DNA of 64,000 nt from Oxynema aestuarii AP17. Lineage in GTDB: Bacteria > Cyanobacteriota > Cyanobacteriia > Cyanobacteriales > Laspinemataceae. Below the pieces are notes generated by a model that saw nothing but the letters and a program-made list of their open reading frames with translations, had not been told where the DNA came from and ran no database searches. The first letter of the stretch is position 1. Every line of letters starts with the position of its first letter. The position numbers and the translations under genes were made by a program. Below, one piece after another: positions 1-64,000 of the stretch. The DNA lies in the NCBI RefSeq assembly GCF_012295525.1, contig NZ_CP051167.1:3951501-4015500 (forward strand), written 5' to 3'.

Positions 1-1481
<1,481 letters not shown>

Positions 1482-1538
1482 ACTTTTGGCTTGTTCTAGG
1501 ATTTTTTTCCCTATGCTTTTCTCTTGGTGTCTATGCTT

Positions 1539-1572
1539 TTTTCAAGGTTCTTTGCTGGGTTTCAATCCAGCA
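1539..1572 (-). promoter_or_regulatory. ITS boxB-boxA antitermination elements
   Basis: Read on the minus strand, the spacer just before 23S contains a stem-loop at 1553-1572 (TGCTGG...CCCAGCA, boxB-like). The sequence GAACCTTGAAAA follows at 1539-1550 and is the usual cyanobacterial boxA. Order and spacing match the Nus-factor antitermination elements known from cyanobacterial 16S-23S spacers. The match is by sequence; function is inferred from the family. Confidence 0.75.
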
Positions 1573-1669
1573 TTCCGTTTCTCTACTCCGGCTCTTTGTT
1601 GCCTTCTAGATGACGGGTGCTGTGTTGAATTCGCTTTGAGCTAACTTAATCTTTGAACTCGATGGTTGG

Positions 1670-1742
1670 TGGAGGTAAGCGGACTCGAACCGCTGGCATC
1701 TGCCTTGCAAAGGCAGCGCTCTACCAACTGAGCTATACCCCC
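1670..1742 (-). tRNA. tRNA-Ala (UGC)
   Basis: This is a 73-nt cloverleaf on the minus strand starting GGGGGTATAGCTC and ending CTTACCTCCA. The T-arm contains GGTTCGAGTCC. The anticodon is TGC, plus-strand gca at 1707-1709, in a CCTTTGCAAGG stem-loop. CCA is not encoded. It lies in the rRNA spacer between tRNA-Ile and 23S, the standard cyanobacterial arrangement. Confidence 0.97.
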
Positions 1743-1754
1743 TCCGGTTCTAGG

Positions 1755-1828
<74 letters not shown>

Positions 1829-1845
1829 TCGCTGCGAACCGCACT

Positions 1846-1860
1846 AAGAGTTTGACAGTC
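1846..1860 (-). other. 3' arm of the 16S rRNA processing stem
   Basis: The 15 nt here are exactly complementary to the leader sequence at 3561-3575. In the transcript GACTGTCAAACTCTT (after 16S) can pair with AAGAGTTTGACAGTC (before 16S). The pair brackets 16S and matches the known RNase III precursor stem of bacterial pre-16S. The complementarity is seen directly; the processing role is inferred. Confidence 0.7.
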
Positions 1861-1959
1861 TTTTTCTGATTTTCCTTCTCTAACCTCGACCGACCTCGGG
1901 ATTCTTTGGTTTTGGGGGGTCTTGATTGCCTCTCCCTTTTCCAAACTTGGGTCTCCCTT

Positions 1960-3447
<1,488 letters not shown>

Positions 3448-3500
3448 TTATCCTCTTCTTTTCAGAAAAGAATTGAAGAGCTGATTTCGCTCTTGTTTTT

Positions 3501-3520
3501 GAGGTCTGAAAACAGACCTC
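3501..3520 (-). other. Perfect hairpin in the 16S leader
   Basis: GAGGTCTG-AAAA-CAGACCTC is an 8-bp stem with a 4-nt loop in the transcribed leader between the rRNA promoter and 16S. No U-run follows in the direction of transcription, so it is not a terminator. It may be a processing or antitermination structure. Confidence 0.5.
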
Positions 3521-3560
3521 TGTTTTAGTTTCTTTTGACGAGGTTGTTGTCGGTCAATCC

Positions 3561-3575
3561 GACTGTCAAACTCTT
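3561..3575 (-). other. 5' arm of the 16S rRNA processing stem
   Basis: This is the leader partner of 1846-1860, with 15 of 15 bases complementary in the transcript. Together the two arms would form the long helix closing the pre-16S loop cut by RNase III. A boxA-like GAACCTAGACAAC lies just upstream in the leader at about 3578-3590. Confidence 0.7.
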
Positions 3576-3633
3576 GTGTTGTCTAGGTTCGGTCGCTTGC
3601 TCGCGGCGCGCTGCCGCTCTCAAGCGCTTTACT

Positions 3634-3662
3634 AATCTAGCAACCCCCTCTTTCTCTGTCAA
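3634..3662 (-). promoter_or_regulatory. Promoter of the rRNA operon
   Basis: The minus strand carries a perfect -35 TTGACA (3657-3662), a 17-bp spacer and a -10 TAGATT (3634-3639). This lies about 190 bp upstream of 16S. It is the only near-consensus housekeeping promoter seen upstream of the operon. Transcription would start near 3627. Confidence 0.75.
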
Positions 3663-3810
3663 CCCTTTTTGGGAAAAAATTTTTTCGGGGGGTTTTGGGG
3701 GCTTGGATTGCCTGGATTTTCGTTGGTGCAGTTCGGTTTTTGTGGGGTGTGGGTTGAGCAGATGGGAGTTTTGTTGAGAAATCCAATCGTCTCAAAATGA
3801 CTAAAAATGA

Positions 3811-3837
3811 GAAAAGCTCCTAATTTAGGAGCTTTTC
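3811..3837 (-). terminator. Terminator downstream of the M23 peptidase gene
   Basis: The inverted repeat GAAAAGCTCC...GGAGCTTTTC lies 49 bp past the stop codon of the peptidase gene. It is followed on the minus strand by a T-rich stretch. It separates that gene from the rRNA promoter region that follows on the same strand. Confidence 0.65.
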
Positions 3838-3885
3838 AGGCAATATGGCTAGACAGTGAGCGATCGATCGCCTCTCCCGGCTAGG

Positions 3886-5685
3886 TTATGAGGAACTTTG
3901 AGGACGATTGGAGCTCAGTGGAGCTGGAGAAGACGGGGGTAAAGACGATGTTTGCTGCTCGGTGTTGACGCCAGGAGTCGCCAAAAATTGCTCTAGAACG
4001 GGATCGAGGTTGGCGGGAACCACAATTTCCGGCATGGCCGTACTCGAAACTAAACGATCGCCGCTCAAAAGACCAGAAATCTCCGATGGAAGATTCGGCA
4101 GTGTCTCCGCAGTCCGTGCTAACTCATCCGAGCCTTGGGCGTCGGCAATTTCCAAACTCCGTACTAACTGAGCGAGCGCATATTCTAACTGGGTTCCCGG
4201 ATCGAGTGTCACCCATCCTTCCGGTGTCATTTGCCTCCATTCAAAATGAAGGTGAGGCCCGGTAGAATTACCCGTGCTGCCTACTCTGCCAATAACCTGA
4301 CCCTGTTTGACGCTTTCCCCCGGTTGGACGAGCAATTCGGATAGATGAGCGTAGAGGGTTTCTTCTGTAGCGTCGTTATGTTCGAGAACGACCGTTAAAC
4401 CGTAGCCCCCCAACCAATCGGCGATCGCCACTTGACCCGTATAAGCCGCCAGAACGGGCGTTCCCATCGGTGCCCCCAAGTCCGTCCCTGAATGAAATTG
4501 ACTGTTGCCGAAAATCGGATGAATTCGCCAGCCAAACAATGAAGTAATAGGAGCGGGAATCGACAGAGGGAAAATCATGCTCTTGTCCCCATTACCGGGA
4601 CGTCCTGACGGACGGGCGAGCTTGCGAGTATCGAAGTGGTTGGCAGAAGCTTTAGTCGCCAGATGAATCCCACTGCGCTTAATACTGACCGGCCCGACCG
4701 GGATCGGTTGGATCTCTCCGGTGGGGGTTGGCGGGACATAGTTATAACCCGGTGCAGCTTGAGATGGAGCGGGTTGAGCTGCTACACCATAAGCTGGGGC
4801 AGCTTGGTTATAAACCGGTGAACTATTTCGAGCGGTCGAGGTTGGGTTAGGGGCATAACCGCCTTGGGGACTCAGTTGTGCGGAATAGGCTGAGGGCTGT
4901 TCGTTGGCAATGGGATAATTCTGAGGACTGGCTGGATTCCGATTATTGTAAGGAGTGCCGGAAGCGTCGGCGGTGGGTTGACACCCGGCTCCGGAAACGA
5001 CTTGACCGGGTGGTAAAACCGTTTCGCAACCTGTAGAGTTTTCGCTGAAAACTACGGTTGAGGGGGTTTCTTCCACTTCGGCGTAGTGACTGGCAGGGAT
5101 TTGGTCAGTCGCGCCGATACTGTAGTCCGTCGGATCGATATAGACGTTGGCGTAGTCGCCGGATACTTGCGTGTTGGATGGATTGACCGGGTACGTTTCT
5201 GGAGCAACGCCGGGGCTGGGAGCCGCAATTGGTTCGGCTGGAATATATTGTTCTACCGGAGCGGCATAAGGTTCGGGAGCGGGTTCGGGAGCCGCTTGCC
5301 ATTGTTCTTGTGCCGGAGCGGCATAAGGTTCGGGAGCGGGTTCGGGAGCCGCTTGCCATTGTTCTTGTGCCGGAGCGGCATAAGGTTCGGGAGCGGGTTC
5401 GGGAGCCGCTTGCCATTGTTCTTGTGCCGGAGCGGCATAAGGTTCGGGAGCGGGTTCGGGAGCGGGAGCGCTGTAGGGGTCTGCGGCTTCGGAGGGTACA
5501 GGTTCGGTTACAAAGTCATCGCTCCCCAAGCGGTCGATGGGATTGGAAGGGGTTTGGGCTTGCGCTCGATTGAAGTCAGTATCGAGGGATCCGGCGATCG
5601 GAATCCAAGCAAATCCCTGTACGAGTAGGGAAAACTGACAGACGATGCTTAAGGGAGTTCGGGCAAATTGAGTTCGCTGGCTCAT
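3886..5685 (-). CDS. M23 family metallopeptidase with Pro/Glu-rich repeat linker
   Basis: This 599-aa exported protein probably cleaves peptidoglycan cross-links, as M23 (LytM-type) zinc endopeptidases do. It starts at ATG with a hydrophobic N-terminus. A likely signal-peptidase site follows AQA near residue 43. Residues ~80-145 hold three exact copies of a 19-aa unit (EPAPEPYAAPAQEQWQAAP) plus partial ones. A disordered Pro/Gln/Ser linker runs to about 375. The M23 domain (about 378-490) has the zinc motifs HSGTD (~397) and HLHFE (~478), and YAHL lies between them, so it should be active. A Ser/Pro-rich tail follows. The repeat resembles wall-spanning linkers, which suggests reach across the cell wall. 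The gene stands alone with its own terminator. Confidence 0.9.
   Translation of the reverse strand: MSQRTQFARTPLSIVCQFSLLVQGFAWIPIAGSLDTDFNRAQAQTPSNPIDRLGSDDFVTEPVPSEAADPYSAPAPEPAPEPYAAPAQEQWQAAPEPAPEPYAAPAQEQWQAAPEPAPEPYAAPAQEQWQAAPEPAPEPYAAPVEQYIPAEPIAAPSPGVAPETYPVNPSNTQVSGDYANVYIDPTDYSIGATDQIPASHYAEVEETPSTVVFSENSTGCETVLPPGQVVSGAGCQPTADASGTPYNNRNPASPQNYPIANEQPSAYSAQLSPQGGYAPNPTSTARNSSPVYNQAAPAYGVAAQPAPSQAAPGYNYVPPTPTGEIQPIPVGPVSIKRSGIHLATKASANHFDTRKLARPSGRPGNGDKSMIFPLSIPAPITSLFGWRIHPIFGNSQFHSGTDLGAPMGTPVLAAYTGQVAIADWLGGYGLTVVLEHNDATEETLYAHLSELLVQPGESVKQGQVIGRVGSTGNSTGPHLHFEWRQMTPEGWVTLDPGTQLEYALAQLVRSLEIADAQGSDELARTAETLPNLPSEISGLLSGDRLVSSTAMPEIVVPANLDPVLEQFLATPGVNTEQQTSSLPPSSPAPLSSNRPQSSS
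5252..5469 (-). repeat. 57-bp tandem repeat inside the M23 peptidase gene
   Basis: There are three exact head-to-tail copies of a 57-bp unit (5270-5326, 5327-5383, 5384-5440), flanked on each side by a partial copy. The unit is 19 codons long, so copy number can change without breaking the frame. Identity at third positions shows recent expansion. Because the unit is a multiple of three and lacks stops in several frames, long overlapping frames appear here on both strands; they are not genes. Confidence 0.95.
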
Positions 5686-5763
5686 CTGATTTCACTTAAG
5701 TGTGACGTGCAATGCGGATCGGTGATGTTGATGTGTCCCCCGGCATAACGGTTGGCAATCTGC

Positions 5764-6621
5764 CTAGAGATTTTCGTACCCCAGGTTGATTGTACCGGGC
5801 TGCAGCAGGATTTCAGAAGGGTTTCGATCGCGCGATCGATCTTCGGAGGGGGAGGCTGTTGACGATAAGGTCACTTGCAATTGACCTGTGGGACTGACTC
5901 CGGTAATGATGCCGGGACGACCTTCTACGATGGCCTGCCGACCGAGGTGGGTTAGCAGCTTGAGATAAGACGGCAGCAGATGCTCTATGCCGTAGCGACG
6001 AAAATAACGGTATCCGTAGGTCATCCCCTGTAGCGTTAGAGCTGCTAACTGTTCTAGAGATGCAACCCCGGGTAATGCCTTTTTAGAGAGGAAAGAATGC
6101 AGGTTGATGCCGTGGTCTGGGACGGGGTTAGTCCAATTGATCCCTACGCCGACAACGGCGGTGTGAATTCGATCGCCGTCCAGACGAGTTTCTGTCAGGA
6201 TACCACCTAATTTCCGTCGGTCGAGGACGAGATCGTTGGGCCATTTAATGGCAACGGGAATGTTGCGATCGCGCAAGACGGTTGCAATTCCCCATGCACT
6301 GCACAAGGTCAGGATCTGTGCTTGAGAAATGGGGAGGTCGGGTTTTAAGGCGAGGGATAAATAAAGTCCCCCTTCGGGCGATCGCCACTGGCGTCCCCAC
6401 TGGCCGCGTCCTCCACTTTGTCGGCGGGCAAGCACTACGGTTCCTTCTGTCGCTCCCGCTTCGATTAAGTTCCACAAGCTTTGATTGGTAGAGACCAAGT
6501 CGGGGAAAATATGAAGAGAAAAACCGGATTCCAACCCATAGCCGCAGAGAGTTGAGCCAAAAAGATCCTCTGGAGACCAAGAGGCGATCGCCCGTTCTAA
6601 TGCTTGTTTGTCCAATCCCAC
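5764..6621 (-). CDS. birA: Biotin--[acetyl-CoA-carboxylase] ligase
   Basis: This 285-aa enzyme attaches biotin to the carrier subunit of acetyl-CoA carboxylase through biotinyl-AMP. The biotin/ATP loop is seen as GRGQWGRQW. KWPNDL and KLGGILTE are the other signature motifs of the catalytic domain, and a short C-terminal SH3-like domain follows. No N-terminal helix-turn-helix is present, so this is the monofunctional class I form and not a repressor. The start is GTG at 6619-6621. The next gene upstream, pgeF, is divergent, leaving about 170 bp for both promoters. Confidence 0.93.
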   Translation of the reverse strand: MGLDKQALERAIASWSPEDLFGSTLCGYGLESGFSLHIFPDLVSTNQSLWNLIEAGATEGTVVLARRQSGGRGQWGRQWRSPEGGLYLSLALKPDLPISQAQILTLCSAWGIATVLRDRNIPVAIKWPNDLVLDRRKLGGILTETRLDGDRIHTAVVGVGINWTNPVPDHGINLHSFLSKKALPGVASLEQLAALTLQGMTYGYRYFRRYGIEHLLPSYLKLLTHLGRQAIVEGRPGIITGVSPTGQLQVTLSSTASPSEDRSRDRNPSEILLQPGTINLGYENL

Positions 6622-6792
6622 TGGTGTCAGTTACCGTTGAGAGATCGTGGCTTAAGTTACCATAAAACAGCGTGCTAACAGATGGCCCGATCGCGTCGAG
6701 GCCGATCGCCTGACCGAGCGGCATGATTGAATAGGGGTGCTGCTCTGACGAGATTTCGTCAATTGTCAATCAATTTATTTTTTAAACTCAAT

Positions 6793-7596
6793 ATGGATAA
6801 CTGGCATTGGCGCAGTTGGAACGATCTGCCTTATTTGACTTGCTCTCTTTTAGAACAATGGCCTCACGGTTTTTTTACCCAACCGTGTTGGCCGCGATTG
6901 CCCCGTGAGTTAGTCGGCATTCTCAATCCGGCGGCTCCGGTCTATCGGCTCAAACAAGTTCACGGCAATACGGTTCTCAGTACGGATCGACTGATGCCGG
7001 ATGCGCCGGAAATGGCGGTGGAAACTTCCCCGGTTGGCAAATCTCGACCGGAAGGGGACGGTTTGTTGACGACGGAAGCGGGACAGTCGGTATGGGTTTG
7101 TACGGCGGATTGCGCTCCGGTTCTGATTGCGGACGAGCGCACGGGCCAGGTGGCGGCAGTCCATGCGGGATGGCGCGGGACTGCCGCCGAAATCGTGCCG
7201 GAGGCGATTGTTAAGTTCCAACGTCAAGGGAGTGAGTTGCACCATTTACGGTTGGCGATCGGTCCGGCGATCGCGGGAGAAGTCTACCAAGTTTCGGAGG
7301 AGGTCGCCGCTCAAGTTTGCGCGACGATTGTCAATACAATTCCGGAAAATTTTTCTCTAGATGCGATTTACCAATTACCGCAACCGCCGATTTTAGAAGA
7401 TCCCCAACCGGAACGGGTACGTCTGGACGTGCGCCGAGCGATCGCCTTGCAGGTGGAACAACTCGGCGTCCCGGCGGCCCATGTGGCGATCGCCCCCCAC
7501 TGTACTTACCAAGAACCGGAAAAGTTTTTTTCTTATCGCCGCGACGGACAGAAAAAGGTTCAATGGTCGGCGATTGTCAGCCAGGGGAAAGATTAA
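6793..7596 (+). CDS. pgeF: Peptidoglycan editing factor PgeF (YfiH / polyphenol oxidase family)
   Basis: The protein has 267 aa from the ATG at 6793. An in-frame TTG at 6727 would add 22 residues with no family similarity, so it was not chosen. The family is a zinc-dependent purine nucleosidase/laccase fold. PgeF in E. coli removes wrongly incorporated L-Ser from peptidoglycan precursors. Signature residues are KQVHGN, the CTADC metal site, HAGWRG, and PHCTYQEPEKFFSYRR near the C-terminus. These supply the conserved His/Cys/His ligands. It is divergent from birA and is followed by a 476-bp gap. The exact substrate in cyanobacteria is not known. Confidence 0.9.
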   Translation: MDNWHWRSWNDLPYLTCSLLEQWPHGFFTQPCWPRLPRELVGILNPAAPVYRLKQVHGNTVLSTDRLMPDAPEMAVETSPVGKSRPEGDGLLTTEAGQSVWVCTADCAPVLIADERTGQVAAVHAGWRGTAAEIVPEAIVKFQRQGSELHHLRLAIGPAIAGEVYQVSEEVAAQVCATIVNTIPENFSLDAIYQLPQPPILEDPQPERVRLDVRRAIALQVEQLGVPAAHVAIAPHCTYQEPEKFFSYRRDGQKKVQWSAIVSQGKD

Positions 7597-8072
7597 GGAG
7601 ACCGACTGGCGCGATCGACAAGCTTTAATCTCTTCCTTACCGTGGCGATCGCGCCGCTCCTAAGCAGATCGCCGTGAATTTCTCTATCTTAAGTGGTAAG
7701 GAAGATCGCGAAGCCATCAAATTTTAGCTGGAAGCAAGGAGCGTCAGATGCTGCTCTCGTTCGACGCTCGATCTCAAATCATCTATTCGAGGAGCAACGC
7801 CGATCTGCTTCAATGGGTTGCTAGGCTTGAAGGGAAGAGTGCTCTAGATCGCGATCGGCAATCCGGTTCGAGACCACTAGACATCTTTTGTACAAAATCG
7901 GATTTCAGTAAGCCGATCCGAACCGCCAAGTTGGGCGATCGCCGATCCTCAATAACAACCCCCGTCGCTATTGTTACTATTTGTCAAGCGAGGCTGAGGG
8001 TTGAGCCATAGAGAGGACTTGTAAAGTTCGACCTGGCTAAGTTAGTTTGAATAAGAGGTGAATAAAAATCCG
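7597..8072 (+). other. Intergenic region, no gene supported
   Basis: This 476-bp stretch lies between pgeF and the CPP1-like gene. An 87-codon frame (7748-8011) exists but has no recognisable family features. Its sequence is broken up by HIP1 sites, so it is not called. AGAGG at about 8054-8058 is the likely ribosome-binding site of the next gene. Confidence 0.5.
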
Positions 8073-8684
8073 ATGAGCGAGTACAGTTGCTACGAACAGC
8101 TTGGTTTAAAAGAAGATGCCTCGTTTGAGGAAATACAAGACGCTCGCGATCGCCTGATGGAAGAACACAGTGGCGATCCCAAACGGGTTGAAAGCATCGA
8201 AGCGGCTTATGACGAAATTCTGATGCTCCGACTCAAACAGCGTCAAGAAGGGAAAATCAAGGTTCCTGAAGGGATTCGGTTTCCAGAAAAAACGACGACT
8301 ATCCCGACGAAAATCCCGACGCCACCGACCCAAGAAGCTCCGGCTTGGTTGCAAAATCTCCTCGATACGCCTTCGCAGCCCGATATCCTCTGGCCGGGTG
8401 GGATTTTTCTCGGCTTGAGTGCGCTGACGTTATTTCAACCCAGTTCGGCACCTCTGGCGTTAGCTGTTGGTGTCGGATTTAGTCTTTATTTTCTCAATCG
8501 CAAGGAAAATAAGTTCGGTCGTGCGGTCACCATTGCGGTCATTTCGCTGACGTTGGGTTTAGTTCTGGGAACTCCGTTGGGTAATTTATTGCATGGTTCG
8601 ATGGGGGTGCTGCTCTCCCCGGATGCGATCGCCGCCGGATTTACGTTCTTTGCGATGTGGTTGGCAACTAGCTTTTTACGTTGA
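8073..8684 (+). CDS. CPP1-like family protein (DUF3353)
   Basis: This 203-aa protein resembles plant CPP1/CDF1, a chaperone-like protein that stabilises light-dependent protochlorophyllide oxidoreductase in plastids. Residues 1-60 form a degenerate J-like domain (YEQLGLKEDASFEEIQDARD) without the HPD motif of true DnaJ proteins. A short basic and Pro-rich linker follows. The C-terminal 100 residues hold three to four membrane segments. The ATG at 8073 is chosen over an in-frame GTG at 8058, which overlaps the AGAGG ribosome-binding site. A role in chlorophyll synthesis or thylakoid protein stability is inferred from the plant protein only. Confidence 0.85.
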   Translation: MSEYSCYEQLGLKEDASFEEIQDARDRLMEEHSGDPKRVESIEAAYDEILMLRLKQRQEGKIKVPEGIRFPEKTTTIPTKIPTPPTQEAPAWLQNLLDTPSQPDILWPGGIFLGLSALTLFQPSSAPLALAVGVGFSLYFLNRKENKFGRAVTIAVISLTLGLVLGTPLGNLLHGSMGVLLSPDAIAAGFTFFAMWLATSFLR

Positions 8685-8698
8685 TTTTGCATTATCTC

Positions 8699-8717
8699 AA
8701 TCGCCGTTAGGGCGATT
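8699..8717 (+). terminator. Short stem-loop after the CPP1-like gene
   Basis: AATCGCC-GTTAG-GGCGATT followed by TCTTCCCTTT lies 14 bp after the stop codon. It is a weak terminator candidate. The stronger hairpin at 8771-8802 lies just beyond. Confidence 0.4.
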
Positions 8718-8770
8718 TCTTCCCTTTCAAATGCCTTAAAATAGTGCGCCACTCATAGCAACTCCATTAA

Positions 8771-8802
8771 AAAGGGTAGAGATCTTCCAATCTCTACCCT
8801 TT
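8771..8802. terminator. Bidirectional terminator between CPP1-like gene and clpC
   Basis: A perfect 13-bp stem (AAAGGGTAGAGAT / ATCTCTACCCTTT) with a 6-nt loop lies between two convergent genes. The A/T-rich base of the stem gives short U-runs in both directions. Confidence 0.75.
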
Positions 8803-8849
8803 CGATCGTTTAATCTTTGCAGCTTTCGCCAAGGGGGCGATCGCCCGGA

Positions 8850-11321
8850 TTACGACTCCGCCGTTTGGGGCATCAATTCGCGATTTTCTTCTTTCGGTCC
8901 GACTTGGACTTTCCCTTCTTCGTCTACATCGACTAAAGCGGTTTCGCCTTCTTGAATCCGACCGGAAAGAATTTCCTCGGCGAGGCTATCTTCTAACAGC
9001 CGCATGATCGCACGACGTAACGGACGCGCGCCGTAGCTGGGATTGTACCCTTCTTCGACCAACCGATTTTTGAACCCTTCGGTAACTTCCAAAGTAATCC
9101 CTTTCTCGGTCAGTCGCGAGAAGACCTCGCGCAACATAATTTCGGCGATCTCTTTGACTTCCTCTTTGTTCAACTGGCGGAAGACGATGATCTCGTCGAG
9201 ACGATTGAGAAATTCCGGACGGAAATATTGCTTGAGTTCTTCGTTGACCAGGTTGCGAATGCGGTTGTATTGCGCGTCCGCTTGGTCTTCGGCAAACTCG
9301 AAGCCCAAACCGCCGCCACCTTTCTCGATCACTTTCGACCCGATGTTCGAGGTCATAATCAATAAGGTGTTCTTGAAGTCCACCGTGCGACCTTTGGCGT
9401 CGGTGAGGCGTCCGTCTTCGAGAATTTGCAGCAACATGTTGAACACGTCGGGGTGCGCTTTCTCGATTTCGTCGAACAACACGACGGTGTAGGGACGGCG
9501 CCGGACGGCTTCGGTGAGTTGACCGCCTTCGTTATAACCGACGTAACCCGGAGGAGACCCGATCAATTTGGACACCGTGTGGCGTTCCATGTATTCGGAC
9601 ATATCCAGGCGAATCATCGCTTCTTCAGAACCGAAGAAGTAGGAGGCGAGGGCTTTGGTCAGCTCGGTTTTCCCGACCCCGGTCGGGCCGGAGAAGATGA
9701 AGCTGGCGATCGGACGGTTGGGGTTTTTCAAGCCGACTCGGGCGCGACGGATGGCGCGGGAAACGGCTTTGACGGCTTCTTCCTGTCCGATCAGGCGCTG
9801 GTGCAAGGTGTCTTCCATGTGCAGCAGCTTTTCGGATTCGGATTCGGTGAGTTTGTTGACGGGGACTCCGGTCCAACTGGCGACGATCTGGGCGATGTCT
9901 TCTTCGGTGACCATCGGGGAGAGATCGGCGCTGCCGTCGGTTTTTTTGCTGCTGGCGATCGCCCGAATTTGGGATTTGATTTCCATTTCGCGATCGCGCA
10001 GTTCCCCGGCGCGATCGAAGTCTTGCGATCGCACGGCGTCGTCTTTCTCTTTCAACACCTGGCGCAACTCTTTATCGAGTTCTTTCGCCGCAGGCGGTAA
10101 TTGCGAGTTGATCAGGCGCACTCGGGATCCGGCTTCGTCGATCAAGTCGATCGCCTTGTCCGGTAAGTAGCGATCGCTGATGTAGCGATCGGACAGTTTC
10201 GCCGCCGCTTCTAACGCTTCGTCGGCAATTTTTAATTTATGGTGTTGTTCGTAGCGATCGCGCAGTCCGAACAGGATCTCGATCGTTTCTTCCACGCTCG
10301 GTTCGCCGACCATCACGGGCTGGAAGCGCCGTTCTAAGGCCGCATCGCGCTCGATATGCTTGCGATATTCGTCCAAGGTGGTCGCGCCGATGCACTGCAG
10401 TTCCCCGCGTGCGAGGGCAGGTTTGAGAATGTTCGCCGCGTCGATCGCCCCTTCTGCGGCCCCGGCGCCGATCAGGGTATGCACCTCGTCAATCACTAAA
10501 ATCACGTTCCGCGCCGAGCGGATTTCGTCCATGATTTTCTTGAGGCGCTCTTCAAATTCCCCGCGATATTTCGTTCCGGCGACGAGTAAGCCGATATCTA
10601 AGGTGACGACCCGCTTATCTTCTAAAATATCCGGCACGTCGTTGTTGGCAATCCGTTGGGCCAGCCCTTCGGCGATCGCCGTTTTACCGACCCCCGGTTC
10701 CCCGATCAACACCGGATTATTCTTAGTACGCCGTCCGAGAATCTGAATCACCCGCTCGATTTCTTTCTGACGCCCGACGACCGGGTCTAATTTGCCTTCG
10801 GCGGCCATCTGGGTCAAGTTTGCCCCAAATTCGTCGAGGGTCGGGGTTTTCGTCCGGGCATTGCTCGATCCGGCGGTCACTTCCGCCGTTTCTCCCAACA
10901 TCCGAATCACTTGGGTGCGGACTTTAGACAGATCGACGCCCAAGTTTTCTAAAACCCGCGCCGCAACGCCTTCACCTTCCCGAATCAATCCCAGCAGCAG
11001 GTGTTCCGTGCCGATGTAATTGTGACCGAGTTGACGCGCTTCTTCTAAAGATAGCTCCAGAACGCGCTTGGCCCGGGGTGTGAAGGGAATTTCTACCGCG
11101 ACAAACCCCGAACCCCGACCGATGATCTTTTCGACCTCAATTCGGGCATCTTTGAGGTTGACCCCCATCGACTTGAGAACTTTGGCGGCAACGCCCGTTC
11201 CTTCTCCGATAAGACCCAAGAGGATCTGCTCCGTTCCGACAAAATTATGTCCCAGGCGACGGGCTTCCTCCTGGGCCAGCATGATCACTTTAATGGCTTT
11301 TTCTGTGAAGCGTTCAAACAT
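8850..11321 (-). CDS. clpC: ATP-dependent Clp protease ATP-binding subunit ClpC
   Basis: This 823-aa HSP100 unfoldase feeds substrates to the ClpP/ClpR peptidase in the cytoplasm. The N-domain (about 1-145) contains two Clp repeats starting [13 protein letters not shown] and [15 protein letters not shown]-1 has Walker A GEPGVGKT (~209) and Walker [14 protein letters not shown]-type middle coiled coil (~426-461) separates it from AAA-2. AAA-2 has Walker A GPTGVGKT (~549) and Walker [12 protein letters not shown]. Length and domain order match cyanobacterial ClpC, which is essential and nearly identical to plastid ClpC. Start ATG at 11321. A gap of about 900 bp lies upstream. Confidence 0.97.
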
Positions 11322-12201
11322 GGTTTATTCCCAATACCGACACATTTGGCGCGTACAAACTCCCCTTCTGGGTATTGTGAGGAAGCACCGCCTCCGCTAA
11401 AATCATCCCTTGGGGTTTTTGAGAAAGTATGAGATTCGATTCGATGTTAATTTTGCGATCCTCTGTTTCTCTCGTCCCCACTTTTGCTTTTGAGTCACCC
11501 CCTGAAGTTTAAGTTTCAAGTCCCGACTCTAGAGCTTCGGCTAGTTCTTCGCTCTGGAGTGCAGAACTCAGAACTCGGGTCAAACGGGTTATCTGTTATG
11601 GCTCCTAGAAGCCTCTGTTATTAGGCACGGGGCTTATAACCTGTTCCCTTCTGGTACTTTGCCCTTTAGCATAGCAAAACTCTCGGTTTTCGTGCCACCA
11701 GTTGCGTTTTTAGGTTGGGGCTCTTGAAGGTTGCGAACGGGGTGGGATCGTCGCCCTTGGACTTTTGGGAAAGCTATCGCTTTTGAGACAATGGGAGAAT
11801 GGCTCGATTGTTGGCGAAGATTGAGATTTTTTAGCCAAAACCACTAAAATCGGTATGTTGGGTTACAGACAGCGATTCCGATCGCGGGTAAATCTGGGGT
11901 CGATTTTGACTGGGTGGCGATCGCCGTCGCTCGATTTCTAGAGATTTGCCAAATTTTAACTCAAAAAACTATGGTGGCGATCGACTCGCGGGATTCCTTC
12001 TGAGGAGATAAATCTAGAAAGATCGTCTTTGGTTTTTTGGCGATCGCCATTTTCACGTTGACAAAACGATGATTTTTGTAGGCGTTTTTAAAATAAGATT
12101 CGTTATTCTAAACCCTCATCTTTTCTAAAGTCAAACCCCAATCTCCAGCCTTTTAAAGTTTCTTTTGCCTTTTAAACAAGAGCGATCGCCCATTTCTAAG
12201 A
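11322..12201 (-). other. Long non-coding region upstream of clpC (possible long leader or RNA)
   Basis: No protein gene is supported in these 880 bp. On the minus strand an extended -10-like TGCTATGCT lies at 11668-11676. The next 150 bp contain several inverted repeats, including AGTTCT...AGAACT and GGCTTCTAGGAGCC. This could be a structured clpC leader about 340 nt long or a separate small RNA. I do not recognise a known RNA family. The part from 11700 to 12200 shows only HIP1 sites and A/T-rich stretches. Confidence 0.35.
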
Positions 12202-12239
12202 CTATGCAAAAACTCAAATCCTATGCAAAAACTCAAATC
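12202..12239 (+). repeat. 19-bp tandem duplication at the lipoprotein start codon
   Basis: The sequence ctatgcaaaaactcaaatc occurs twice head to tail (12202-12220 and 12221-12239). Each copy contains an ATG. Because 19 is not a multiple of three, the first ATG (12204) opens a different frame from the second (12223). Only the second leads into the lipoprotein. Confidence 0.95.
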
Positions 12240-12876
12240 GATCGCCTGTACCCTGACGTTACTCTTATCCGCCTGTACCGCCGGGACGACGCCCTCCCAG
12301 CCAACCGCCACTCCAACACCAGAGACTCCAACACTAGAGACTACTCCACCCTCGCCGTCCGTTCCCGCCTCAACTTACAATAGCGCCGATCGCCGGGCGA
12401 ATAATCCCGCCAATCCCGCCACGACGGCTCAACGGTCTCCCATTCCCAACCCCGTTTTTGAACCAATTTTACCGGAACTCAAACAACAGGCAGGGATTCC
12501 GGTCCTTTTACCCGATTATCTCTTCGGTGGCGACGGCGCCAGTGAGGTTTACGCCATTCTAGAAACTGCCAATCCATCTCAATATCGGGTGATGTTGGCC
12601 TTCACCCCCGATTGTACTGGGGGAACGGCGTGCCGTCTCGGAGAAGTTACCGGAGAGCAGCTCACTCCAGACCTCCCCCCTTTAGAAGGCAAAACCGTTC
12701 CCCTCGATAACGGGATCTCCGGTTATTTTGTCGATGCGGTCTGTGCGGCGAACTGTTCCGATGCCACCCTGTCTTGGGAGCAAAGCGGGGGACGCTATAC
12801 GGTGGGCATTAAGGCGGGAAAACCCGAAAACCTCGTAAAAATGGCCAATTCGGCGATCGCTGCCGGACCGTTTTAG
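12223..12876 (+). CDS. Putative lipoprotein, function unknown
   Basis: This 217-aa protein has a type II signal peptide. The N-terminus MQKLKSIACTLTLLLSAC ends in the lipobox LSAC, so the Cys at residue 18 would be lipidated. A Thr/Pro-rich linker (~20-75) follows, then a compact domain of about 140 residues. That domain has paired cysteines (CTGGTAC, CAANC) likely to form disulphides. I do not recognise a named family. The start is the second ATG of a duplicated sequence; an upstream ATG in the wrong frame may lower translation. It probably sits at the outer face of the plasma membrane or at the outer membrane. Confidence 0.75.
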   Translation: MQKLKSIACTLTLLLSACTAGTTPSQPTATPTPETPTLETTPPSPSVPASTYNSADRRANNPANPATTAQRSPIPNPVFEPILPELKQQAGIPVLLPDYLFGGDGASEVYAILETANPSQYRVMLAFTPDCTGGTACRLGEVTGEQLTPDLPPLEGKTVPLDNGISGYFVDAVCAANCSDATLSWEQSGGRYTVGIKAGKPENLVKMANSAIAAGPF

Positions 12877-12940
12877 GCCCCGCATCGGGGTGCGTTTTCG
12901 TGGGAAACGCTCTCTTTGTAAAGATTTGTTAAGAGGGGTG

Positions 12941-13023
12941 TGGGGTTTCACCCTTCCTGGGGTTATACTGGGGTGAGTAGATGCACCCTGATGGCAACGC
13001 CCACCTCGTGGGCGTTTTTTTTT
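12941..13023 (+). ncRNA. Candidate small RNA / conserved terminator element, copy 1
   Basis: This element contains TGGGGTTTCACCC (12941-12953) and AGATGCACCCTGATGG (12979-12994). A strong rho-independent terminator follows: AACGCCCAC-CTC-GTGGGCGTT and a T-run ending near 13023. The same order of blocks recurs on the minus strand at 43811-43911 with different bases in the terminator stem. Conservation of the 16-nt core with changed but still paired stems suggests a transcribed RNA. It may instead be a mobile intergenic repeat. The 5' end is not known. Confidence 0.45.
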
Positions 13024-13126
13024 GGCTTGTTGGAGGGCGATCGCAGGGGACCTGGGGACGGGGGAAAGGGGAAAAATGCAGATGAAAATTTAAAATAGAG
13101 AAACTCGTTCCCAAAATTGTCCGACG

Positions 13127-14008
13127 ATGCCACAACAGCCAACTCCCGATCGCCCGTCTTCCCGGAACTCTGTTTTATCCAACGTTCTCGGCGGTTTTGG
13201 ATTGATTGCAGGGGCGACTTATCCGGTTCGGGCGATCGCCACCTTCATCCACAATCCCAAATTACGACCGTACGTCTCGATCCCGATCGCGGTCAATGTC
13301 GTGGTCGGGATTGCCTTGTACGTGGGATTATTGCTACCGGGATTAAATGGGATTGACGCGACGATCGCCCGGGTCGGAACGTATTTAGAGGCGTTCGTCG
13401 CCCGTCTACCCGCATGGTTGGGCTTTCTCAACGCGATCGACAATCTTCTAGGCTGGGGATTGCGGCTGGTTTTAGTGGGATTGTTACTCGTGGCGATCGG
13501 CTTGTTGCTGGTTCAATTTGGAGCTATTCTGGGGGCGCCGTGGTACGGGCAACTCTCCGAACAGTTGGAACTGTTACGCAATGGCAAACTCCCGATCGCC
13601 GAACCGATGACCCTCAAGACGATCGCCCGCGATATTTGGCGGGCATTGATGTTTGAAATCAAAAAACTGGTTTTTGCGGCAGGATTCGCCTTAATATTGC
13701 TCTTATTCAATGGAGTTCCTTTAATTGGAACGATCGCCGCCAGTGTGGGAGGAATTGCGATCGCGGCGACGATCGTTTGCTTGGACTTCCTCGACGCCCC
13801 TTTAGAACGGCGCCGCCTGCGTTTTCGCCGAAAATTAGGCATTGTCTTCGGTCACCTTCCGGCGAGTGGGTCGTTTGCGTTGGTCTGTTTGGTGATGATT
13901 AGCATTCCGATGCTCAATTTACTTGCGGTTCCGGTTTGCGTGGCGGCGGGAACGCTGTTTTTTTGCGATCGCGTTTGGCCGAAATTTGGGGAAGAGGTGA
14001 GGGAGTAG
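13127..14008 (+). CDS. EI24 domain-containing membrane protein
   Basis: This 293-aa integral membrane protein has several hydrophobic segments (about 65-90, 120-150, 180-215, 240-270). It also has the loop APWYGQLSEQLE and the PLERRRLRFRRKL region typical of the EI24/CysZ-like family. CysZ is a sulfate transporter in enterobacteria, but the cyanobacterial members are distant and their substrate is unknown. Start ATG at 13127. The gene follows a strong terminator, so it is probably transcribed alone. A short palindrome lies downstream at 14071-14098. Confidence 0.85.
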   Translation: MPQQPTPDRPSSRNSVLSNVLGGFGLIAGATYPVRAIATFIHNPKLRPYVSIPIAVNVVVGIALYVGLLLPGLNGIDATIARVGTYLEAFVARLPAWLGFLNAIDNLLGWGLRLVLVGLLLVAIGLLLVQFGAILGAPWYGQLSEQLELLRNGKLPIAEPMTLKTIARDIWRALMFEIKKLVFAAGFALILLLFNGVPLIGTIAASVGGIAIAATIVCLDFLDAPLERRRLRFRRKLGIVFGHLPASGSFALVCLVMISIPMLNLLAVPVCVAAGTLFFCDRVWPKFGEEVRE

Positions 14009-14070
14009 ATCGAATCGTAAATATAACAATTTAAATATAAATACTTTATGAATACTTTCAATAAAAATGC

Positions 14071-14098
14071 GTAGGGGCGAAACGTTTTTCGTCTCTAC
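14071..14098. repeat. Short palindromic intergenic element
   Basis: GTAGGGGCGAAA-CGT-TTTTCGTCTCTAC forms a near-perfect stem with G-T pairs. Its outer bases GTAGGGGC resemble those of the hairpin at 41694-41735. It may be a degenerate copy of a short cyanobacterial palindromic repeat or a terminator for the EI24 gene. Confidence 0.5.
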
Positions 14099-14285
14099 AA
14101 GATCTACGCATCGTCCAGAAATTCAGTCATCGATAGCAATTACATAAAATTGCGTAGAATAAATATATAAATCACGGACGATCGAGTTCCCCCTCGACGC
14201 CCTCGAAATGGGGACGATCGCCCCCAAAGGTGAGAAATTACGCGACTCCAAAGCCCAATTCTATTATACTTTTATCCGAGCGAAT

Positions 14286-16322
14286 TCAAATGGGATCGGG
14301 TCGAAAAGAGGCGATCGCGTCGGGGGAATCGTCCGCATCTTCAGAATTGAACGTCGAAGCTTCAGAACTGCTCAGTTGCCAGGCAGACGAGCGCGGGATC
14401 GGGCGATTTTTGCGAGTTGAGAGTAAATAAACCATCATGTCCCCTTTTCCCTTAATCCGGATCGGACCGCGCTCCTCGAAATCGTAGGCGTGGCGCAAGC
14501 GTTCGTAAGTGGTCGGCGAGACCTGAATCCGTCCGGGAACGCCGTGAGACTCCATGCGGCTGGCAGTATTGACCGTATCGCCCCAGAGGTCGTAAATAAA
14601 TTTATTGGTGCCGATCACTCCGGCGACGACGGGCCCGGTATGAATACCGATCCGCATGGAAAACGATTCGCGGTCTTGGCTGTCAAACTGTTCGATTTCT
14701 TCGAGCATGGCGATCGCCATTCGGGCGATCGCTTCGGCGTGGTCGGTACGGGGAACGGGTAGCCCGCCGACGACCATATACGCATCGCCAATCGTTTTAA
14801 TTTTTTCCAACCCGTATTCCGAGGCGAGGCGGTCGAAGGCACTGAAAATGCGATTGAGGATTTTGACTAATTCCGGAGGAGAGACCCGGGACGCCAAGCG
14901 GGTAAAGCCGACGATATCGGCAAATAAGACGGTGACTTCCGGAAAACTATCGGCGATCGTATTTTCATTTTGCTTGAGGCGATCGGCGATCGCCTTGGGT
15001 AAAACGTTGAGCAACAAACGCTCGGATTTCGCCTGTTCCGCTTCCAACTGTCGAAACGCCTGCCGTAATTGTTCGGCTTTGAGGGCACGTTCGCGAGCGA
15101 GTCGTTCGATTTGCGCCGTGCGACTCAAGGAAGTCAACAAATAGGTCACCGGGATATGAGTCCAGAGTAAGCCGACAATTAACGTCGCCCAAGAACGCCA
15201 ATGACGACGTTTCGCTTGAAATTCTTCCGTGGGAATGGCGTACACGGACCAATGGCGATTCGCAATTTCAATTTGGCGCCGGGTCACTCCCTGGGTGAGG
15301 GAAATACCGGAAGCAGTGGAGACCGATGCTTCCGATTTCGATACGGTGTCGATGGGACAAGCGATCGTGGTGGCGGTGGATTCGGGGAGTTGGGGAAGGG
15401 TTTCGTAACTGGCTAATAAGGTTTTAGCAGGTTGGGTAGCTGCGGTTCCGGCGGCGGTCTGCACGGTTTCGTCGCACAGGTAGAGGTTGATGAGGCTGAC
15501 GCCGCGATCGGCTCCGGAGACTTCAAAAATATCATTGAGGGTGAACAGTCCGAGGATATAACCTTGGAGGCGATCGTGGCGATCGTCGCCGAGGGCTAAT
15601 CCCGGTTCTTCCTCTACGGGTGCGTACACGGGAACGATCGCCAAGACCCCCTGTTGGGTCTCGCCGTCGGGATTCCACTCCAATTTTCCCGTCACTACCA
15701 TTTCCCCGGTGTGGGCCGCATGATTTAAAGCGACTTGATACAGTGGATGGGAGGTCAGATTAAATCCGAGCGCCCCTTCGTTTCCTGCTTCCGGAACGAT
15801 ATAGTGCAGGGGATAGTACTCGGAGCTGGGTTGGGCGCGTATGTAGTCCCCGGCTAGGTTTTTTTGGTGAATTTCAAAGTTGCGATCGCGGGTGAATTGG
15901 TTGTCGTACTCGAATAGTTCTCGTTCTTCGTCGCCGACCCGAGGAGCCCAAGCTAAGAGTCGAATTGTGGGATGTTCTTTCATCGAACGGTGGACGAATT
16001 GACCAAAAGCTTGCTCTGGCGGAACCCCGGACGCATCAAAGAAATCTCCGAGGGTACGGATGACTTCTAAATCTTCGTCGGCATGTTGTTGGAGCCGTCC
16101 GGCAATGATATCCGATGCACGGTTGAATTCGTAGTCTCGGCGTCTCTGTTCCCAATGCCAGACGAAGATAAAAGCCCCGACTGAGAAGCCAACGCCTACG
16201 ATAAAAATGGCGTTGCATAATAGAGAATGATTTAAGTGAATGCTGGAATCTGATGGTGCTTGAGATAGTAGATGAGTAACCGGACTGAGGTGGTTAACAT
16301 TTCGACCGATTTGGAATAACAC
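14286..16322 (-). CDS. CHASE-domain adenylate cyclase, 5' end displaced by an IS1 insertion
   Basis: This class III nucleotide cyclase makes cAMP. The open frame has 678 codons, but its first 38 or so (16209-16322) are antisense IS1 sequence. Native coding starts at 16208. One membrane helix (IVGVGFSVGAFIFVW) leads to a CHASE-type sensor region (~60-330). A second helix (~370-390) and a coiled coil follow, then the cyclase domain from about 455 to 640. Metal-binding Asp residues are in LFADIVGFT and GDAYMVVGG. The substrate residues Lys (EKIKTIGD) and Asp (YDLWGDTVN) mark adenylate rather than guanylate cyclase. The original start lies at 17012, beyond the IS. Expression from an IS-borne start is possible but unproved. 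Confidence 0.85.
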   Translation of the reverse strand: MLFQIGRNVNHLSPVTHLLSQAPSDSSIHLNHSLLCNAIFIVGVGFSVGAFIFVWHWEQRRRDYEFNRASDIIAGRLQQHADEDLEVIRTLGDFFDASGVPPEQAFGQFVHRSMKEHPTIRLLAWAPRVGDEERELFEYDNQFTRDRNFEIHQKNLAGDYIRAQPSSEYYPLHYIVPEAGNEGALGFNLTSHPLYQVALNHAAHTGEMVVTGKLEWNPDGETQQGVLAIVPVYAPVEEEPGLALGDDRHDRLQGYILGLFTLNDIFEVSGADRGVSLINLYLCDETVQTAAGTAATQPAKTLLASYETLPQLPESTATTIACPIDTVSKSEASVSTASGISLTQGVTRRQIEIANRHWSVYAIPTEEFQAKRRHWRSWATLIVGLLWTHIPVTYLLTSLSRTAQIERLARERALKAEQLRQAFRQLEAEQAKSERLLLNVLPKAIADRLKQNENTIADSFPEVTVLFADIVGFTRLASRVSPPELVKILNRIFSAFDRLASEYGLEKIKTIGDAYMVVGGLPVPRTDHAEAIARMAIAMLEEIEQFDSQDRESFSMRIGIHTGPVVAGVIGTNKFIYDLWGDTVNTASRMESHGVPGRIQVSPTTYERLRHAYDFEERGPIRIKGKGDMMVYLLSTRKNRPIPRSSAWQLSSSEASTFNSEDADDSPDAIASFRPDPI

Positions 16323-16953
16323 AACGTTTTACGATGCAATCGAGCTAAGTAATGGCGTAGTCGGCAGTTCTCCCCTTCAACCCGTGTCATCGCTGTTTTA
16401 CTGACTAGATGATCGGCCTCTTCAATCACACAAGGATATACTGGATAGCCATCAGTGATGTACAGAAAACAAGCCCAGCCCATCACCATCTCCCATAAGG
16501 GTTTAAAAGTCTCTAGGGCGTGGTCTCCCACCACGAACTTGAGGATGCCAGGCTGTTTGGTGTTGACGACCGTCCACAACCAAATCTTGTTTTTTTTGAC
16601 CCACAAAGGTTTCCAGTTCATCCAGTTGAGCCGTTTCAGGGATCTCGTAATTCTCCTCGGGAATCGCTGCCGCCGCTTGGCGCACCCAGTTGATCACACT
16701 ATTATGGTTGATGCCACTCACTCGCTCGATTGCTCTAAAACCCATGCCATTGAGTGACATGCTTACACACAGGGCTTTGACCTCTGGAGTGTAGCCTTGG
16801 TGCGGATTGTCTCGGAACTGGCGACGACAATCTCGGCACAGGTAGCTTTGTTTGCCATTGCGATGACCATTCTTCACTATGTGGTCACTAGCACAATAAG
16901 GACAGTTCATGATGCTTCCCTCAACGCTTCATCATTCTCTATTATGCAACGCC
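16209..16953 (-). mobile_element. IS1-family insertion sequence, complete
   Basis: The element is 745 bp with perfect 23-bp terminal inverted repeats (16209-16231 and 16931-16953, both starting GGCGTTGCATAATAGAG from the outer end). It is flanked by an 8-bp target duplication ataaaaat at 16201-16208 and 16954-16961. It carries one transposase split into two overlapping frames. Intact ends, duplication and reading frames show a recent insertion. Element plus duplication is 753 bp, a multiple of three. Confidence 0.95.
16232..16910 (-). CDS. IS1 family transposase (programmed -1 frameshift, InsA/InsB)
   Basis: The first frame (InsA-like, 16503-16910) has a zinc finger (CPYC...CRDC) and a helix-turn-helix. 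The second (InsB-like, 16232-16621) carries the DDE-type core: FVVGDHALETFKPLW, YITDGYPVYP, then GENCRLRHYLARLHRKT. At about 16596-16603 the minus strand has AAAAAAAAC. A -1 slip there joins ...ETFVGQKK to NKIWLWTVV and gives one protein of about 225 aa. This is the usual control in IS1 elements. Both frames are free of other defects, so the element should be able to move. Confidence 0.92.
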
Positions 16954-17012
16954 ATAAAAATGATGGCAGCAGGGAGGTAACGAATCCAGGGTAAATGGTA
17001 TTTTTCTGGCAT
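16954..17012 (-). pseudogene. Detached native 5' end of the adenylate cyclase gene
   Basis: The minus strand from ATG at 17012 reads MPEKYHLPWIRYLPAAI and then meets the 8-bp target duplication and the IS. Removing the IS and one duplication joins it in frame to IFIVGVGFSVGAFIFVW. This gives a normal Arg/hydrophobic N-terminal membrane anchor. AAGAGG stands 5 bp before the ATG. These 17 codons are therefore the original start of the cyclase at 14286-16208, now separated from it by 745 bp. Confidence 0.9.
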
Positions 17013-17541
17013 AATTGCCTCTTAACAATCGGCTTCCCAGTGGGCCCTTGGCTTTTGTACAGCACTAAAACCCGTGGATTGGGAGATTCTGTTAATGCCA
17101 CCCCGGTCAAATGACTCGACGTTCGAGAACAGATGCAGTTCTTTATTAATTATCTATCACAGCCCCCTGGGTGCCTAAAAATTTGGCTCGCGATCGGGGA
17201 TTGTTCTATGATTTCTGACGCTACTCGGTATTCGGAGGTCTTTCATCAACTATTCACTCAACCCGTGATGTTCCAGGGTTCCTGAGACGCTATCGATACT
17301 CGTGGGTTCGATTTAGATCGGGGAACGGCGTTCGCGCTCATCGTCTCCAAAGGAGAATCGCGCGCTCCAGGAATGGCGGATTCGGGCGCTTGTCGGCGGT
17401 GGCTACAGTCGGAGGATTGCGGCAGGGGTAGGGGTTGAGAAGCGATCGGAGCGCACTGGGGCGGTTTGTGGCTGGCAGGCGGGGTGTGGGTCGAGGGGCG
17501 ATCGCCTCTGGGGGACGAGGCGATCGCCCGTGTAGGAAAGA
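17013..17541. other. Upstream region of the cyclase gene, no gene supported
   Basis: About 530 bp lie between the native cyclase start and the end of hisIE. The region contains a hairpin repeat at 17327-17363 and several HIP1 sites. No open frame with coding character was found on either strand. Confidence 0.5.
17327..17363. repeat. HIP-type hairpin repeat, intergenic copy
   Basis: GGCGTTCGCG...TCTCC-AAA-GGAGA-ATCGCGCG has the same plan as the copies inside the genes at 36734, 36962, 37793 and 38825. The shared plan is an outer TCGCG-type arm, an inner TCTCC/GGAGA stem and a 3-nt loop. Its presence outside genes supports a mobile or spreading repeat. Confidence 0.65.
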
Positions 17542-18201
17542 TTAGCGGCGGCGTTGTTGCAATTTGCGGTAAACGTCGCGCAAATCGACTTGGTGATGGG
17601 CGAGGGCAACCATTGCATGGTAGATCCAGTCGGCGACTTCTCCGGCGATCTGTTCGGGGTCGTCGTCTTTAAACGCCATCACAACTTCGGCGGTTTCTTC
17701 GCCGAGTTTTTTGAGGATTTTGTTATCTCCGGCGGCGAGGAGTTGGGCGGTGTAGGAGCCTTCCGTAGGACGATCGCGGCGATCGCAGATAATTTCAAAG
17801 ACTTGGGAGAGGGTATCGGCGGGAGGGGGCTGGATCTGGCCGTCAATTTGGTGGAAACAGCTTCGTTCTCCGGTGTGACAGGCAATATCGCCGATCTGCT
17901 CGATCCCGACGAGCAAGCAGTCGCTATCGCAGTCGTAGCGCAGCGATCGCACTTTTTGCAAGTGACCGGAGGTGGCGCCTTTATGCCAGAGTTCTTGGCG
18001 GGATCGACTCCAGTACCAGCATTCTCCAGTTTCGAGGGTTTTTTGTAAGGAATCTCGGTTCATCCACGCCATCATCAAAACGGTACCGTCGAGGTAGTCT
18101 TGGGCGATCGCCGGGACGAGTCCTTGGTCGTTATAACGAATGCGATCGAGGGGAATCGATTGTTGCACGGTAGTTAGGGGTTGAGTTGGAAATGCGAACA
18201 T
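17542..18201 (-). CDS. hisIE: Bifunctional phosphoribosyl-AMP cyclohydrolase / phosphoribosyl-ATP pyrophosphatase
   Basis: This 219-aa cytoplasmic protein carries out the second and third steps of histidine synthesis. The HisI half (~1-125) has the zinc-site cysteines in [11 protein letters not shown] and [10 protein letters not shown] and the [11 protein letters not shown] motif. The HisE half (~128-219) has [14 protein letters not shown] and the metal-binding GEVADWIYH. The fusion and length are usual for cyanobacteria. Start ATG at 18201 directly abuts the stop codon of the glycosyltransferase-like gene upstream (18202), so the two may be co-transcribed. Confidence 0.95.
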
Positions 18202-19074
18202 CTAGGTAAATTTTACCGCTTTAATTTTCTCGCTCCACGCCTGTCCGAAATGTTGGATTTCTAAAAAGTTGGCATTGGACGCGGCGGGCTTGTACACTCT
18301 GAAAGTCCGCGCGATTCCCAAGGTCGCCGCACTTTCGAGCGGACCGAAGAAGCGGGAGTCGCCATCGAGAAAGTAGTCCCGGCTCGCCCAATCCGCCATT
18401 TGTCTGTGATTGAGAAAAAAACATCCCGAATGAGGATTTTCGGCACGATTGATGATAATTTGTTGTCCCATTACATTTCCGGCAATGGTTAAATTATCGG
18501 AGAAGTAATGAGCAAAGTTATCTCTTTTACCCGTTTTAAATTCGAGTTCGGGATCGATGTAAATTTTCTTAATTTCTGGATGGTTGACAATTTCAAAGCG
18601 ATTGGGATGCAACACGGCGCGATCGCCGATATAGTGATTGAACCACCCCAGCTTTACGAACCACTCCGGATCGGACAAAATTAGATCGTCTTCTAAATAG
18701 CAATAATAATCGTACTGCCCGAGATGTTCTCGCAACAGTGCATGACATTCAAATCCTACTAACATCGGGTGGCAATTGACCTCGTGATGTTGGTAAGACC
18801 AGGAGGGGATCGGGAGGCGATCGAGTAAATGCAAGCCTTGCGTGGTACAGATAATGACTTGAATGAGAACCGATCGCCCTTGATTGGCAGGTAAAGTATA
18901 AAGGCGATCGCGATATTCAAAACAAAATTGTGCTTTGTGGTTGAACAAACTGTGCAGCGATCGCAAACATTGAGTCAGCGCTTTAATTCTCGGTTGGGGA
19001 TCCGGACTGAGCGATCCATAATTCCCCCCACCATTGGGATCGAAAACATGGGGGATCGTGACTAAAATACGCAT
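18202..19074 (-). CDS. Glycosyltransferase-like protein
   Basis: This 290-aa soluble protein starts MRILVTIPHVFDPNGGGNYG, a Rossmann-like first strand. It has an acidic metal-binding motif in YCYLEDDLILSD (~125), like the DxD of nucleotide-sugar transferases. SGCFFLNHRQM further on resembles the acceptor region of several GT families. I recognise no more specific family. It is followed with no gap by hisIE and is divergent from hemL across a 320-bp region. Function in polysaccharide or protein glycosylation is inferred from the motif only. Confidence 0.6.
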   Translation of the reverse strand: MRILVTIPHVFDPNGGGNYGSLSPDPQPRIKALTQCLRSLHSLFNHKAQFCFEYRDRLYTLPANQGRSVLIQVIICTTQGLHLLDRLPIPSWSYQHHEVNCHPMLVGFECHALLREHLGQYDYYCYLEDDLILSDPEWFVKLGWFNHYIGDRAVLHPNRFEIVNHPEIKKIYIDPELEFKTGKRDNFAHYFSDNLTIAGNVMGQQIIINRAENPHSGCFFLNHRQMADWASRDYFLDGDSRFFGPLESAATLGIARTFRVYKPAASNANFLEIQHFGQAWSEKIKAVKFT

Positions 19075-19394
19075 CTTTGATAAAATCTTGAAAATTTAAA
19101 ATCCGCGATCGAACTCGACGAATGTTTTGCAAAATCCCTCAAGGCGATCGCCTCGAAATTTAACCTTAATTAAGATTGACGATAAAAATTTTCTCAATAC
19201 CCTGTACAATTAACATCCGAACCGTCGGACTGGTCTGTCCCTTGAAATGAATTTTCTTTCAAGTTAAATTTCTTCTCGAATTACACCGAGCCAGCCTCCA
19301 ATTATAACCGCGATCGTTGTCTGAAATCAACGACCAGTCCCCATCTAACACCTCACCGTACAACCATTGCCATACAACAAAGGAGAGAAATTTG
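19075..19394. promoter_or_regulatory. Divergent upstream region of hemL and the glycosyltransferase-like gene
   Basis: These 320 bp must hold promoters for both strands. Visible items are TACAAT (19206-19211) on the plus strand as a possible -10, and two small inverted repeats, TCCGAACCGTCGGA and CTTGAAA...TTTCAAG. AAGGAG stands just before the hemL GTG start. No known riboswitch was recognised. Confidence 0.4.
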
Positions 19395-20690
19395 GTGACC
19401 AGCACTTTCAAAACCACCAAATCTGAAGAAATCTTTGCCGCCGCCCAAAAACTAATGCCAGGGGGCGTCAGCTCTCCCGTTCGCGCCTTTAAATCCGTCG
19501 GCGGACAACCTATCGTCTTCGATAGAGTCCAAGGCGCCTACGTCTGGGATGTCGATGACAACCAATACATCGATTACGTCGGCACCTGGGGACCCGCCAT
19601 CTGCGGTCACAGCCATCCCGAAGTCATCGCCGCCCTCAAAGAAACCCTCGACAAAGGCACCAGCTTCGGCGCCCCGTGCTATCACGAAAACGTTCTCGCC
19701 GAAATGGTCATCGATGCCGTCCCCAGCATCGAAATGGTCCGCTTCGTCAACTCCGGAACCGAAGCCTGTATGGCAGTATTGCGCCTCATGCGCGCCTTCA
19801 CCGGACGCGACAAAGTCATTAAATTCCAAGGCTGCTACCACGGTCACGGCGACATGTTCCTCGTCCAAGCCGGGTCCGGCGTCGCCACCCTCGGTCTGCC
19901 CGACTCCCCCGGAGTTCCCAAATCCGTCACCAGCAACACCCTCGCCGCCCCCTACAACGACCTCGAAGCCGTCAAAGCCCTGTTTGCCGACAATCCCGAC
20001 CAAATTGCCGGAGTCATCCTCGAACCCGTCGTCGGCAATGCAGGCTTTATTCCCCCCGATGCGGGCTTCCTCGAAGGCTTGCGCGAAATTACCAAAGACA
20101 ACGGCGCCCTACTCGTCTTCGACGAAGTGATGACCGGATTTCGGATTTCCTACGGCGGCGCCCAAGAAAAATTCGGCGTCACTCCCGATTTAACCACCTT
20201 GGGGAAAGTCATTGGCGGCGGCTTGCCCGTCGGCGCCTACGGCGGACGCCGGGACATCATGGAAATGGTCGCCCCCTCCGGTCCGATGTACCAAGCGGGA
20301 ACTCTTTCCGGTAACCCCTTGGCGATGACCGCCGGGATTAAAACCTTGGAACTGCTCAACAAGCCCGGGTCTTACGAGTATCTCGACAAAATCACCAAAA
20401 TGTTAGTAGACGGGTTACTCGATATTGCCAAAGAAACCGGACACGAAGTTTGCGGCGGTCAAATCAGCGCCATGTTCGGTCTGTTCTTCACCCCCGGTCC
20501 GGTGCACAGCTACGAAGATGCGAAAAAGTGCGATACCAACAAGTTCAGCCGTTGGCATCGCGGAATGTTAGAACGCGGTGTTTATTTGGCTCCGTCTCAG
20601 TTTGAAGCGGGCTTTACCTCGTTGGCGCATACGGAAGAGGACATCAAGCGGACTCTGGATGCGGCTCGCGAAGTAATGGCGAGTTTGTAA
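19395..20690 (+). CDS. hemL: Glutamate-1-semialdehyde 2,1-aminomutase
   Basis: This 431-aa PLP enzyme converts glutamate-1-semialdehyde to 5-aminolevulinate, the precursor of haem, chlorophyll and bilins. The start is GTG at 19395, with AAGGAG 8 bp upstream; homologues begin similarly before [12 protein letters not shown] longer in-frame start at 19317 would add 26 unrelated residues. The fold-type I PLP features are present: [21 protein letters not shown] with the PLP Asp, and the Schiff-base Lys in [22 protein letters not shown] is the family's N-terminal signature. It is a single gene, with TnpB following. Confidence 0.97.
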
Positions 20691-20767
20691 ACTGGAATTG
20701 AGTTCGATCTATTGCGAGATACTGGCAATCGCCAACAAATATCTCGTAACAGATATCAACCCGCGAT

Positions 20768-20794
20768 GGTGGCGGGCATCTTGCCCGCCCCACC
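20768..20794. repeat. GC-rich palindrome after hemL
   Basis: GGTGGCGGGC-ATCTT-GCCCGCCCCACC forms a stem of 10 bp or more about 80 bp past the hemL stop. It may act as a terminator but lacks a clear T-run. It looks like a dispersed palindromic repeat. Directly after it, tgaatgcaatcat is duplicated in tandem (20796-20821). Confidence 0.6.
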
Positions 20795-20954
20795 TTGAAT
20801 GCAATCATTGAATGCAATCATTACAAAAGTCAAGTAGCACTAACTTTAACAATGGGAGCGGGAATTCCCCGATTCTACCGAAGGTGAATCGTGGGATGAA
20901 AGCGACTCTTCGGCAAATCAGTGATAATCTTATCATCTGGCTATATTGGCGATA

Positions 20955-22151
20955 ATGTTCAAGGCGTACAAATACCGCATCTATCCAACCCACAAGCAAC
21001 AAGCGACTTTAGCCAAGAGCTTTGGTTGCTGTCGTTGGTATTGGAACTATGCGTTAAATTTGTGCCAAGAGACTTATCGAGCGACCGGAAAAGGTTTATC
21101 AAGGGGTTATCTTCAGGGATTATTACCTGCCCTCAAAAAGGAATACCCTTGGCTTAAAGAAGATGTCTATTCCCAATGCTTGCAAGTCGTGGCGTTGAAC
21201 TTATCAACCGCTTATCGAAACTTCTTTGAGAAACGGGCAAAATTACCCCGATTTAAATCCAAGCAGGGAAGGCAATCTATCAGTTATCCTCAAAATGTTA
21301 AGTTTGAGGGAAATTACATCAAACTGCCTAAAGTTGGGTTAGTGCGTTGTCGTCAGCATCGAAGTTTTGAGGGAAAAATCAAAACTGTAACCCTCTCCAA
21401 AAATCCAGATGGTAAATATTATGTTTCAGTTTTGGTGGAGGGTAGAGAAGAACCTCCCTTTCCCTCAACTGAAGGAAAAGCAATTGGCATTGATTTAGGG
21501 CTGACCGATTTTGCAATTACCAGTGAGGGGTCGAAATATAATAATCCCAAGCATTTTGATAAACACGCGCGAAACCTAAAAAGAAAACAGCAAAAACACG
21601 CTCGAAAAAGGAAAGGTAGCAACAACCGCAATAAATCGCGGGTAAAAGTTGCTAAGATTCACGCCAAAATAAGTCGCTGTCGTGAAGATTTTCTCCACAA
21701 GCTATCCCGTAAGATAGTGAACGAAAACCAAGTGATTGTGGTCGAGAATCTCAACGTCAAAGGCATGGTTCGCAATCACCAACTCGCCAAAGCGATTAGT
21801 GATGTCGGTTGGGGGATGTTTTGTACGATGTTAAAGTACAAGGCTGAATCAGAAGGAAAAGTGTATCTAGAAGTCGATCGATTTTTTCCTTCTTCTAAAA
21901 CTTGCCATGCATGTCTCAATCAAATCAAAAGCTTGTCTCTTGATGTAAGAAGTTGGACTTGCGAACATTGCCAAACTCGTCATGACAGGGATATCAATGC
22001 CGCCATTAATCTCAAAAATGAAGGCTTACGGATATTAGAGTTAGGAACTCGCTCTACTGCCCTTGGAGGGGATGTAAGACGAGGTGGTAGAACTTCAGTT
22101 CTATCTAGCGCAGTCCCCAGTGAAGAGGGAAGCCGCTATTGTAATCTTTGA
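20955..22151 (+). CDS. tnpB: RNA-guided endonuclease TnpB (IS200/IS605-type, OrfB)
   Basis: This 398-aa protein starts at ATG 20955 (MFKAYKYRIYPT, the usual TnpB start); the TTG at 20946 is less likely. It has a helix-turn-helix N-terminal region and a RuvC-like nuclease with all three acidic residues. Counted from the TTG start these are Asp183 (GIDLGLTDFA), Glu267 (VVENLNVKGM) and Asp349 (HDRDINAAINL). The zinc ribbon CHAC...CEHC is intact. TnpB proteins cut DNA guided by an RNA made from the 3' end of their own element. No TnpA transposase is nearby, so this is a stand-alone copy that depends on one elsewhere. It ends one base short of the opposing gene. Confidence 0.93.
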   Translation: MFKAYKYRIYPTHKQQATLAKSFGCCRWYWNYALNLCQETYRATGKGLSRGYLQGLLPALKKEYPWLKEDVYSQCLQVVALNLSTAYRNFFEKRAKLPRFKSKQGRQSISYPQNVKFEGNYIKLPKVGLVRCRQHRSFEGKIKTVTLSKNPDGKYYVSVLVEGREEPPFPSTEGKAIGIDLGLTDFAITSEGSKYNNPKHFDKHARNLKRKQQKHARKRKGSNNRNKSRVKVAKIHAKISRCREDFLHKLSRKIVNENQVIVVENLNVKGMVRNHQLAKAISDVGWGMFCTMLKYKAESEGKVYLEVDRFFPSSKTCHACLNQIKSLSLDVRSWTCEHCQTRHDRDINAAINLKNEGLRILELGTRSTALGGDVRRGGRTSVLSSAVPSEEGSRYCNL

Positions 22152-22162
22152 TTCAATAGCGG
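22133..22162. other. Hairpin spanning the tnpB and TPR-protease stop codons
   Basis: A perfect 9-bp inverted repeat CCGCTATTG / CAATAGCGG with a 12-nt loop covers the last codons of both convergent genes. It may be a shared terminator, the subterminal hairpin of the TnpB element, or part of its guide RNA. Stop codons are at 22149-22151 (tnpB) and 22153-22155 (opposite strand). Confidence 0.7.
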
Positions 22163-23913
22163 TAGTTCACTTGTTGCTCGAGAACCTGTAAAGGATAGGC
22201 AAAGCTAAAGCCGTCAATGGTGTCCCCTTCGGTTTCTGAGCTGGCGGCGGCTTGTTGGTTGCTGATGCGGACGACTAGACCGACAACTTTGTCATCATAA
22301 ATTAGGGGACTGCCGGAGTTGCCGACGGCGAGATTGGTGCCGCCAATGAGCAAGTTTTGTTGGTCTGAGTTGGGGGTGATGTTGGCAATATAGCCCCGTT
22401 GCCATGTCCAGGGAGTCCCGGTTGAGGGATGACCGACGATCCGAACGTCGGCATCCATGGGGACTGGCGAACGGGCTAGGGGTAAGGGTTGGATGTCTTC
22501 GGGGAGGTTGCGGACTTCTAAGATGGCTAGGTCGAGAAGGTCGGTGGGAGAGGTGATATGACGAATTTGGGCGTCAAAGCGCAATCGTTGTTCGGGGGGG
22601 TTTTGGCTGTAGAGTTCGATTTGAATGGAGTCACTGGGGCGTTGGTTGTCATCGGAGACGACATGACGATTGGTGGCGATGAGGGTCGTGTCTCCGTCCC
22701 GTTGAATGACCCATCCTGTTCCATATTTGGCTCCGGTGGGAGTTGCGGTGATGATGAGGACAACAGCCCGTTGTTGGGGTAAGCGGGGGTTTTCGTCTAG
22801 GCTGGGGAGACGTTCTGTGCGTTGGGGAGGAAGAGGATTGCTGCGTAGGGCGAGGAGACGTTGGGCTTCTGCTAGGTTGGTTCGGGCTTGGGGAAATTCT
22901 GGGTCAATTTGAATGGCGGCTTGGTATTGGCTGATGGCTTCTTCGAGTTTTCCTTGTTGTTGTAGGGCGTAGCCGAGTGCATTATGGGCAAGGGTGTGGG
23001 TGGTGCTGGGTGTAGCCCTTGTGTTGTCAGGGAGTCTGAGGGCGGTGCGGTAGGCAGAGATGGCTTCCTCTAGTTTTCCTTGTTGTTGTAGGGCAATTCC
23101 GAGATTGTTGTAAGCATCAGCATACTGGGGATTGAGTTCGATCGCCCTTCCGTAGGCAGAGATGGCTTCCTCTAGTTTTCCTTGGTCTTTCAGGGCATTT
23201 CCGAGATTGTTGTAAGCTATAGCAGACTGGGGATTGAGTTCGATCGCCCTTCCGTAGGCAGAGATGGCTTCCTCTAGTTTTCCTTGGTTTCTCAGGGCAT
23301 TTCCGAGATTGTTGTAAGCTATAGCAGACTGGGGATTGAGTTCGATCGCCCTTCCGTAGGCAGAGATGGCTTCCTCTAGTTTTCCTTGGTTTCTCAGGGC
23401 AATTCCGAGACCGATGTAAGCTATAGCATCCTGGGGATTGAGTTCGATCGCCCTTCCGTAGGCAGAGATGGCTTCCTCTAGTTTTCCTTGGTCTTTCAGG
23501 GCAATTCCGAGACCGATGTAAGCATCAGCATACTGGGGATTGAGTTCGATCGCCCTTCCGTAGGCAGAGATGGCTTCCTCTAGTTTTCCTTGGTTATACA
23601 GGGCAAGTCCGAGACCGACGTAAGCATCAGCATACTGGGGATTGAGTTCGATCGCCCTTCCGTAGGCAGAGATGGCTTCCTCTAGTTTTCCTTGGTTTCT
23701 CAGGGCAATTCCGAGACCGATGTAAGCATCAGCATTATTGGGATCGATCTCTAAAATGCGGCGCCAGGTCCGTTCGGCCTCTTCATATCTTCTCTCACTC
23801 TGGGCTGTATTTCCTCGCTCGAACAATTCATCAACTGACTGTGCGACCACTCCTTGAGGAATCAGGAGTAGAGACAAGGTCAACACCGATACTATCAGTG
23901 TGCGAGTGAGCAT
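22153..23913 (-). CDS. TPR repeat protein with trypsin-like serine protease domain
   Basis: This 586-aa exported protein has a signal peptide (to about residue 24, ...GVVA-QS). Nine TPR units follow, the first and last two diverged and six in the middle almost identical. The C-terminal ~200 residues form an S1/S46-like trypsin-fold domain. Its triad is His in ATNRHVV, Asp in DLLDLAIL and Ser in AVGNSGSPLI, so it should be active. The TPR array probably binds partner proteins and the protease acts in the periplasm or outside the cell. The gene is convergent with tnpB at its 3' end. Start ATG at 23913. Confidence 0.88.
   Translation of the reverse strand: MLTRTLIVSVLTLSLLLIPQGVVAQSVDELFERGNTAQSERRYEEAERTWRRILEIDPNNADAYIGLGIALRNQGKLEEAISAYGRAIELNPQYADAYVGLGLALYNQGKLEEAISAYGRAIELNPQYADAYIGLGIALKDQGKLEEAISAYGRAIELNPQDAIAYIGLGIALRNQGKLEEAISAYGRAIELNPQSAIAYNNLGNALRNQGKLEEAISAYGRAIELNPQSAIAYNNLGNALKDQGKLEEAISAYGRAIELNPQYADAYNNLGIALQQQGKLEEAISAYRTALRLPDNTRATPSTTHTLAHNALGYALQQQGKLEEAISQYQAAIQIDPEFPQARTNLAEAQRLLALRSNPLPPQRTERLPSLDENPRLPQQRAVVLIITATPTGAKYGTGWVIQRDGDTTLIATNRHVVSDDNQRPSDSIQIELYSQNPPEQRLRFDAQIRHITSPTDLLDLAILEVRNLPEDIQPLPLARSPVPMDADVRIVGHPSTGTPWTWQRGYIANITPNSDQQNLLIGGTNLAVGNSGSPLIYDDKVVGLVVRISNQQAAASSETEGDTIDGFSFAYPLQVLEQQVNYRY
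23080..23691 (-). repeat. Six 102-bp tandem repeats encoding identical TPR units
   Basis: Six exactly 34-codon units, each beginning GKLEEAISAYGRAIELNPQ, run from 23691 down to 23080. DNA is nearly identical between units. Differences are confined to two small variable blocks: YADAY, DAIAY or SAIAY, and RNQ, KDQ, YNQ or QQQ. Such near-identity shows recent expansion or gene conversion, and the copy number may vary between strains. Confidence 0.93.
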
Positions 23914-24095
23914 ATCCGTAGACCTCCACCAAACTTGATTCTAGTATAGAGGCATTTTCAACAAAGGGGATTGTCCGATTAGGGGCGCTAGTCGTTCGCT
24001 CCTAAGACTGACAGATTTTTGATGAGTTCGCTAAACTCAATCTAAGAAACCCTATAGAGATGGTTGGTTTAAGACTTGTTCGGAGTTAAAGAGTA

Positions 24096-24848
24096 TTACA
24101 GATACCCGTTTTCCGATAAAAATTCTGGTGTGATTTCTGGTGTGATTTCTGGTGTGATTTCTGTTGCGATTCCCGGTTGTTCGTCCTTCAGATTGTTACA
24201 CGTGAGATTATTGATGAGAGAAAAACGATCTCCGTCAATTACTAACTTAGCGACGTATTTTCCGAGTAAGTCGGCTTCGAGATTGACATAACTGCCAATC
24301 TTCAGATATTGGAGATTTGTGTTATAGAATGTATGCGGGATGACGGCGACGGTAAACCATCGAGCATGGCGATCGCATTCGGCAACAGTCAGACTGACGC
24401 CGTTGACGGCGATACTTCCTTTGGGGACGATATAGGGAGCAATCTGGGCATTCCAGTTTTGTTCGGAACCACTCGGTAGGGTGAAGGTCATTTCCCAAGA
24501 ACTGGCGGTTTTGACAGCTTTTTGGAGGCATCCGACGCCGTCGATATGGCCACTGACAAAATGACCTCCGAGTTTGCTACCGACTCTCAGAGCGCTTTCG
24601 AGATTCGCCGGGATGTCGGAGAGCAGCCCGAGAGTCGTGCGGCTGAGGGTTTCAGGGGAAACGATCGCGATAAACCCGTGGGCTAAAATTTCGACAACGG
24701 TCAGACAGGCGCCATCGACGGCTATGCTATCTCCGATTTCGAGATCGGTTAGGGTAGCGTCAGATACGAGATTAGAATAGGAGATTTTGACTTTTTCAGT
24801 TCCTACGAGCTGAATGGTTCCTAATGTCTGGATTAATCCGGTGAACAC
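24096..24848 (-). CDS. ribE: Riboflavin synthase, alpha chain
   Basis: This 250-aa enzyme joins two lumazine molecules into riboflavin. It has the duplicated barrel of the family: MFTGLIQTLGTI begins the first lumazine-binding domain, and GHFVSGHIDGVG followed by GVSLTVAE begins the second. The usual length is about 210-220 aa. Here a low-complexity tail (ITPEITPEITPEF) adds about 30 residues and arises from a 12-bp tandem repeat near the 3' end. No FMN riboswitch was seen upstream. Confidence 0.93.
   Translation of the reverse strand: MFTGLIQTLGTIQLVGTEKVKISYSNLVSDATLTDLEIGDSIAVDGACLTVVEILAHGFIAIVSPETLSRTTLGLLSDIPANLESALRVGSKLGGHFVSGHIDGVGCLQKAVKTASSWEMTFTLPSGSEQNWNAQIAPYIVPKGSIAVNGVSLTVAECDRHARWFTVAVIPHTFYNTNLQYLKIGSYVNLEADLLGKYVAKLVIDGDRFSLINNLTCNNLKDEQPGIATEITPEITPEITPEFLSENGYL
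24124..24171 (-). repeat. 12-bp tandem repeat in the ribE C-terminal tail
   Basis: Three exact copies of tctggtgtgatt (24124-24159) and one diverged copy encode a repeated Ile-Thr-Pro-Glu on the minus strand. They lie beyond the conserved enzyme core, so they lengthen the tail without touching the active site. Confidence 0.9.
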
Positions 24849-25216
24849 AGTATTTTGCGAAAATTTGCTAAGATTTTTACTGATAGGAGAGAGGATCGGG
24901 GAAAGTTGCTAGCAATTGACATTGACGGAGAGTCAATTTTTTTTACCATATTTTATGTTGAATTAGGGTAAAACCGAGTAAAGATGGAGGCATACTAGAA
25001 TTACACAGAGGTGATTGGCCGCTAGGTTAATTAGAGACAGGTGAGTTATGTTTTTGTATATATTAAATTTTTTCTTAGTCGGATGTGATGCTCTTGATGG
25101 GAGACAGGTTGGCGCCCCTATTGGGTTGAGATCCTCTGAAGATCCTCCAATTGGTTTATGCCCACCTAGATTTTCTTTTTCTTTTTGCCTACCCTGTTGA
25201 TAATGAGGCTGAGCCG
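24849..25216. other. Divergent intergenic region between ribE and the bifunctional nuclease gene
   Basis: This 368-bp, mostly AT-rich stretch has no supported gene. GAGG at 25204-25207 is the ribosome-binding site of the gene to the right. A frame on the minus strand (24963-25271) has no family resemblance. Confidence 0.5.
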
Positions 25217-25723
25217 ATGATTGAGATGAAAGTGGCTGGAATTGCATTGGATGCAGCAACGCGCAGTCCAATTGTGTTGCTCAGAGATGCGGCAGATCGA
25301 CGAGCGTTACCTATTTATATTGGACAAGACCAAGCCAAGTCAATTATAAGCGCTCTAGAAAATCATACTCCACCCAGGCCGCTCACCCACGATTTGATGG
25401 TAAATATTCTAGAAGAATGGGGATTGGAGTTAGATCGAGTGATCATTCACTCATTACAAGACAATACTTTTTATGCAGTTCTTAAACTTCGTCGTGGCGA
25501 GGAGAAAAAGGATATTGATGCTCGCCCAAGTGATGCGATTTCTTTGGCATTACGAACGAATAGTCCAATTTGGGTAATGGAAGAAGTCGTCGCGGATGCG
25601 TCGATTCCGGTGGACAGAGATGCGGACGAAGCGGAACGACAGGCTTTTCGAGATTTTATTGCCAATCTCAGACCGGAAGATTTCTCGGAACGGGGATCGT
25701 CGAGTAGTGGTGAAAATCAGTAG
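25217..25723 (+). CDS. Bifunctional nuclease family protein (BFN, DUF151)
   Basis: This 168-aa protein has a BFN domain over residues ~1-130: MIEMKVAGIALDAATRSPIV, ALPIYIGQDQAKSI, and DARPSDAISLALRTNSPI. Plant relatives have RNase and DNase activity; the bacterial role is not settled. The tail (~135-168) is acidic, then Ser-rich. The ATG at 25217 fits the GAGG site 9 bp upstream. An upstream in-frame start at 25151 would add 22 hydrophobic residues not typical of the family. It stands alone, with a palindromic repeat downstream. Confidence 0.88.
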   Translation: MIEMKVAGIALDAATRSPIVLLRDAADRRALPIYIGQDQAKSIISALENHTPPRPLTHDLMVNILEEWGLELDRVIIHSLQDNTFYAVLKLRRGEEKKDIDARPSDAISLALRTNSPIWVMEEVVADASIPVDRDADEAERQAFRDFIANLRPEDFSERGSSSSGENQ

Positions 25724-25802
25724 ATTGCAAGGTTTAGATTAGGGCAGAACGAACAAATCAATTGCGGGAGCGATCGAGAAAACGGTCGATTTTGGGTTGT
25801 AG

Positions 25803-25823
25803 GGACACGGCAATGCCGTGTCC
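25803..25823. repeat. 21-bp palindromic intergenic repeat, copy A
   Basis: GGACACGGCA-A-TGCCGTGTCC is a perfect palindrome about one central base, preceded by GTAG. It shares size and plan with copy B at 27140-27160. Short palindromes of this form are common between cyanobacterial genes. Confidence 0.75.
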
Positions 25824-25981
25824 GTATGGAGGTTTGGCTATATATAGCCTTTCTCAATTAGTTTCAATTAGATGTATGACTCGGTAGAAAAACACTACAA
25901 CTGTCAACCGTTTGCTATGCAATAGGCAAATTTGATTTGAACTCAATTTTAACTCAAATTGTTGTAAGTTAACGGAGACTG

Positions 25982-27124
25982 ATGCAGTATCGTCGTTTTG
26001 GTCAAACTAATTTGTATTTGTCTGTTTTCTCGTTGGGAACGATGCGATATCTCGATTCCCAAGAAACAGCGACGGCCACGATTCGTTATGCCTTAGAAAA
26101 GGGAGTGAATCATTTAGAAACGGCTAGAGGTTATGGCAAAAGCGAAGTTTATCTCGGTACGGCTTTAACTGAGTTATTGGGAACTGGCGATCGCGGAATC
26201 TCCCGTGAAAATATTTATATTACGAGTAAACTGCCGAATTCTTTGAATGCATCCGAATTCGATCGCGCGATCGATGAATCCTTAGAACGGCTCCAAGTGG
26301 ATTATCTCGACGGTCTCGCACTGCACGGACTCAATACCGAAGAACAATTTAACACTGTTGTTAGTAACGGTTGTATTGAAGTGGCGCAAAATGCCATTCA
26401 GGATGGCAGAATTCGACATTTAGGCTTTTCGACCCACGGATCTTTAGAGTTGATTCTTAAACTCATTGATACAGATTTATTTGAATTTGTCAGCTTGCAT
26501 TATTATTATTTTTTTCAACGTCATGCAGCCGCGATCGCCCGTGCCTACGAACGAGATTTAGGGATTTTTATTATCTCTCCGGCGGATAAAGGGGGGCGAC
26601 TTTATACGCCTCCTTCCGAACTTAAAGCGTTAACCGATCCCTTTTCTCCTTTAGAGTTAAACTATCGATTTCTCTTGAGCGATCCGAGAATTACAACTTT
26701 AAGTATAGGAGCTGCCAAACCGGAAGAATTGGACTGGCCCCTGAATTTTGGCGATCGTGTTGAGTCCCTAACGGCTGAAGAACGAGAAGTTTTGGCCGAA
26801 CTGAAAAATCACGCCCGTTCGGTGTTGGGACCGACTCAATGCAGTCAGTGTTATGAATGTTTGCCCTGTCCGGAAAATATTCATATTCCCGAAGTTTTGC
26901 GACTGCGAAATTTAGCGGTTGCTTATCAGATGGTTGACTACGGTCAATATCGTTATCGTATGTTTGAAAATGCGGGTCATTGGTTTCCGGGAATGAAGGG
27001 AAATCGATGTACGGATTGCGGTGAATGTTTGCCACGATGTCCGGAGGAACTCGATATCCCGACGTTACTGCGAGATACTCACGACCGATTGAAGGGAAAA
27101 AGCGGTCGGCGACTGTGGGAATAG
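25982..27124 (+). CDS. Aldo/keto reductase with C-terminal 4Fe-4S ferredoxin motifs
   Basis: This 380-aa protein has a TIM-barrel aldo/keto reductase domain (~1-270). MQYRRFGQTNLYLSVFSLG and HLETARGYGKSE are the usual nucleotide and catalytic regions. The catalytic Tyr context is altered to ARGYG, as in the Fe-S subgroup. The C-terminal part has two cysteine clusters, CSQCYECLPCP and CTDCGECLPRCP, which should bind two 4Fe-4S clusters. It probably draws electrons from ferredoxin rather than only NADPH. The substrate is unknown. Start ATG at 25982. It is monocistronic by position. Confidence 0.9.
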   Translation: MQYRRFGQTNLYLSVFSLGTMRYLDSQETATATIRYALEKGVNHLETARGYGKSEVYLGTALTELLGTGDRGISRENIYITSKLPNSLNASEFDRAIDESLERLQVDYLDGLALHGLNTEEQFNTVVSNGCIEVAQNAIQDGRIRHLGFSTHGSLELILKLIDTDLFEFVSLHYYYFFQRHAAAIARAYERDLGIFIISPADKGGRLYTPPSELKALTDPFSPLELNYRFLLSDPRITTLSIGAAKPEELDWPLNFGDRVESLTAEEREVLAELKNHARSVLGPTQCSQCYECLPCPENIHIPEVLRLRNLAVAYQMVDYGQYRYRMFENAGHWFPGMKGNRCTDCGECLPRCPEELDIPTLLRDTHDRLKGKSGRRLWE

Positions 27125-27139
27125 ATCGATCGCCTGTAA

Positions 27140-27160
27140 GGAAACGGCAGTGCTGTTTCC
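27140..27160. repeat. 21-bp palindromic intergenic repeat, copy B
   Basis: GGAAACGGCA-G-TGCTGTTTCC pairs throughout with one G-T. Its 10+1+10 layout equals copy A at 25803-25823, with a covarying base pair inside the stem. The two copies flank the aldo/keto reductase gene. Confidence 0.7.
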
Positions 27161-27291
27161 CTACCCTCGATCTTTTTCATTATTTTTGAAACCTGGAATA
27201 ATGCTCAATTTGCTAAAATCAAAGTAAACCTCGACTGGGTAAAAAATTGCTTAATTTTGAGATTTAAGGGGATCTCGGGTTATTTTTGAAG

Positions 27292-27975
27292 ATGAATTTA
27301 GCCAAGAGCATGACTCTTTCAAAACTTAAATTACACAATATTCGCTTGCTCGATCGGTCAAATTCTCGGGTTTTTATTGTGTTTTTATTGTCGATCGCCA
27401 GTGGTTTGATTTTGAGTAGCGGAATGCGGGTGGCGCGATCGCAAACCTTGGAACACGATCGCCCAAAAGAACCGCATATTTTACCGGAATTTTCTGGAGA
27501 TTTTTATCCGGGAAATTTGCCGACTAATGCGAATAGGCCACCGATTTTTCCTCCCTTAGATTTGAGTGCTTTAGAATCGGGAAAGGCTTCGGATTCTTCT
27601 ATTATCCCGATTACGAGTAGTAATATTTCTCAAAGTGGACTGACGATTCCGAGTTTATGGTGGGCGAGAGAACAATTTGGCGGGAAATTACTTGAAAATT
27701 GGTTGGCTTATCCGGGGGAAAACGGAGGGGGAGGACGGGTGGATTTGGTGGTTAACCGACAGATTTGGAGTTTGAGAGACTATCTAGAACGATATCAATT
27801 TGTCAATCATTTCGGTCAGTCGGCGAAAGATTACGGTTACAATACACGAGTGTTTAACCGTCAAAAAAGATTGTTAGCGGCTTACACGTGCGATTTTACT
27901 GTGGAACCGATTGTTTGTAACTTATGGATGGATTCTTCTGGGTTGCAAAACCAGGTTAAATCTCTAAAGAATTAA
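27292..27975 (+). CDS. Conserved cyanobacterial protein of unknown function, exported
   Basis: The protein has 227 aa from the ATG at 27292; the in-frame TTG at 27286 is an alternative. A hydrophobic segment (VFIVFLLSIASGLILSSG, ~28-45) acts as signal or anchor. A Pro-rich linker follows, then a compact C-terminal domain beginning LTIPSLWWAREQFGG. That domain also has VDLVVNRQIWSLRDYLERYQ and a Cys pair (AYTC...IVC). The domain looks like a conserved cyanobacterial hypothetical, but I cannot name it. It is convergent with the substrate-binding protein gene, only 3 bp from its stop. Confidence 0.7.
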   Translation: MNLAKSMTLSKLKLHNIRLLDRSNSRVFIVFLLSIASGLILSSGMRVARSQTLEHDRPKEPHILPEFSGDFYPGNLPTNANRPPIFPPLDLSALESGKASDSSIIPITSSNISQSGLTIPSLWWAREQFGGKLLENWLAYPGENGGGGRVDLVVNRQIWSLRDYLERYQFVNHFGQSAKDYGYNTRVFNRQKRLLAAYTCDFTVEPIVCNLWMDSSGLQNQVKSLKN

Positions 27976-27978
27976 TCA

Positions 27979-29250
27979 TTAACTCCTGCGGATCTCCTGC
28001 CAGAGGTTTAAATATTCCTGGAGGGATTGAGAAGGGAGAGGGGTTAAAAATTCACTTTTTTGGAACAGTTCGGGAGAGGGAAGTTGGACGGTGCGATCGC
28101 CATTTTCTAACAACACCGGGTCAAACATTTCGGGTGTGCTCAAGCGAGGGGAAGCGGCATCGCTGAGGATCGAAAGTTTACGGGCAATTTCGGGTTGCCA
28201 ACAAAACTCAAGCCATTGTTTGACTTGAGGGGGTAAAGCGAGGGCATTGGAGGCTTCGACCGGGGCAGAATCGGCGGGTCGTACCCACAAATCCGCCCAC
28301 AAAGCGGTTCCGGAAGCGGGGATAATGGCTTTAATTTGGCGGTTGCGTTTCGTCAGAGGCACGATATCGGTAGACCAACCGACGGCAATCCAGGTATCTC
28401 CGAGAATGAGGGGTTGCAGGTAGGTGTCGGAACTGTAGAATTTGACGGCAGCGTGAAGGGTTTGCAGTTCGTCGCGAAGGGAGGCGACGGTCTTTAATGA
28501 TTGGGTATTGTAGGAATGGCCGAGTTTTTTAAGGGTGAGACCGATAATTTCTCGGGGTTGGTCGAGGAGGGAGAGGCGATCGCGTAATTGGGGATTCCAC
28601 AGGTCGGACCAGTCCGTGGGGGTCCAACCGAGGGTTTTAAATTTATCGGCCCGATAGGCGATCGCGGTGGTTCCCCAACGGTAGGGAACGGCCCAAATGG
28701 ATCCGTTGGGATCGAGTTCGCCGCGATCGTTGCGTTTGACAAGTTGTTGCCATTGCGGCGGGAGTGCGGACCATCCTTGCAGGTCACTGGCGTCGAGGGG
28801 TCGAATCAAGCCTTCTCGAATGGCTTGACTCAACCAATAGTCCCCCAAGGTGACGAGGTCGGGGATGTTGGTTTTTGGCGAGCGATCGCCGAAAAAGGGC
28901 AGATTTAAGCCTTTTTTGCGGTTAGGGGGGACAGGTTGGTGCCACTGACGCAATTGAGAATAGATTTCTTCAAGTTGGGCGATCGCGCTAAAGTCTAGGT
29001 TGAGGTCGCGGGATGTTTGTTTTTCAAAAGCATCGAGCAGTTGCGCGGGAATTGAAGATTTGAGCAACCGCACTTTGAGGGTCGCTTGGGTTTGACCGCC
29101 ACAAGCGACGAGTAGTTGATGGAGTAGGAGACTGGTCGCAGCCAGAAGAAAAGATCGTCGATTCACCTCGATCGCTCGATTGGGTTTGGGGTCTGGGAGG
29201 AAGTTACAATGCTGGGCAACAGCCGCCGGAACGGGAGAGAGATCGCTCAC
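27979..29250 (-). CDS. ABC-type extracellular substrate-binding lipoprotein (polyamine-type, family 1)
   Basis: This 423-aa protein has a twin-arginine-like motif (NRRSFLLAATSLLL) followed by the lipobox LVAC (~50), so it is probably exported folded and lipidated. The mature part has the two-lobed layout of PotD-like proteins: LVTLGDYWLSQAIREGLI, AVPYRWGTTAIAYR and GDTWIAVGWSTDIVPL. Polyamines or similar small cations are the likely ligand. No permease or ATPase gene is adjacent, so partners must lie elsewhere. Start GTG at 29250. The first 30 residues precede the signal and may instead begin at an internal start. Confidence 0.85.
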   Translation of the reverse strand: MSDLSPVPAAVAQHCNFLPDPKPNRAIEVNRRSFLLAATSLLLHQLLVACGGQTQATLKVRLLKSSIPAQLLDAFEKQTSRDLNLDFSAIAQLEEIYSQLRQWHQPVPPNRKKGLNLPFFGDRSPKTNIPDLVTLGDYWLSQAIREGLIRPLDASDLQGWSALPPQWQQLVKRNDRGELDPNGSIWAVPYRWGTTAIAYRADKFKTLGWTPTDWSDLWNPQLRDRLSLLDQPREIIGLTLKKLGHSYNTQSLKTVASLRDELQTLHAAVKFYSSDTYLQPLILGDTWIAVGWSTDIVPLTKRNRQIKAIIPASGTALWADLWVRPADSAPVEASNALALPPQVKQWLEFCWQPEIARKLSILSDAASPRLSTPEMFDPVLLENGDRTVQLPSPELFQKSEFLTPLPSQSLQEYLNLWQEIRRS

Positions 29251-29290
29251 AGAGGGGGAACACAGCTATTGACCCAGCCTCTTCGTAATT

Positions 29291-29830
29291 TTAACCGACC
29301 CGTTTTTCCAAATATTGGCCGATGGTCTGTTGTTCGCCCGCCCGGGAAATAATGGTTTGTCGGGTTCGGTAGCGATCGCCGATCAGTTTGAGTTCTTCCT
29401 CGAAGACGGAGCCATTATACTCGGTTCTCAGACACAAGGTTTGCGGATTGGGCAAGTAAAATCGAGCGGTAATCGGTTTGGGGGTTACGAAGGCGCGATC
29501 GCGGTAGAGGGTATTCCCGGCGGCGCCAAAGATGCTCGACCCGCGCGATTGTTTGCGGTTGGAGACGGAATTGCTACTTTCCCAGCGCACGAAAGTCCCG
29601 CAAATTAAAGCATGAGGATCGCTCAATTGATGGAGTTCGGCGAGTTTGACCAATTCTTCGCTACCGGGTTCGAGAAAGCGAACGGATATATCGCTGACCA
29701 TTTCCGCGATCGGGCCGTCCGGTAAGGTGTAATAACGTCGCTCGGAATACCATTTTCCCTCGGATCGGCGGAAAAAATCGGCGATCGCCTGTTCTTGAGT
29801 GCTTTCTAACCTAGAAGTTTTCGATGGCAT
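29291..29830 (-). CDS. Phycobiliprotein lyase, CpcS/CpeS family
   Basis: This 179-aa protein has the lipocalin-like fold of lyases that attach phycocyanobilin or phycoerythrobilin to cysteine in antenna proteins. FFRRSEGKWYSERRYYTLPDG is the family's opening motif. Strands containing ICGTFVRWES, ARFYLPNPQTLCLRTEYN and EEELKLIGDRYRTRQTII form the barrel. Whether it is the CpcS, CpcU or CpeS type cannot be settled here. Start ATG at 29830. It lies 40 bp upstream of the substrate-binding protein gene on the same strand, so the two may be transcribed together. Confidence 0.87.
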   Translation of the reverse strand: MPSKTSRLESTQEQAIADFFRRSEGKWYSERRYYTLPDGPIAEMVSDISVRFLEPGSEELVKLAELHQLSDPHALICGTFVRWESSNSVSNRKQSRGSSIFGAAGNTLYRDRAFVTPKPITARFYLPNPQTLCLRTEYNGSVFEEELKLIGDRYRTRQTIISRAGEQQTIGQYLEKRVG

Positions 29831-30267
29831 GGTAAATTCTCAACTTCAACGGGCAACGATAGGGTAGCAACGACGGCTTGGGGACTGATGTTGTTACGGT
29901 TACCGTTTTTAATATAACTTAATATTTTGACGGCGACCGAAGACGAACCGGACGGCGGGGGCGATCGTCTTTGCGCTTTGAGTAAAAATACTTTTCCCAC
30001 GGAAATCCCCTGGTTTCCAGACGATCGCAAGTCAAATAAAGACGAGAACACCTCTAAGCAAGGGTGATTTGTCGATTTTCTAGCCGATAAGTTGATTCTG
30101 GGTGAATTTCACTCGCTCAGGCGAAAACCCAGCCGCGATCGAAGATAAATTTCACTATTTTTGTAGACAAGATTTCTTAAAAATTAAATAATCTAAAAAT
30201 AATGCCGATCTCGTGGATTCCTTGCCTAAGATCTAAAAGAAAGCGGTTAGGGTAATGGGAACCTTGT
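29831..30267. other. Intergenic region, no gene supported
   Basis: This 437-bp region lies between divergent genes. An 81-codon minus-strand frame overlaps the lyase start but shows no family features. The right-hand half is AT-rich and probably carries the promoter of the coiled-coil gene. Confidence 0.45.
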
Positions 30268-30642
30268 ATGGATTCACTACAAAAACAAGTGAGTGGTTTA
30301 ACACGTAAAGTCGATGTTCTCTCCGAGGCGATCGAGCAACTGAGCGTCAAACTGGCCGACCTACTAGAGCAAAAAAGTCCGATTTCCCACCGGAGCGACC
30401 TTTTGAAGGAGGCCCGACGAGAAATTGACGTCGAATGCGAGCGGCTAGGCCCGAGCAATCGCTCGTCTTTAGAACACAAAGATATTTTGATAGAAAGCGA
30501 CTATCGAGAGAGTTGCTTTCAAAACAGCGAAACTCAGTTAAGCCAAGAAATTCAAATTCAACGCCTCACGGCTCAATTAACGGCAGCTTATAACCGAATT
30601 GCGGCTCTAGAAGAACAACTTTTGGCTCAAAGAATCCATTAA
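30268..30642 (+). CDS. Small coiled-coil protein, function unknown
   Basis: This 124-aa hydrophilic protein has heptad patterns at both ends. Residues 1-35 (MDSLQKQVSGLTRKVDVLSE) and ~90-122 (IQRLTAQLTAAYNRIAALEE) should form coiled coils, joined by a charged middle. It has no signal or membrane segment. I recognise no family. It is followed by a large hairpin that separates it from the convergent cobT gene. Start ATG at 30268, not preceded by a strong ribosome-binding site. Confidence 0.6.
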   Translation: MDSLQKQVSGLTRKVDVLSEAIEQLSVKLADLLEQKSPISHRSDLLKEARREIDVECERLGPSNRSSLEHKDILIESDYRESCFQNSETQLSQEIQIQRLTAQLTAAYNRIAALEEQLLAQRIH

Positions 30643-30734
30643 GTAGAAATCGCTACGATTATCTCAATAATGGTCAATGCCACAAGATCCAAGCCTTCAC
30701 AATCGTTCGATATTTTCAATGAGAAAACAGAGCG

Positions 30735-30787
30735 GACAACCCGCGATCGGGGGTCTAACGTCGTTGACCTCCCGATCGCGGGTTGTC
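30735..30787. terminator. Long bidirectional hairpin between coiled-coil gene and cobT
   Basis: GACAACCCGCGATCGGG and its complement form a stem of about 17 bp, plus further GTC/GAC pairs, around a short loop. It lies between two convergent genes. It contains HIP1-like CGCGATCG in each arm and has only weak T-runs. Confidence 0.6.
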
Positions 30788-30811
30788 TTCGTGAAGGGGT
30801 CTGCATCGCCC

Positions 30812-31972
30812 TCAAGTACGCAAATGTCGATCGCGATCGCCGAGGGCTTCAATTGCCGCCAAAAGCTGATTTTGAGTCCAATCGCCGTACAAATGGGCGG
30901 CGATCGCGCAGCCTCCGGCCCCCACCCCTTCCTTGACATAACCGCGTTCGTAAGCGCGCAGTTGGGGGTGACGGGAGCGGGCAAAACTGAGCTGAGACGC
31001 CAATAACGGCACCTCCCCCACCACCTCGGCGAGTCCCACCGTGTCCCCGCTCGGATCTTCCGCCACCCAACGAGTCGTACCGACGACCACTTGCTCGGGA
31101 CGCCAATCGAGGGCGTAGCGACGGGCGATCGCCCGAGCGAGGGCATAAACCGCCAGCATTTGCGTTCCCCCGGCTAACAACACCCCTCCCCGACGGCTGG
31201 CGGCGATCGCCATTCCTGCGGCGACCCCCTGCATCGGATCCCCCACTGCCGCCAGCAATTGCATCGGATCGAGATCGTCGATCCCGTGCAGATGTTGTAA
31301 CCCCCGCTCTACCAGGGCTAACTTTTGGGCGTGATTGCATTGAGGATGGCTGCTGTTGACCTTTCCGGCTGCCGCCAACCCCAAACCTGACAGAATCCCT
31401 AGGGCCGTCGTGGTTCCGCCGACCACACATTCCGCAACGATCGCGTAACCGTGGCGACTCACGAGGCGATCGCCCCATTCCAACCCGCGATCGAACAAGT
31501 GTTTTACCGTCACTAAATCCAGAGCTGCTCCCGTACTCAGACAACGGGCGGGTCTTCCCCCTAAATCCACCGTAGGGACCGAGGCTTTTTGGGCTAACCC
31601 CGCATCGAAAATTTCTAAGGGAATCCCCAACCCGGCGATCGCCGCCCGGGAAATCAACACCGGAGAAGCCCCCGCATCTAACGGCGGTAACGGATATTGG
31701 GGAGAGGCTTGCGGTCCGTGGTAGAGAAATTCCGCATCGGCGATCGCGGTGTAGCGGCGATCGTCCGGGGTGGCTCCTGCCGCCGAAATCCCCGGAATTA
31801 AAGCGGTTTCCGTAAATCCCAAAATACACGCCAAGACGGGCCGAACGCCGCGATAGCGTTCCAACCAGACCCGAGCGGTTTCGTGTTCGGTGTAGATGCC
31901 GATGGTCGCTGAAGTCGAAAGATCGAGTGGGCGCTCCCAGGGAGCATCCGACGCAGTTTTAATTCTCTTCAT
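30812..31972 (-). CDS. cobT: Nicotinate-nucleotide--dimethylbenzimidazole phosphoribosyltransferase family protein
   Basis: This 386-aa protein belongs to the TIGR00303-type, archaeal/cyanobacterial branch of CobT. That branch is thought to make the alpha-riboside of the lower cobamide ligand. Recognisable parts are VLACILGFTETALIPGISAAG, the glycine-rich VVGGTTTALGILSGLG, and GDPMQGVAAGMAIAAS with GGVLLAGGTQM. Cyanobacteria use adenine as lower ligand (pseudocobalamin), so the substrate may be adenine. The start ATG at 31972 lies inside the upstream DUF2232 gene (14-bp overlap), which implies translational coupling. Confidence 0.88.
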   Translation of the reverse strand: MKRIKTASDAPWERPLDLSTSATIGIYTEHETARVWLERYRGVRPVLACILGFTETALIPGISAAGATPDDRRYTAIADAEFLYHGPQASPQYPLPPLDAGASPVLISRAAIAGLGIPLEIFDAGLAQKASVPTVDLGGRPARCLSTGAALDLVTVKHLFDRGLEWGDRLVSRHGYAIVAECVVGGTTTALGILSGLGLAAAGKVNSSHPQCNHAQKLALVERGLQHLHGIDDLDPMQLLAAVGDPMQGVAAGMAIAASRRGGVLLAGGTQMLAVYALARAIARRYALDWRPEQVVVGTTRWVAEDPSGDTVGLAEVVGEVPLLASQLSFARSRHPQLRAYERGYVKEGVGAGGCAIAAHLYGDWTQNQLLAAIEALGDRDRHLRT

Positions 31973-32738
31973 CTAATAAAATTTGGATCCATTGTGGCGG
32001 TTCGGGAATGGGATTGCCCAACCGTTCGAGGAGTAAATAAGCGGCTAAATGGACCGCCAGTAAGTAGATTAGGTTGTTCAAAATCACCATACCGACCGCT
32101 AAGCTTTGGATGAAATATAAACTCGGTTGGACGAGTAAGCCGAATTTTAATAAGATCCAGTCTGCTAACTCGGTAATTTGAGTGGTCAAGTAGATCCACA
32201 AGTCCTCGCCGACGAGAATCCCGAGTAACCAAATCCGGAAAAAGAAGCCCACGGAACCGAGGAGGGTTCCCAGGGCGATCGAGATCGTCCAAGTGGCGCG
32301 GCGCCGCCACAAACAGCCGAGCAGAACCCCTAAAACCCCAAAGGGAATGACGAATAAAATGCTGCGCGTCGGCCCCATGAGGACGGATAAGAGCAAGCCG
32401 GAGACGAGGGCGCCCATCCAAGCGGCTCGATTGCCCCAGCGCAAATACACCAGGGCGATGGGGACGGGAAAAAAGATCCGCAAAACCGGACCGAGGGGGA
32501 AATAATAATTAATGAGCCAAATTAGACTGGCGGTACTGGCTAAAAAGGCGGTTTCGACGAGAATTAAGGCCGGATTTTTGGCGATCGCCCGACCGCTTAC
32601 GGCACGAGATCGCGGGGTAGGAGGGACGGGAGGGGAACTCGGCGACTCGAAGTCGATGTCGAAGTCTTCAGCCGGATCGAGCGGATCTGAATGGCGATCG
32701 GAAGAGGGTTTATTCTCTTCTGGGGAAGAATCAATCAT
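31959..32738 (-). CDS. DUF2232 domain-containing membrane protein
   Basis: This 259-aa protein has a 55-residue acidic, Pro/Ser-rich cytoplasmic N-terminus. About eight hydrophobic segments follow, starting at PALILVETAFLASTASLIWL. DUF2232 (YybS-like) proteins are related in layout to substrate-capture subunits of ECF transporters. Coupling with cobT by a 14-bp overlap suggests a link with cobamide or a precursor, but this is inference. Upstream lies a heptamer repeat. Confidence 0.83.
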   Translation of the reverse strand: MIDSSPEENKPSSDRHSDPLDPAEDFDIDFESPSSPPVPPTPRSRAVSGRAIAKNPALILVETAFLASTASLIWLINYYFPLGPVLRIFFPVPIALVYLRWGNRAAWMGALVSGLLLSVLMGPTRSILFVIPFGVLGVLLGCLWRRRATWTISIALGTLLGSVGFFFRIWLLGILVGEDLWIYLTTQITELADWILLKFGLLVQPSLYFIQSLAVGMVILNNLIYLLAVHLAAYLLLERLGNPIPEPPQWIQILLDEEN

Positions 32739-32763
32739 GAAAATATTTTGGGCGCACTCGTAC

Positions 32764-32820
32764 CATTTTAGATTTTAGATTTTAGATTTTAGATTTTGGA
32801 TTTTAGATTTTAGATTTTAG
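32764..32820. repeat. Heptanucleotide tandem repeat (gatttta)n
   Basis: About eight copies of a 7-bp unit (gatttta, one copy gattttg) lie just upstream of the DUF2232 gene. Short tandem heptamers are a known class of cyanobacterial repeats. A similar but unrelated heptamer occurs at 43757-43790. Confidence 0.9.
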
Positions 32821-32990
32821 CAGTTGGGATCTAAGTTGAGAGCGATTAGGAAAACGAGCGATCGCCCACTCTACAAGGATCGGATTCAAACCGAAACATC
32901 CACGGAGGCAATCGCCCGCATCCTAATTTTTCTCAACTCTTTCTCAAGGGGTTGCCAGTGAGGGGAGATCGCACCTCAAGATCGAGAAGG

Positions 32991-33524
32991 TTAGATCGCC
33001 TGCACCTCCTCCTTAGTTTCGGTCGGGACTGGGGAACCCGAATGTCCGGTTTGAATCACCAGAACCGCACAAGGGGCGTGATGCACCACGTGGTTACTGA
33101 CGCTACCGAGTAAGACCTCCGCCAAACCGCTTCGACCGCGACGACCGACGACAACGAGATCCGCTTGCCAATTTTCAGCCGTTTTGCAAATCCACTGACC
33201 CGGATCGCCCATTTTATAATCGAACTCAGCCGCGATCGCGCGATCGCCTGCAATCTGACAGTATTGGTTGAATTTTTGAATGACTTGTTGCGTATACTGC
33301 TGTACCCGGGCATTTTGAGCTTGATAAGCCCGTTCTGCCAACTCCGGATAAAGTCCGACTTCTAGAGGAATCGGGACCATCGGTTCGCCCACAATTTCCG
33401 CAGTCAGACATTGAAATAACATTAAGGTCGCCTGGTTGGTTTGAGCCAGATCTAAAGCGTTTTGAAAAACGATGTGGGATAACTTAGAATCATCTAAAGC
33501 CACCAGAATTCTTTGAAAAGTCAT
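32991..33524 (-). CDS. Universal stress protein (UspA family)
   Basis: This 177-aa cytoplasmic protein contains one Usp domain. The start is the ATG at 33524, with AAGGAG upstream on the minus strand. An in-frame start at 33545 lies over that site and is rejected. MTFQRILVALDDS opens the fold. GRRGRSGLAEVLLGSVSNHV carries the ATP-binding pattern G-x2-G-x9-G-S, so it should bind ATP. Such proteins respond to starvation, osmotic or redox stress. It stands alone between a repeat-rich region and a 450-bp gap. Confidence 0.9.
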   Translation of the reverse strand: MTFQRILVALDDSKLSHIVFQNALDLAQTNQATLMLFQCLTAEIVGEPMVPIPLEVGLYPELAERAYQAQNARVQQYTQQVIQKFNQYCQIAGDRAIAAEFDYKMGDPGQWICKTAENWQADLVVVGRRGRSGLAEVLLGSVSNHVVHHAPCAVLVIQTGHSGSPVPTETKEEVQAI

Positions 33525-33976
33525 GACCTGATCTCCTTGAAGCAAGGATTGAGATGAGTCCGACGATCTTCAAACGGGCGATCGAGAGGTGGCGCCAGCG
33601 ATCGAAAGAGGGAATAACCCGTTTTGCCTTTTTAAAACCAAAACGGGCGACGACCTGCCGAAATTTAACTACTTCATGCCGTGTTCGGGTCGCCGACCTG
33701 GGATCTTGAAAAATTTGTTAATAGTTCTCGAAATTGAGACGATTCGTCGCCTCCCGAACTTCGAGAGATCGAAGCTGCGAGCCACTTTGACGCAGATTAC
33801 AGAGAGATTGAAAGGCGATCGCCGCTCGGTCCGATCGTGCCACCCCTAACTTAGCGTAGTTGAGGGCGAAAACGGTATGAGTGGAAGCATTTCTTGACAA
33901 TCGCGACGAGCGGGCCAAAGGGGGCGATCGCCTTGTTGTCCTCGGACGCAAAAGGGCAACAAGATCCGATCGCAGT
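33525..33976. other. Intergenic region, no gene supported
   Basis: About 450 bp lie between two minus-strand genes. Short frames on both strands show no family features. The right-hand end must hold the terminator of the Crp-type gene, and the left-hand end the promoter of the stress-protein gene. Confidence 0.45.
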
Positions 33977-34687
33977 TTAAACCAAAAGCCGTTCTAGAGC
34001 GTGAACGTCGGGGATGCAGAGCTTCTCGCGATCGCGTTTGATCAGCGATTTTTTCTCCAACTTACTCAGAACCCGAGTGACCGTTTCTCGGGCCAGTCCA
34101 CTCAAACTGCTCAATTCCCGGTGGGGCAGATTGGGGATTTCCGTTCCTCCTTCCGGAGATTCCGTTCCCTGTCCTTCCGCCAGAAACAGCAAAATATCCG
34201 CAACCCGCGAGGTACTGTCCGATTCCCTCAACCGCAACCTTCGATTCACCTGTCGCAATCGCCTAGCCATCAACTGCGCCAGACGAATTCCCGCCAGGGG
34301 TTCGGTATGAATGAGCTGCACGAAATCCTGAGCGGGCATATTACCGATCGTGGTGGGCGCCAGGGTAATCACGTCCGTCGAGCGAGGCACTTCGTCGAGT
34401 GCCGCCATTTCCCCAAAAATTTCGCCAGTTCCCAGAATATTGAGGGTGACTTCCTTACCGTCGAGGTTGTAGGTACGAATCTTGACCCAACCATCGAGGA
34501 GAAAGTAAACGGAACTGCCCCAGTCATTTTCCAGCAAAATCACCTGATTGGGCGGATGGGTACGGGTGACAATATGAGCCGTTGCCCGTTCGACCACGGA
34601 GTCAGGTAAGCCCGCAAAAAAGGGTGTAGAGCGAATTAATTCATCGACATTAGAACTGGGGTCGCGCAGGTTATATCGGTCTTCCAT
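33977..34687 (-). CDS. Crp/Fnr family transcriptional regulator (SYCRP1-like)
   Basis: This 236-aa dimeric regulator resembles the cyanobacterial cAMP receptor proteins. The cyclic-nucleotide domain (~20-140) has FGEMAALDEVPRST. The Glu and Arg-Ser of the phosphate-binding cassette, needed to hold cAMP, are therefore present. A C-helix (LMARRLRQVNRRLRLRE) leads to a winged helix-turn-helix (~165-236) with LSSLSGLARETVTRVLSKLE as recognition region. Cyanobacterial homologues control motility and carbon or nitrogen genes. An adenylate cyclase lies 18 kb away in this window. Start ATG at 34687. Confidence 0.9.
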   Translation of the reverse strand: MEDRYNLRDPSSNVDELIRSTPFFAGLPDSVVERATAHIVTRTHPPNQVILLENDWGSSVYFLLDGWVKIRTYNLDGKEVTLNILGTGEIFGEMAALDEVPRSTDVITLAPTTIGNMPAQDFVQLIHTEPLAGIRLAQLMARRLRQVNRRLRLRESDSTSRVADILLFLAEGQGTESPEGGTEIPNLPHRELSSLSGLARETVTRVLSKLEKKSLIKRDREKLCIPDVHALERLLV

Positions 34688-35701
34688 GTGGCCATCCTGT
34701 GATAAACACGCTTGGGCAGGTCGGTTGAGTGTGGACTGGTGGCCTCATGATTCGGGATAGCCGCTTGTCTTTCAGGGGGATGCAGCCGACGAGCCAACCG
34801 GAAGCATACCAGAACTAACCCAGACAAGATTCGCTAAAGTTGGAAAAACATCAATCCATCGGTGCTGCTATCGCGCCCGAATATAGCCAAATTGTCCCCT
34901 TCAGACCCACTCCCGTCACCTTGACTGCTGCCAGATAAAGCTCGGGATAAATCAGTTATCGACCCTAACCTCGATCGAGGAGGATTGAGGGTCTCGACGT
35001 CCCCGTCCCTATTTTTAGAGCGGTCTTCCTCTATAAACTAGTAGCTTCAAAGCTCAGATTTTACCAAATCGTAGATAGAAGGATCGAAGTCGGGATAAAT
35101 TTTACTTAGCTTATTTTCTGTGAATTTCCTTGAGACCAGAGCTTTGCAGATCGTCCCTACGGCTTCAAAGCCTTCCCCTTACACTTGAGAGTTCTCAATG
35201 TTTCGATCGCTTTTTTCTAGAGTATTTGCTCGACCGTCCTCGGTGGGGATCGGCACTCACCCCAACCTCTCGGCTAGGGACGAATGGCAAGCCGGAGCTG
35301 TGATGTCCTGTCAATACTTTACTACAAATGCCCGGATGGATATGACTCTCGTGCGAGTTAGGGGCGATCGCCCTCGGGATGAGAGCGGGGGAGCCATCGG
35401 AGCCAAAATCCCCCATACTTGAACTGGGAACGGTTGAAATCTGACGGCAAATTGGGAGATGAGAGTCCACGCGATAAAATCGGCTAAAGCCCGAGTCAGT
35501 TGGCCCCGTTCCCTTCAGTAATGAGAATGAGGTGGACGACGATCGCCCCCGCGCCATCACCCCCCTTGCCAACGGTAGACTGGGGAACGAGCCGACTGCT
35601 GCCATCCGGCGATCTGCGATTGGCCAGCCCCTCAAATGACAGCCACTGTCGCTCCAGGGGGTCTTGAGATTTTGAAATGCGTTCTAGCCAGAGGTTCTAT
35701 C
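34688..35701. other. One-kilobase non-coding region
   Basis: About 1 kb separates divergent genes. Several frames of 60-150 codons exist (for example 35195-35635 on the minus strand) but none shows recognisable motifs. They are interrupted by HIP1 sites and differ in base pattern from real genes nearby. No RNA gene was recognised. Confidence 0.4.
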
Positions 35702-38365
35702 GTGAGTTCTAATCTGGATCGAATTCAGACATTGATTGCAGATATTGACGGGGTACTGCGGAAAATGAACTCCCGTCTGGCGTGGTGGCGGTCGGGGGAT
35801 ACCCGTCAGGTTCTCGAACGGGTGCGCGATTTTCTACAGGCTTTGCGCGATCGCGAAACCCAATCCGAAACCCTCACCCCCCCCCGAGGCGTTCGCCCGA
35901 CCCCCCCTTCTCTCGACGATTCCCCACAATGGGGCGGCAGCGAAATGCAGGCGCAACAAATCTTAACCGCCCTCGTGCGGGATATGACCGCTTTGCGCTC
36001 CAATTTGCTCCATCCCTTGCAAGCCGAACTCGCTCAATTGCAAGAACATCGCGAAACCTTAATTCAAGATATCCGACAGTTAGAAGAAAAACACCAAGCG
36101 AAAAAAAGCTTAGCGGCTCAAAACGCCGATCGCGATCGTTTAATTGCAGAATTCCTGCAAGCTTTAATGGCTCAGCTCCAAGATCGTCTCAGCGAAGAAG
36201 TCTCGGAAACCCTCGGCCATATCGAAACTCAATTGATTGCACCATCGCGCCGTTCCTCGGGGGGGTTATCGCGAACGGGGGAGGCGCGCGAAAGCGCCCC
36301 GCTAGATCTCGAACTGCTCGATCCCCAAGATCGCTTGGAATATCTCAAACGCATTCAAGCTCAATCCGATCGCCTGCTCATTTCCCTCGATTCGAGCTTG
36401 CAAGTCGTCTTTGAAGCAATCGAAAAAAACATCAAAGGCTATCAAGAATCCCTTTCCGACGGACTCGATAAGATGCACCGCCTCGGTCAACAAGGGGAAC
36501 TGATGGTCGCCGCCTTAGTCAACCATCTCGCCCAACAGTTGGGACGGGAAGCCTCCTCGTACTGGCAATCCTCCCTAAAACTGTCTGGCGTCGAAACCCC
36601 AGTGGCGATCGCCACCGATCGCGACCTGTTCCCTCAACCCTCCCCCGACGAAGCCGAACGACCGCCACAAGCGCCACAAACCGACGTTGGCGAAGGAACT
36701 CCAGAAGCGCATCGCGACGAAGTCCCCCAGGAAGGCGATCGCGAAGGGTCTCCCCAGGAGCATCGCGACGAGACCCCAATCGATGAGGCGATCGCCGCCG
36801 AGGAACCCGGGTTAACCGCATCAGAAGAGCAAGATTTATCCTCCGAAGAACTGTTTCCCTATGCCGGATCCGAATTTAATCAACCGGAGTCCGACAGCGA
36901 AGACGAAACCGACTTAGAAACCCCAGAAACCTTTCCTCCTCAAGACTTCACAGATCCTAGCGGCGATCGCGAAACCTCTCCCCAGGAAAATCGCGTCGAA
37001 GAAGACGATTTATTTGCCACCCTCGAACAGGCGATCGCCCCACCTCCCCCCAGTTCCGACCGTGGTGCAGGGGATCCTGCTGACTCCTTAACCGAGTCGC
37101 TTCCCGAACGCCCCTCGCAAAACGAGCAAATCTCCAGCCTCGAACAACTGCTAGATTTGGCGATCTTTACCCCCCCGCCTCAAGAAACCGAAAGTAGCGA
37201 CAGCCCCGACAGCGAGAGATCCCTGTTCGTGAATACCGATTTGTCCGATATCGGTGAGGAACTCGAACTCGAAGAAGAATGGGAACCGGAAGCCGACATC
37301 CAAGCCGATGCAGACGAAGATCTGCTACCTTTGGGCGAATTTGAGGCAGACTCGGAACCGGATTTATGGCTCGACAGTAACGCCCTCCAACAATTAGACG
37401 ACGATCTGTCCAACTTGGAAAGTAACCCAGCAGAAAGTAACCCAGTAGAAAGTCCCTCCGCCGAACCCGAAGCCAAAGACGATGACGAAGAACTCGATTT
37501 AATCCCCGAAGCGTGGATCCAAGAACTCGACAACGTGGAAGATAGCCTTGAGGAGAACCTTGAGGAGAATTTTGAGGAGAACCTTGAGGACAGTTTTAAC
37601 GAGGACTTTGAAGATAGCCTTGAGGAGAACCTTGAGGAGAATTTCGATGCCTTTGGCGAGTCACTGCCCCTAGATGAGGACGCATGGGAGGAGGAAACCG
37701 AGACCTCTTTCGTCACTACAGATTTCGTCACTACAGAAACAGGGGATCTCGATCTCGACGCGCTGGCCAATTTAGGCGAGGATAGCGAGACAGGCGATCG
37801 CGAAGGGTCTCCCCAGGAGAATCGCGAAGCGGCGACCTTGGCGAAGCAACTGCAAAGGAGTCAGGAGTACCGCGCCGAACCACCGACCCCAGAACCGTCC
37901 GAACCGGAATGGTTCGTAGAAAACAACCGTAAAAGCGGCCCGGACGTGGGTATCCCCTTACCCGCCTCCCGTCCGACCAGCGCCAATACCCTCGACGATA
38001 TTTTTGCCAGTTTCGGGGATTTAGAAGAGGCGAGCACTGAAGATGAAACGCCAGAAAGCGAAACTGCGATCGCCGCTTCCCCAACTCCCCAGGAGAATCG
38101 CGAAGCGTCTCCGAAAAAGTATCGGGGTGACACGTCCCCCGGGAATATTGACACCCGGATCGATGAATTCTTTTCCAACTTCGAGCAAGAGAATGACGAG
38201 GAACCTTCACCCCCGGCGAATGAATGGGAAAACCGTTCTGAAGCGAGTTTGGAAGAATCCTTGCTATCCGCAGCCGCAACCCCCAAAGAAGTCTCCGATA
38301 CAACCCTAGAAGACTTTTTCGCCGATTTTGATGCCCCCAATTTGGGCAGTTCCGACGCGAAATAA
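35702..38365 (+). CDS. Large acidic coiled-coil protein, function unknown
   Basis: The protein has about 887 aa from the GTG at 35702 (VSSNLDRIQTLIADIDGVLR). An in-frame ATG at 35636 would add 22 residues that look unrelated. Residues ~1-300 are helical with long coiled coils, including LLHPLQAELAQLQEH and RLIAEFLQALMAQLQDRLSE. From ~300 to the end it is extremely acidic and disordered, with repeated EENLEENFEENLED-type stretches at 37546-37650. Four or five copies of a hairpin repeat appear in frame as (D)RE(G/T)SPQE(H/N)R. There is no signal or membrane segment. An Hsp70-like gene follows 276 bp downstream. It may be a scaffold or client of that chaperone, by position only. Confidence 0.75.
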   Translation: MSSNLDRIQTLIADIDGVLRKMNSRLAWWRSGDTRQVLERVRDFLQALRDRETQSETLTPPRGVRPTPPSLDDSPQWGGSEMQAQQILTALVRDMTALRSNLLHPLQAELAQLQEHRETLIQDIRQLEEKHQAKKSLAAQNADRDRLIAEFLQALMAQLQDRLSEEVSETLGHIETQLIAPSRRSSGGLSRTGEARESAPLDLELLDPQDRLEYLKRIQAQSDRLLISLDSSLQVVFEAIEKNIKGYQESLSDGLDKMHRLGQQGELMVAALVNHLAQQLGREASSYWQSSLKLSGVETPVAIATDRDLFPQPSPDEAERPPQAPQTDVGEGTPEAHRDEVPQEGDREGSPQEHRDETPIDEAIAAEEPGLTASEEQDLSSEELFPYAGSEFNQPESDSEDETDLETPETFPPQDFTDPSGDRETSPQENRVEEDDLFATLEQAIAPPPPSSDRGAGDPADSLTESLPERPSQNEQISSLEQLLDLAIFTPPPQETESSDSPDSERSLFVNTDLSDIGEELELEEEWEPEADIQADADEDLLPLGEFEADSEPDLWLDSNALQQLDDDLSNLESNPAESNPVESPSAEPEAKDDDEELDLIPEAWIQELDNVEDSLEENLEENFEENLEDSFNEDFEDSLEENLEENFDAFGESLPLDEDAWEEETETSFVTTDFVTTETGDLDLDALANLGEDSETGDREGSPQENREAATLAKQLQRSQEYRAEPPTPEPSEPEWFVENNRKSGPDVGIPLPASRPTSANTLDDIFASFGDLEEASTEDETPESETAIAASPTPQENREASPKKYRGDTSPGNIDTRIDEFFSNFEQENDEEPSPPANEWENRSEASLEESLLSAAATPKEVSDTTLEDFFADFDAPNLGSSDAK
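36734..36768 (+). repeat. HIP-type hairpin repeat inside a gene, copy 1
   Basis: The arms are TCGCGA...TCGCGA, the inner stem is TCTCC-CCA-GGAG, and GGCGA leads the copy. It encodes DREGSPQEHRD in the acidic protein. A diverged copy lies directly before it (36691-36733). Confidence 0.75.
36962..36995 (+). repeat. HIP-type hairpin repeat inside a gene, copy 2
   Basis: Same plan and frame as copy 1, encoding DRETSPQENR. The stem is slightly diverged (CCTCTCC-CCA-GGAAAA). Confidence 0.7.
37793..37827 (+). repeat. HIP-type hairpin repeat inside a gene, copy 3
   Basis: This is almost identical to copy 1, encoding DREGSPQENRE. A rearranged copy (CCCCAGGAGAATCGCGAAG then CGTCTCC) follows at 38086-38112 and encodes PQENREASP. 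Confidence 0.75.
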
Positions 38366-38641
38366 TAGCCACGATCGCCCTCGAACCATTAAGGACGCCT
38401 GGCGGGCGATCGACTCCGTTTGAACGAGGAAAAAAATAAATTGTGCTTCCCCACGTCAAGCTAAAATGTCAGCAGTCCAGGGGAGAGAGGCGATCGCCCG
38501 CCGGGGAGTTTCCACGGGGAGCGCCCGTCAGGGCCATTCGCCAGTCGGGCAATTCTCTTCCAGAGACTCTAAGCGCAAAGCGCAAAGCCATGGCTCAGGC
38601 TATACGCAAACGCCACCCCATCACCGCATAAACCATTACCT

Positions 38642-40447
38642 GTGACTATTGCGAGTTTCCTCCACCAAGATTTAGCCGCCCAAAAGCGGGGATCCCATTG
38701 GTATTTGGGCATCGATTTCGGCACGACGGGGGTTTCCGCAGCATTGTTCGTTCGCGAACAGACCCCAAACGGCGAAAGTAACCGCAGCGAACTCTATCCG
38801 ATTTACTGGGTCTCGTCTAGAGGGGGCGTTCGCGAAGGGTCTCCCGAGGACGATCGCTCGTGTTGCTGGCGTCTTCCGGCGCAAGTATCGATCGCCGACG
38901 CCGGAATCGGGATCGAGGGGTTTAAACCGTGGTTGGCGTTCGGACTGTCCGGTAGTGGCTCCCCCACTTCTCTGCAAGGAACGGGAGAGGGGGTACCCGA
39001 ATTGTTTCATTGCGAACCTCTTTTATATTGGACCGAACGACGGCGCCTGAGTTTGCGCTCTTTTGTCGGCGGTTTGCAACGGTTGTTGCGGACTTTAAAC
39101 CCGGCGGCGCTTCCGGAGAGCTTGCCGTTTGTGGCGGCGGCGAAAGGTTTGGAAGCCGATCGCTTCGCGGCGGCGATCGCCCAACTCAAGGGGGTCGTGG
39201 TTTCCGGTCCGGCGTCCTGGCCCGATTGTTACGGGTTTAACGTGCGCGAGGCGGTGTTGGCGGCGCAGTTAGTCCGCCATCCCCAGCAAGTGGTGATTTT
39301 AGAAGATTCGATCGCCGCTTTGCTGTCGTTATTGCCGACGGATCCGAGTCGAGAGGGGTTCGCGGGTACGGTGTTGGCGGTGGAAGCGGGGGCCAGTCGC
39401 ACGGAATTCGCCCTCGCCAAGGTGCCCGACCCCTGGCAAAATTTACGCCGCAGCGACGTTCACTTACACGCAATTCCCCTCGGCGGCGACGCGATCGATC
39501 AAGATATTATTTGTCAGCTTTTGTTACCGCAACAGTGGCGGGATTCGTCGTTTCCCTTGTGGCGGGCGATCGCCGATCTGGACCTTCCCCGTCCCGGTCA
39601 GCCGGATTTACCCCAGCGCTACCGTTTGGCCCAGCGTCTGTCCGGGGAACGGGGCACTCGATGGCGCTCGATGGCGCGCCAGTTGAAACTGACGTTGCAA
39701 ATGGAGCCTCAAACGACGGTGCATTTGGACGATCGCTCCCTGACGATTTCGGCGGGAGAGTTGGAACGTCTCGTGTTTTGGCCGTTTATTCAGTCCCTCA
39801 ACCGCGAACTCAATGGGTTGTTAGTCGCTACGGGGATGACGGTAGAGGCGATCGCCTATGGGGTATGCAGTGGCGGGACGACGCGCACGGGGGCGATCGC
39901 GACCTGGTTGCGCCAAAAACTGCCCAACGCCGCTCTATCTTGGGATTGGCCCGTTTCCCCGGGTTCCCATCCGGCGGACGTTCGCGTTTACAACCGGGTG
40001 ACGGAAGGCTTGGCGAATGTGGCGTCGATCCCTCGGGTTTTGGATCTCAGCCGCCAGCAGTACAATGACTATTTTTTACTCTCGGAGTTGATCGATGCGG
40101 TGGGAGACGAGCCGTTTTCGAGTACGGAGGCGATCCGGCGCCTGGAACGTCGCGGGATTCACCCCCAGGGGAGCGATCGCCGCATCCGCGCTTTGCTCGA
40201 CGGTCAGCTCCCCCCGGGGTTGATGTTTTCTTCCGAACTCGGCGATCGCGTATTGGCTGCGTTTCAAGACCCGAGTTCTTATCCCCTCGATCCGACGGCG
40301 CCCTTGTTCGATCGCGCGGGCGATCGCCTGTACCGTCTCAACCCGGAACAGGCTCGCCGCTTCCGTCACTACCTCAAAGCTCTCGCCTCGCGGATTTACC
40401 AACAACTCGACGAACCCCTCCCCCTCCAGTTGTCCGATTTTTCGTGA
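38642..40447 (+). CDS. Hsp70 family protein (non-canonical DnaK-like)
   Basis: This 601-aa protein has the actin/Hsp70 ATPase fold. YLGIDFGTTGVSAALFV is the phosphate-1 loop, VVILEDSIAALLSLL fits the connect-1 region, and GTVLAVEAGASRTEFALAK the phosphate-2 loop. VCSGGTTRTGAIATWL is the adenosine motif. The region after ~430 does not resemble the standard DnaK peptide-binding domain, so it is a specialised member. A repeat-derived insert of ten residues lies near residue 65. The GTG start at 38642 is followed closely by the hydrophilic N-terminus. The acidic coiled-coil gene upstream is its likely functional partner. Confidence 0.85.
   Translation: MTIASFLHQDLAAQKRGSHWYLGIDFGTTGVSAALFVREQTPNGESNRSELYPIYWVSSRGGVREGSPEDDRSCCWRLPAQVSIADAGIGIEGFKPWLAFGLSGSGSPTSLQGTGEGVPELFHCEPLLYWTERRRLSLRSFVGGLQRLLRTLNPAALPESLPFVAAAKGLEADRFAAAIAQLKGVVVSGPASWPDCYGFNVREAVLAAQLVRHPQQVVILEDSIAALLSLLPTDPSREGFAGTVLAVEAGASRTEFALAKVPDPWQNLRRSDVHLHAIPLGGDAIDQDIICQLLLPQQWRDSSFPLWRAIADLDLPRPGQPDLPQRYRLAQRLSGERGTRWRSMARQLKLTLQMEPQTTVHLDDRSLTISAGELERLVFWPFIQSLNRELNGLLVATGMTVEAIAYGVCSGGTTRTGAIATWLRQKLPNAALSWDWPVSPGSHPADVRVYNRVTEGLANVASIPRVLDLSRQQYNDYFLLSELIDAVGDEPFSSTEAIRRLERRGIHPQGSDRRIRALLDGQLPPGLMFSSELGDRVLAAFQDPSSYPLDPTAPLFDRAGDRLYRLNPEQARRFRHYLKALASRIYQQLDEPLPLQLSDFS
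38825..38857 (+). repeat. HIP-type hairpin repeat inside the Hsp70-like gene
   Basis: GGCGTTCGCGAAGGG-TCTCC-CGA-GGACGATCGC encodes VREGSPEDDR. It is in the same translation frame as the copies in the gene upstream. It lies in a loop region after the first beta strands of the Hsp70 fold. Confidence 0.7.
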
Positions 40448-40917
40448 GGCGATCGCCCCTCGCCGAGGGCATAAACGAGGAAGTATACCACAAACCGACG
40501 CCGAGCTATAGATATTAAAAAAACAATAGGTCAAAAAACTAACCCGTTGGCGATCGAGCAAACATCTCTAAATTTATAGATACATATTCAGCGATTTTCG
40601 AGTATAAGATCGATCGGCGATCGCGCGATCGTCCGGTGGCTCCGTGGAGAGTCTAACCCTTTTCTAGAAAGGGACTCCCCGGTTCTAGCTCCTTGTTTTT
40701 TCGAGATCCTCTACCCAACGACAGATGTTCGATCGCCCTACGGAGATGATAATATTTTGCCACGAGAGAAAAAAATAATAGAACTTTACAAAAGCCTCGA
40801 AACTTCAAAGATTGAGCAAAACTGCGACCTTGAGGGGATGCAATTTTGAAGAAGTTGATTATAGTAACGGTAGAGAGAGGCGAAGCGACACTTTTGAGGA
40901 GACGAGTGAGAACTGTG
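40448..40917 (+). other. Region upstream of the sugar transferase gene
   Basis: The 470 bp are AT-rich in part and have no supported gene. TTTCTAGAAAGGGACTCCCCGG and nearby bases form small stems. AGGAG at 40897-40901 precedes several possible in-frame starts of the next gene (GTG 40906, GTG 40915, ATG 40918). Confidence 0.4.
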
Positions 40918-41640
40918 ATGACGACCTCTGAAATCCCTGTTCCAATTTCTGTAAACACCAACGATTCCAAATCGTCTTTTACCAGTGCTTTTTTAGAAAA
41001 AACTTACGAGCTTCATCCCGCAATGGAGCAGGTGCATCCTTCGGTCTACAGTAAAGTCAAACGGGCGATCGATATTGTCGGAGCGTTAGTCGGTTTGATG
41101 CTCACCGGATTGTTGTTGTTACCGATCGCGATCGCGATGCAACTCGACAGTCCCGGCCCAATCTTCTTCAGTCAAATTCGCTGCGGTTATAAAGGGCGCC
41201 CCTTCCGGATGTGGAAATTCCGTTCGATGGTGGTCAACGCCGAACAATTGCAACACCTGGTCAACAACCAAGTGAACGGACATCTGTTCAAAAACGAGAA
41301 AGACCCCCGGGTGACTCGGGTCGGTCGGTTCCTCCGGCGCACCAGCCTCGACGAACTGCCGCAATTCTGGAACGTTCTCAAAGGCGATATGAGTTTGGTC
41401 GGCACCCGTCCGCCGACGCAAGCAGAAGTCGAACGCTATCACAAACATCATTTAAAACGGCTCGATGTCAAACCCGGATTGACGGGGGAATGGCAAACGA
41501 ACGGTCGTTCCAGTATCAAAGACTTCGAGGAAGTGATCCACCTCGATCTCGAATATCAGCGCAAATGGTCCGTGAGTTACGATCTGCTGTTGATTGTCAA
41601 AACCATTCAAGTGGTTTTCAACAAGACAGGCGCTTGTTAA
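40918..41640 (+). CDS. Sugar transferase (undecaprenyl-phosphate glycosyl-1-phosphate transferase type)
   Basis: The protein has 240 aa from the ATG at 40918; GTG at 40906 has better spacing from AGGAG and cannot be excluded. It starts exopolysaccharide or O-antigen synthesis by moving sugar-1-phosphate onto the lipid carrier. After a variable N-terminus one membrane helix follows ([20 protein letters not shown], ~45-65). The catalytic domain then has [50 protein letters not shown] and [14 protein letters not shown]. The usual four-helix N-terminal part of WbaP-like enzymes is absent, so this is the short form. No other polysaccharide gene is adjacent. Confidence 0.92.
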
Positions 41641-41693
41641 ATCGGGGCAATCGATCTCGAACTCGGGTAGATAGATTGGCAACCGAAAAAATG

Positions 41694-41735
41694 GTAACGT
41701 AGGGGCTAGACCGTTTGGGACTGCCCCTACGTTAC
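41694..41735. terminator. Long hairpin between sugar transferase and pgsA
   Basis: A perfect 13-bp inverted repeat (GTAACGTAGGGGC / GCCCCTACGTTAC) with a 16-nt loop is followed by TGTTTG. It could end the sugar transferase transcript or be a copy of a short palindromic repeat. Confidence 0.6.
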
Positions 41736-41777
41736 TGTTTGAATGAGGCGCATTAAAGAAGGCGCGATCGGCCCATC

Positions 41778-42314
41778 ATGACTCTCTCAACTTGGATCAC
41801 GTTCTCCCGGCTTTTAGGGGTTCCGGTTCTGCTCTACGGACTTCACAACCCAACCCCAAGCCTGCGTTGGATCTGTCTGGCAGTGTTTCTGGTGGCTGCC
41901 GGGACCGATTGGCTCGACGGCTATTTAGCGCGAAAACTGGATCAAGTGACCGAGTTGGGGAAGTTTCTCGATCCGTTGGTGGATAAATTGTTGGTACTGG
42001 CGCCGTTGCTGGCGATCGTCGAACTCGGAGAGCTTCCGGCGTGGGGTGTTTTCATCATTTTGGCGCGGGAGGTGGCGATCGCGGGATGGCGGGTCAATCC
42101 GGCGCTGACGGGCAGTAGCGCCATTAGCGGTGCCAATTTGTGGGGAAAATTAAAAACCGTCAGTCAGATGTTCGCGATCGCCTTATTGATTGCCCCACTT
42201 TCCGATCGCTGGATAACCTTAGAACTCACCGCCTTTTGGGTATCCGTTGCCCTGACCGTGATTTCCGGTGCGATCTACTTGTGGCCGCAACCTGTGGTAA
42301 CCGAAAAGTCCTGA
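41778..42314 (+). CDS. pgsA: CDP-diacylglycerol--glycerol-3-phosphate 3-phosphatidyltransferase
   Basis: This 178-aa inner-membrane enzyme makes phosphatidylglycerol phosphate. Phosphatidylglycerol is the only major phospholipid of cyanobacteria and is needed in photosystems. The CDP-alcohol transferase signature is complete: DWLDGYLARKLDQVTELG followed by KFLDPLVDK, giving the D-G-x2-A-R-x8-G-x3-D-x3-D pattern. Four or more hydrophobic helices are present. Start ATG at 41778. A strong terminator lies 34 bp after the stop. Confidence 0.95.
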   Translation: MTLSTWITFSRLLGVPVLLYGLHNPTPSLRWICLAVFLVAAGTDWLDGYLARKLDQVTELGKFLDPLVDKLLVLAPLLAIVELGELPAWGVFIILAREVAIAGWRVNPALTGSSAISGANLWGKLKTVSQMFAIALLIAPLSDRWITLELTAFWVSVALTVISGAIYLWPQPVVTEKS

Positions 42315-42348
42315 ACCGTTTTCAGCAGAATTTCAGTCAAAAAAGAAC

Positions 42349-42373
42349 AAAAGCCCCCAAATCGGGGGCTTTT
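42349..42373. terminator. Bidirectional terminator between pgsA and argJ
   Basis: AAAAGCCCCC-AAATC-GGGGGCTTTT is a perfect 10-bp stem with A/T ends, giving U-runs in both directions. The two genes converge here. Confidence 0.88.
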
Positions 42374-42383
42374 GCCATTCGGC

Positions 42384-43625
42384 TTAGGTCGTGTACTCCG
42401 CATTAATTTTGACGTAGTCGTAACTGAGATCGCAGCCCCACGCGACCCCAGAACCGGATCCGCTTCCCAAGTCAACCCGGATTAAGACCGTATCGGTTTT
42501 GAGATATTCTCCGGCTGCCGCTTGTTTCATGTAGGCGCTGGCGGCGTCGCGATCGAAATTGAGGGGTTGACCGTTGTCCATCATCAAGAACTCGCCGAGT
42601 TCGATGCGTAAGTGGGCGCTGTCGAAGCGCACTCCGGCCCGACCTGCGGCGGCGGCAATCCGTCCCCAATTGGGATCGCGTCCGAAGATGGCGGATTTGA
42701 CGAGGGAGGATCCGGCGATCGTGCGGGCGACTTGACGGGCTGCTTTGTCGTCCGGGGCGCCTGTCACTTGGATTTCCAGCAAGCAGGTGGCGCCTTCGCC
42801 GTCGCGGGCGATCGCCTTGGCAAGATGCTGACAAACGGCGGTGAGCATGGCTTCTAGGCGATCGGCTGCCGGACCGGGTTCGACGATCGCCGCCGTGCGG
42901 GACTGACCGTTGGCTAAAGCAATCAGGGTATCGTTGGTGCTGGTATCGCCGTCAACGGTGACCTGATTGAAACTGCGATCGGCAGCGCGTTTGAGCATGT
43001 CCTGCCAGAGATGGGGGGAAACCGTGGCGTCACAGGTGACAAAGGCTAACATCGTCGCCATATTCGGGTGAATCATGCCCGATCCTTTGGCAATGCCGCC
43101 CATTCTGACCGGACGCCCTTCTAACGTGGTTTCTAGGGCGATCGTTTTCGGGACTAAATCGGTGGTGCAGATCGCCTGCGCTGCGGCATCGTTGCCTTGT
43201 TCGGAGGCGGCGGCGACGAGCTGGGGAATGCCCGATCGCATGGCATCCATGCGGATGCGCTGTCCGATCACTCCGGTGGAAGCGAGCAGAATGGATTGAG
43301 GAGAGAGAGACAGTTCTCGTCCGATCAATTCGGCAGATTCGATCGCGTCGGCCCAGCCGAGTTCTCCCGTTCCCGCATTCGCCTGTCCCGCATTGCACAA
43401 AATCGCTCGGGCGCTTGCTTTTGCTTTGAGGCGATCGCGGCAATAGTCCACGCAAGCGGCGCGTACCTGAGACGTGGTAAATACTCCGGCGGCGATCGCT
43501 TCTACTTCTGAATAAATTAAGGCTAAATCCGGCGCCCCTGACGGTTTCAACCCTGCGGTAATCCCCGCAGCACGGTAACCTCTCGGTGCCGTCACCCCTC
43601 CCGATATTTCCTGCCAGTCTGTCAT
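42384..43625 (-). CDS. argJ: Bifunctional glutamate N-acetyltransferase / amino-acid acetyltransferase
   Basis: This 413-aa enzyme recycles the acetyl group in arginine synthesis and can also make N-acetylglutamate from acetyl-CoA. The precursor cuts itself before Thr in NMATMLAFVTCDA (~195), yielding alpha and beta chains. KGSGMIHPNMATML is the family signature. DGDTSTNDTLIALANG and GRDPNWGRIAAAAGRAG complete it. Start ATG at 43625. A 725-bp region rich in repeats lies upstream. Confidence 0.96.
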   Translation of the reverse strand: MTDWQEISGGVTAPRGYRAAGITAGLKPSGAPDLALIYSEVEAIAAGVFTTSQVRAACVDYCRDRLKAKASARAILCNAGQANAGTGELGWADAIESAELIGRELSLSPQSILLASTGVIGQRIRMDAMRSGIPQLVAAASEQGNDAAAQAICTTDLVPKTIALETTLEGRPVRMGGIAKGSGMIHPNMATMLAFVTCDATVSPHLWQDMLKRAADRSFNQVTVDGDTSTNDTLIALANGQSRTAAIVEPGPAADRLEAMLTAVCQHLAKAIARDGEGATCLLEIQVTGAPDDKAARQVARTIAGSSLVKSAIFGRDPNWGRIAAAAGRAGVRFDSAHLRIELGEFLMMDNGQPLNFDRDAASAYMKQAAAGEYLKTDTVLIRVDLGSGSGSGVAWGCDLSYDYVKINAEYTT

Positions 43626-43756
43626 CTTTCCTCCCGACTGTATGCGGCGTTGTCGTCAGGGGATTATATCTCAAAGTTGTTGGTAGAAAGAGGAAGGAGG
43701 GAGGAGGGAGTAGGCACGAGACCCCGGTTAAAACCGCAGGATCGCCGTCTCCATCT

Positions 43757-43790
43757 CAACTCTCAAATCTCAAGTCTCAAATCTCAAACT
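43757..43790. repeat. Degenerate heptanucleotide repeat (tctcaaa)n
   Basis: Four to five copies of a 7-bp unit (tctcaaa or tctcaag) occur in tandem. It has the same period as the repeat at 32764-32820 but a different sequence. Confidence 0.8.
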
Positions 43791-43810
43791 CCCTTCTCAG
43801 GCCGATCGCA

Positions 43811-43911
43811 CAAAAAAAAGGGAGAGATGTCAAACCACCTCTCCCTACCATCAGGGTGCATCTTTATACCACAAGATACCAGTTTTAGGATGTGGGGTCA
43901 AACCCCATATT
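43811..43911 (-). ncRNA. Candidate small RNA / conserved terminator element, copy 2
   Basis: On the minus strand this carries TGGGGTTTGACCCC (43894-43907), then AGATGCACCCTGATGG (43848-43863). A terminator hairpin follows (GGGAGAGGTGGTTTGACATC with TCTCCC) and a run of eight T. Block order equals copy 1 at 12941-13023. The 16-nt core is identical while the terminator stems differ. Promoter and 5' end are not known; the region is not a leader of any gene on that strand except argJ further left. Confidence 0.45.
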
Positions 43912-44300
43912 TTTGCACCAGAAAATGCCGATCGCGCGGTGGGGAAGGGAAGTTTAGACTGGATATTTTAAGATTGAAATTGTAGATTTGAGCGACAAAA
44001 TTGGGTTAAATCTACCAAAAAACAGGAGTTTTACAAGTTTTTAATAAAAATAGCAAACTTAAAATTGAGGAAAATTGTAGGGGCTGGAGAGGGGCGATCG
44101 CGGGGGAAAAAGACCGAAAAAATGGAATAGCTTTTTGTGAAGAAATCGCAAATTTTTGCGATCGAAAATTAAAATTTTTATAAAGAGTGAGGCTGGATTC
44201 GTCAGTCGAGACGATCTAGAGCGATCTAGATCTATTCAGATCTATTTAGATTGTACGGGTTTAACAGTTCGATCGCCGTCCTGGTGGCCGAGAAAGCGAC

Positions 44301-44330
44301 AAAAAAACAGAGACGCGATCGCGCCTCTGT
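44301..44330 (-). terminator. Terminator of gatB built on a HIP1 palindrome
   Basis: The minus strand reads ACAGAGGCGCGATCGCGTCTCTGT followed by seven T. The whole arm pairs with itself (one G-T pair), and its centre is CGCGATCGCG. It lies 21 bp past the gatB stop codon. Confidence 0.85.
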
Positions 44331-44350
44331 CGTCAACCGGATCGTTCGAC

Positions 44351-45835
44351 TCAACCTTTTAACTTCGGTTCGAGCAGTTGATTGGTGAGTTTGGGGTCGG
44401 CGCGTCCGCTCGTGCGTTTCATCACCTGACCGACAAAAAAGCCCTTGAGTTTCGTTTTCCCATTACGGAATTGTTCGACCTCCTGGGGATGGGCCGCGAG
44501 TAACTCGTCGATAATCTTCTCCAACTCGCCCGTATCGGAAATTTGGGTCAAACCCTTGCTTTCGACCAACTTTTTGGGCGAACCGCCTTCCGAGAGCAGT
44601 TGGGGAAGTAAATCTTTGGCAATTTTGCCACTGATCGTTTTCGAGTCGATTAACCCGATCAACTCGGCGAGATCCCTCGGAGAGAGGGCGATCTCGGTAA
44701 TATTGAGTTTTTCATTTTTCAGATAAGCCGTAATATCGCCCATGATCCAGTTAGCGGCTTGTTTAGTATCGCCGCCGGATTCCACCGTCGCCTCGAAATA
44801 TTCGGCCACTTGGCGGTCTTCCGTTAAAACGCGGGTGTCGTAGGGAGAAAGACCCAGTTCGGTTTCGTAACGGTGACGTTTTGCGGCGGGGAGTTCCGGG
44901 AGTTCGGACTTCCACTCTTCGAGTTGGAAGGCGGAAACTTCGATCGGGCCTAAATCCGGTTCGGGGAAGTAGCGATAATCGCTGGAACCTTCCTTAGTAC
45001 GCATACTAATCGTGCGTTGACTCCCTTCTTCCCAGAGACGGGTTTCTTGAACGATCGCCTCTCCGGCTTCGATCGCGGTAATTTGGCGGTCGATTTCGTA
45101 ATCGATGGCGCGGGCGATCGCGCTAAACGAGTTCATATTTTTAATTTCGACCTTGACGCCGAACTGCTCTTGTCCGACGGGACGTACAGAAATATTGACA
45201 TCGCAACGCAAGGATCCTTCTTGCATGTTGCCGTCGCTAATGCCGAGATAGCGGACGATCCGGCGCAGTTCTTGGGCGTATTCCGCCGCTTCTTGACCCG
45301 ATCGCATGTCCGGTTCCGAGACAATTTCGATCAGGGCCACCCCGGTGCGATTGTAGTCTACGAGGGAATAGGCCGAACCGGAGAGGCGATCGCTGCCCGC
45401 GTGAACCAGTTTGCCCGCATCTTCTTCCATGTGAGCGCGAGTGATCCCGATGCGCTTGCGGGTGGCGCTGCCATCTTCATCGACGATTTCGATTTCCAGC
45501 CAGCCATTTTTGGCGATCGGCAAGTCGTACTGAGAAATTTGATAATTTTTGGGTAAATCCGGATAAAAATACTGCTTGCGGTCGAATTTGCTGTACGTCG
45601 CAATTTCGCAATTGAGGGCCAAACCCGCTTTTACCGCATATTCGAGAACTTTCTCGTTCAATACGGGAAGCACCCCCGGCAGTCCCATGCACACCGGATC
45701 GATATTGGTATTGGGTGGGGCGTCGAAGTGGGTGGAAGACCCGGAAAAAATCTTGGTTTGGGTACTGAGTTGACAGTGAGTTTCCAAGCCGATGACGGCT
45801 TCGTATTGGGTGCTCACGGGCGCAGCTATGGTCAT
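44351..45835 (-). CDS. gatB: Asp-tRNA(Asn)/Glu-tRNA(Gln) amidotransferase subunit B
   Basis: This 494-aa subunit of GatCAB converts Glu-tRNA(Gln) to Gln-tRNA(Gln). Cyanobacteria lack GlnRS, so the step is essential. The kinase-like core begins [38 protein letters not shown] and [16 protein letters not shown]-type motifs are also present (here [16 protein letters not shown]). The tail and YqeY-like domains occupy about residues 330-494. Start ATG at 45835. It has its own terminator and no gatA or gatC beside it. Confidence 0.97.
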
Positions 45836-46174
45836 AATTGCTAAAACTAGGACATATCCATGAGGTGTGTCTTTATTTTATCCCCGTGCGGCTTGCGGAG
45901 GCGATCGCGCAACTTCGCCAGGGACGGAGAGGAAATGGGAAAATTAAGGAAGTGGGGCGATCGCGATCGCCCGACCGCTCGGGATGCGGCACCGACGAGT
46001 GTAGGGATCTGCCCCCCACCCCTGCTGCATTCGAGACGATCGCCCCAAATCAAAAAATGGCCAAAGTCAAACGGGCTGTCAAGTTCATTTAATTTCCCTC
46101 TAGTCAATTCACGGAGAACGAGCTAATCTTTTAGTGTCCTGTCGTCCACCTTTGAGTGATTCGAGGTATTTAGA
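45836..46174. other. Divergent region between gatB and the GTPase-OmpA module
   Basis: A 339-bp gap with several HIP1 sites and no supported gene. It must contain promoters for gatB (left) and for the three-gene module (right). GAGG lies about 13 bp before the ATG at 46175. Confidence 0.45.
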
Positions 46175-46783
46175 ATGAGCGAACTGACTCGTGAAGAAAT
46201 GCGAGAGCGTCTGGGAAATATCGACCAGATTCGCGAAATCATTGTCGGCCCTCAGATGAGGGAATACAGTACCCGCTTCGAGCAGATCGAATCGAACTTG
46301 GCCATGTTGCAGCAAGAGTTCCGCAACCGCATTGAAGAGGTCAAAGCGACGTCCTCTTCCGAGTTACGCGGCGCGATCGATTCCTTAGAAAAGAAGATCA
46401 AATCTTTAAGTTTGAATAGTCAGGAAGAAATCGCTGACATGCGTCAGCAAATCGATCGCACCCGAGTGAAATTATCGAATACTATTGAATCTTTAGATGA
46501 GGAAGTAGACAAACAAACCAACGCGATTCGCGACCAACTCTTAGAAACGCGCCAAAAACAACAAGAAGACATTCATAGCCTGCGAGATCGGGTGTTTGAA
46601 GAAATCGAACGGCGTTTTTCGAGTTTGACCGATATCAAAATCGCGCGGGACGACATGGCCGAAATCATGTTTGAGATTGGGATGAGGCTCAAAGGAACCG
46701 AGTTCGTTCCCGAACTGCGAGAGGCGGCAGAAACCAAAATCACCGGAGATCTGTTGATGGGCGATCGCGACGAGCACGCCTGA
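46175..46783 (+). CDS. Coiled-coil protein, first gene of the GTPase-OmpA module
   Basis: This 202-aa hydrophilic protein is almost entirely helical. Heptad repeats run from about residue 30 to 150 (FEQIESNLAMLQQEFRNRIEE, IADMRQQIDRTRVKL). No signal peptide or membrane segment is present, so it is cytoplasmic. The C-terminal part (ARDDMAEIMFEIGMRLKGTE) is likely a small folded end. I recognise no named family. It lies 112 bp before the OmpA-type gene and on the same strand, and probably belongs to the same operon. It may act as a scaffold for the GTPase or the cytoplasmic part of the OmpA protein. Confidence 0.75.
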   Translation: MSELTREEMRERLGNIDQIREIIVGPQMREYSTRFEQIESNLAMLQQEFRNRIEEVKATSSSELRGAIDSLEKKIKSLSLNSQEEIADMRQQIDRTRVKLSNTIESLDEEVDKQTNAIRDQLLETRQKQQEDIHSLRDRVFEEIERRFSSLTDIKIARDDMAEIMFEIGMRLKGTEFVPELREAAETKITGDLLMGDRDEHA

Positions 46784-46895
46784 AATCGGTCGATCTCGAC
46801 AGTTGGGGGAAAATAAATAGCTACGCTTTCTAGAGGATGGAGTCTCACAACCGAGTCCAAGCCAAATTTTAAGCGAACGCTCACAGGGGGATGCA

Positions 46896-49682
46896 ATGGC
46901 TCTACCGAAGAATACATCAGTTGAGAGGAAGCACGACAAAAATCTTGGGCGTAGTGCCCCGAGGGACATTAGGGATCCAGCCGCACAGCCGGACGACGCG
47001 ATCGATACGTTACGAGATTTATTGTTAGAACTGCTCAACGGCGACCCTCGGCATCGACCGGGAGGCGAGGCCCACTCCGAAGCCAAAGGGCTGCAAGTAC
47101 AAGCGCCCGAGTCGGAGGAGTTAGGTGCATCGAATGCCTTGCCCCTCGCCAACGAATCCATCCCCCCTGTAGCATCCCTCGAACTGCAATCCGAGACGAC
47201 AGGGGAGGAGTCTACTTCGGAAAAGAGCAACCCCGCGATCGCCTCGGACGATGACGCGGTCGTTAACTCCGGCGAAGTTGACCAGTCCCACTCAACCCTA
47301 GGGCCAGACAGCGAAACTGAAGCAGAACCAGCAGTAGAACCAGTAGTAGAAACAGTAGCAGAACCAGTAGCAGAACCAGCAGCACAAATCCAACGAGAAC
47401 CAGAAACGGAAGTTTCTTCACAACAGGCGATTCTCGAAGGTTTAAGCGCTCTCCTCTTAGGTTCAGAGGCCGATCTCGCCGACGATCGCCCCCCCGGACC
47501 GACCCAACTCTCGGAGGTGGAGTTATCGTCTGAGGTCAAGCTCGTTCCAGAAGCGACAGCCAAGCCGTATCCCACCACAGAAACGACCGAGGACGAGGAG
47601 GACGTCACGGCAACCCCCGAGTTGAAATTTGGCCTAGAAAAGGGAGTAGAGAGCGAATCGACGGCGATCGTAGCGCGATCGTCGCCTTCGTCGTCGATGC
47701 AGTCTGCCGAGAACGGGGACGATCCTTTACAAGACTTGCAAACGCTCTTGTTCGGAACGAAGTTATCCGAAATCGAGCGCGTGCAGCAATTGTTAGGAAC
47801 TTATGACTTGGCGAGTTTGAACGAGCTGCTGTTGCGGGTCGAAGAACACTTAAAAAATCTCGAAAGCCAGATTTACGAGCCCCAAAAACTGATTAACTTG
47901 TTGTTGCCGTTGATTACGGAAATCCTCAATCGCAAAGTTGCCGAATCGAAAGAGGATGTGGCTCAAGCGTTGGTTCCGATTATCGACGAAGTGATTAAAA
48001 ACCGATCGCTCCAAAACCGGGTAGCGATGAGCGAGGCGATCGCCACCGTACTTCCCGGGGCGATCGCCCGGCAAATCCGCGATTCTCCCGAGGAAGTCGC
48101 CAAGGCGATCGGGCCGGAAATGGCGGCGGCCATTCGGGAGCAAATTCGGCTCGATCGCGACTCGATCGCCAAAGTGCTGGCGCCGGAAATGGGACGCACG
48201 ATCAAAGAACAGATCCGCGTCGAACGCGATGCGATGGTCGATGCTCTCTATCCGGTGATCGGCAACACGATTTCTAAATATATGGCCGAGGCGATTCGCA
48301 CGATTAACGAAAAAGTGTCCAACGCCTTGAGCATGGAAGGGATCCAGCGCAAAATCCGTGCCACGGCTCAAGGGGTGAGCGAAGCCGAGTTAATTTTGCA
48401 AGAATCGATACCGTTTATCGTCCCGGCGATCTTTTTGATCCATAAAGGTTCGGGATTGGTGATTGCCGAAGTCCAACAATCGGGCAGTCAGCGCCTGGAA
48501 TCGGAGATGGTCGCCGGGATGCTGACGGCGATTCGCAGTTTTGTCAACGACTGTATCGTACAGACTGGGGACACCACCGAACTCAACCAGATCGAATATG
48601 GCGACTCGCAGATCGCGATCGAAGTCGCGGGATACTGTTATCTGGCGGTGGTGATTCAAGGGGTTCCCTCGAAGAAATTTATCGAGAAAATTCGCCGTAC
48701 CCTCGCAACGATTATTCTCGAATACGGGGAGGAAGTTGAGGGATTCGACGGGGATCCCGAAACCGTTCCCCATCCGATCGAACAGCTTTTAGCGGATTTG
48801 ATGACCAGCGAAGCGAGTAAAAAGCCCATCGAACCTTACGCACTGATGGCATTGTGTGGGGCGATCGCCGCTTTGGTGGCGATTCCTTGGGGAATTCACG
48901 AGTATCGCGATCGTCTAGACCGTCAGGTAGAACGACAAGCGATCGCGGCGTTATCGGGGACGCCGGAATTGGCGGTGTATCGGCTGGAAGTGGACGCCGA
49001 TCGCGATCGGGTCACCCTCGATGGCAAGTTGCCGAACGAACCGCTACGGGAACGAGCGGGGGCGATCGCCGCCGAAGCAGTGGGCGATCGCGCGATCGAC
49101 AATCAAATTATCGCCGTTGACGTGCCGCCGGATCCGGTGTTAGTCCGGGCGGAAGTCGAACGGGTGACGGCGGTTCTCAATCAGATTGAAGGGGTTGAAA
49201 TTACTAGCCGTTATGACGAGCGCCAAGTGAGTGTGAAGGGAACCGTGCGCGCGATCGCCGACGTGGATAAAATTACGGAAGCGATGCGCCAAATTCCCGG
49301 GGTGCAGTCGGTCGTCAGCGCGATCGAGTTCGACCCGTTGGAAATCTCGACGCGGATTTATTTTGAACCGGGTTCTTTTGCACTCAAGTCTTCTTATCAA
49401 GAAACTCTGGCTCGGATTAAAGGCATTCTCGACGAATATCCCCGGCAACATCTGCGTCTGGTCGGTCACAGCGATCGCACCGGAAATCCGCAGAAAAACC
49501 AACAACTCGCCCTCAAACGCGCCCAAGTAGTGCGCGAGGCGCTGATCCGTCAAGGGGTGGCAGGGCAACGATTGCACGCGATCGGCAAGAGTGAAGGCCC
49601 GGTGGATGTGGAATCGAATCAACCTTTATTGTTAAGTCGGGTCGTTGTGTTCGAGCTTATGGCATCAGGGAGCGAGAAATAA
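46896..49682 (+). CDS. OmpA-family envelope protein with cytoplasmic roadblock-like domain and BON domains
   Basis: This 928-aa protein has no signal peptide. Residues 1-270 are acidic and disordered. Residues ~275-500 are helical with repeated IGPEMAAAIREQIR-type segments. Residues ~505-612 (FLIHKGSGLVIAEVQ, EMVAGMLTAIRSFVNDC, IAIEVAGYCYLAVVIQGVP) have the strand-helix pattern of a roadblock/longin fold, the kind that binds Ras-like GTPases. One membrane helix (~648-666) follows. Two BON-like domains (~685-815) and a C-terminal OmpA domain (~825-925) follow it; GHSDRTG and LALKRAQ hold the peptidoglycan-binding Asp and Arg. It should link cytoplasm to cell wall. A Ras-like GTPase gene starts 5 bp later. 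The roadblock call is mine by pattern. Confidence 0.85.
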   Translation: MALPKNTSVERKHDKNLGRSAPRDIRDPAAQPDDAIDTLRDLLLELLNGDPRHRPGGEAHSEAKGLQVQAPESEELGASNALPLANESIPPVASLELQSETTGEESTSEKSNPAIASDDDAVVNSGEVDQSHSTLGPDSETEAEPAVEPVVETVAEPVAEPAAQIQREPETEVSSQQAILEGLSALLLGSEADLADDRPPGPTQLSEVELSSEVKLVPEATAKPYPTTETTEDEEDVTATPELKFGLEKGVESESTAIVARSSPSSSMQSAENGDDPLQDLQTLLFGTKLSEIERVQQLLGTYDLASLNELLLRVEEHLKNLESQIYEPQKLINLLLPLITEILNRKVAESKEDVAQALVPIIDEVIKNRSLQNRVAMSEAIATVLPGAIARQIRDSPEEVAKAIGPEMAAAIREQIRLDRDSIAKVLAPEMGRTIKEQIRVERDAMVDALYPVIGNTISKYMAEAIRTINEKVSNALSMEGIQRKIRATAQGVSEAELILQESIPFIVPAIFLIHKGSGLVIAEVQQSGSQRLESEMVAGMLTAIRSFVNDCIVQTGDTTELNQIEYGDSQIAIEVAGYCYLAVVIQGVPSKKFIEKIRRTLATIILEYGEEVEGFDGDPETVPHPIEQLLADLMTSEASKKPIEPYALMALCGAIAALVAIPWGIHEYRDRLDRQVERQAIAALSGTPELAVYRLEVDADRDRVTLDGKLPNEPLRERAGAIAAEAVGDRAIDNQIIAVDVPPDPVLVRAEVERVTAVLNQIEGVEITSRYDERQVSVKGTVRAIADVDKITEAMRQIPGVQSVVSAIEFDPLEISTRIYFEPGSFALKSSYQETLARIKGILDEYPRQHLRLVGHSDRTGNPQKNQQLALKRAQVVREALIRQGVAGQRLHAIGKSEGPVDVESNQPLLLSRVVVFELMASGSEK

Positions 49683-49687
49683 TCATT

Positions 49688-50245
49688 ATGTCAAAGATTT
49701 CTAAGAAAATGTGCATGATCGGCGATTTTGGGGTGGGTAAAACCAGCTTAATTCGCCGATTCGTGGAACGGGAATTCAGCGATCGCTATTTGTCTACGGT
49801 CGGGGTGAAGATCTCGCGCAAAACGGTCGAACTGACTGACGTTGAGGCTCGTGGCGATGTCAGTTTGCAGTTGCTGATTTGGGATTTGGAAGGTCATACG
49901 AAGTTCAAGGCGATCGCCCCGTCTTACTTGCAAGGGTCGAGTGGGGCGCTGGTGGTGGCGGATTTGACTCGGGAAGAAACGGTCGATCGCATCGACGAAC
50001 ATATCAAGTTATTCGCTTCGGTCAACAAGTCCGGTTCGGTGGCGATCGCCCTCAATAAAACTGATTTGGTCGAACCGGAAAAATTACCGATGCTCTTGGG
50101 AATTGCCAAGGCTTCCCTCGATCGCCTCTCCGAGGCGGAGCGATCGCGCGCGATCGCCACGTTCACGACCTCCGCAAAAACGGGCAAGGATGTAGACTCG
50201 ATTTTTGAAAAACTCTCCTACACCATGCTCGAATCCGCTAAATAG
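49688..50245 (+). CDS. Ras/Rab-like small GTPase
   Basis: This 185-aa prokaryotic Ras-superfamily GTPase has all nucleotide motifs: G1 GDFGVGKTS (12-20), G2 Thr37, G3 WDLEGH (65-70), G4 NKTD (123-126) and G5 TSAK (151-154). The position of the Ras catalytic Gln61 is His70 and Ala59 is Glu68, so intrinsic hydrolysis may be slow or need a partner. There is no lipidation motif at the C-terminus. It begins 5 bp after the OmpA-type gene, so the two are surely co-translated. By analogy with MglA-MglB the roadblock-like domain of that protein may be its regulator or effector. Confidence 0.92.
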   Translation: MSKISKKMCMIGDFGVGKTSLIRRFVEREFSDRYLSTVGVKISRKTVELTDVEARGDVSLQLLIWDLEGHTKFKAIAPSYLQGSSGALVVADLTREETVDRIDEHIKLFASVNKSGSVAIALNKTDLVEPEKLPMLLGIAKASLDRLSEAERSRAIATFTTSAKTGKDVDSIFEKLSYTMLESAK

Positions 50246-50287
50246 TTTCTGTAGTTTCTGTAGGGCGCACGTTTTACTCGCCCTCAA

Positions 50288-50310
50288 ATCCACAATCTAC
50301 AATCTACAAG
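50288..50310. repeat. Short heptamer repeat (tacaatc)n
   Basis: Three copies of a 7-bp unit (cacaatc, tacaatc, tacaaga) at the 3' end of the methyltransferase gene. Just to the left tttctgtag is duplicated in tandem (about 50248-50265). Confidence 0.6.
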
Positions 50311-50923
50311 AGCGAATCCTCTGCAATGTCCCCCCGGCATACAGTTGGCACTCTTGCACCGCCAATCCCGCCTCGCGTAGTAACCCAGGTAAGTCGGTTT
50401 CGAGCAGTCGCCACGCCGTTTCGGTTTCAAATAAGGCCATAAAAGCTGCCAAACCCGGCCAAAAAAGCGGATTCGTGGGGCGGTGGAGGTCGATCAGCAC
50501 GAATTGACCTCCCGGTTTCAAGACGCGATAGACCTCAGCGAGGATTTGGCGCAATTGGTCCGGTTGCATTTCGTGGAGGGCGACGCTGGTATGCACGAGG
50601 TCGAAGCGAGCGTCTGAAAAGGGCATGTTTTCCGCAAAGCCTTCGACGTAATCCGCTTCGGGAACGTTATTTTTAGCCCGTGTTATCGAGAGAGGGGAGG
50701 CATCGAGTCCGGTGACATTTTGCGAATACTTCACCAGATATCGAGTGGCTTGGGCGCTGCCGCAACATAAATCGAGGACGGCGCTGTCTGGGGTGAGGGT
50801 GACCCCTTGAAGCGGTAACTGGTGAAAGCGACGCGGACCGCCGACGGCGAGAGCGGCGACGGCGGAAATGCTGTCGTAAAGCCACTGATATCGATAACTC
50901 CAGTCTCTGAGAATTGTTGCCAC
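50297..50923 (-). CDS. Class I SAM-dependent methyltransferase
   Basis: The protein has about 208 aa from the GTG at 50923 ([18 protein letters not shown]). An ATG at 50959 would add 12 residues. The SAM-binding motif I is [15 protein letters not shown]. Motif II and post-motif regions [34 protein letters not shown] and [14 protein letters not shown] place it among UbiE-like enzymes. The substrate is unknown; a quinone, chlorin or lipid is possible. It is divergent from hemH across about 110 bp. Confidence 0.87.
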
Positions 50924-51031
50924 AGTCGATCCCTCGTTGCGGTGTCGGTTCGATCGCAAGGTAACTTATCCAACCAGTTTATTGTTAAAATCGGTAACGA
51001 AAATGAAAACTTTTGGGAAACAATAACTACT

Positions 51032-52195
51032 ATGGGCCGTGTTGGGGTATTGCTCCTTAATTTGGGAGGACCGGAACAGCTAGAAGATGTCCGTCCTTTT
51101 CTTTATAATCTTTTTTCCGATCCAGAAATTATTCGGTTGCCGTTTCGCTGGTTGCAGCGTCCCCTAGCATGGCTGATTTCGAGCCTGCGAACGCAGAAGT
51201 CGGAGGACAATTATCGCGAAATTGGCGGCGGTTCTCCCCTGCGACGGATTACGGAAGAACAGGCGATCGCCCTTCAAGACAATCTGCAACAGGACGGACA
51301 CGAAGCGCAAGTTTATATCGGGATGCGCTACTGGCACCCATTCACCGAGGAAGCGCTCGAACGGATCAAGCGCGATCGGGTCGAAGAACTGGTCATTTTG
51401 CCGCTTTACCCGCAATTTTCTATCAGTACGAGCGGGTCGAGTTTCCGTCTTCTTGAAAAGTTATGGCAAGAAGACCCCTATTTCGAGCGGGTGAAATATA
51501 CGGTCATTCCCTCGTGGTACAAGCGCCAGGGCTATCTCAACGCGATGGCGCAGTTGATCGCCCAAGAACTCGATCGCTTTGACAATCCCGATGGGGTGCA
51601 TATTTTCTTCAGCGCTCACGGCGTCCCCTCGAGCTACGTGGAGGAAGCGGGCGACCCCTACCAGCGCGAGATCGAAGAATGTACCGAGCTGATTTTACGC
51701 ACTCTGAACCGACCGAACGAACATACCCTCGCCTATCAAAGTCGGGTCGGTCCGGTGGAATGGATCAAACCCTATACGGAAGAGGCCCTAGTGGAACTCG
51801 GCGATCGCGGGGTGAAGGATTTACTGGTGGTGCCGATTAGTTTCGTCTCGGAACATATCGAAACGTTGCAAGAAATCGATATCGAATATCGCGAACTCGC
51901 CGAAGAAGCGGGGATCGATAATTTTCAGCGCGTCCCGGCGCTCAATACCCATCCGGTGTTTATCGAAGATCTCGCGGCGATGACCCTCGAAGCCCTTGAC
52001 GGGCCGAGTCTGAAGTTTGAGGACGTGATGCGTCCGGAAGAGAATTTCAAGATGTACCCGCAAGAACGTTGGGAATGGGGAATGACGACGGCGGCGGAAG
52101 TCTGGAACGGACGCTTGGCGATGATTGGCTTTATTGCTTTGTTAATCGAGTTGATTAGCGGTCACGGTCCTCTGCACTATGTGGGCTTGCTTTGA
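51032..52195 (+). CDS. hemH: Ferrochelatase with C-terminal chlorophyll a/b-binding-like helix
   Basis: The protein has 387 aa from the ATG at 51032 ([15 protein letters not shown]). It inserts iron into protoporphyrin IX to make haem. The catalytic His is in [17 protein letters not shown], and [19 protein letters not shown] carries the acidic metal path. After a linker, the C-terminus holds a light-harvesting-like helix, [19 protein letters not shown], with the chlorophyll-binding ExxNxR-type residues. This fusion is standard in cyanobacteria and plastids and helps dimerise the enzyme and balance haem with chlorophyll supply. An in-frame upstream start at 50822 overlaps the divergent gene and is rejected. 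Confidence 0.97.
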
Positions 52196-52287
52196 GGGGA
52201 TTGGAGGCGCGGATGGTCGCGTCTCTAGATTCTCTGTCTGTGGATCCTTTCTGTGGATGCTTTTGTGCGGATGCTTGGCGAAGGCGC

Positions 52288-52881
52288 TCAGTCCGGTTTG
52301 TGGGTGGGGTGTTGGCCCCGAGGTCGGTTGAGATACCATTTGTACCATTCTTGGGAGCTGCGAATCGCCAGCCACAGGAGGAGTAGGGCGATCGTGCCGC
52401 CTTCTTTGGGGGAATCGAAGGCGAGCAGGACGAGGGCGACGCAAAGACCGTCTTGGGACAGGATGACCCACAGGGGCAGTTTTCCGAGTCGGTAGAACCA
52501 ACCGACTTGAACGAGTTGGAGGACGAGGGCGAGCAATCCACCGACGATCCCGACGATCGCGATCGAGATTTCGGGGATGTCGCTGGCTTCGGTGGTGGTG
52601 GCGGTGGCGATCGCCATCCCCATGATCGCGCCGACGAGGGGACTCAAGATCAGTTGAACCAGTTGTAAGAGGCGCTGACCCCACAGTTGTTTGGAGGCGA
52701 ATAACTCGAACAACGACCAACTGACGAGGACGCCGAGGGTGACTTCCGGGGAAAACCGAGACAGTAGGGGAACCCTCGCCCACAGTGTATCGCTTTGTAA
52801 CAAACCGATTAAGAGTAGGGGTAAGGCAATTCTCAACCCCCCGGCAGCCGAGGCGGAGAGTGCCGCAAGCAGTGCGATCAT
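52288..52881 (-). CDS. DUF4126 domain-containing membrane protein
   Basis: The protein has 197 aa from the ATG at 52881 (MIALLAALSASAAGGLRIAL). The longer frame from 52974 adds 31 residues without family character. It has five or so hydrophobic helices and a glycine-rich start typical of DUF4126. A charged C-terminal tail follows (SSQEWYKWYLNRPRGQ). Function is unknown. It is convergent with hemH, 92 bp away, and is followed upstream by a 640-bp gap. Confidence 0.83.
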   Translation of the reverse strand: MIALLAALSASAAGGLRIALPLLLIGLLQSDTLWARVPLLSRFSPEVTLGVLVSWSLFELFASKQLWGQRLLQLVQLILSPLVGAIMGMAIATATTTEASDIPEISIAIVGIVGGLLALVLQLVQVGWFYRLGKLPLWVILSQDGLCVALVLLAFDSPKEGGTIALLLLWLAIRSSQEWYKWYLNRPRGQHPTHKPD

Positions 52882-53518
52882 AATGGTTTTTTGCCTGCAC
52901 GAACAGACCAAACGGTGTGACAAAGGGTTTGGGGTCGGGGGGAGCGATCGCGGGCGCGCTTCAAGGGCAAACATTGCAAGACTCGCGATCGCCTTGGGGT
53001 TAATACATCCCTCTTCTTTAGTCTAAAGCTTTGTCCTCTAAATGGGGTTTGTCGATTCTCCCTTCTAGGGATTTTATTTTAACTTGCAATTTATTCTCGC
53101 CCCCGATCGCCCGCGATCGCCTCGGGGAGTTTTCTGCCTGCCACAAAATCAGAAATTTTCAAGGGCATTTTTACGGAAGTTGCGATCGCGCTCATTTAAA
53201 AAGTGAGTTTTGTAACTGAAACCAAAACCAAAAACTGTAACTTATAATACAGTTATCGGGATTCAGATACTCCTTCAAGGCTCGAACCACTCGTTAATAA
53301 GCAAACCGTATTAAAACAGCCTTTGATTTCACTGATGCTTATTTCCATCGGTAGGGGATCGCCGATCGCGCCACGACCGATGCCAGATCGACAACGAAAC
53401 GACCCCCCGGGCGATCGGGGAATTTCCCGTTTTTTGCCGTGAATTCGAGTCAGCCGTCGAGCCCTAAGTACCGGGTTTCTCTTCCCCCTAAAATCAACAA
53501 TAGGAGACTCGTCGGACC
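52882..53518. other. Divergent region upstream of gdhA
   Basis: About 640 bp have no supported gene. The centre (53190-53250) is AT-rich and includes TATAAT at 53242-53247 as a possible -10 for gdhA. A 92-codon frame on the minus strand overlaps the gdhA start and lacks family features. Confidence 0.4.
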
Positions 53519-54808
53519 ATGCACGATTCATTATTTGCCGATGCCAGTACCCGCCTCGAACGGGCGATGAAATACGTTTCCATTTCCGAAGACGCCCTCG
53601 AATATTTAAAATATCCGAAAGCCAGTTTGAGTGTTTCCATCCCCGTTCGCATGGATAACGGCAGCCTCAAAATTTTTCCCGGCTATCGCGTCCGCTACGA
53701 CGACACGCGCGGTCCGGGAAAAGGAGGCATCCGCTACCATCCCAACGTCACCCTCGACGAAGTGACCTCCCTCGCCTTTTGGATGACCTTTAAATGCGCC
53801 GTCCTCAACCTGCCCTTTGGGGGCGCCAAAGGCGGCGTCGCCGTCAACCCGAAAAGTCTCTCCAAACTCGAACTCGAACGCCTCAGTCGCGGCTACATCG
53901 ACGCCATTGCCGATTTTATCGGCCCCGATGTCGATATCCCGGCCCCCGACGTCTACACCAACCCCACAATTATGGGTTGGATGATGGACCAATACAACAT
54001 CATCCGTCGCAGTCTCAATCCCGCCGCCATCACCGGAAAACCCGTCACCCTCGGCGGTAGTTTGGGACGCAACACCGCTACGGGAACGGGCGCCTTTTTC
54101 GCCATTGAAACCCTCATGCAAAAATTCGATCGCCTCCCCGCCGAGACTACCGTCGCCGTTCAAGGCTTCGGAAATGCGGGTAGTGTCGTCGCCGACCTCC
54201 TCTCCAAAGCGGGATATAAAGTGGTCGCCGTCAGCGATTCCAAAGGCGGAATTTACGCCAAGCAAGGACTCGACATCCCCAGCATCCGACAGTACAAAGA
54301 ATCGAATCGCAGCATTCAAGCGGTTTACTGCGAAGGGACGGTTTGCAATATTGTCGAACATGTGGTGATTACTAACGAAGAACTCTTGGCCCTCGATGTC
54401 GATATTCTCATCCCCGCCGCTTTAGAAAATCAAATTACCCAAGAGAATGTCAAAGACATTAAAGCCAAATATATCTTTGAAGTCGCTAACGGTCCGATTA
54501 GTTCCGACGCCGATCTCGTCTTAGAAGAACGGGGAATTTACGTGATTCCCGATATTTTAGTCAACGCCGGAGGGGTCACGGTCAGCTATTTTGAATGGGT
54601 TCAAAATCGCAACGGTTTGTATTGGTCTCTCAATGAGGTTAACCAACGCTTGAAACAGAAAATTGTTGAAGAAACCGAACGGATTTGGGAAATCTCCCAA
54701 GAATTTGCAATTTCGATGCGAACGGCGGCTTACGTCCACGGTTTGAACCGCCTCGGAGAAGCCCTCAGTGCCAAAGGAACCCGGGATTATTACAACTCCC
54801 AGCATTAA
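53519..54808 (+). CDS. gdhA: Glu/Leu/Phe/Val dehydrogenase (glutamate dehydrogenase)
   Basis: This 429-aa enzyme interconverts 2-oxoglutarate plus ammonium and glutamate. GPGKGGIRYHPNVTLDEV and the catalytic Lys in PFGGAKGGVAVNPK are in the first domain. The nucleotide-binding VAVQGFGNAGSVVADLL is in the second. The residue pattern after the glycine loop (VVAVSDSKGG) is compatible with NADP or NAD. Length is that of hexameric bacterial enzymes. Start ATG at 53519. It stands alone; a hairpin made of two HIP1 sites lies about 110 bp downstream. Confidence 0.95.
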   Translation: MHDSLFADASTRLERAMKYVSISEDALEYLKYPKASLSVSIPVRMDNGSLKIFPGYRVRYDDTRGPGKGGIRYHPNVTLDEVTSLAFWMTFKCAVLNLPFGGAKGGVAVNPKSLSKLELERLSRGYIDAIADFIGPDVDIPAPDVYTNPTIMGWMMDQYNIIRRSLNPAAITGKPVTLGGSLGRNTATGTGAFFAIETLMQKFDRLPAETTVAVQGFGNAGSVVADLLSKAGYKVVAVSDSKGGIYAKQGLDIPSIRQYKESNRSIQAVYCEGTVCNIVEHVVITNEELLALDVDILIPAALENQITQENVKDIKAKYIFEVANGPISSDADLVLEERGIYVIPDILVNAGGVTVSYFEWVQNRNGLYWSLNEVNQRLKQKIVEETERIWEISQEFAISMRTAAYVHGLNRLGEALSAKGTRDYYNSQH

Positions 54809-54915
54809 GCGACTCTAATTTGAGTTAGCTTCGTAAAATATCGGCCAAAGGAAGGAGGCGATCGCTCTTTTCTTTGGCTTTAATCTTTGGCTTTAATTTT
54901 AATAGGATTATTCCG

Positions 54916-54954
54916 GGGGCGATCGCCGCGTTTGGCCATTGCCGCGATCGCCCC
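54916..54954. terminator. Hairpin formed by two facing HIP1 motifs after gdhA
   Basis: GGGGCGATCGC (54916-54926) and GCGATCGCCCC (54944-54954) are exact complements around a 17-nt loop. It may end gdhA transcription, although no long T-run follows. The base-pairing arms are extended HIP1 octamers. Confidence 0.45.
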
Positions 54955-55043
54955 AAACCGCTAAACTTTAAAAGAAACCTCCCTCGATCTCAATCCGACC
55001 TCGCAACTGCCAACAACCCATTCTCCATTCTCCTAATGCAGCT

Positions 55044-56045
55044 ATGACTGACGGTATTTATATCCTGGCGAATGATATCGTTTTTGACCAGGCGATCGCC
55101 TTACTTAACAGTATTGAAGTGAACGCCGGACAAGATTTTCCCGTTTGTATTATTCCTTACGACGATCGCCTCGACCGCCTCCGCCAGGAGTTGCGATCGC
55201 GCCCGAATGTCGAACTGTTTGAAGATAAAACAATTCTCAATCATTGGGAGGAATTTGCAACGAAAATTTGGCGGTCTCATCCGGATGCGATTCCCATTTG
55301 GAAACAAAAAGGAATCGCCGGAAACAATGGGATTTATCGCTTGGGAATGCACCGCCGATTTTGTGGATTTGACGGAATTTTCGATCGCTTTATTTATTTA
55401 GATGCCGATATTCTCATTCTCGATAAATTACAGCCCTTTTTTGACGGACTGGATGAATTCGATGCAGTGGTTTACGACTATCAATATAAAGATTTAGCCC
55501 ATGTTTTCCGTTCCACCCCAAAACTAGAAGCGCTGTTTCCGGGCGATCGTCTTCAAAATATCTTTTGTGCGGGCTTGTACTGCTCGAAAAAAGGATTATT
55601 TGACGAAGCTAAACAAGAAGAGTTACTGTCGCACCTGAAAGCAGGAGAAGCGGAAGTTTTATATCCGAATGCACCGGATCAAACGATTATTAATTACATG
55701 ATGATGCGATCGGGCTTATCTGTTTGCAATTTTACCCGACATTGGCCCCCCGGTCGCGCGACGGGATGCTGCGTCACTTCGCCCCATTTTGAACAACGAG
55801 ACAATTTAGTTTACGATTGTGGCGTTCGCCTGACTTACTTGCATTATATTGGCTTATCTTCTGGGATTTTTGAGCAACTTTGTCGCGGTGAAAATATTGA
55901 TTTTCCTTATCGGGAAACCTTTTTACACTACCGTTATTTACACGAACCGGAAAAGCGACCGCAGTTTCATGGAAAACCCAAACCTTACAATCCACCGCCA
56001 AGTTTGACGGCGCGTTTTCTTAGAAAATTGAAATTAAAAAAGTGA
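55044..56045 (+). CDS. Npun_R2821/Npun_R2823 family protein (glycosyltransferase 8-like)
   Basis: This 333-aa soluble protein begins MTDGIYILANDIVFDQAIAL. The acidic motif FIYLDADILIL (~120) is a DxD of the nucleotide-sugar transferase A type. A conserved C-terminal part contains NAPDQTIINYMMMRS and HYIG. It is the first of three same-strand genes with this kind of motif. It shares start, DxD and C-terminal layout with the next gene, so the two are tandem paralogues. Sugar donor and acceptor are unknown. Confidence 0.8.
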   Translation: MTDGIYILANDIVFDQAIALLNSIEVNAGQDFPVCIIPYDDRLDRLRQELRSRPNVELFEDKTILNHWEEFATKIWRSHPDAIPIWKQKGIAGNNGIYRLGMHRRFCGFDGIFDRFIYLDADILILDKLQPFFDGLDEFDAVVYDYQYKDLAHVFRSTPKLEALFPGDRLQNIFCAGLYCSKKGLFDEAKQEELLSHLKAGEAEVLYPNAPDQTIINYMMMRSGLSVCNFTRHWPPGRATGCCVTSPHFEQRDNLVYDCGVRLTYLHYIGLSSGIFEQLCRGENIDFPYRETFLHYRYLHEPEKRPQFHGKPKPYNPPPSLTARFLRKLKLKK

Positions 56046-56052
56046 GGAAAAT

Positions 56053-56970
56053 TTGATGACCCGTGGCATTTATATTACCGCCAACGATCGCGCGATCGAG
56101 CAGACGATCGCCCTCCTCAAAAGTATTCGATTGCACGATCGCGAAACCGCGATCGTTCTGATTCCTTACGATGACAATTATCGGCAACTATACGCGGCGA
56201 TCGGCGAAAAATATGGCGTTACTGTTTACGAAGATCTCGACTTTATCAAACGTTTATCTGAGAATTTACAATCCATTTTTGGAGAGAACTTTTTTGCTCG
56301 TCCCAATCAATTTCGCAAGCAGGCGTGCTGGTTCGGACCTTTCGATGAATTTCTTTATATCGACACGGATATCGTCGTTTTTGAAAAAATTGTTGATAAT
56401 TTAGACTATTTACAAGAATACGATTTTATTTATTGCGATTACCAATTTGTCGGCGGCATCAAAAACGTCTTTACAAATCAAGTTTTTGAAGATAATGTCT
56501 TTACTCAAGAAGAGGTTAAAGATATTTTCAATGGCGGCTTTTGGGGATCGAAGAAAAACTTAATTTCCGAGCAAGATTTATACGATAGTTTTAATGAATG
56601 CGCCCGCCATCCAGAATATTTTGACTTTTCTCAAAAAACCTCCGACCAACCGATCGTTAATTACATGATGCTCAAGCGGATTCCCCGGCGGTTTAATATT
56701 GTCCGCCGTCCCGGTGGGGCGCCGGGAAGTTGGGCGGGCAGTGCTAAATTTAAAATAGAAGACAATATCCCGATCGATCCGGATGTAAAACAGCCTTTAC
56801 AATACCTCCATTGGGCGGGAATTCGCATCGAACCGGGTTGTCCTTATTGGGAAATTTGGGAACATTATCGCTATCTGAACGAACCGAAGCCGGAGCGATC
56901 GCCGGAACCCCCAAGTCCCCCCAATCTGTTGCAACAAATTATTGGTAAAATAAAAAGAAAGTTTGATTAG
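56053..56970 (+). CDS. Npun_R2821/Npun_R2823 family protein, paralogue of the preceding gene
   Basis: This 305-aa protein starts MTRGIYITANDRAIEQTIALL, closely like the gene before it, 7 bp upstream. The DxD motif is FLYIDTDIVVF (~104). QKTSDQPIVNYMMLKR and PLQYLHWAGIRI match the paralogue's C-terminal half. The Pro-rich linker and basic end (IGKIKRKFD) are also shared. The short spacing indicates one operon. It probably transfers a sugar to a cell-surface or exported acceptor. Confidence 0.8.
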   Translation: MMTRGIYITANDRAIEQTIALLKSIRLHDRETAIVLIPYDDNYRQLYAAIGEKYGVTVYEDLDFIKRLSENLQSIFGENFFARPNQFRKQACWFGPFDEFLYIDTDIVVFEKIVDNLDYLQEYDFIYCDYQFVGGIKNVFTNQVFEDNVFTQEEVKDIFNGGFWGSKKNLISEQDLYDSFNECARHPEYFDFSQKTSDQPIVNYMMLKRIPRRFNIVRRPGGAPGSWAGSAKFKIEDNIPIDPDVKQPLQYLHWAGIRIEPGCPYWEIWEHYRYLNEPKPERSPEPPSPPNLLQQIIGKIKRKFD

Positions 56971-56999
56971 TTTTTATTTCAGGAATTACAGCTAACAAT

Positions 57000-57800
57000 A
57001 TGATCGACTCGAATTATAATTTTTGTTTTTCAACCTTGGCTTTGGGAGAAACATATCGGGGATTAGCCCGGGAATTGATCGGAGATTTAGAAAAATATTG
57101 TCCTGCGGTTTCTTTATATATTTACACGGACAATCCTCAATTTTTTAGCGGTAAATATGGAATCAAAATTTTTGGTTTCAAACATCGAAAAAAAGGGATT
57201 TTACATTGCTATCACGACAAACGTTTTGTCATTGAAAAGGCGTTGGTTGACTTTGCAACAGTTATCCATATTGATGCGGATAGTCGCATTGTCAATCCCG
57301 TAGAGGCGATCGAGTTTCCGCCGGGAATTACGGGAAATCACGAAAATTTAATCGAACACGTGACCCGAGACAATCCCCAGCAATTAAAATATATGCAAAA
57401 GTTAGCCGATAAACTCGATCTTGATTTAGAAAAAGTCGATTGGATTGGCGAATCTGCGTTCGTCGTTCGCCGGGATTTCGGTAAAGAAATCGAGTTTGTT
57501 AAAACTTGGGGGGAAATTGGCACTTATTTAGAATTGCATGGAATTCACTCCGGTAGTGGAAATGCGATCGGTTTGGCGGCGGCGAAGGTCGGATGGCAAG
57601 TCGATCGAAATGAAAATTGGCAAAACTTGACTCAAGCTATTCAAAATTTAGAGACATCTCGTAAAAACTCATCTCCTCCTTTATTCGAGAATTTCAAACA
57701 ACGTTTAGATTATTATTACCGCTTGAATACAACTCGCTTAACTGCGGCGATCGAGAATTTTGATTTTTATTATGGATCGAATACAAATGATTCAAAATAG
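57000..57800 (+). CDS. Glycosyltransferase-like protein, third gene of the cluster
   Basis: This 266-aa protein is unlike its two neighbours in sequence. It shares the layout, with an N-terminal strand-helix part (NFCFSTLALGETYRGLAREL) and a DxD motif in VIHIDADSRIV (~96). GIHSGSGNAIGLAAAKVGW is a likely donor or acceptor loop. It begins 29 bp after the second gene on the same strand. The family is not certain. A short AT-rich stretch and gene remnants follow, so it marks the right end of the conserved block. Confidence 0.7.
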   Translation: MIDSNYNFCFSTLALGETYRGLARELIGDLEKYCPAVSLYIYTDNPQFFSGKYGIKIFGFKHRKKGILHCYHDKRFVIEKALVDFATVIHIDADSRIVNPVEAIEFPPGITGNHENLIEHVTRDNPQQLKYMQKLADKLDLDLEKVDWIGESAFVVRRDFGKEIEFVKTWGEIGTYLELHGIHSGSGNAIGLAAAKVGWQVDRNENWQNLTQAIQNLETSRKNSSPPLFENFKQRLDYYYRLNTTRLTAAIENFDFYYGSNTNDSK

Positions 57801-57869
57801 AGAGTGATGGTCTAGAGAAACATAAAATTAGAGATCTCTTTCAAGCTTGCTATCAACTAGCAAAACCTT

Positions 57870-58052
57870 ATGATTGTTTGTAAATCCGATGCTAAATGCA
57901 GCTTGAAATTGACTCGCATGAAACGCGAGTTAGAAGTTCTCTTCGGACGTCAGGTGGATTTACTCACGGGACAGGCGATCGCTCAACGTCACAATTGGAT
58001 CCGACGGGCAAATATTTTAGAATCGGCTAAACAGATTTATTGTCTTCAGTAA
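57870..58052 (+). pseudogene. Remnant of a minimal nucleotidyltransferase (MNT antitoxin type), C-terminal part
   Basis: Only 60 codons remain. RELEVLFGRQVDLLTGQAI and HNWIRRANILESAKQIY match the C-terminal end of MNT-domain proteins that pair with HEPN toxins. The catalytic N-terminal part (the GSxARG motif and metal-binding Asp pair) is missing. No HEPN gene is adjacent. It is best read as a broken toxin-antitoxin gene at the border of an AT-rich accessory segment. Confidence 0.65.
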
Positions 58053-58184
58053 AATAAATTTTTACAATCTTTCTAAAGCTCATGAGCTAGATCTTAGAAA
58101 CGTGATTCTCGCTTAAGCGGGAATTACGTCATATCATAGTATCTCATTATAGTGAAATCTATAATTAAATAGCATAAAATGTAG

Positions 58185-59765
58185 TCACTGACATAGTTCT
58201 ATTGCTTTGTTGCAAAGTAACTCAGCTCTTTTCTTTAAAAAAGTATTGAAATCATCATTTAACATTTCCGTTATAGAACAAAAATTGCTTTCTAGTATTT
58301 TTTCTCGTTCTCCTACATCTTTGGACATTTTGTTCTGGCAGTAATCACTTGGTGGGCTGTCTTTTATGGTATTATTATCACTTCGAGAAAGCATACAAAA
58401 GTTTGCCAGACAATTAATATCTTTTTTATCGCAACGTTTCCTTTCTAAATATGCTTTAGGAAAAATGTGGTGAAATTCGTTTTTATTGCCTTTAGAAAGT
58501 ACATCAGTGAGAGTAATCTTACTACTTGAAATCATATTTAATGGTTCATTTTGTGCTAACAACAAAATGAAAGTTCTTGTGGCAATTGAGGACATGTAAA
58601 ACCTGGTATTTAAAAAATAAGTTGGTTCTATTGTTACTGAAAAGTTACCAAGTTCACTTGGGTTGCCATTTTTAAGTTTTTCTACTTCTTGTAAATCGGT
58701 ATCAGCTACTTTTACTCCTCCTCTAGAATATCTTTGAGAAAAACAAGAACGCCAAAACCACCTAATTAGAATTGTACATTGTTCACTAGAGAGAGGATAT
58801 TCTTTGCTTGAAGAGGCAAAAAAGCATGTAAGAACAACTAAAATATTTTCCATTGGTAAAAGCTTAATAGAAAAAATATTAAAGTTGACCTTTAAAAAAT
58901 CAATAGCATTAAAAATTCCATTCTTGATTTTCTCAAACTCCTGTCTTACTGTATCTCCTGGCAAATCGAGGAAAGCTTCTGGATTTACACTGCTCATAAT
59001 AGCAGCAGAACAGCATTTTAAGAGTAAATCCGAACCTATATCTTTAAATCCAAATGATTCTAATTCTTCAGAAAGCTCTTTAAACTGTTCTTGTAAATCA
59101 AATTCTTCACTCCAGTTCCAGACAGACAATAAATCAAAGGTATTTAAATCTATTTTTTGTCTATTAATTCTTTCAAAAACTGTTGCCACATACTTTTTTT
59201 CTTCATTTTCAAATCGTTCAATTGGTATTCTAGCTTTCTGAAATCTATCAACTAAACCATCTATTTTTTCAGCTAGATCTTCATCTAGACTTCGAGTAGC
59301 TTTCCTATACTTGGAACTATTAAAAACATATTTTAAGGGAAAGAATTTATTTGTATCGTAGTTTTCGGAATCCTCCAAATACTTAAAGGGAACAGTATCT
59401 TCACTTTCTATCTCAAAAAATAAATTTGTCCAGTTGGTTTCTTGATTTTCTTCAGGAGAGAGTGTATTTTGAAAAATACCGAAAATGGACGTAATTCTCT
59501 GTTGACCATCTAAAACATAATCTATTGGATACTCTAGATCGCTATTTAGTAATTTGTATGGCCCTAAATTCCTTTCTGTACGTAATGGATTCTTAGTTCT
59601 CCAAAGTAATATAGAACCAAAAGGAAAACCCCTATAAATACTATCTATAAAGTAAGATACTCTATTTTGCTCCCAAACAAATCCTCTTTGAAAAGAAGGA
59701 ATTCTGATTCTTCCACGTTGGATATCTTGAATTAAGTCGTTAATAAAATAGTAAGTTTCAGCCAT
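58185..59765 (-). CDS. DUF262 domain-containing protein with C-terminal HNH-type nuclease region
   Basis: This 526-aa protein has a DUF262 N-terminus (IPSFQRGFVWEQNRVSYFID at ~22-41, DGQQR at 86-90), a ParB-like NTPase fold. Its C-terminal part has NEFHHIFPKAYLER (~430) and NCLANFCMLSRSDNNTIKDS, the His-His and Asn pattern of DUF1524/HNH nucleases. This layout is known from GmrSD-type modification-dependent enzymes and from SspE, which act against phages with modified DNA or with DNA phosphorothioation. No modification genes are nearby. The gene is far more AT-rich than its neighbours and lacks HIP1 sites, which points to transfer. Start ATG at 59765. Confidence 0.85.
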   Translation of the reverse strand: MAETYYFINDLIQDIQRGRIRIPSFQRGFVWEQNRVSYFIDSIYRGFPFGSILLWRTKNPLRTERNLGPYKLLNSDLEYPIDYVLDGQQRITSIFGIFQNTLSPEENQETNWTNLFFEIESEDTVPFKYLEDSENYDTNKFFPLKYVFNSSKYRKATRSLDEDLAEKIDGLVDRFQKARIPIERFENEEKKYVATVFERINRQKIDLNTFDLLSVWNWSEEFDLQEQFKELSEELESFGFKDIGSDLLLKCCSAAIMSSVNPEAFLDLPGDTVRQEFEKIKNGIFNAIDFLKVNFNIFSIKLLPMENILVVLTCFFASSSKEYPLSSEQCTILIRWFWRSCFSQRYSRGGVKVADTDLQEVEKLKNGNPSELGNFSVTIEPTYFLNTRFYMSSIATRTFILLLAQNEPLNMISSSKITLTDVLSKGNKNEFHHIFPKAYLERKRCDKKDINCLANFCMLSRSDNNTIKDSPPSDYCQNKMSKDVGEREKILESNFCSITEMLNDDFNTFLKKRAELLCNKAIELCQ

Positions 59766-60119
59766 AATCTATTTCTATTCAGTTGACAGCATTTTTTGAT
59801 AAGACCGTTTACACTCAAAGACTTAGATTTTTTGTGTCATGGCTATGATAATTGTTATTTCGCTTCCCCATCAACTATTAAGGGTAACATCAACAAGAAT
59901 CTATGCGTTTCTCGCTCAAGGTAAACATATTATTGCGAAATTGAGACAATTATAATATCGCAAATACTGTTTTTTGGGTAGACAGAACATATATATCATA
60001 CATTCCGACTTGAAATCAAGGTGATTTGATCGACACTTTTTAGAAAAGTTAAAATAATTAAAAAAACATCAATTTTTGTACATTTTTGTATAAAATAATT
60101 ACATATTAACACCTCATCC
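59766..60119. other. AT-rich region upstream of the DUF262 gene
   Basis: These 354 bp are strongly AT-rich and lack HIP1 sites, like the DUF262 gene itself. No open frame of note is present. The stretch TTGTACATTTTTGTATAAAAT near 60077-60097 may hold a promoter for the short gene to the right. Confidence 0.45.
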
Positions 60120-60224
60120 ATGAAAAGAATTAGATATAGTAAAGATGTAGATGTTTTACTCATCGAACTGTCAGAAGATCCGATCGCCTATGCAGAAGAG
60201 GAAAGATCGGTCATTCTCCTTTAA
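60120..60224 (+). pseudogene. Short DUF2283-like reading frame, probably truncated
   Basis: This 34-codon frame starts at ATG 60120 (MKRIRYSKDVDVLLIELSED, then PIAYAEEERSVILL) and matches the first half of small DUF2283 proteins of about 65-75 aa. The second half, usually containing a VDYD-type motif, is missing because of the stop at 60222-60224. DUF2283 genes often sit beside toxin genes such as DUF4258 or BrnT-type ones. Here none remains, so this is likely another remnant in the accessory segment. Confidence 0.55.
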
Positions 60225-60322
60225 CCAATATTTCTCGAAAGCAGTCCTCGCCGATCTGATGTCAACGGTTGAAGTCTCGTAAATTCAGCCCGATCGCCCG
60301 TCCCGGGACTCCTCCGGATGGC

Positions 60323-60347
60323 TATATTCAAATTTTGAATATATAAT
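60323..60347 (+). promoter_or_regulatory. Palindromic operator and -10 box of the padR operon
   Basis: TATATTCAAA-T-TTTGAATATA is a perfect 21-bp palindrome (60323-60343), overlapped at its right end by TATAAT (60342-60347). It lies about 30 bp before the padR start. A symmetric site on the -10 box suggests autorepression by the PadR dimer. PadR operators are typically such ATxxA-rich palindromes. Confidence 0.7.
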
Positions 60348-60375
60348 GGAAGAATAGAGATCCCCCCCTGCGTCT

Positions 60376-60714
60376 ATGGCGAACCGGAAAGCAGACGACC
60401 CCCTCAATCTGACCTTGACCGAAGAAGCGATCCTCAATGCACTGATGTTTCGCGAACGCTACGGTTTGGAGATTATGAACGCGATCGCCCAAGCGAGTCA
60501 CGGCGATCGCACGATCGGTTTTAGTTCCCTTTACCCGACCTTACGCAAACTCGAAAAACGCGGTTTCGTGACCTCCCGATGGGGGGACGAACGACCCGAC
60601 GAAACCACGGGCGCCCGCAGGCGTTACTACAAAATCACGGGTTCCGGGATCCGGGCGATCGAGAAAAAACAAGCGTTTCTCAAAACGTTACAAGACTTAA
60701 ACCCCGCATTTTGA
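60376..60714 (+). CDS. PadR family transcriptional regulator
   Basis: This 112-aa winged-helix repressor has the PadR core: LTLTEEAILNALMFRERYGLEIMNAI forms the first helices (positions ~13-38), and FSSLYPTLRKLEKRGFVTSRW is the recognition helix and wing start. The sequence ARRRYYKITGSGIRAIEKK completes the wing. A C-terminal helix (~90-110) would serve for dimerisation. It is followed after 12 bp by a small membrane-protein gene, the usual PadR-partner arrangement. Start ATG at 60376, behind the palindrome at 60323-60343. Confidence 0.92.
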   Translation: MANRKADDPLNLTLTEEAILNALMFRERYGLEIMNAIAQASHGDRTIGFSSLYPTLRKLEKRGFVTSRWGDERPDETTGARRRYYKITGSGIRAIEKKQAFLKTLQDLNPAF

Positions 60715-60726
60715 GGTTGTTTCACC

Positions 60727-61233
60727 ATGTCGAGACGGTTTCGCAATCCCCATCCGATCGCCCGATTCGTGCAAAGACTGGCGCGATCGCTCCTGTATTT
60801 GTTCGGCGAACTGACTATATATCTCACAATATTGGCGGTAACCGCGCTGTTGGTCGCTTGGGGACTATCGGTAAAAATCGCCCTAGGAATAGGTATAACC
60901 TTAAGCGGCTTGGTAGCAATCGTGAGTTTTTGGGCTTACCGACAACACCGACTCGCGATCGGGCGATCGCGCGATCGCGACGCCCCGAGCTTGCACGGTG
61001 ACGTAAAATTCGCCGACTGGATCGCCCAAACCCTTGCCCGCAAAGCTCCTCGGGAGTGGGAAGAATATCAAGATTGGCTGCATGACATCCTCCTTGCCCG
61101 TCGGCAAATGCTCGACGAGGGCGATCGCCCCTGGCAAGTCACCGCCCTCACTTACGGGCGACTAATAGCACTTTGTGTTACAGTCGCCCGGATTAAACTG
61201 CGACGCTGGGCAATGCTCCTACAGAGACGGTAG
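60727..61233 (+). CDS. Small membrane protein co-transcribed with padR
   Basis: This 168-aa protein has two adjacent hydrophobic segments (about 30-70, ELTIYLTILAVTALLVAWGL and KIALGIGITLSGLVAIVSFW). A cytoplasmic C-terminal domain with charged helices follows (PREWEEYQDWLHDILLARR). I do not recognise a named family. It starts 12 bp after padR, so the two form an operon, and PadR probably controls its amount. Such two-helix proteins are often linked to membrane stress or transport, but nothing in the sequence settles this. Confidence 0.7.
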   Translation: MSRRFRNPHPIARFVQRLARSLLYLFGELTIYLTILAVTALLVAWGLSVKIALGIGITLSGLVAIVSFWAYRQHRLAIGRSRDRDAPSLHGDVKFADWIAQTLARKAPREWEEYQDWLHDILLARRQMLDEGDRPWQVTALTYGRLIALCVTVARIKLRRWAMLLQRR

Positions 61234-61259
61234 GCGATCGCCCCTCGCACAAATCGCGA

Positions 61260-62153
61260 TTAGTCGGACTTCGTCGCCGCATCTACAATCAATTTCCGCG
61301 CTACGGTTTGGATTCCCGTATGCTCGTAATAATTGGTGGTTTGATCTAAAAAAGCGGCGACAAAATCGAGATTATCGTCGGTAAATTGAATAAATTGTCC
61401 GAGGCGACTGGAGATTTTTTGAGGGGTTACACCAGTCTTGGCCACTAACCCATTCATCCAGCCTTGAACCGAGTTAAATCCTTGAGTAATAAAGCCAAAC
61501 TTATCGGAATTACTACTGCCGGGAATGGCATTATTTACGGCTAAAAATACTGGATTGCTCGCCACTACACTCGCATCTGAATTGTCGATAATGCTGTGAA
61601 CCTTGCCGAGAAAGTCAGGGCCTAATGGAACCAAAGCATCGAGGCAAACTAAAGCATTCATCCGCATTAAGGCCGCATCTTGGTAGTTGTTGGTCAACGC
61701 ACTGGCAAACTCGCGGGGATTCGGCTGCGGAATGCCGTTGAGCTTGCAATAGGCAATGACTTCAACGGCCAGTTTTAGGATCAGATCGACACTTTGAGTT
61801 TGGTCTGCTTTCGGGGTAATTTTGCTTAAAAAGGATAAAAAGCCAATTTTTTCGCCAACTTTATTGGCTAAAGCCGCCGCAGCCATTGCCGTGTCTGCTT
61901 TATCGATGGTTTGATAAAGTTTGACGGCAGTTTGATAACCATTTTTGGGATCGTTATAGAGGGCGATCGCGCGATCGCGGATTTTGGCGATTTTCTTCGG
62001 CTTCGTTTTGCCCGTCACCGCAACAATAGTGTTGTCAAATCCGACGATATTTTCCCACTGACCGGGCATTAAATAATCGACAGCTTTCAAAACTTTAACG
62101 GTAATATTATCCGTCGGCAATCCGTCAACTAACTCGACGATCGATTTGTCCAC
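61260..62153 (-). CDS. Conserved protein of unknown function, helical
   Basis: This 297-aa protein lacks signal and membrane segments and is predicted mostly helical. Stretches such as AVKLYQTIDKADTAMAAAAL and DLILKLAVEVIAYCKLNG support this. Amphipathic helices occur throughout. No catalytic motif was seen and I do not recognise the family. Start ATG at 62153; the gene is convergent with the PadR operon, 26 bp from its end, and divergent from ilvA. Regular coding character and good start support a real gene. Confidence 0.6.
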   Translation of the reverse strand: MDKSIVELVDGLPTDNITVKVLKAVDYLMPGQWENIVGFDNTIVAVTGKTKPKKIAKIRDRAIALYNDPKNGYQTAVKLYQTIDKADTAMAAAALANKVGEKIGFLSFLSKITPKADQTQSVDLILKLAVEVIAYCKLNGIPQPNPREFASALTNNYQDAALMRMNALVCLDALVPLGPDFLGKVHSIIDNSDASVVASNPVFLAVNNAIPGSSNSDKFGFITQGFNSVQGWMNGLVAKTGVTPQKISSRLGQFIQFTDDNLDFVAAFLDQTTNYYEHTGIQTVARKLIVDAATKSD

Positions 62154-62383
62154 AACGGGAACCTCTTGTTAGGGAAAGACAATGGTTTAATTGTATCGAA
62201 ATTTGGGGCGATCGCCTCGGGTTCGATCTTGAAAATTAACAATAACAACCATTATTATTTATCGATAAATCCTCGGTTAATCCGATCGCTATTGAAGCCG
62301 CCCGCGAGATCGCCCCTACAGAAAAACACCTTCGTGACGTAAAATAAATCTCCATCCGCTTTTTGCACTCGCCCTCAACCGCC

Positions 62384-63895
62384 ATGTACTCTGATTATCT
62401 CACCCGAATTCTCAACGCTCGCGTTTACGACGTCGCGCAAGAATCGCCCTTAGAATACGCGCCGAATTTGTCCGCGCGCCTGCACAATCAACTGCTCCTC
62501 AAACGGGAAGACATGCAATCGGTGTTTTCCTTTAAATTGCGCGGCGCCTACAACAAAATGGCCCAATTGCCGCCGGATTTGCTCGCTCAAGGGGTGATTG
62601 CGGCGTCGGCGGGCAACCACGCCCAAGGGGTAGCCCTCGGCGCCTCGCGCTTGGGAACCCGCGCCATCATTGTCATGCCCGTGACCACGCCCCAGGTGAA
62701 GGTCGATGCGGTCAACGCCCGTGGCGGCGAGGTCGTCCTGCACGGCGAGACCTATGACGACGCCTATGCATACGCCCGCCAGCTCGAAAGTGAGAAAGGA
62801 ATGACCTTCATTCACCCGTTTGACGACCCCGACGTGATCGCCGGACAGGGAACAATTGGTATGGAGATTTTACGCCAGTATCAAAAACCGATTCACGCGA
62901 TTTTCGTCGCTATTGGCGGTGGGGGCTTGATTGCGGGGGTGGCGGCGTATGTCAAGCGTTTGCGCCCGGAAATTAAGGTGATCGGGGTCGAACCCGTGGA
63001 TGCGGACGCCATGCACCAATCGCTCAAAGCCGGATATCGCGTGCGTTTGCCGCAAGTCGGGTTATTTGCGGACGGCGTGGCGGTGCGATCGGTCGGCAAA
63101 GAAACATTCCGTCTGTGCCAGCAGTATATTGACGATATTATCTTAGTGGGTACGGACGATACTTGTGCGGCGATTAAAGATGTTTTTGAGGATACAAGAT
63201 CGATTGTAGAACCTGCCGGGGCTTTGGCGATCGCCGGGGCCAAAGCCTATGTGGAACGGGAGCAAATTGAGGGACAAACTTTAGTGGCGATCGCCTGCGG
63301 GGCAAATATGAATTTCGATCGCCTCCGGTTTGTCGCCGAACGGGCGGAATTGGGGGAACGTCGCGAGGCAATTTTTGCCGTTACCATTCCCGAAACTCCC
63401 GGCAGTTTGCGTAAATTTGGCGAATGTATTGGCAAGCGCAATTTAACTGAATTTAACTATCGCATTGCCGACGAAAAAGAAGCGCATATTTTTGTCGGAA
63501 TGCAAATTCAAAACCGCGCCGATGCCGCCAAAATGGTAGAAACTTTTCAAGCCAATGGCTTTAAAACCATCGATTTAACCGACGACGAATTGACGAAACT
63601 GCACTTGCGTCACATGGTCGGCGGGCGATCGCCCCTCGCCCACAACGAGTTAATTTATCGGTTTGAATTTCCCGAACGTCCCGGGGCTTTATTGAAATTT
63701 GTCAGTTCGATGAGCCGCAATTGGAATATTAGTTTATTCCATTATCGCAATAACGGTTCGGACTACGGACGGATTGTGGTAGGAATGCAGGTTCCCCCGG
63801 AAGAAATGGAAGAATGGCAGGCGTTTCTGAATTCGTTGGATTATCGCTATTGGGACGAAAATCAAAATCCAGCCTATAAGTTATTTTTGGCGTAA
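62384..63895 (+). CDS. ilvA: Threonine ammonia-lyase, biosynthetic
   Basis: The protein has 503 aa from the ATG at 62384 (MYSDYLTRILNARVYDV). An in-frame TTG at 62363 would add seven residues not seen in the family. This PLP enzyme turns threonine into 2-oxobutyrate, the first step of isoleucine synthesis. The Schiff-base Lys is in SVFSFKLRGAYNKM. GGGGLIAGVAAYVK binds the phosphate. Two C-terminal ACT-like domains (~330-400 and ~425-500) mark the isoleucine-inhibited, valine-activated biosynthetic form. Length is typical. Confidence 0.95.
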   Translation: MYSDYLTRILNARVYDVAQESPLEYAPNLSARLHNQLLLKREDMQSVFSFKLRGAYNKMAQLPPDLLAQGVIAASAGNHAQGVALGASRLGTRAIIVMPVTTPQVKVDAVNARGGEVVLHGETYDDAYAYARQLESEKGMTFIHPFDDPDVIAGQGTIGMEILRQYQKPIHAIFVAIGGGGLIAGVAAYVKRLRPEIKVIGVEPVDADAMHQSLKAGYRVRLPQVGLFADGVAVRSVGKETFRLCQQYIDDIILVGTDDTCAAIKDVFEDTRSIVEPAGALAIAGAKAYVEREQIEGQTLVAIACGANMNFDRLRFVAERAELGERREAIFAVTIPETPGSLRKFGECIGKRNLTEFNYRIADEKEAHIFVGMQIQNRADAAKMVETFQANGFKTIDLTDDELTKLHLRHMVGGRSPLAHNELIYRFEFPERPGALLKFVSSMSRNWNISLFHYRNNGSDYGRIVVGMQVPPEEMEEWQAFLNSLDYRYWDENQNPAYKLFLA

Positions 63896-64000
63896 AACTG
63901 AGGACAAATAGGGAACATTCTGCGACGGGCGATCGGCCTTTTTTTAGGGTGATCGCTCTTGTTATTGACGAAGGCAGCTAAATTGAATGAAACTCGTTAC
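63896..64000. other. Right end of the window, no gene supported
   Basis: These 105 bp lie downstream of ilvA and contain a T-run (63942-63947) but no clear stem before it. No start of a further gene is evident before the edge. Confidence 0.4.

Follow-up and report, generated by a model that had tools for sequence, protein, structure and literature searches.

The locus raises the question of what an insertion sequence does to the gene that it enters. In the 64,000-nucleotide stretch of the Oxynema aestuarii AP17 chromosome analysed in this study (referred to as the window), an IS1-family element lies at the start of a gene for a CHASE-domain class III adenylate cyclase, and an open reading frame runs from the element into the body of the gene. 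Either the insertion disrupted the gene, or it supplied the receptor with a new N-terminus.

Structure of the insertion and its target site

The sequence was read at 14000-17600 and its features were recomputed (Table 1). The element is 745 bp long, its two ends form a perfect inverted repeat of exactly 23 bp, and it is flanked by an 8-bp target-site duplication, ATAAAAAT; the ends, duplication and coordinates proposed in an earlier sequence-only reading of this locus all agreed with the recomputed sequence. Elements of the IS1 family have terminal inverted repeats of about 20-25 bp and target duplications of 8-9 bp, and both the 23-bp ends and the 8-bp duplications found at the two genomic copies fall within these ranges. 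The proposal that excision rejoins the gene was borne out as well: scripted joining of the flanks after removal of the element plus one duplication (753 bp) gave MPEKYHLPWIRYLPAAIIFIVGVG and a single minus-strand frame from ATG 17012 into the cyclase. The insertion point is at codon 20 of the 657 codons of the cyclase gene, inside the first transmembrane helix.

Table 1. Features of the interrupted cyclase locus, in positions of the window
Feature	Position	Strand	Evidence or remark
CHASE-domain class III adenylate cyclase body, codon 20 to stop	14286..16208	-	PF03924, PF00211
Hypothetical chimeric ORF, 678 aa, first 38 residues IS-derived	14286..16322	-	From GTG 16322 inside the IS
Target-site duplication, left copy (ATAAAAAT)	16201..16208	.	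Sequence
IS1-family insertion sequence	16209..16953	-	23-bp repeats, identical second genomic copy, IS1 transposase models
insB-like ORF, 129 aa, DDE part of IS1 transposase	16232..16621	-	PF03400, NF033558
insA-like ORF, 135 aa, N-terminal (zinc-binding) part of IS1 transposase	16503..16910	-	NF033558, NF050000
Target-site duplication, right copy (ATAAAAAT)	16954..16961	.	Sequence
Native 5' end of cyclase gene, codons 1-19 and two bases of codon 20	16954..17012	-	Homologue starts
Stretch GAGGCAATT immediately preceding ATG 17012, possible ribosome-binding site	17013..17021	-	Shine-Dalgarno -5.8 kcal/mol

A second copy, identical over all 745 bp, was found at L041:8054-8798 (G000:C1:1863053-1863797) with its own 8-bp duplication, AGAATTCG; it begins 9 bp after a 166-aa ORF ends and appears to be intergenic. 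Two identical 745-bp copies with perfect ends and a duplication at each exceed what chance would produce, and the identity of the copies suggests recent movement of the element. A DNA search also detected a 62-bp stretch (G000:C1:5701203-5701264) that is 94% identical to the middle of the element and is probably the remnant of an older copy. No further insB match was present in the genome beyond the two copies, and megablast gave no match to the element on plasmids.

The cyclase sequence GGCGTTG (16190-16196, minus strand), 4 nt from the duplication, is identical to seven letters of the IS tip (16209-16215). This motif occurs 19 times on the two strands of the window, compared with 8.9 expected, a count reached in one of 100 shuffles, and three of the 19 sites lie in or beside the insertion; within 20 bp on each side of the site of the second IS copy, it is absent. 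Either chance or the element's choice of target could account for the match.

Elsewhere in the window, a ribosomal RNA operon occupies positions 1-3449 (minus strand) with a 16S gene, two tRNAs and part of a 23S gene, and Rfam at the gathering threshold detected nothing over the window besides these. A 401-aa ORF at 20946-22151 encodes what we take, from its sequence only, to be a TnpB/OrfB protein of IS200/IS605 elements.

Transposase reading frames

The insA-like ORF scored 117.2 bits with NF033558 (cut-off 100), 57.6 bits with NF050000, and 22.5 bits with PF03811, which is under the cut-off of 26.1. The insB-like ORF scored 75 bits with PF03400 (cut-off 24.1) and 115.8 bits with NF033558, so that an IS1-type DDE transposase, as expected for the family, was recognized by PF03400 and, over the cut-off for both ORFs, by NF033558. 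Both transposase ORFs lie on the minus strand, as does the cyclase; the IS-derived part of the fusion had been described as antisense, which was incorrect, and an antisense fusion is ruled out. The element and the interrupted gene are co-directional, and transcripts could therefore run through from one into the other.

In the IS1 family, two overlapping frames are joined by a programmed frameshift, which in Escherichia coli IS1 is a -1 frameshift. The insB frame of the window element, unlike that of E. coli IS1, is +1 (or -2) relative to insA, with the overlap at an A8C run, and slippage on the A run may join the insA and insB parts. The A8 run lies at 16590-16597. When frames were compared at the seven of 16 loci that matched the motif used, one of which (L060) is the genome's own second copy, insB appeared by eye to be +1 (or -2) of insA at an A8-A9 run also in L061, L066, L071 and L055, to be -1 of insA in L064, and to share a single frame with it in L052.

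The interrupted gene

The native frame from ATG 17012 is open for 26 codons and then meets stops at 16934 and 16931; nine stops occur in this frame between 17012 and 14288, the last being the gene's own. The broken frame ends 18 nt before the insA start, ATG 16910. The native start and its upstream region are now separated from 97% of the coding sequence, and the cyclase body, which is open, has no start of its own. The description of the insertion as frame-preserving is therefore misleading, because the multiple of three results from the element's 745 bp plus 8 and the native frame stays open for only 26 codons from ATG 17012. Wherever this element inserts with an 8-bp duplication, the gain is 753 bp, as at the second copy, so that the multiple of three is uninformative about this site. 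Frame preservation as a sign that the insertion is tolerated was rejected on these grounds.

The chimeric ORF matched the CHASE domain (PF03924, 103.3 bits) and the class III cyclase domain (PF00211, 230.5 bits); an HNOBA match was below the cut-off. Hydropathy indicated a hydrophobic stretch on each side of CHASE, and the predicted arrangement is that of a CHASE receptor, with the domain between two predicted transmembrane helices, of which helix 1 is split in the present allele. Six catalytic positions, namely the two metal-binding Asp, the Lys and Asp for the base, and the Asn and Arg, were conserved in all 17 aligned sequences, window included, and the residues of both half-sites are present in the one domain of this cyclase. 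The catalytic domain and these positions identify a putative class III adenylate cyclase, for which cAMP formation is predicted. A phmmer search, in which the query lacked the IS-derived part, retrieved class III adenylate cyclases with solved structures (4p2f, 7yz9, 5o5k; E 8e-63 to 2e-81) and types 5, 8 and 9, all with a catalytic domain as here; in the 60 matches listed, the best-matching stretch lay within query residues 355-608 and none lay in CHASE.

In the whole genome, CHASE gave four matches and the cyclase domain 31, and the two occur together in one open frame only at this locus. The genome encodes seven further cyclase domains with 57-66% identity to this one across the catalytic domain; cAMP synthesis as such therefore need not be lost.

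Homologues in related genomes

Homologues were sought in 59 genomes, namely the organism's own and those of 58 relatives. Among the matches listed, near-full-length ones were found in at least 16 relatives: 12 of the 13 other family members compared (G001-G011 and G013) and four genomes outside the family (G014, G032, G045 and G058). In the remaining family member, G012, the best of the matches listed covers the catalytic domain only, and a contig scan of named genomes gave six loci that matched only the C-terminal catalytic part. Identity to the cyclase was 48-54% over the whole protein, so the nearest comparison is one at family level and not a strain- or species-level empty site.

The gene is uninterrupted in all 16 fetched homologues, whose rebuilt ORFs encode 622-657 aa. 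Stops were flagged inside the matches of G045 (two TAA) and G014 (one TAA), with rebuilt ORFs of 625 and 622 aa. An ATG at the place aligned with 17012, followed by (W/F)xRY(L/I)P, was present in 16 of 16, including G032, the rebuilt ORF of which began six codons later. The sequence GAGGCA stands just before this ATG in nine of the 16, counted by eye, as it does in the window. The native start at ATG 17012, which the sequence-only reading had assumed, was thus confirmed by the aligned ATG; the same reading had singled out the starts of relatives for comparison, and none begins elsewhere. These full-length homologues share with the window gene both the start and the six catalytic positions; the interruption sets the window gene apart from them.

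None of six neighbouring genes (clpC, a lipoprotein-like gene at 12223, a cysZ-like gene, hisIE, 18205-19074 and hemL) had a tblastn match at E 1e-8 in the 16 homologue loci, where 11-20 kb around each homologue were searched and some loci were cut by contig ends. Orthology is consequently judged by full-length similarity alone.

The open frame across the junction

The frame of the chimeric ORF is that of insA continued past its stop, and it contains stops at 16505, 16454, 16424, 16400, 16379 and 16331. The stretch of this frame that enters the cyclase lies beyond the insA stop and all later ones as far as 16331, so the frame is not read by the transposase there. The element can be exited in six phases, and in four of them its end carries an open tail with a start codon (ATG, GTG or TTG): sense tails of 28 and 40 codons, of which the 40-codon tail is the one observed, and antisense tails of 65 and 18 codons. 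The tails in the other two phases (7 and 13 codons) have no start. With four of six phases open and provided with a start, a fusion ORF is the usual outcome of such an insertion and is not beyond chance.

The best 19-residue hydropathy was 2.25 across the fusion junction, compared with 2.60 natively. The suggestion that the hydrophobic stretch at the junction could replace the lost membrane anchor stands insofar as most of helix 1 is kept in frame; it would apply only if the chimera were made.

Translation and transcription signals

No Shine-Dalgarno match was found at GTG 16322 (score 0), compared with -5.8 kcal/mol for the native ATG and -6.1 for insA. A score of 0 was also obtained for 11 of 36 mechanically defined ATG-started ORFs of at least 200 aa in the window, -6.1 was reached by 10% of 1500 random positions, and the value of the native start, which lies within the 10-25% quantile range of those positions, is unexceptional. 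The absent match at GTG 16322 is a weak argument against expression. The next in-frame start is ATG 15983, with no ATG, GTG or TTG between it and GTG 16322; it encodes residue 114 of the chimeric ORF, inside CHASE, and a start there would drop helix 1 and the beginning of CHASE. A restart at the insB stop was considered and rejected, since the interval from GTG 16322 to ATG 15983 holds no in-frame start and the ATG at 16218, in the IS tip, belongs to a different frame.

A promoter scan of 16000-17560 gave four sites, none scoring above the minimum of 9 out of 12, compared with 1.6 +/- 1.2 in shuffled sequence. Only two are on the minus strand, at 17177-17149 and 16969-16941, and the scan found no promoter-like site on that strand within 16940-16000. 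The site at 16969-16941, at the far end of the IS, is a weak hybrid with its -35 element in the host flank and its -10 element in the IS, and a transcript from it would cover insA and insB first. A looser scan for minus-strand -10-like hexamers in the IS body found two, at 16706 and 16222, compared with 2.6 on average in shuffled sequence; the hexamer at 16222 lies past GTG 16322, so any transcript begun there would lack this GTG. That no promoter-like site lies just upstream of GTG 16322 is likewise a weak argument against expression.

Strong RNA structure at the junction was discounted, as the fold is ordinary (z = -0.33). A minus-strand terminator-like site at 16190-16173, just inside the cyclase body, was one of two in total, compared with 1.7 +/- 1.4 in shuffled sequence; being near the shuffle level, such sites were not counted as evidence.

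The proposal that the insertion gives the cyclase a new N-terminus was not upheld, in view of the stops within the IS, the absence of a Shine-Dalgarno match at GTG 16322 and the absence of a promoter-like site just upstream of it. The open frame allows a new N-terminus, which is possible but unsupported beyond chance.

Discussion

The explanation that we favour, with a probability of roughly 0.8, is that a recent IS1-family insertion disrupted the genome's only CHASE-domain adenylate cyclase gene and left an allele that is null or strongly reduced. A recently active element would have transposed into the start of the gene and duplicated 8 bp, and ribosomes that initiate at ATG 17012 would now terminate after 26 codons, at a point 18 nt short of the transposase start, so that production of the full-length receptor cyclase has very probably ceased. 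The cyclase body would still be open because the event is young; with little time for decay, its openness would be no sign of selection. The open downstream frame and the six intact catalytic positions fit a young null allele and an expressed allele equally.

In Microcystis aeruginosa PCC 7806, the IS1-like element ISMae3 (737-bp coding region) resembles the window element as an IS1-family member present in several identical copies inside or beside genes of a cyanobacterium; its copies go together with low expression of genes close by, and gvpV is cited as a gene inactivated by such an insertion (PMC11448079). The effect of ISMae3 is known from RNA data and the window element from its sequence, and the two are likened by description. 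E. coli IS1 is, like the window element, a short DDE element with an insAB' transposase, and PMC12428005 describes how upstream host transcription raises transposase transcription; by analogy, the native cyclase promoter may now feed the transposase. The two elements differ in length (768 bp for E. coli IS1, 745 bp here). PMC2246112, on cyanobacterial insertion sequences, states that the ends of IS1, IS2 and IS5 contain outward promoter hexamers by which neighbours may be activated. Among the titles and abstract openings listed in literature searches, no description of an IS-cyclase chimera in a cyanobacterium was found.

The main alternative is a chimeric receptor, in which the native promoter or one in the IS end, read-through of insA and insB, and a start at GTG 16322 would yield a functional cyclase in which 38 residues come from the IS and the first transmembrane helix is almost whole. 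It draws on the open 678-aa frame, the junction hydropathy (2.25 compared with 2.60 natively), the shared direction of cyclase and transposase, the weak hybrid promoter-like site at 16969-16941 and the record of outward hexamers in IS1 ends (PMC2246112). This reading is nevertheless unlikely, as such an ORF arises by chance in four of six exit phases, the transposase does not use that frame there, all four promoter-like sites (1.6 +/- 1.2 in shuffles) have the minimum score of 9 of 12, IS1-like elements in Microcystis are associated with silencing (PMC11448079), and GTG 16322 has no Shine-Dalgarno match, itself a weak argument. The specific arrangement in which the transposase transcript extends into the cyclase, translation starts at GTG 16322 and the IS supplies a cytoplasmic tip and the first residues of the helix would be a slightly more doubtful proposition still.

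Translation might instead restart internally at ATG 15983 or later, for example at 15701 or 15695, and give a shortened, unregulated or misplaced cyclase that lacks helix 1 and part or most of CHASE. The in-frame codons ATG 15983, ATG 15701 and GTG 15695 are present, and the latter two share a Shine-Dalgarno-like stretch of -5.7 kcal/mol, near the native -5.8; random positions have their 10% and 25% quantiles on either side of this value, no Shine-Dalgarno match was found at ATG 15983, and the membrane anchor that places CHASE outside would probably be lost, which together make an internal restart very improbable. Cyanobacteria often carry several chromosomes per cell and the element, with its identical copies, seems recent, both of which were counted in favour of a mixed population, whereby the assembly represents one state and other chromosomes in the culture lack the insertion; nothing in the assembly points to this, and we consider it the least probable of the explanations.

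An expressed chimera would be a clear example of a membrane receptor whose beginning had been founded anew by a mobile element, and expression of the receptor would depend on that element. Disruption of the cyclase gene by an IS1-family element, the reading preferred here, is a routine and ordinary kind of mutation. For annotation, it means that 14286-16208 is the 3' part of an interrupted gene that begins at 17012, not a gene with a GTG start in the IS. For users of the strain, it means that the only CHASE-type adenylate cyclase of the genome is probably defective.
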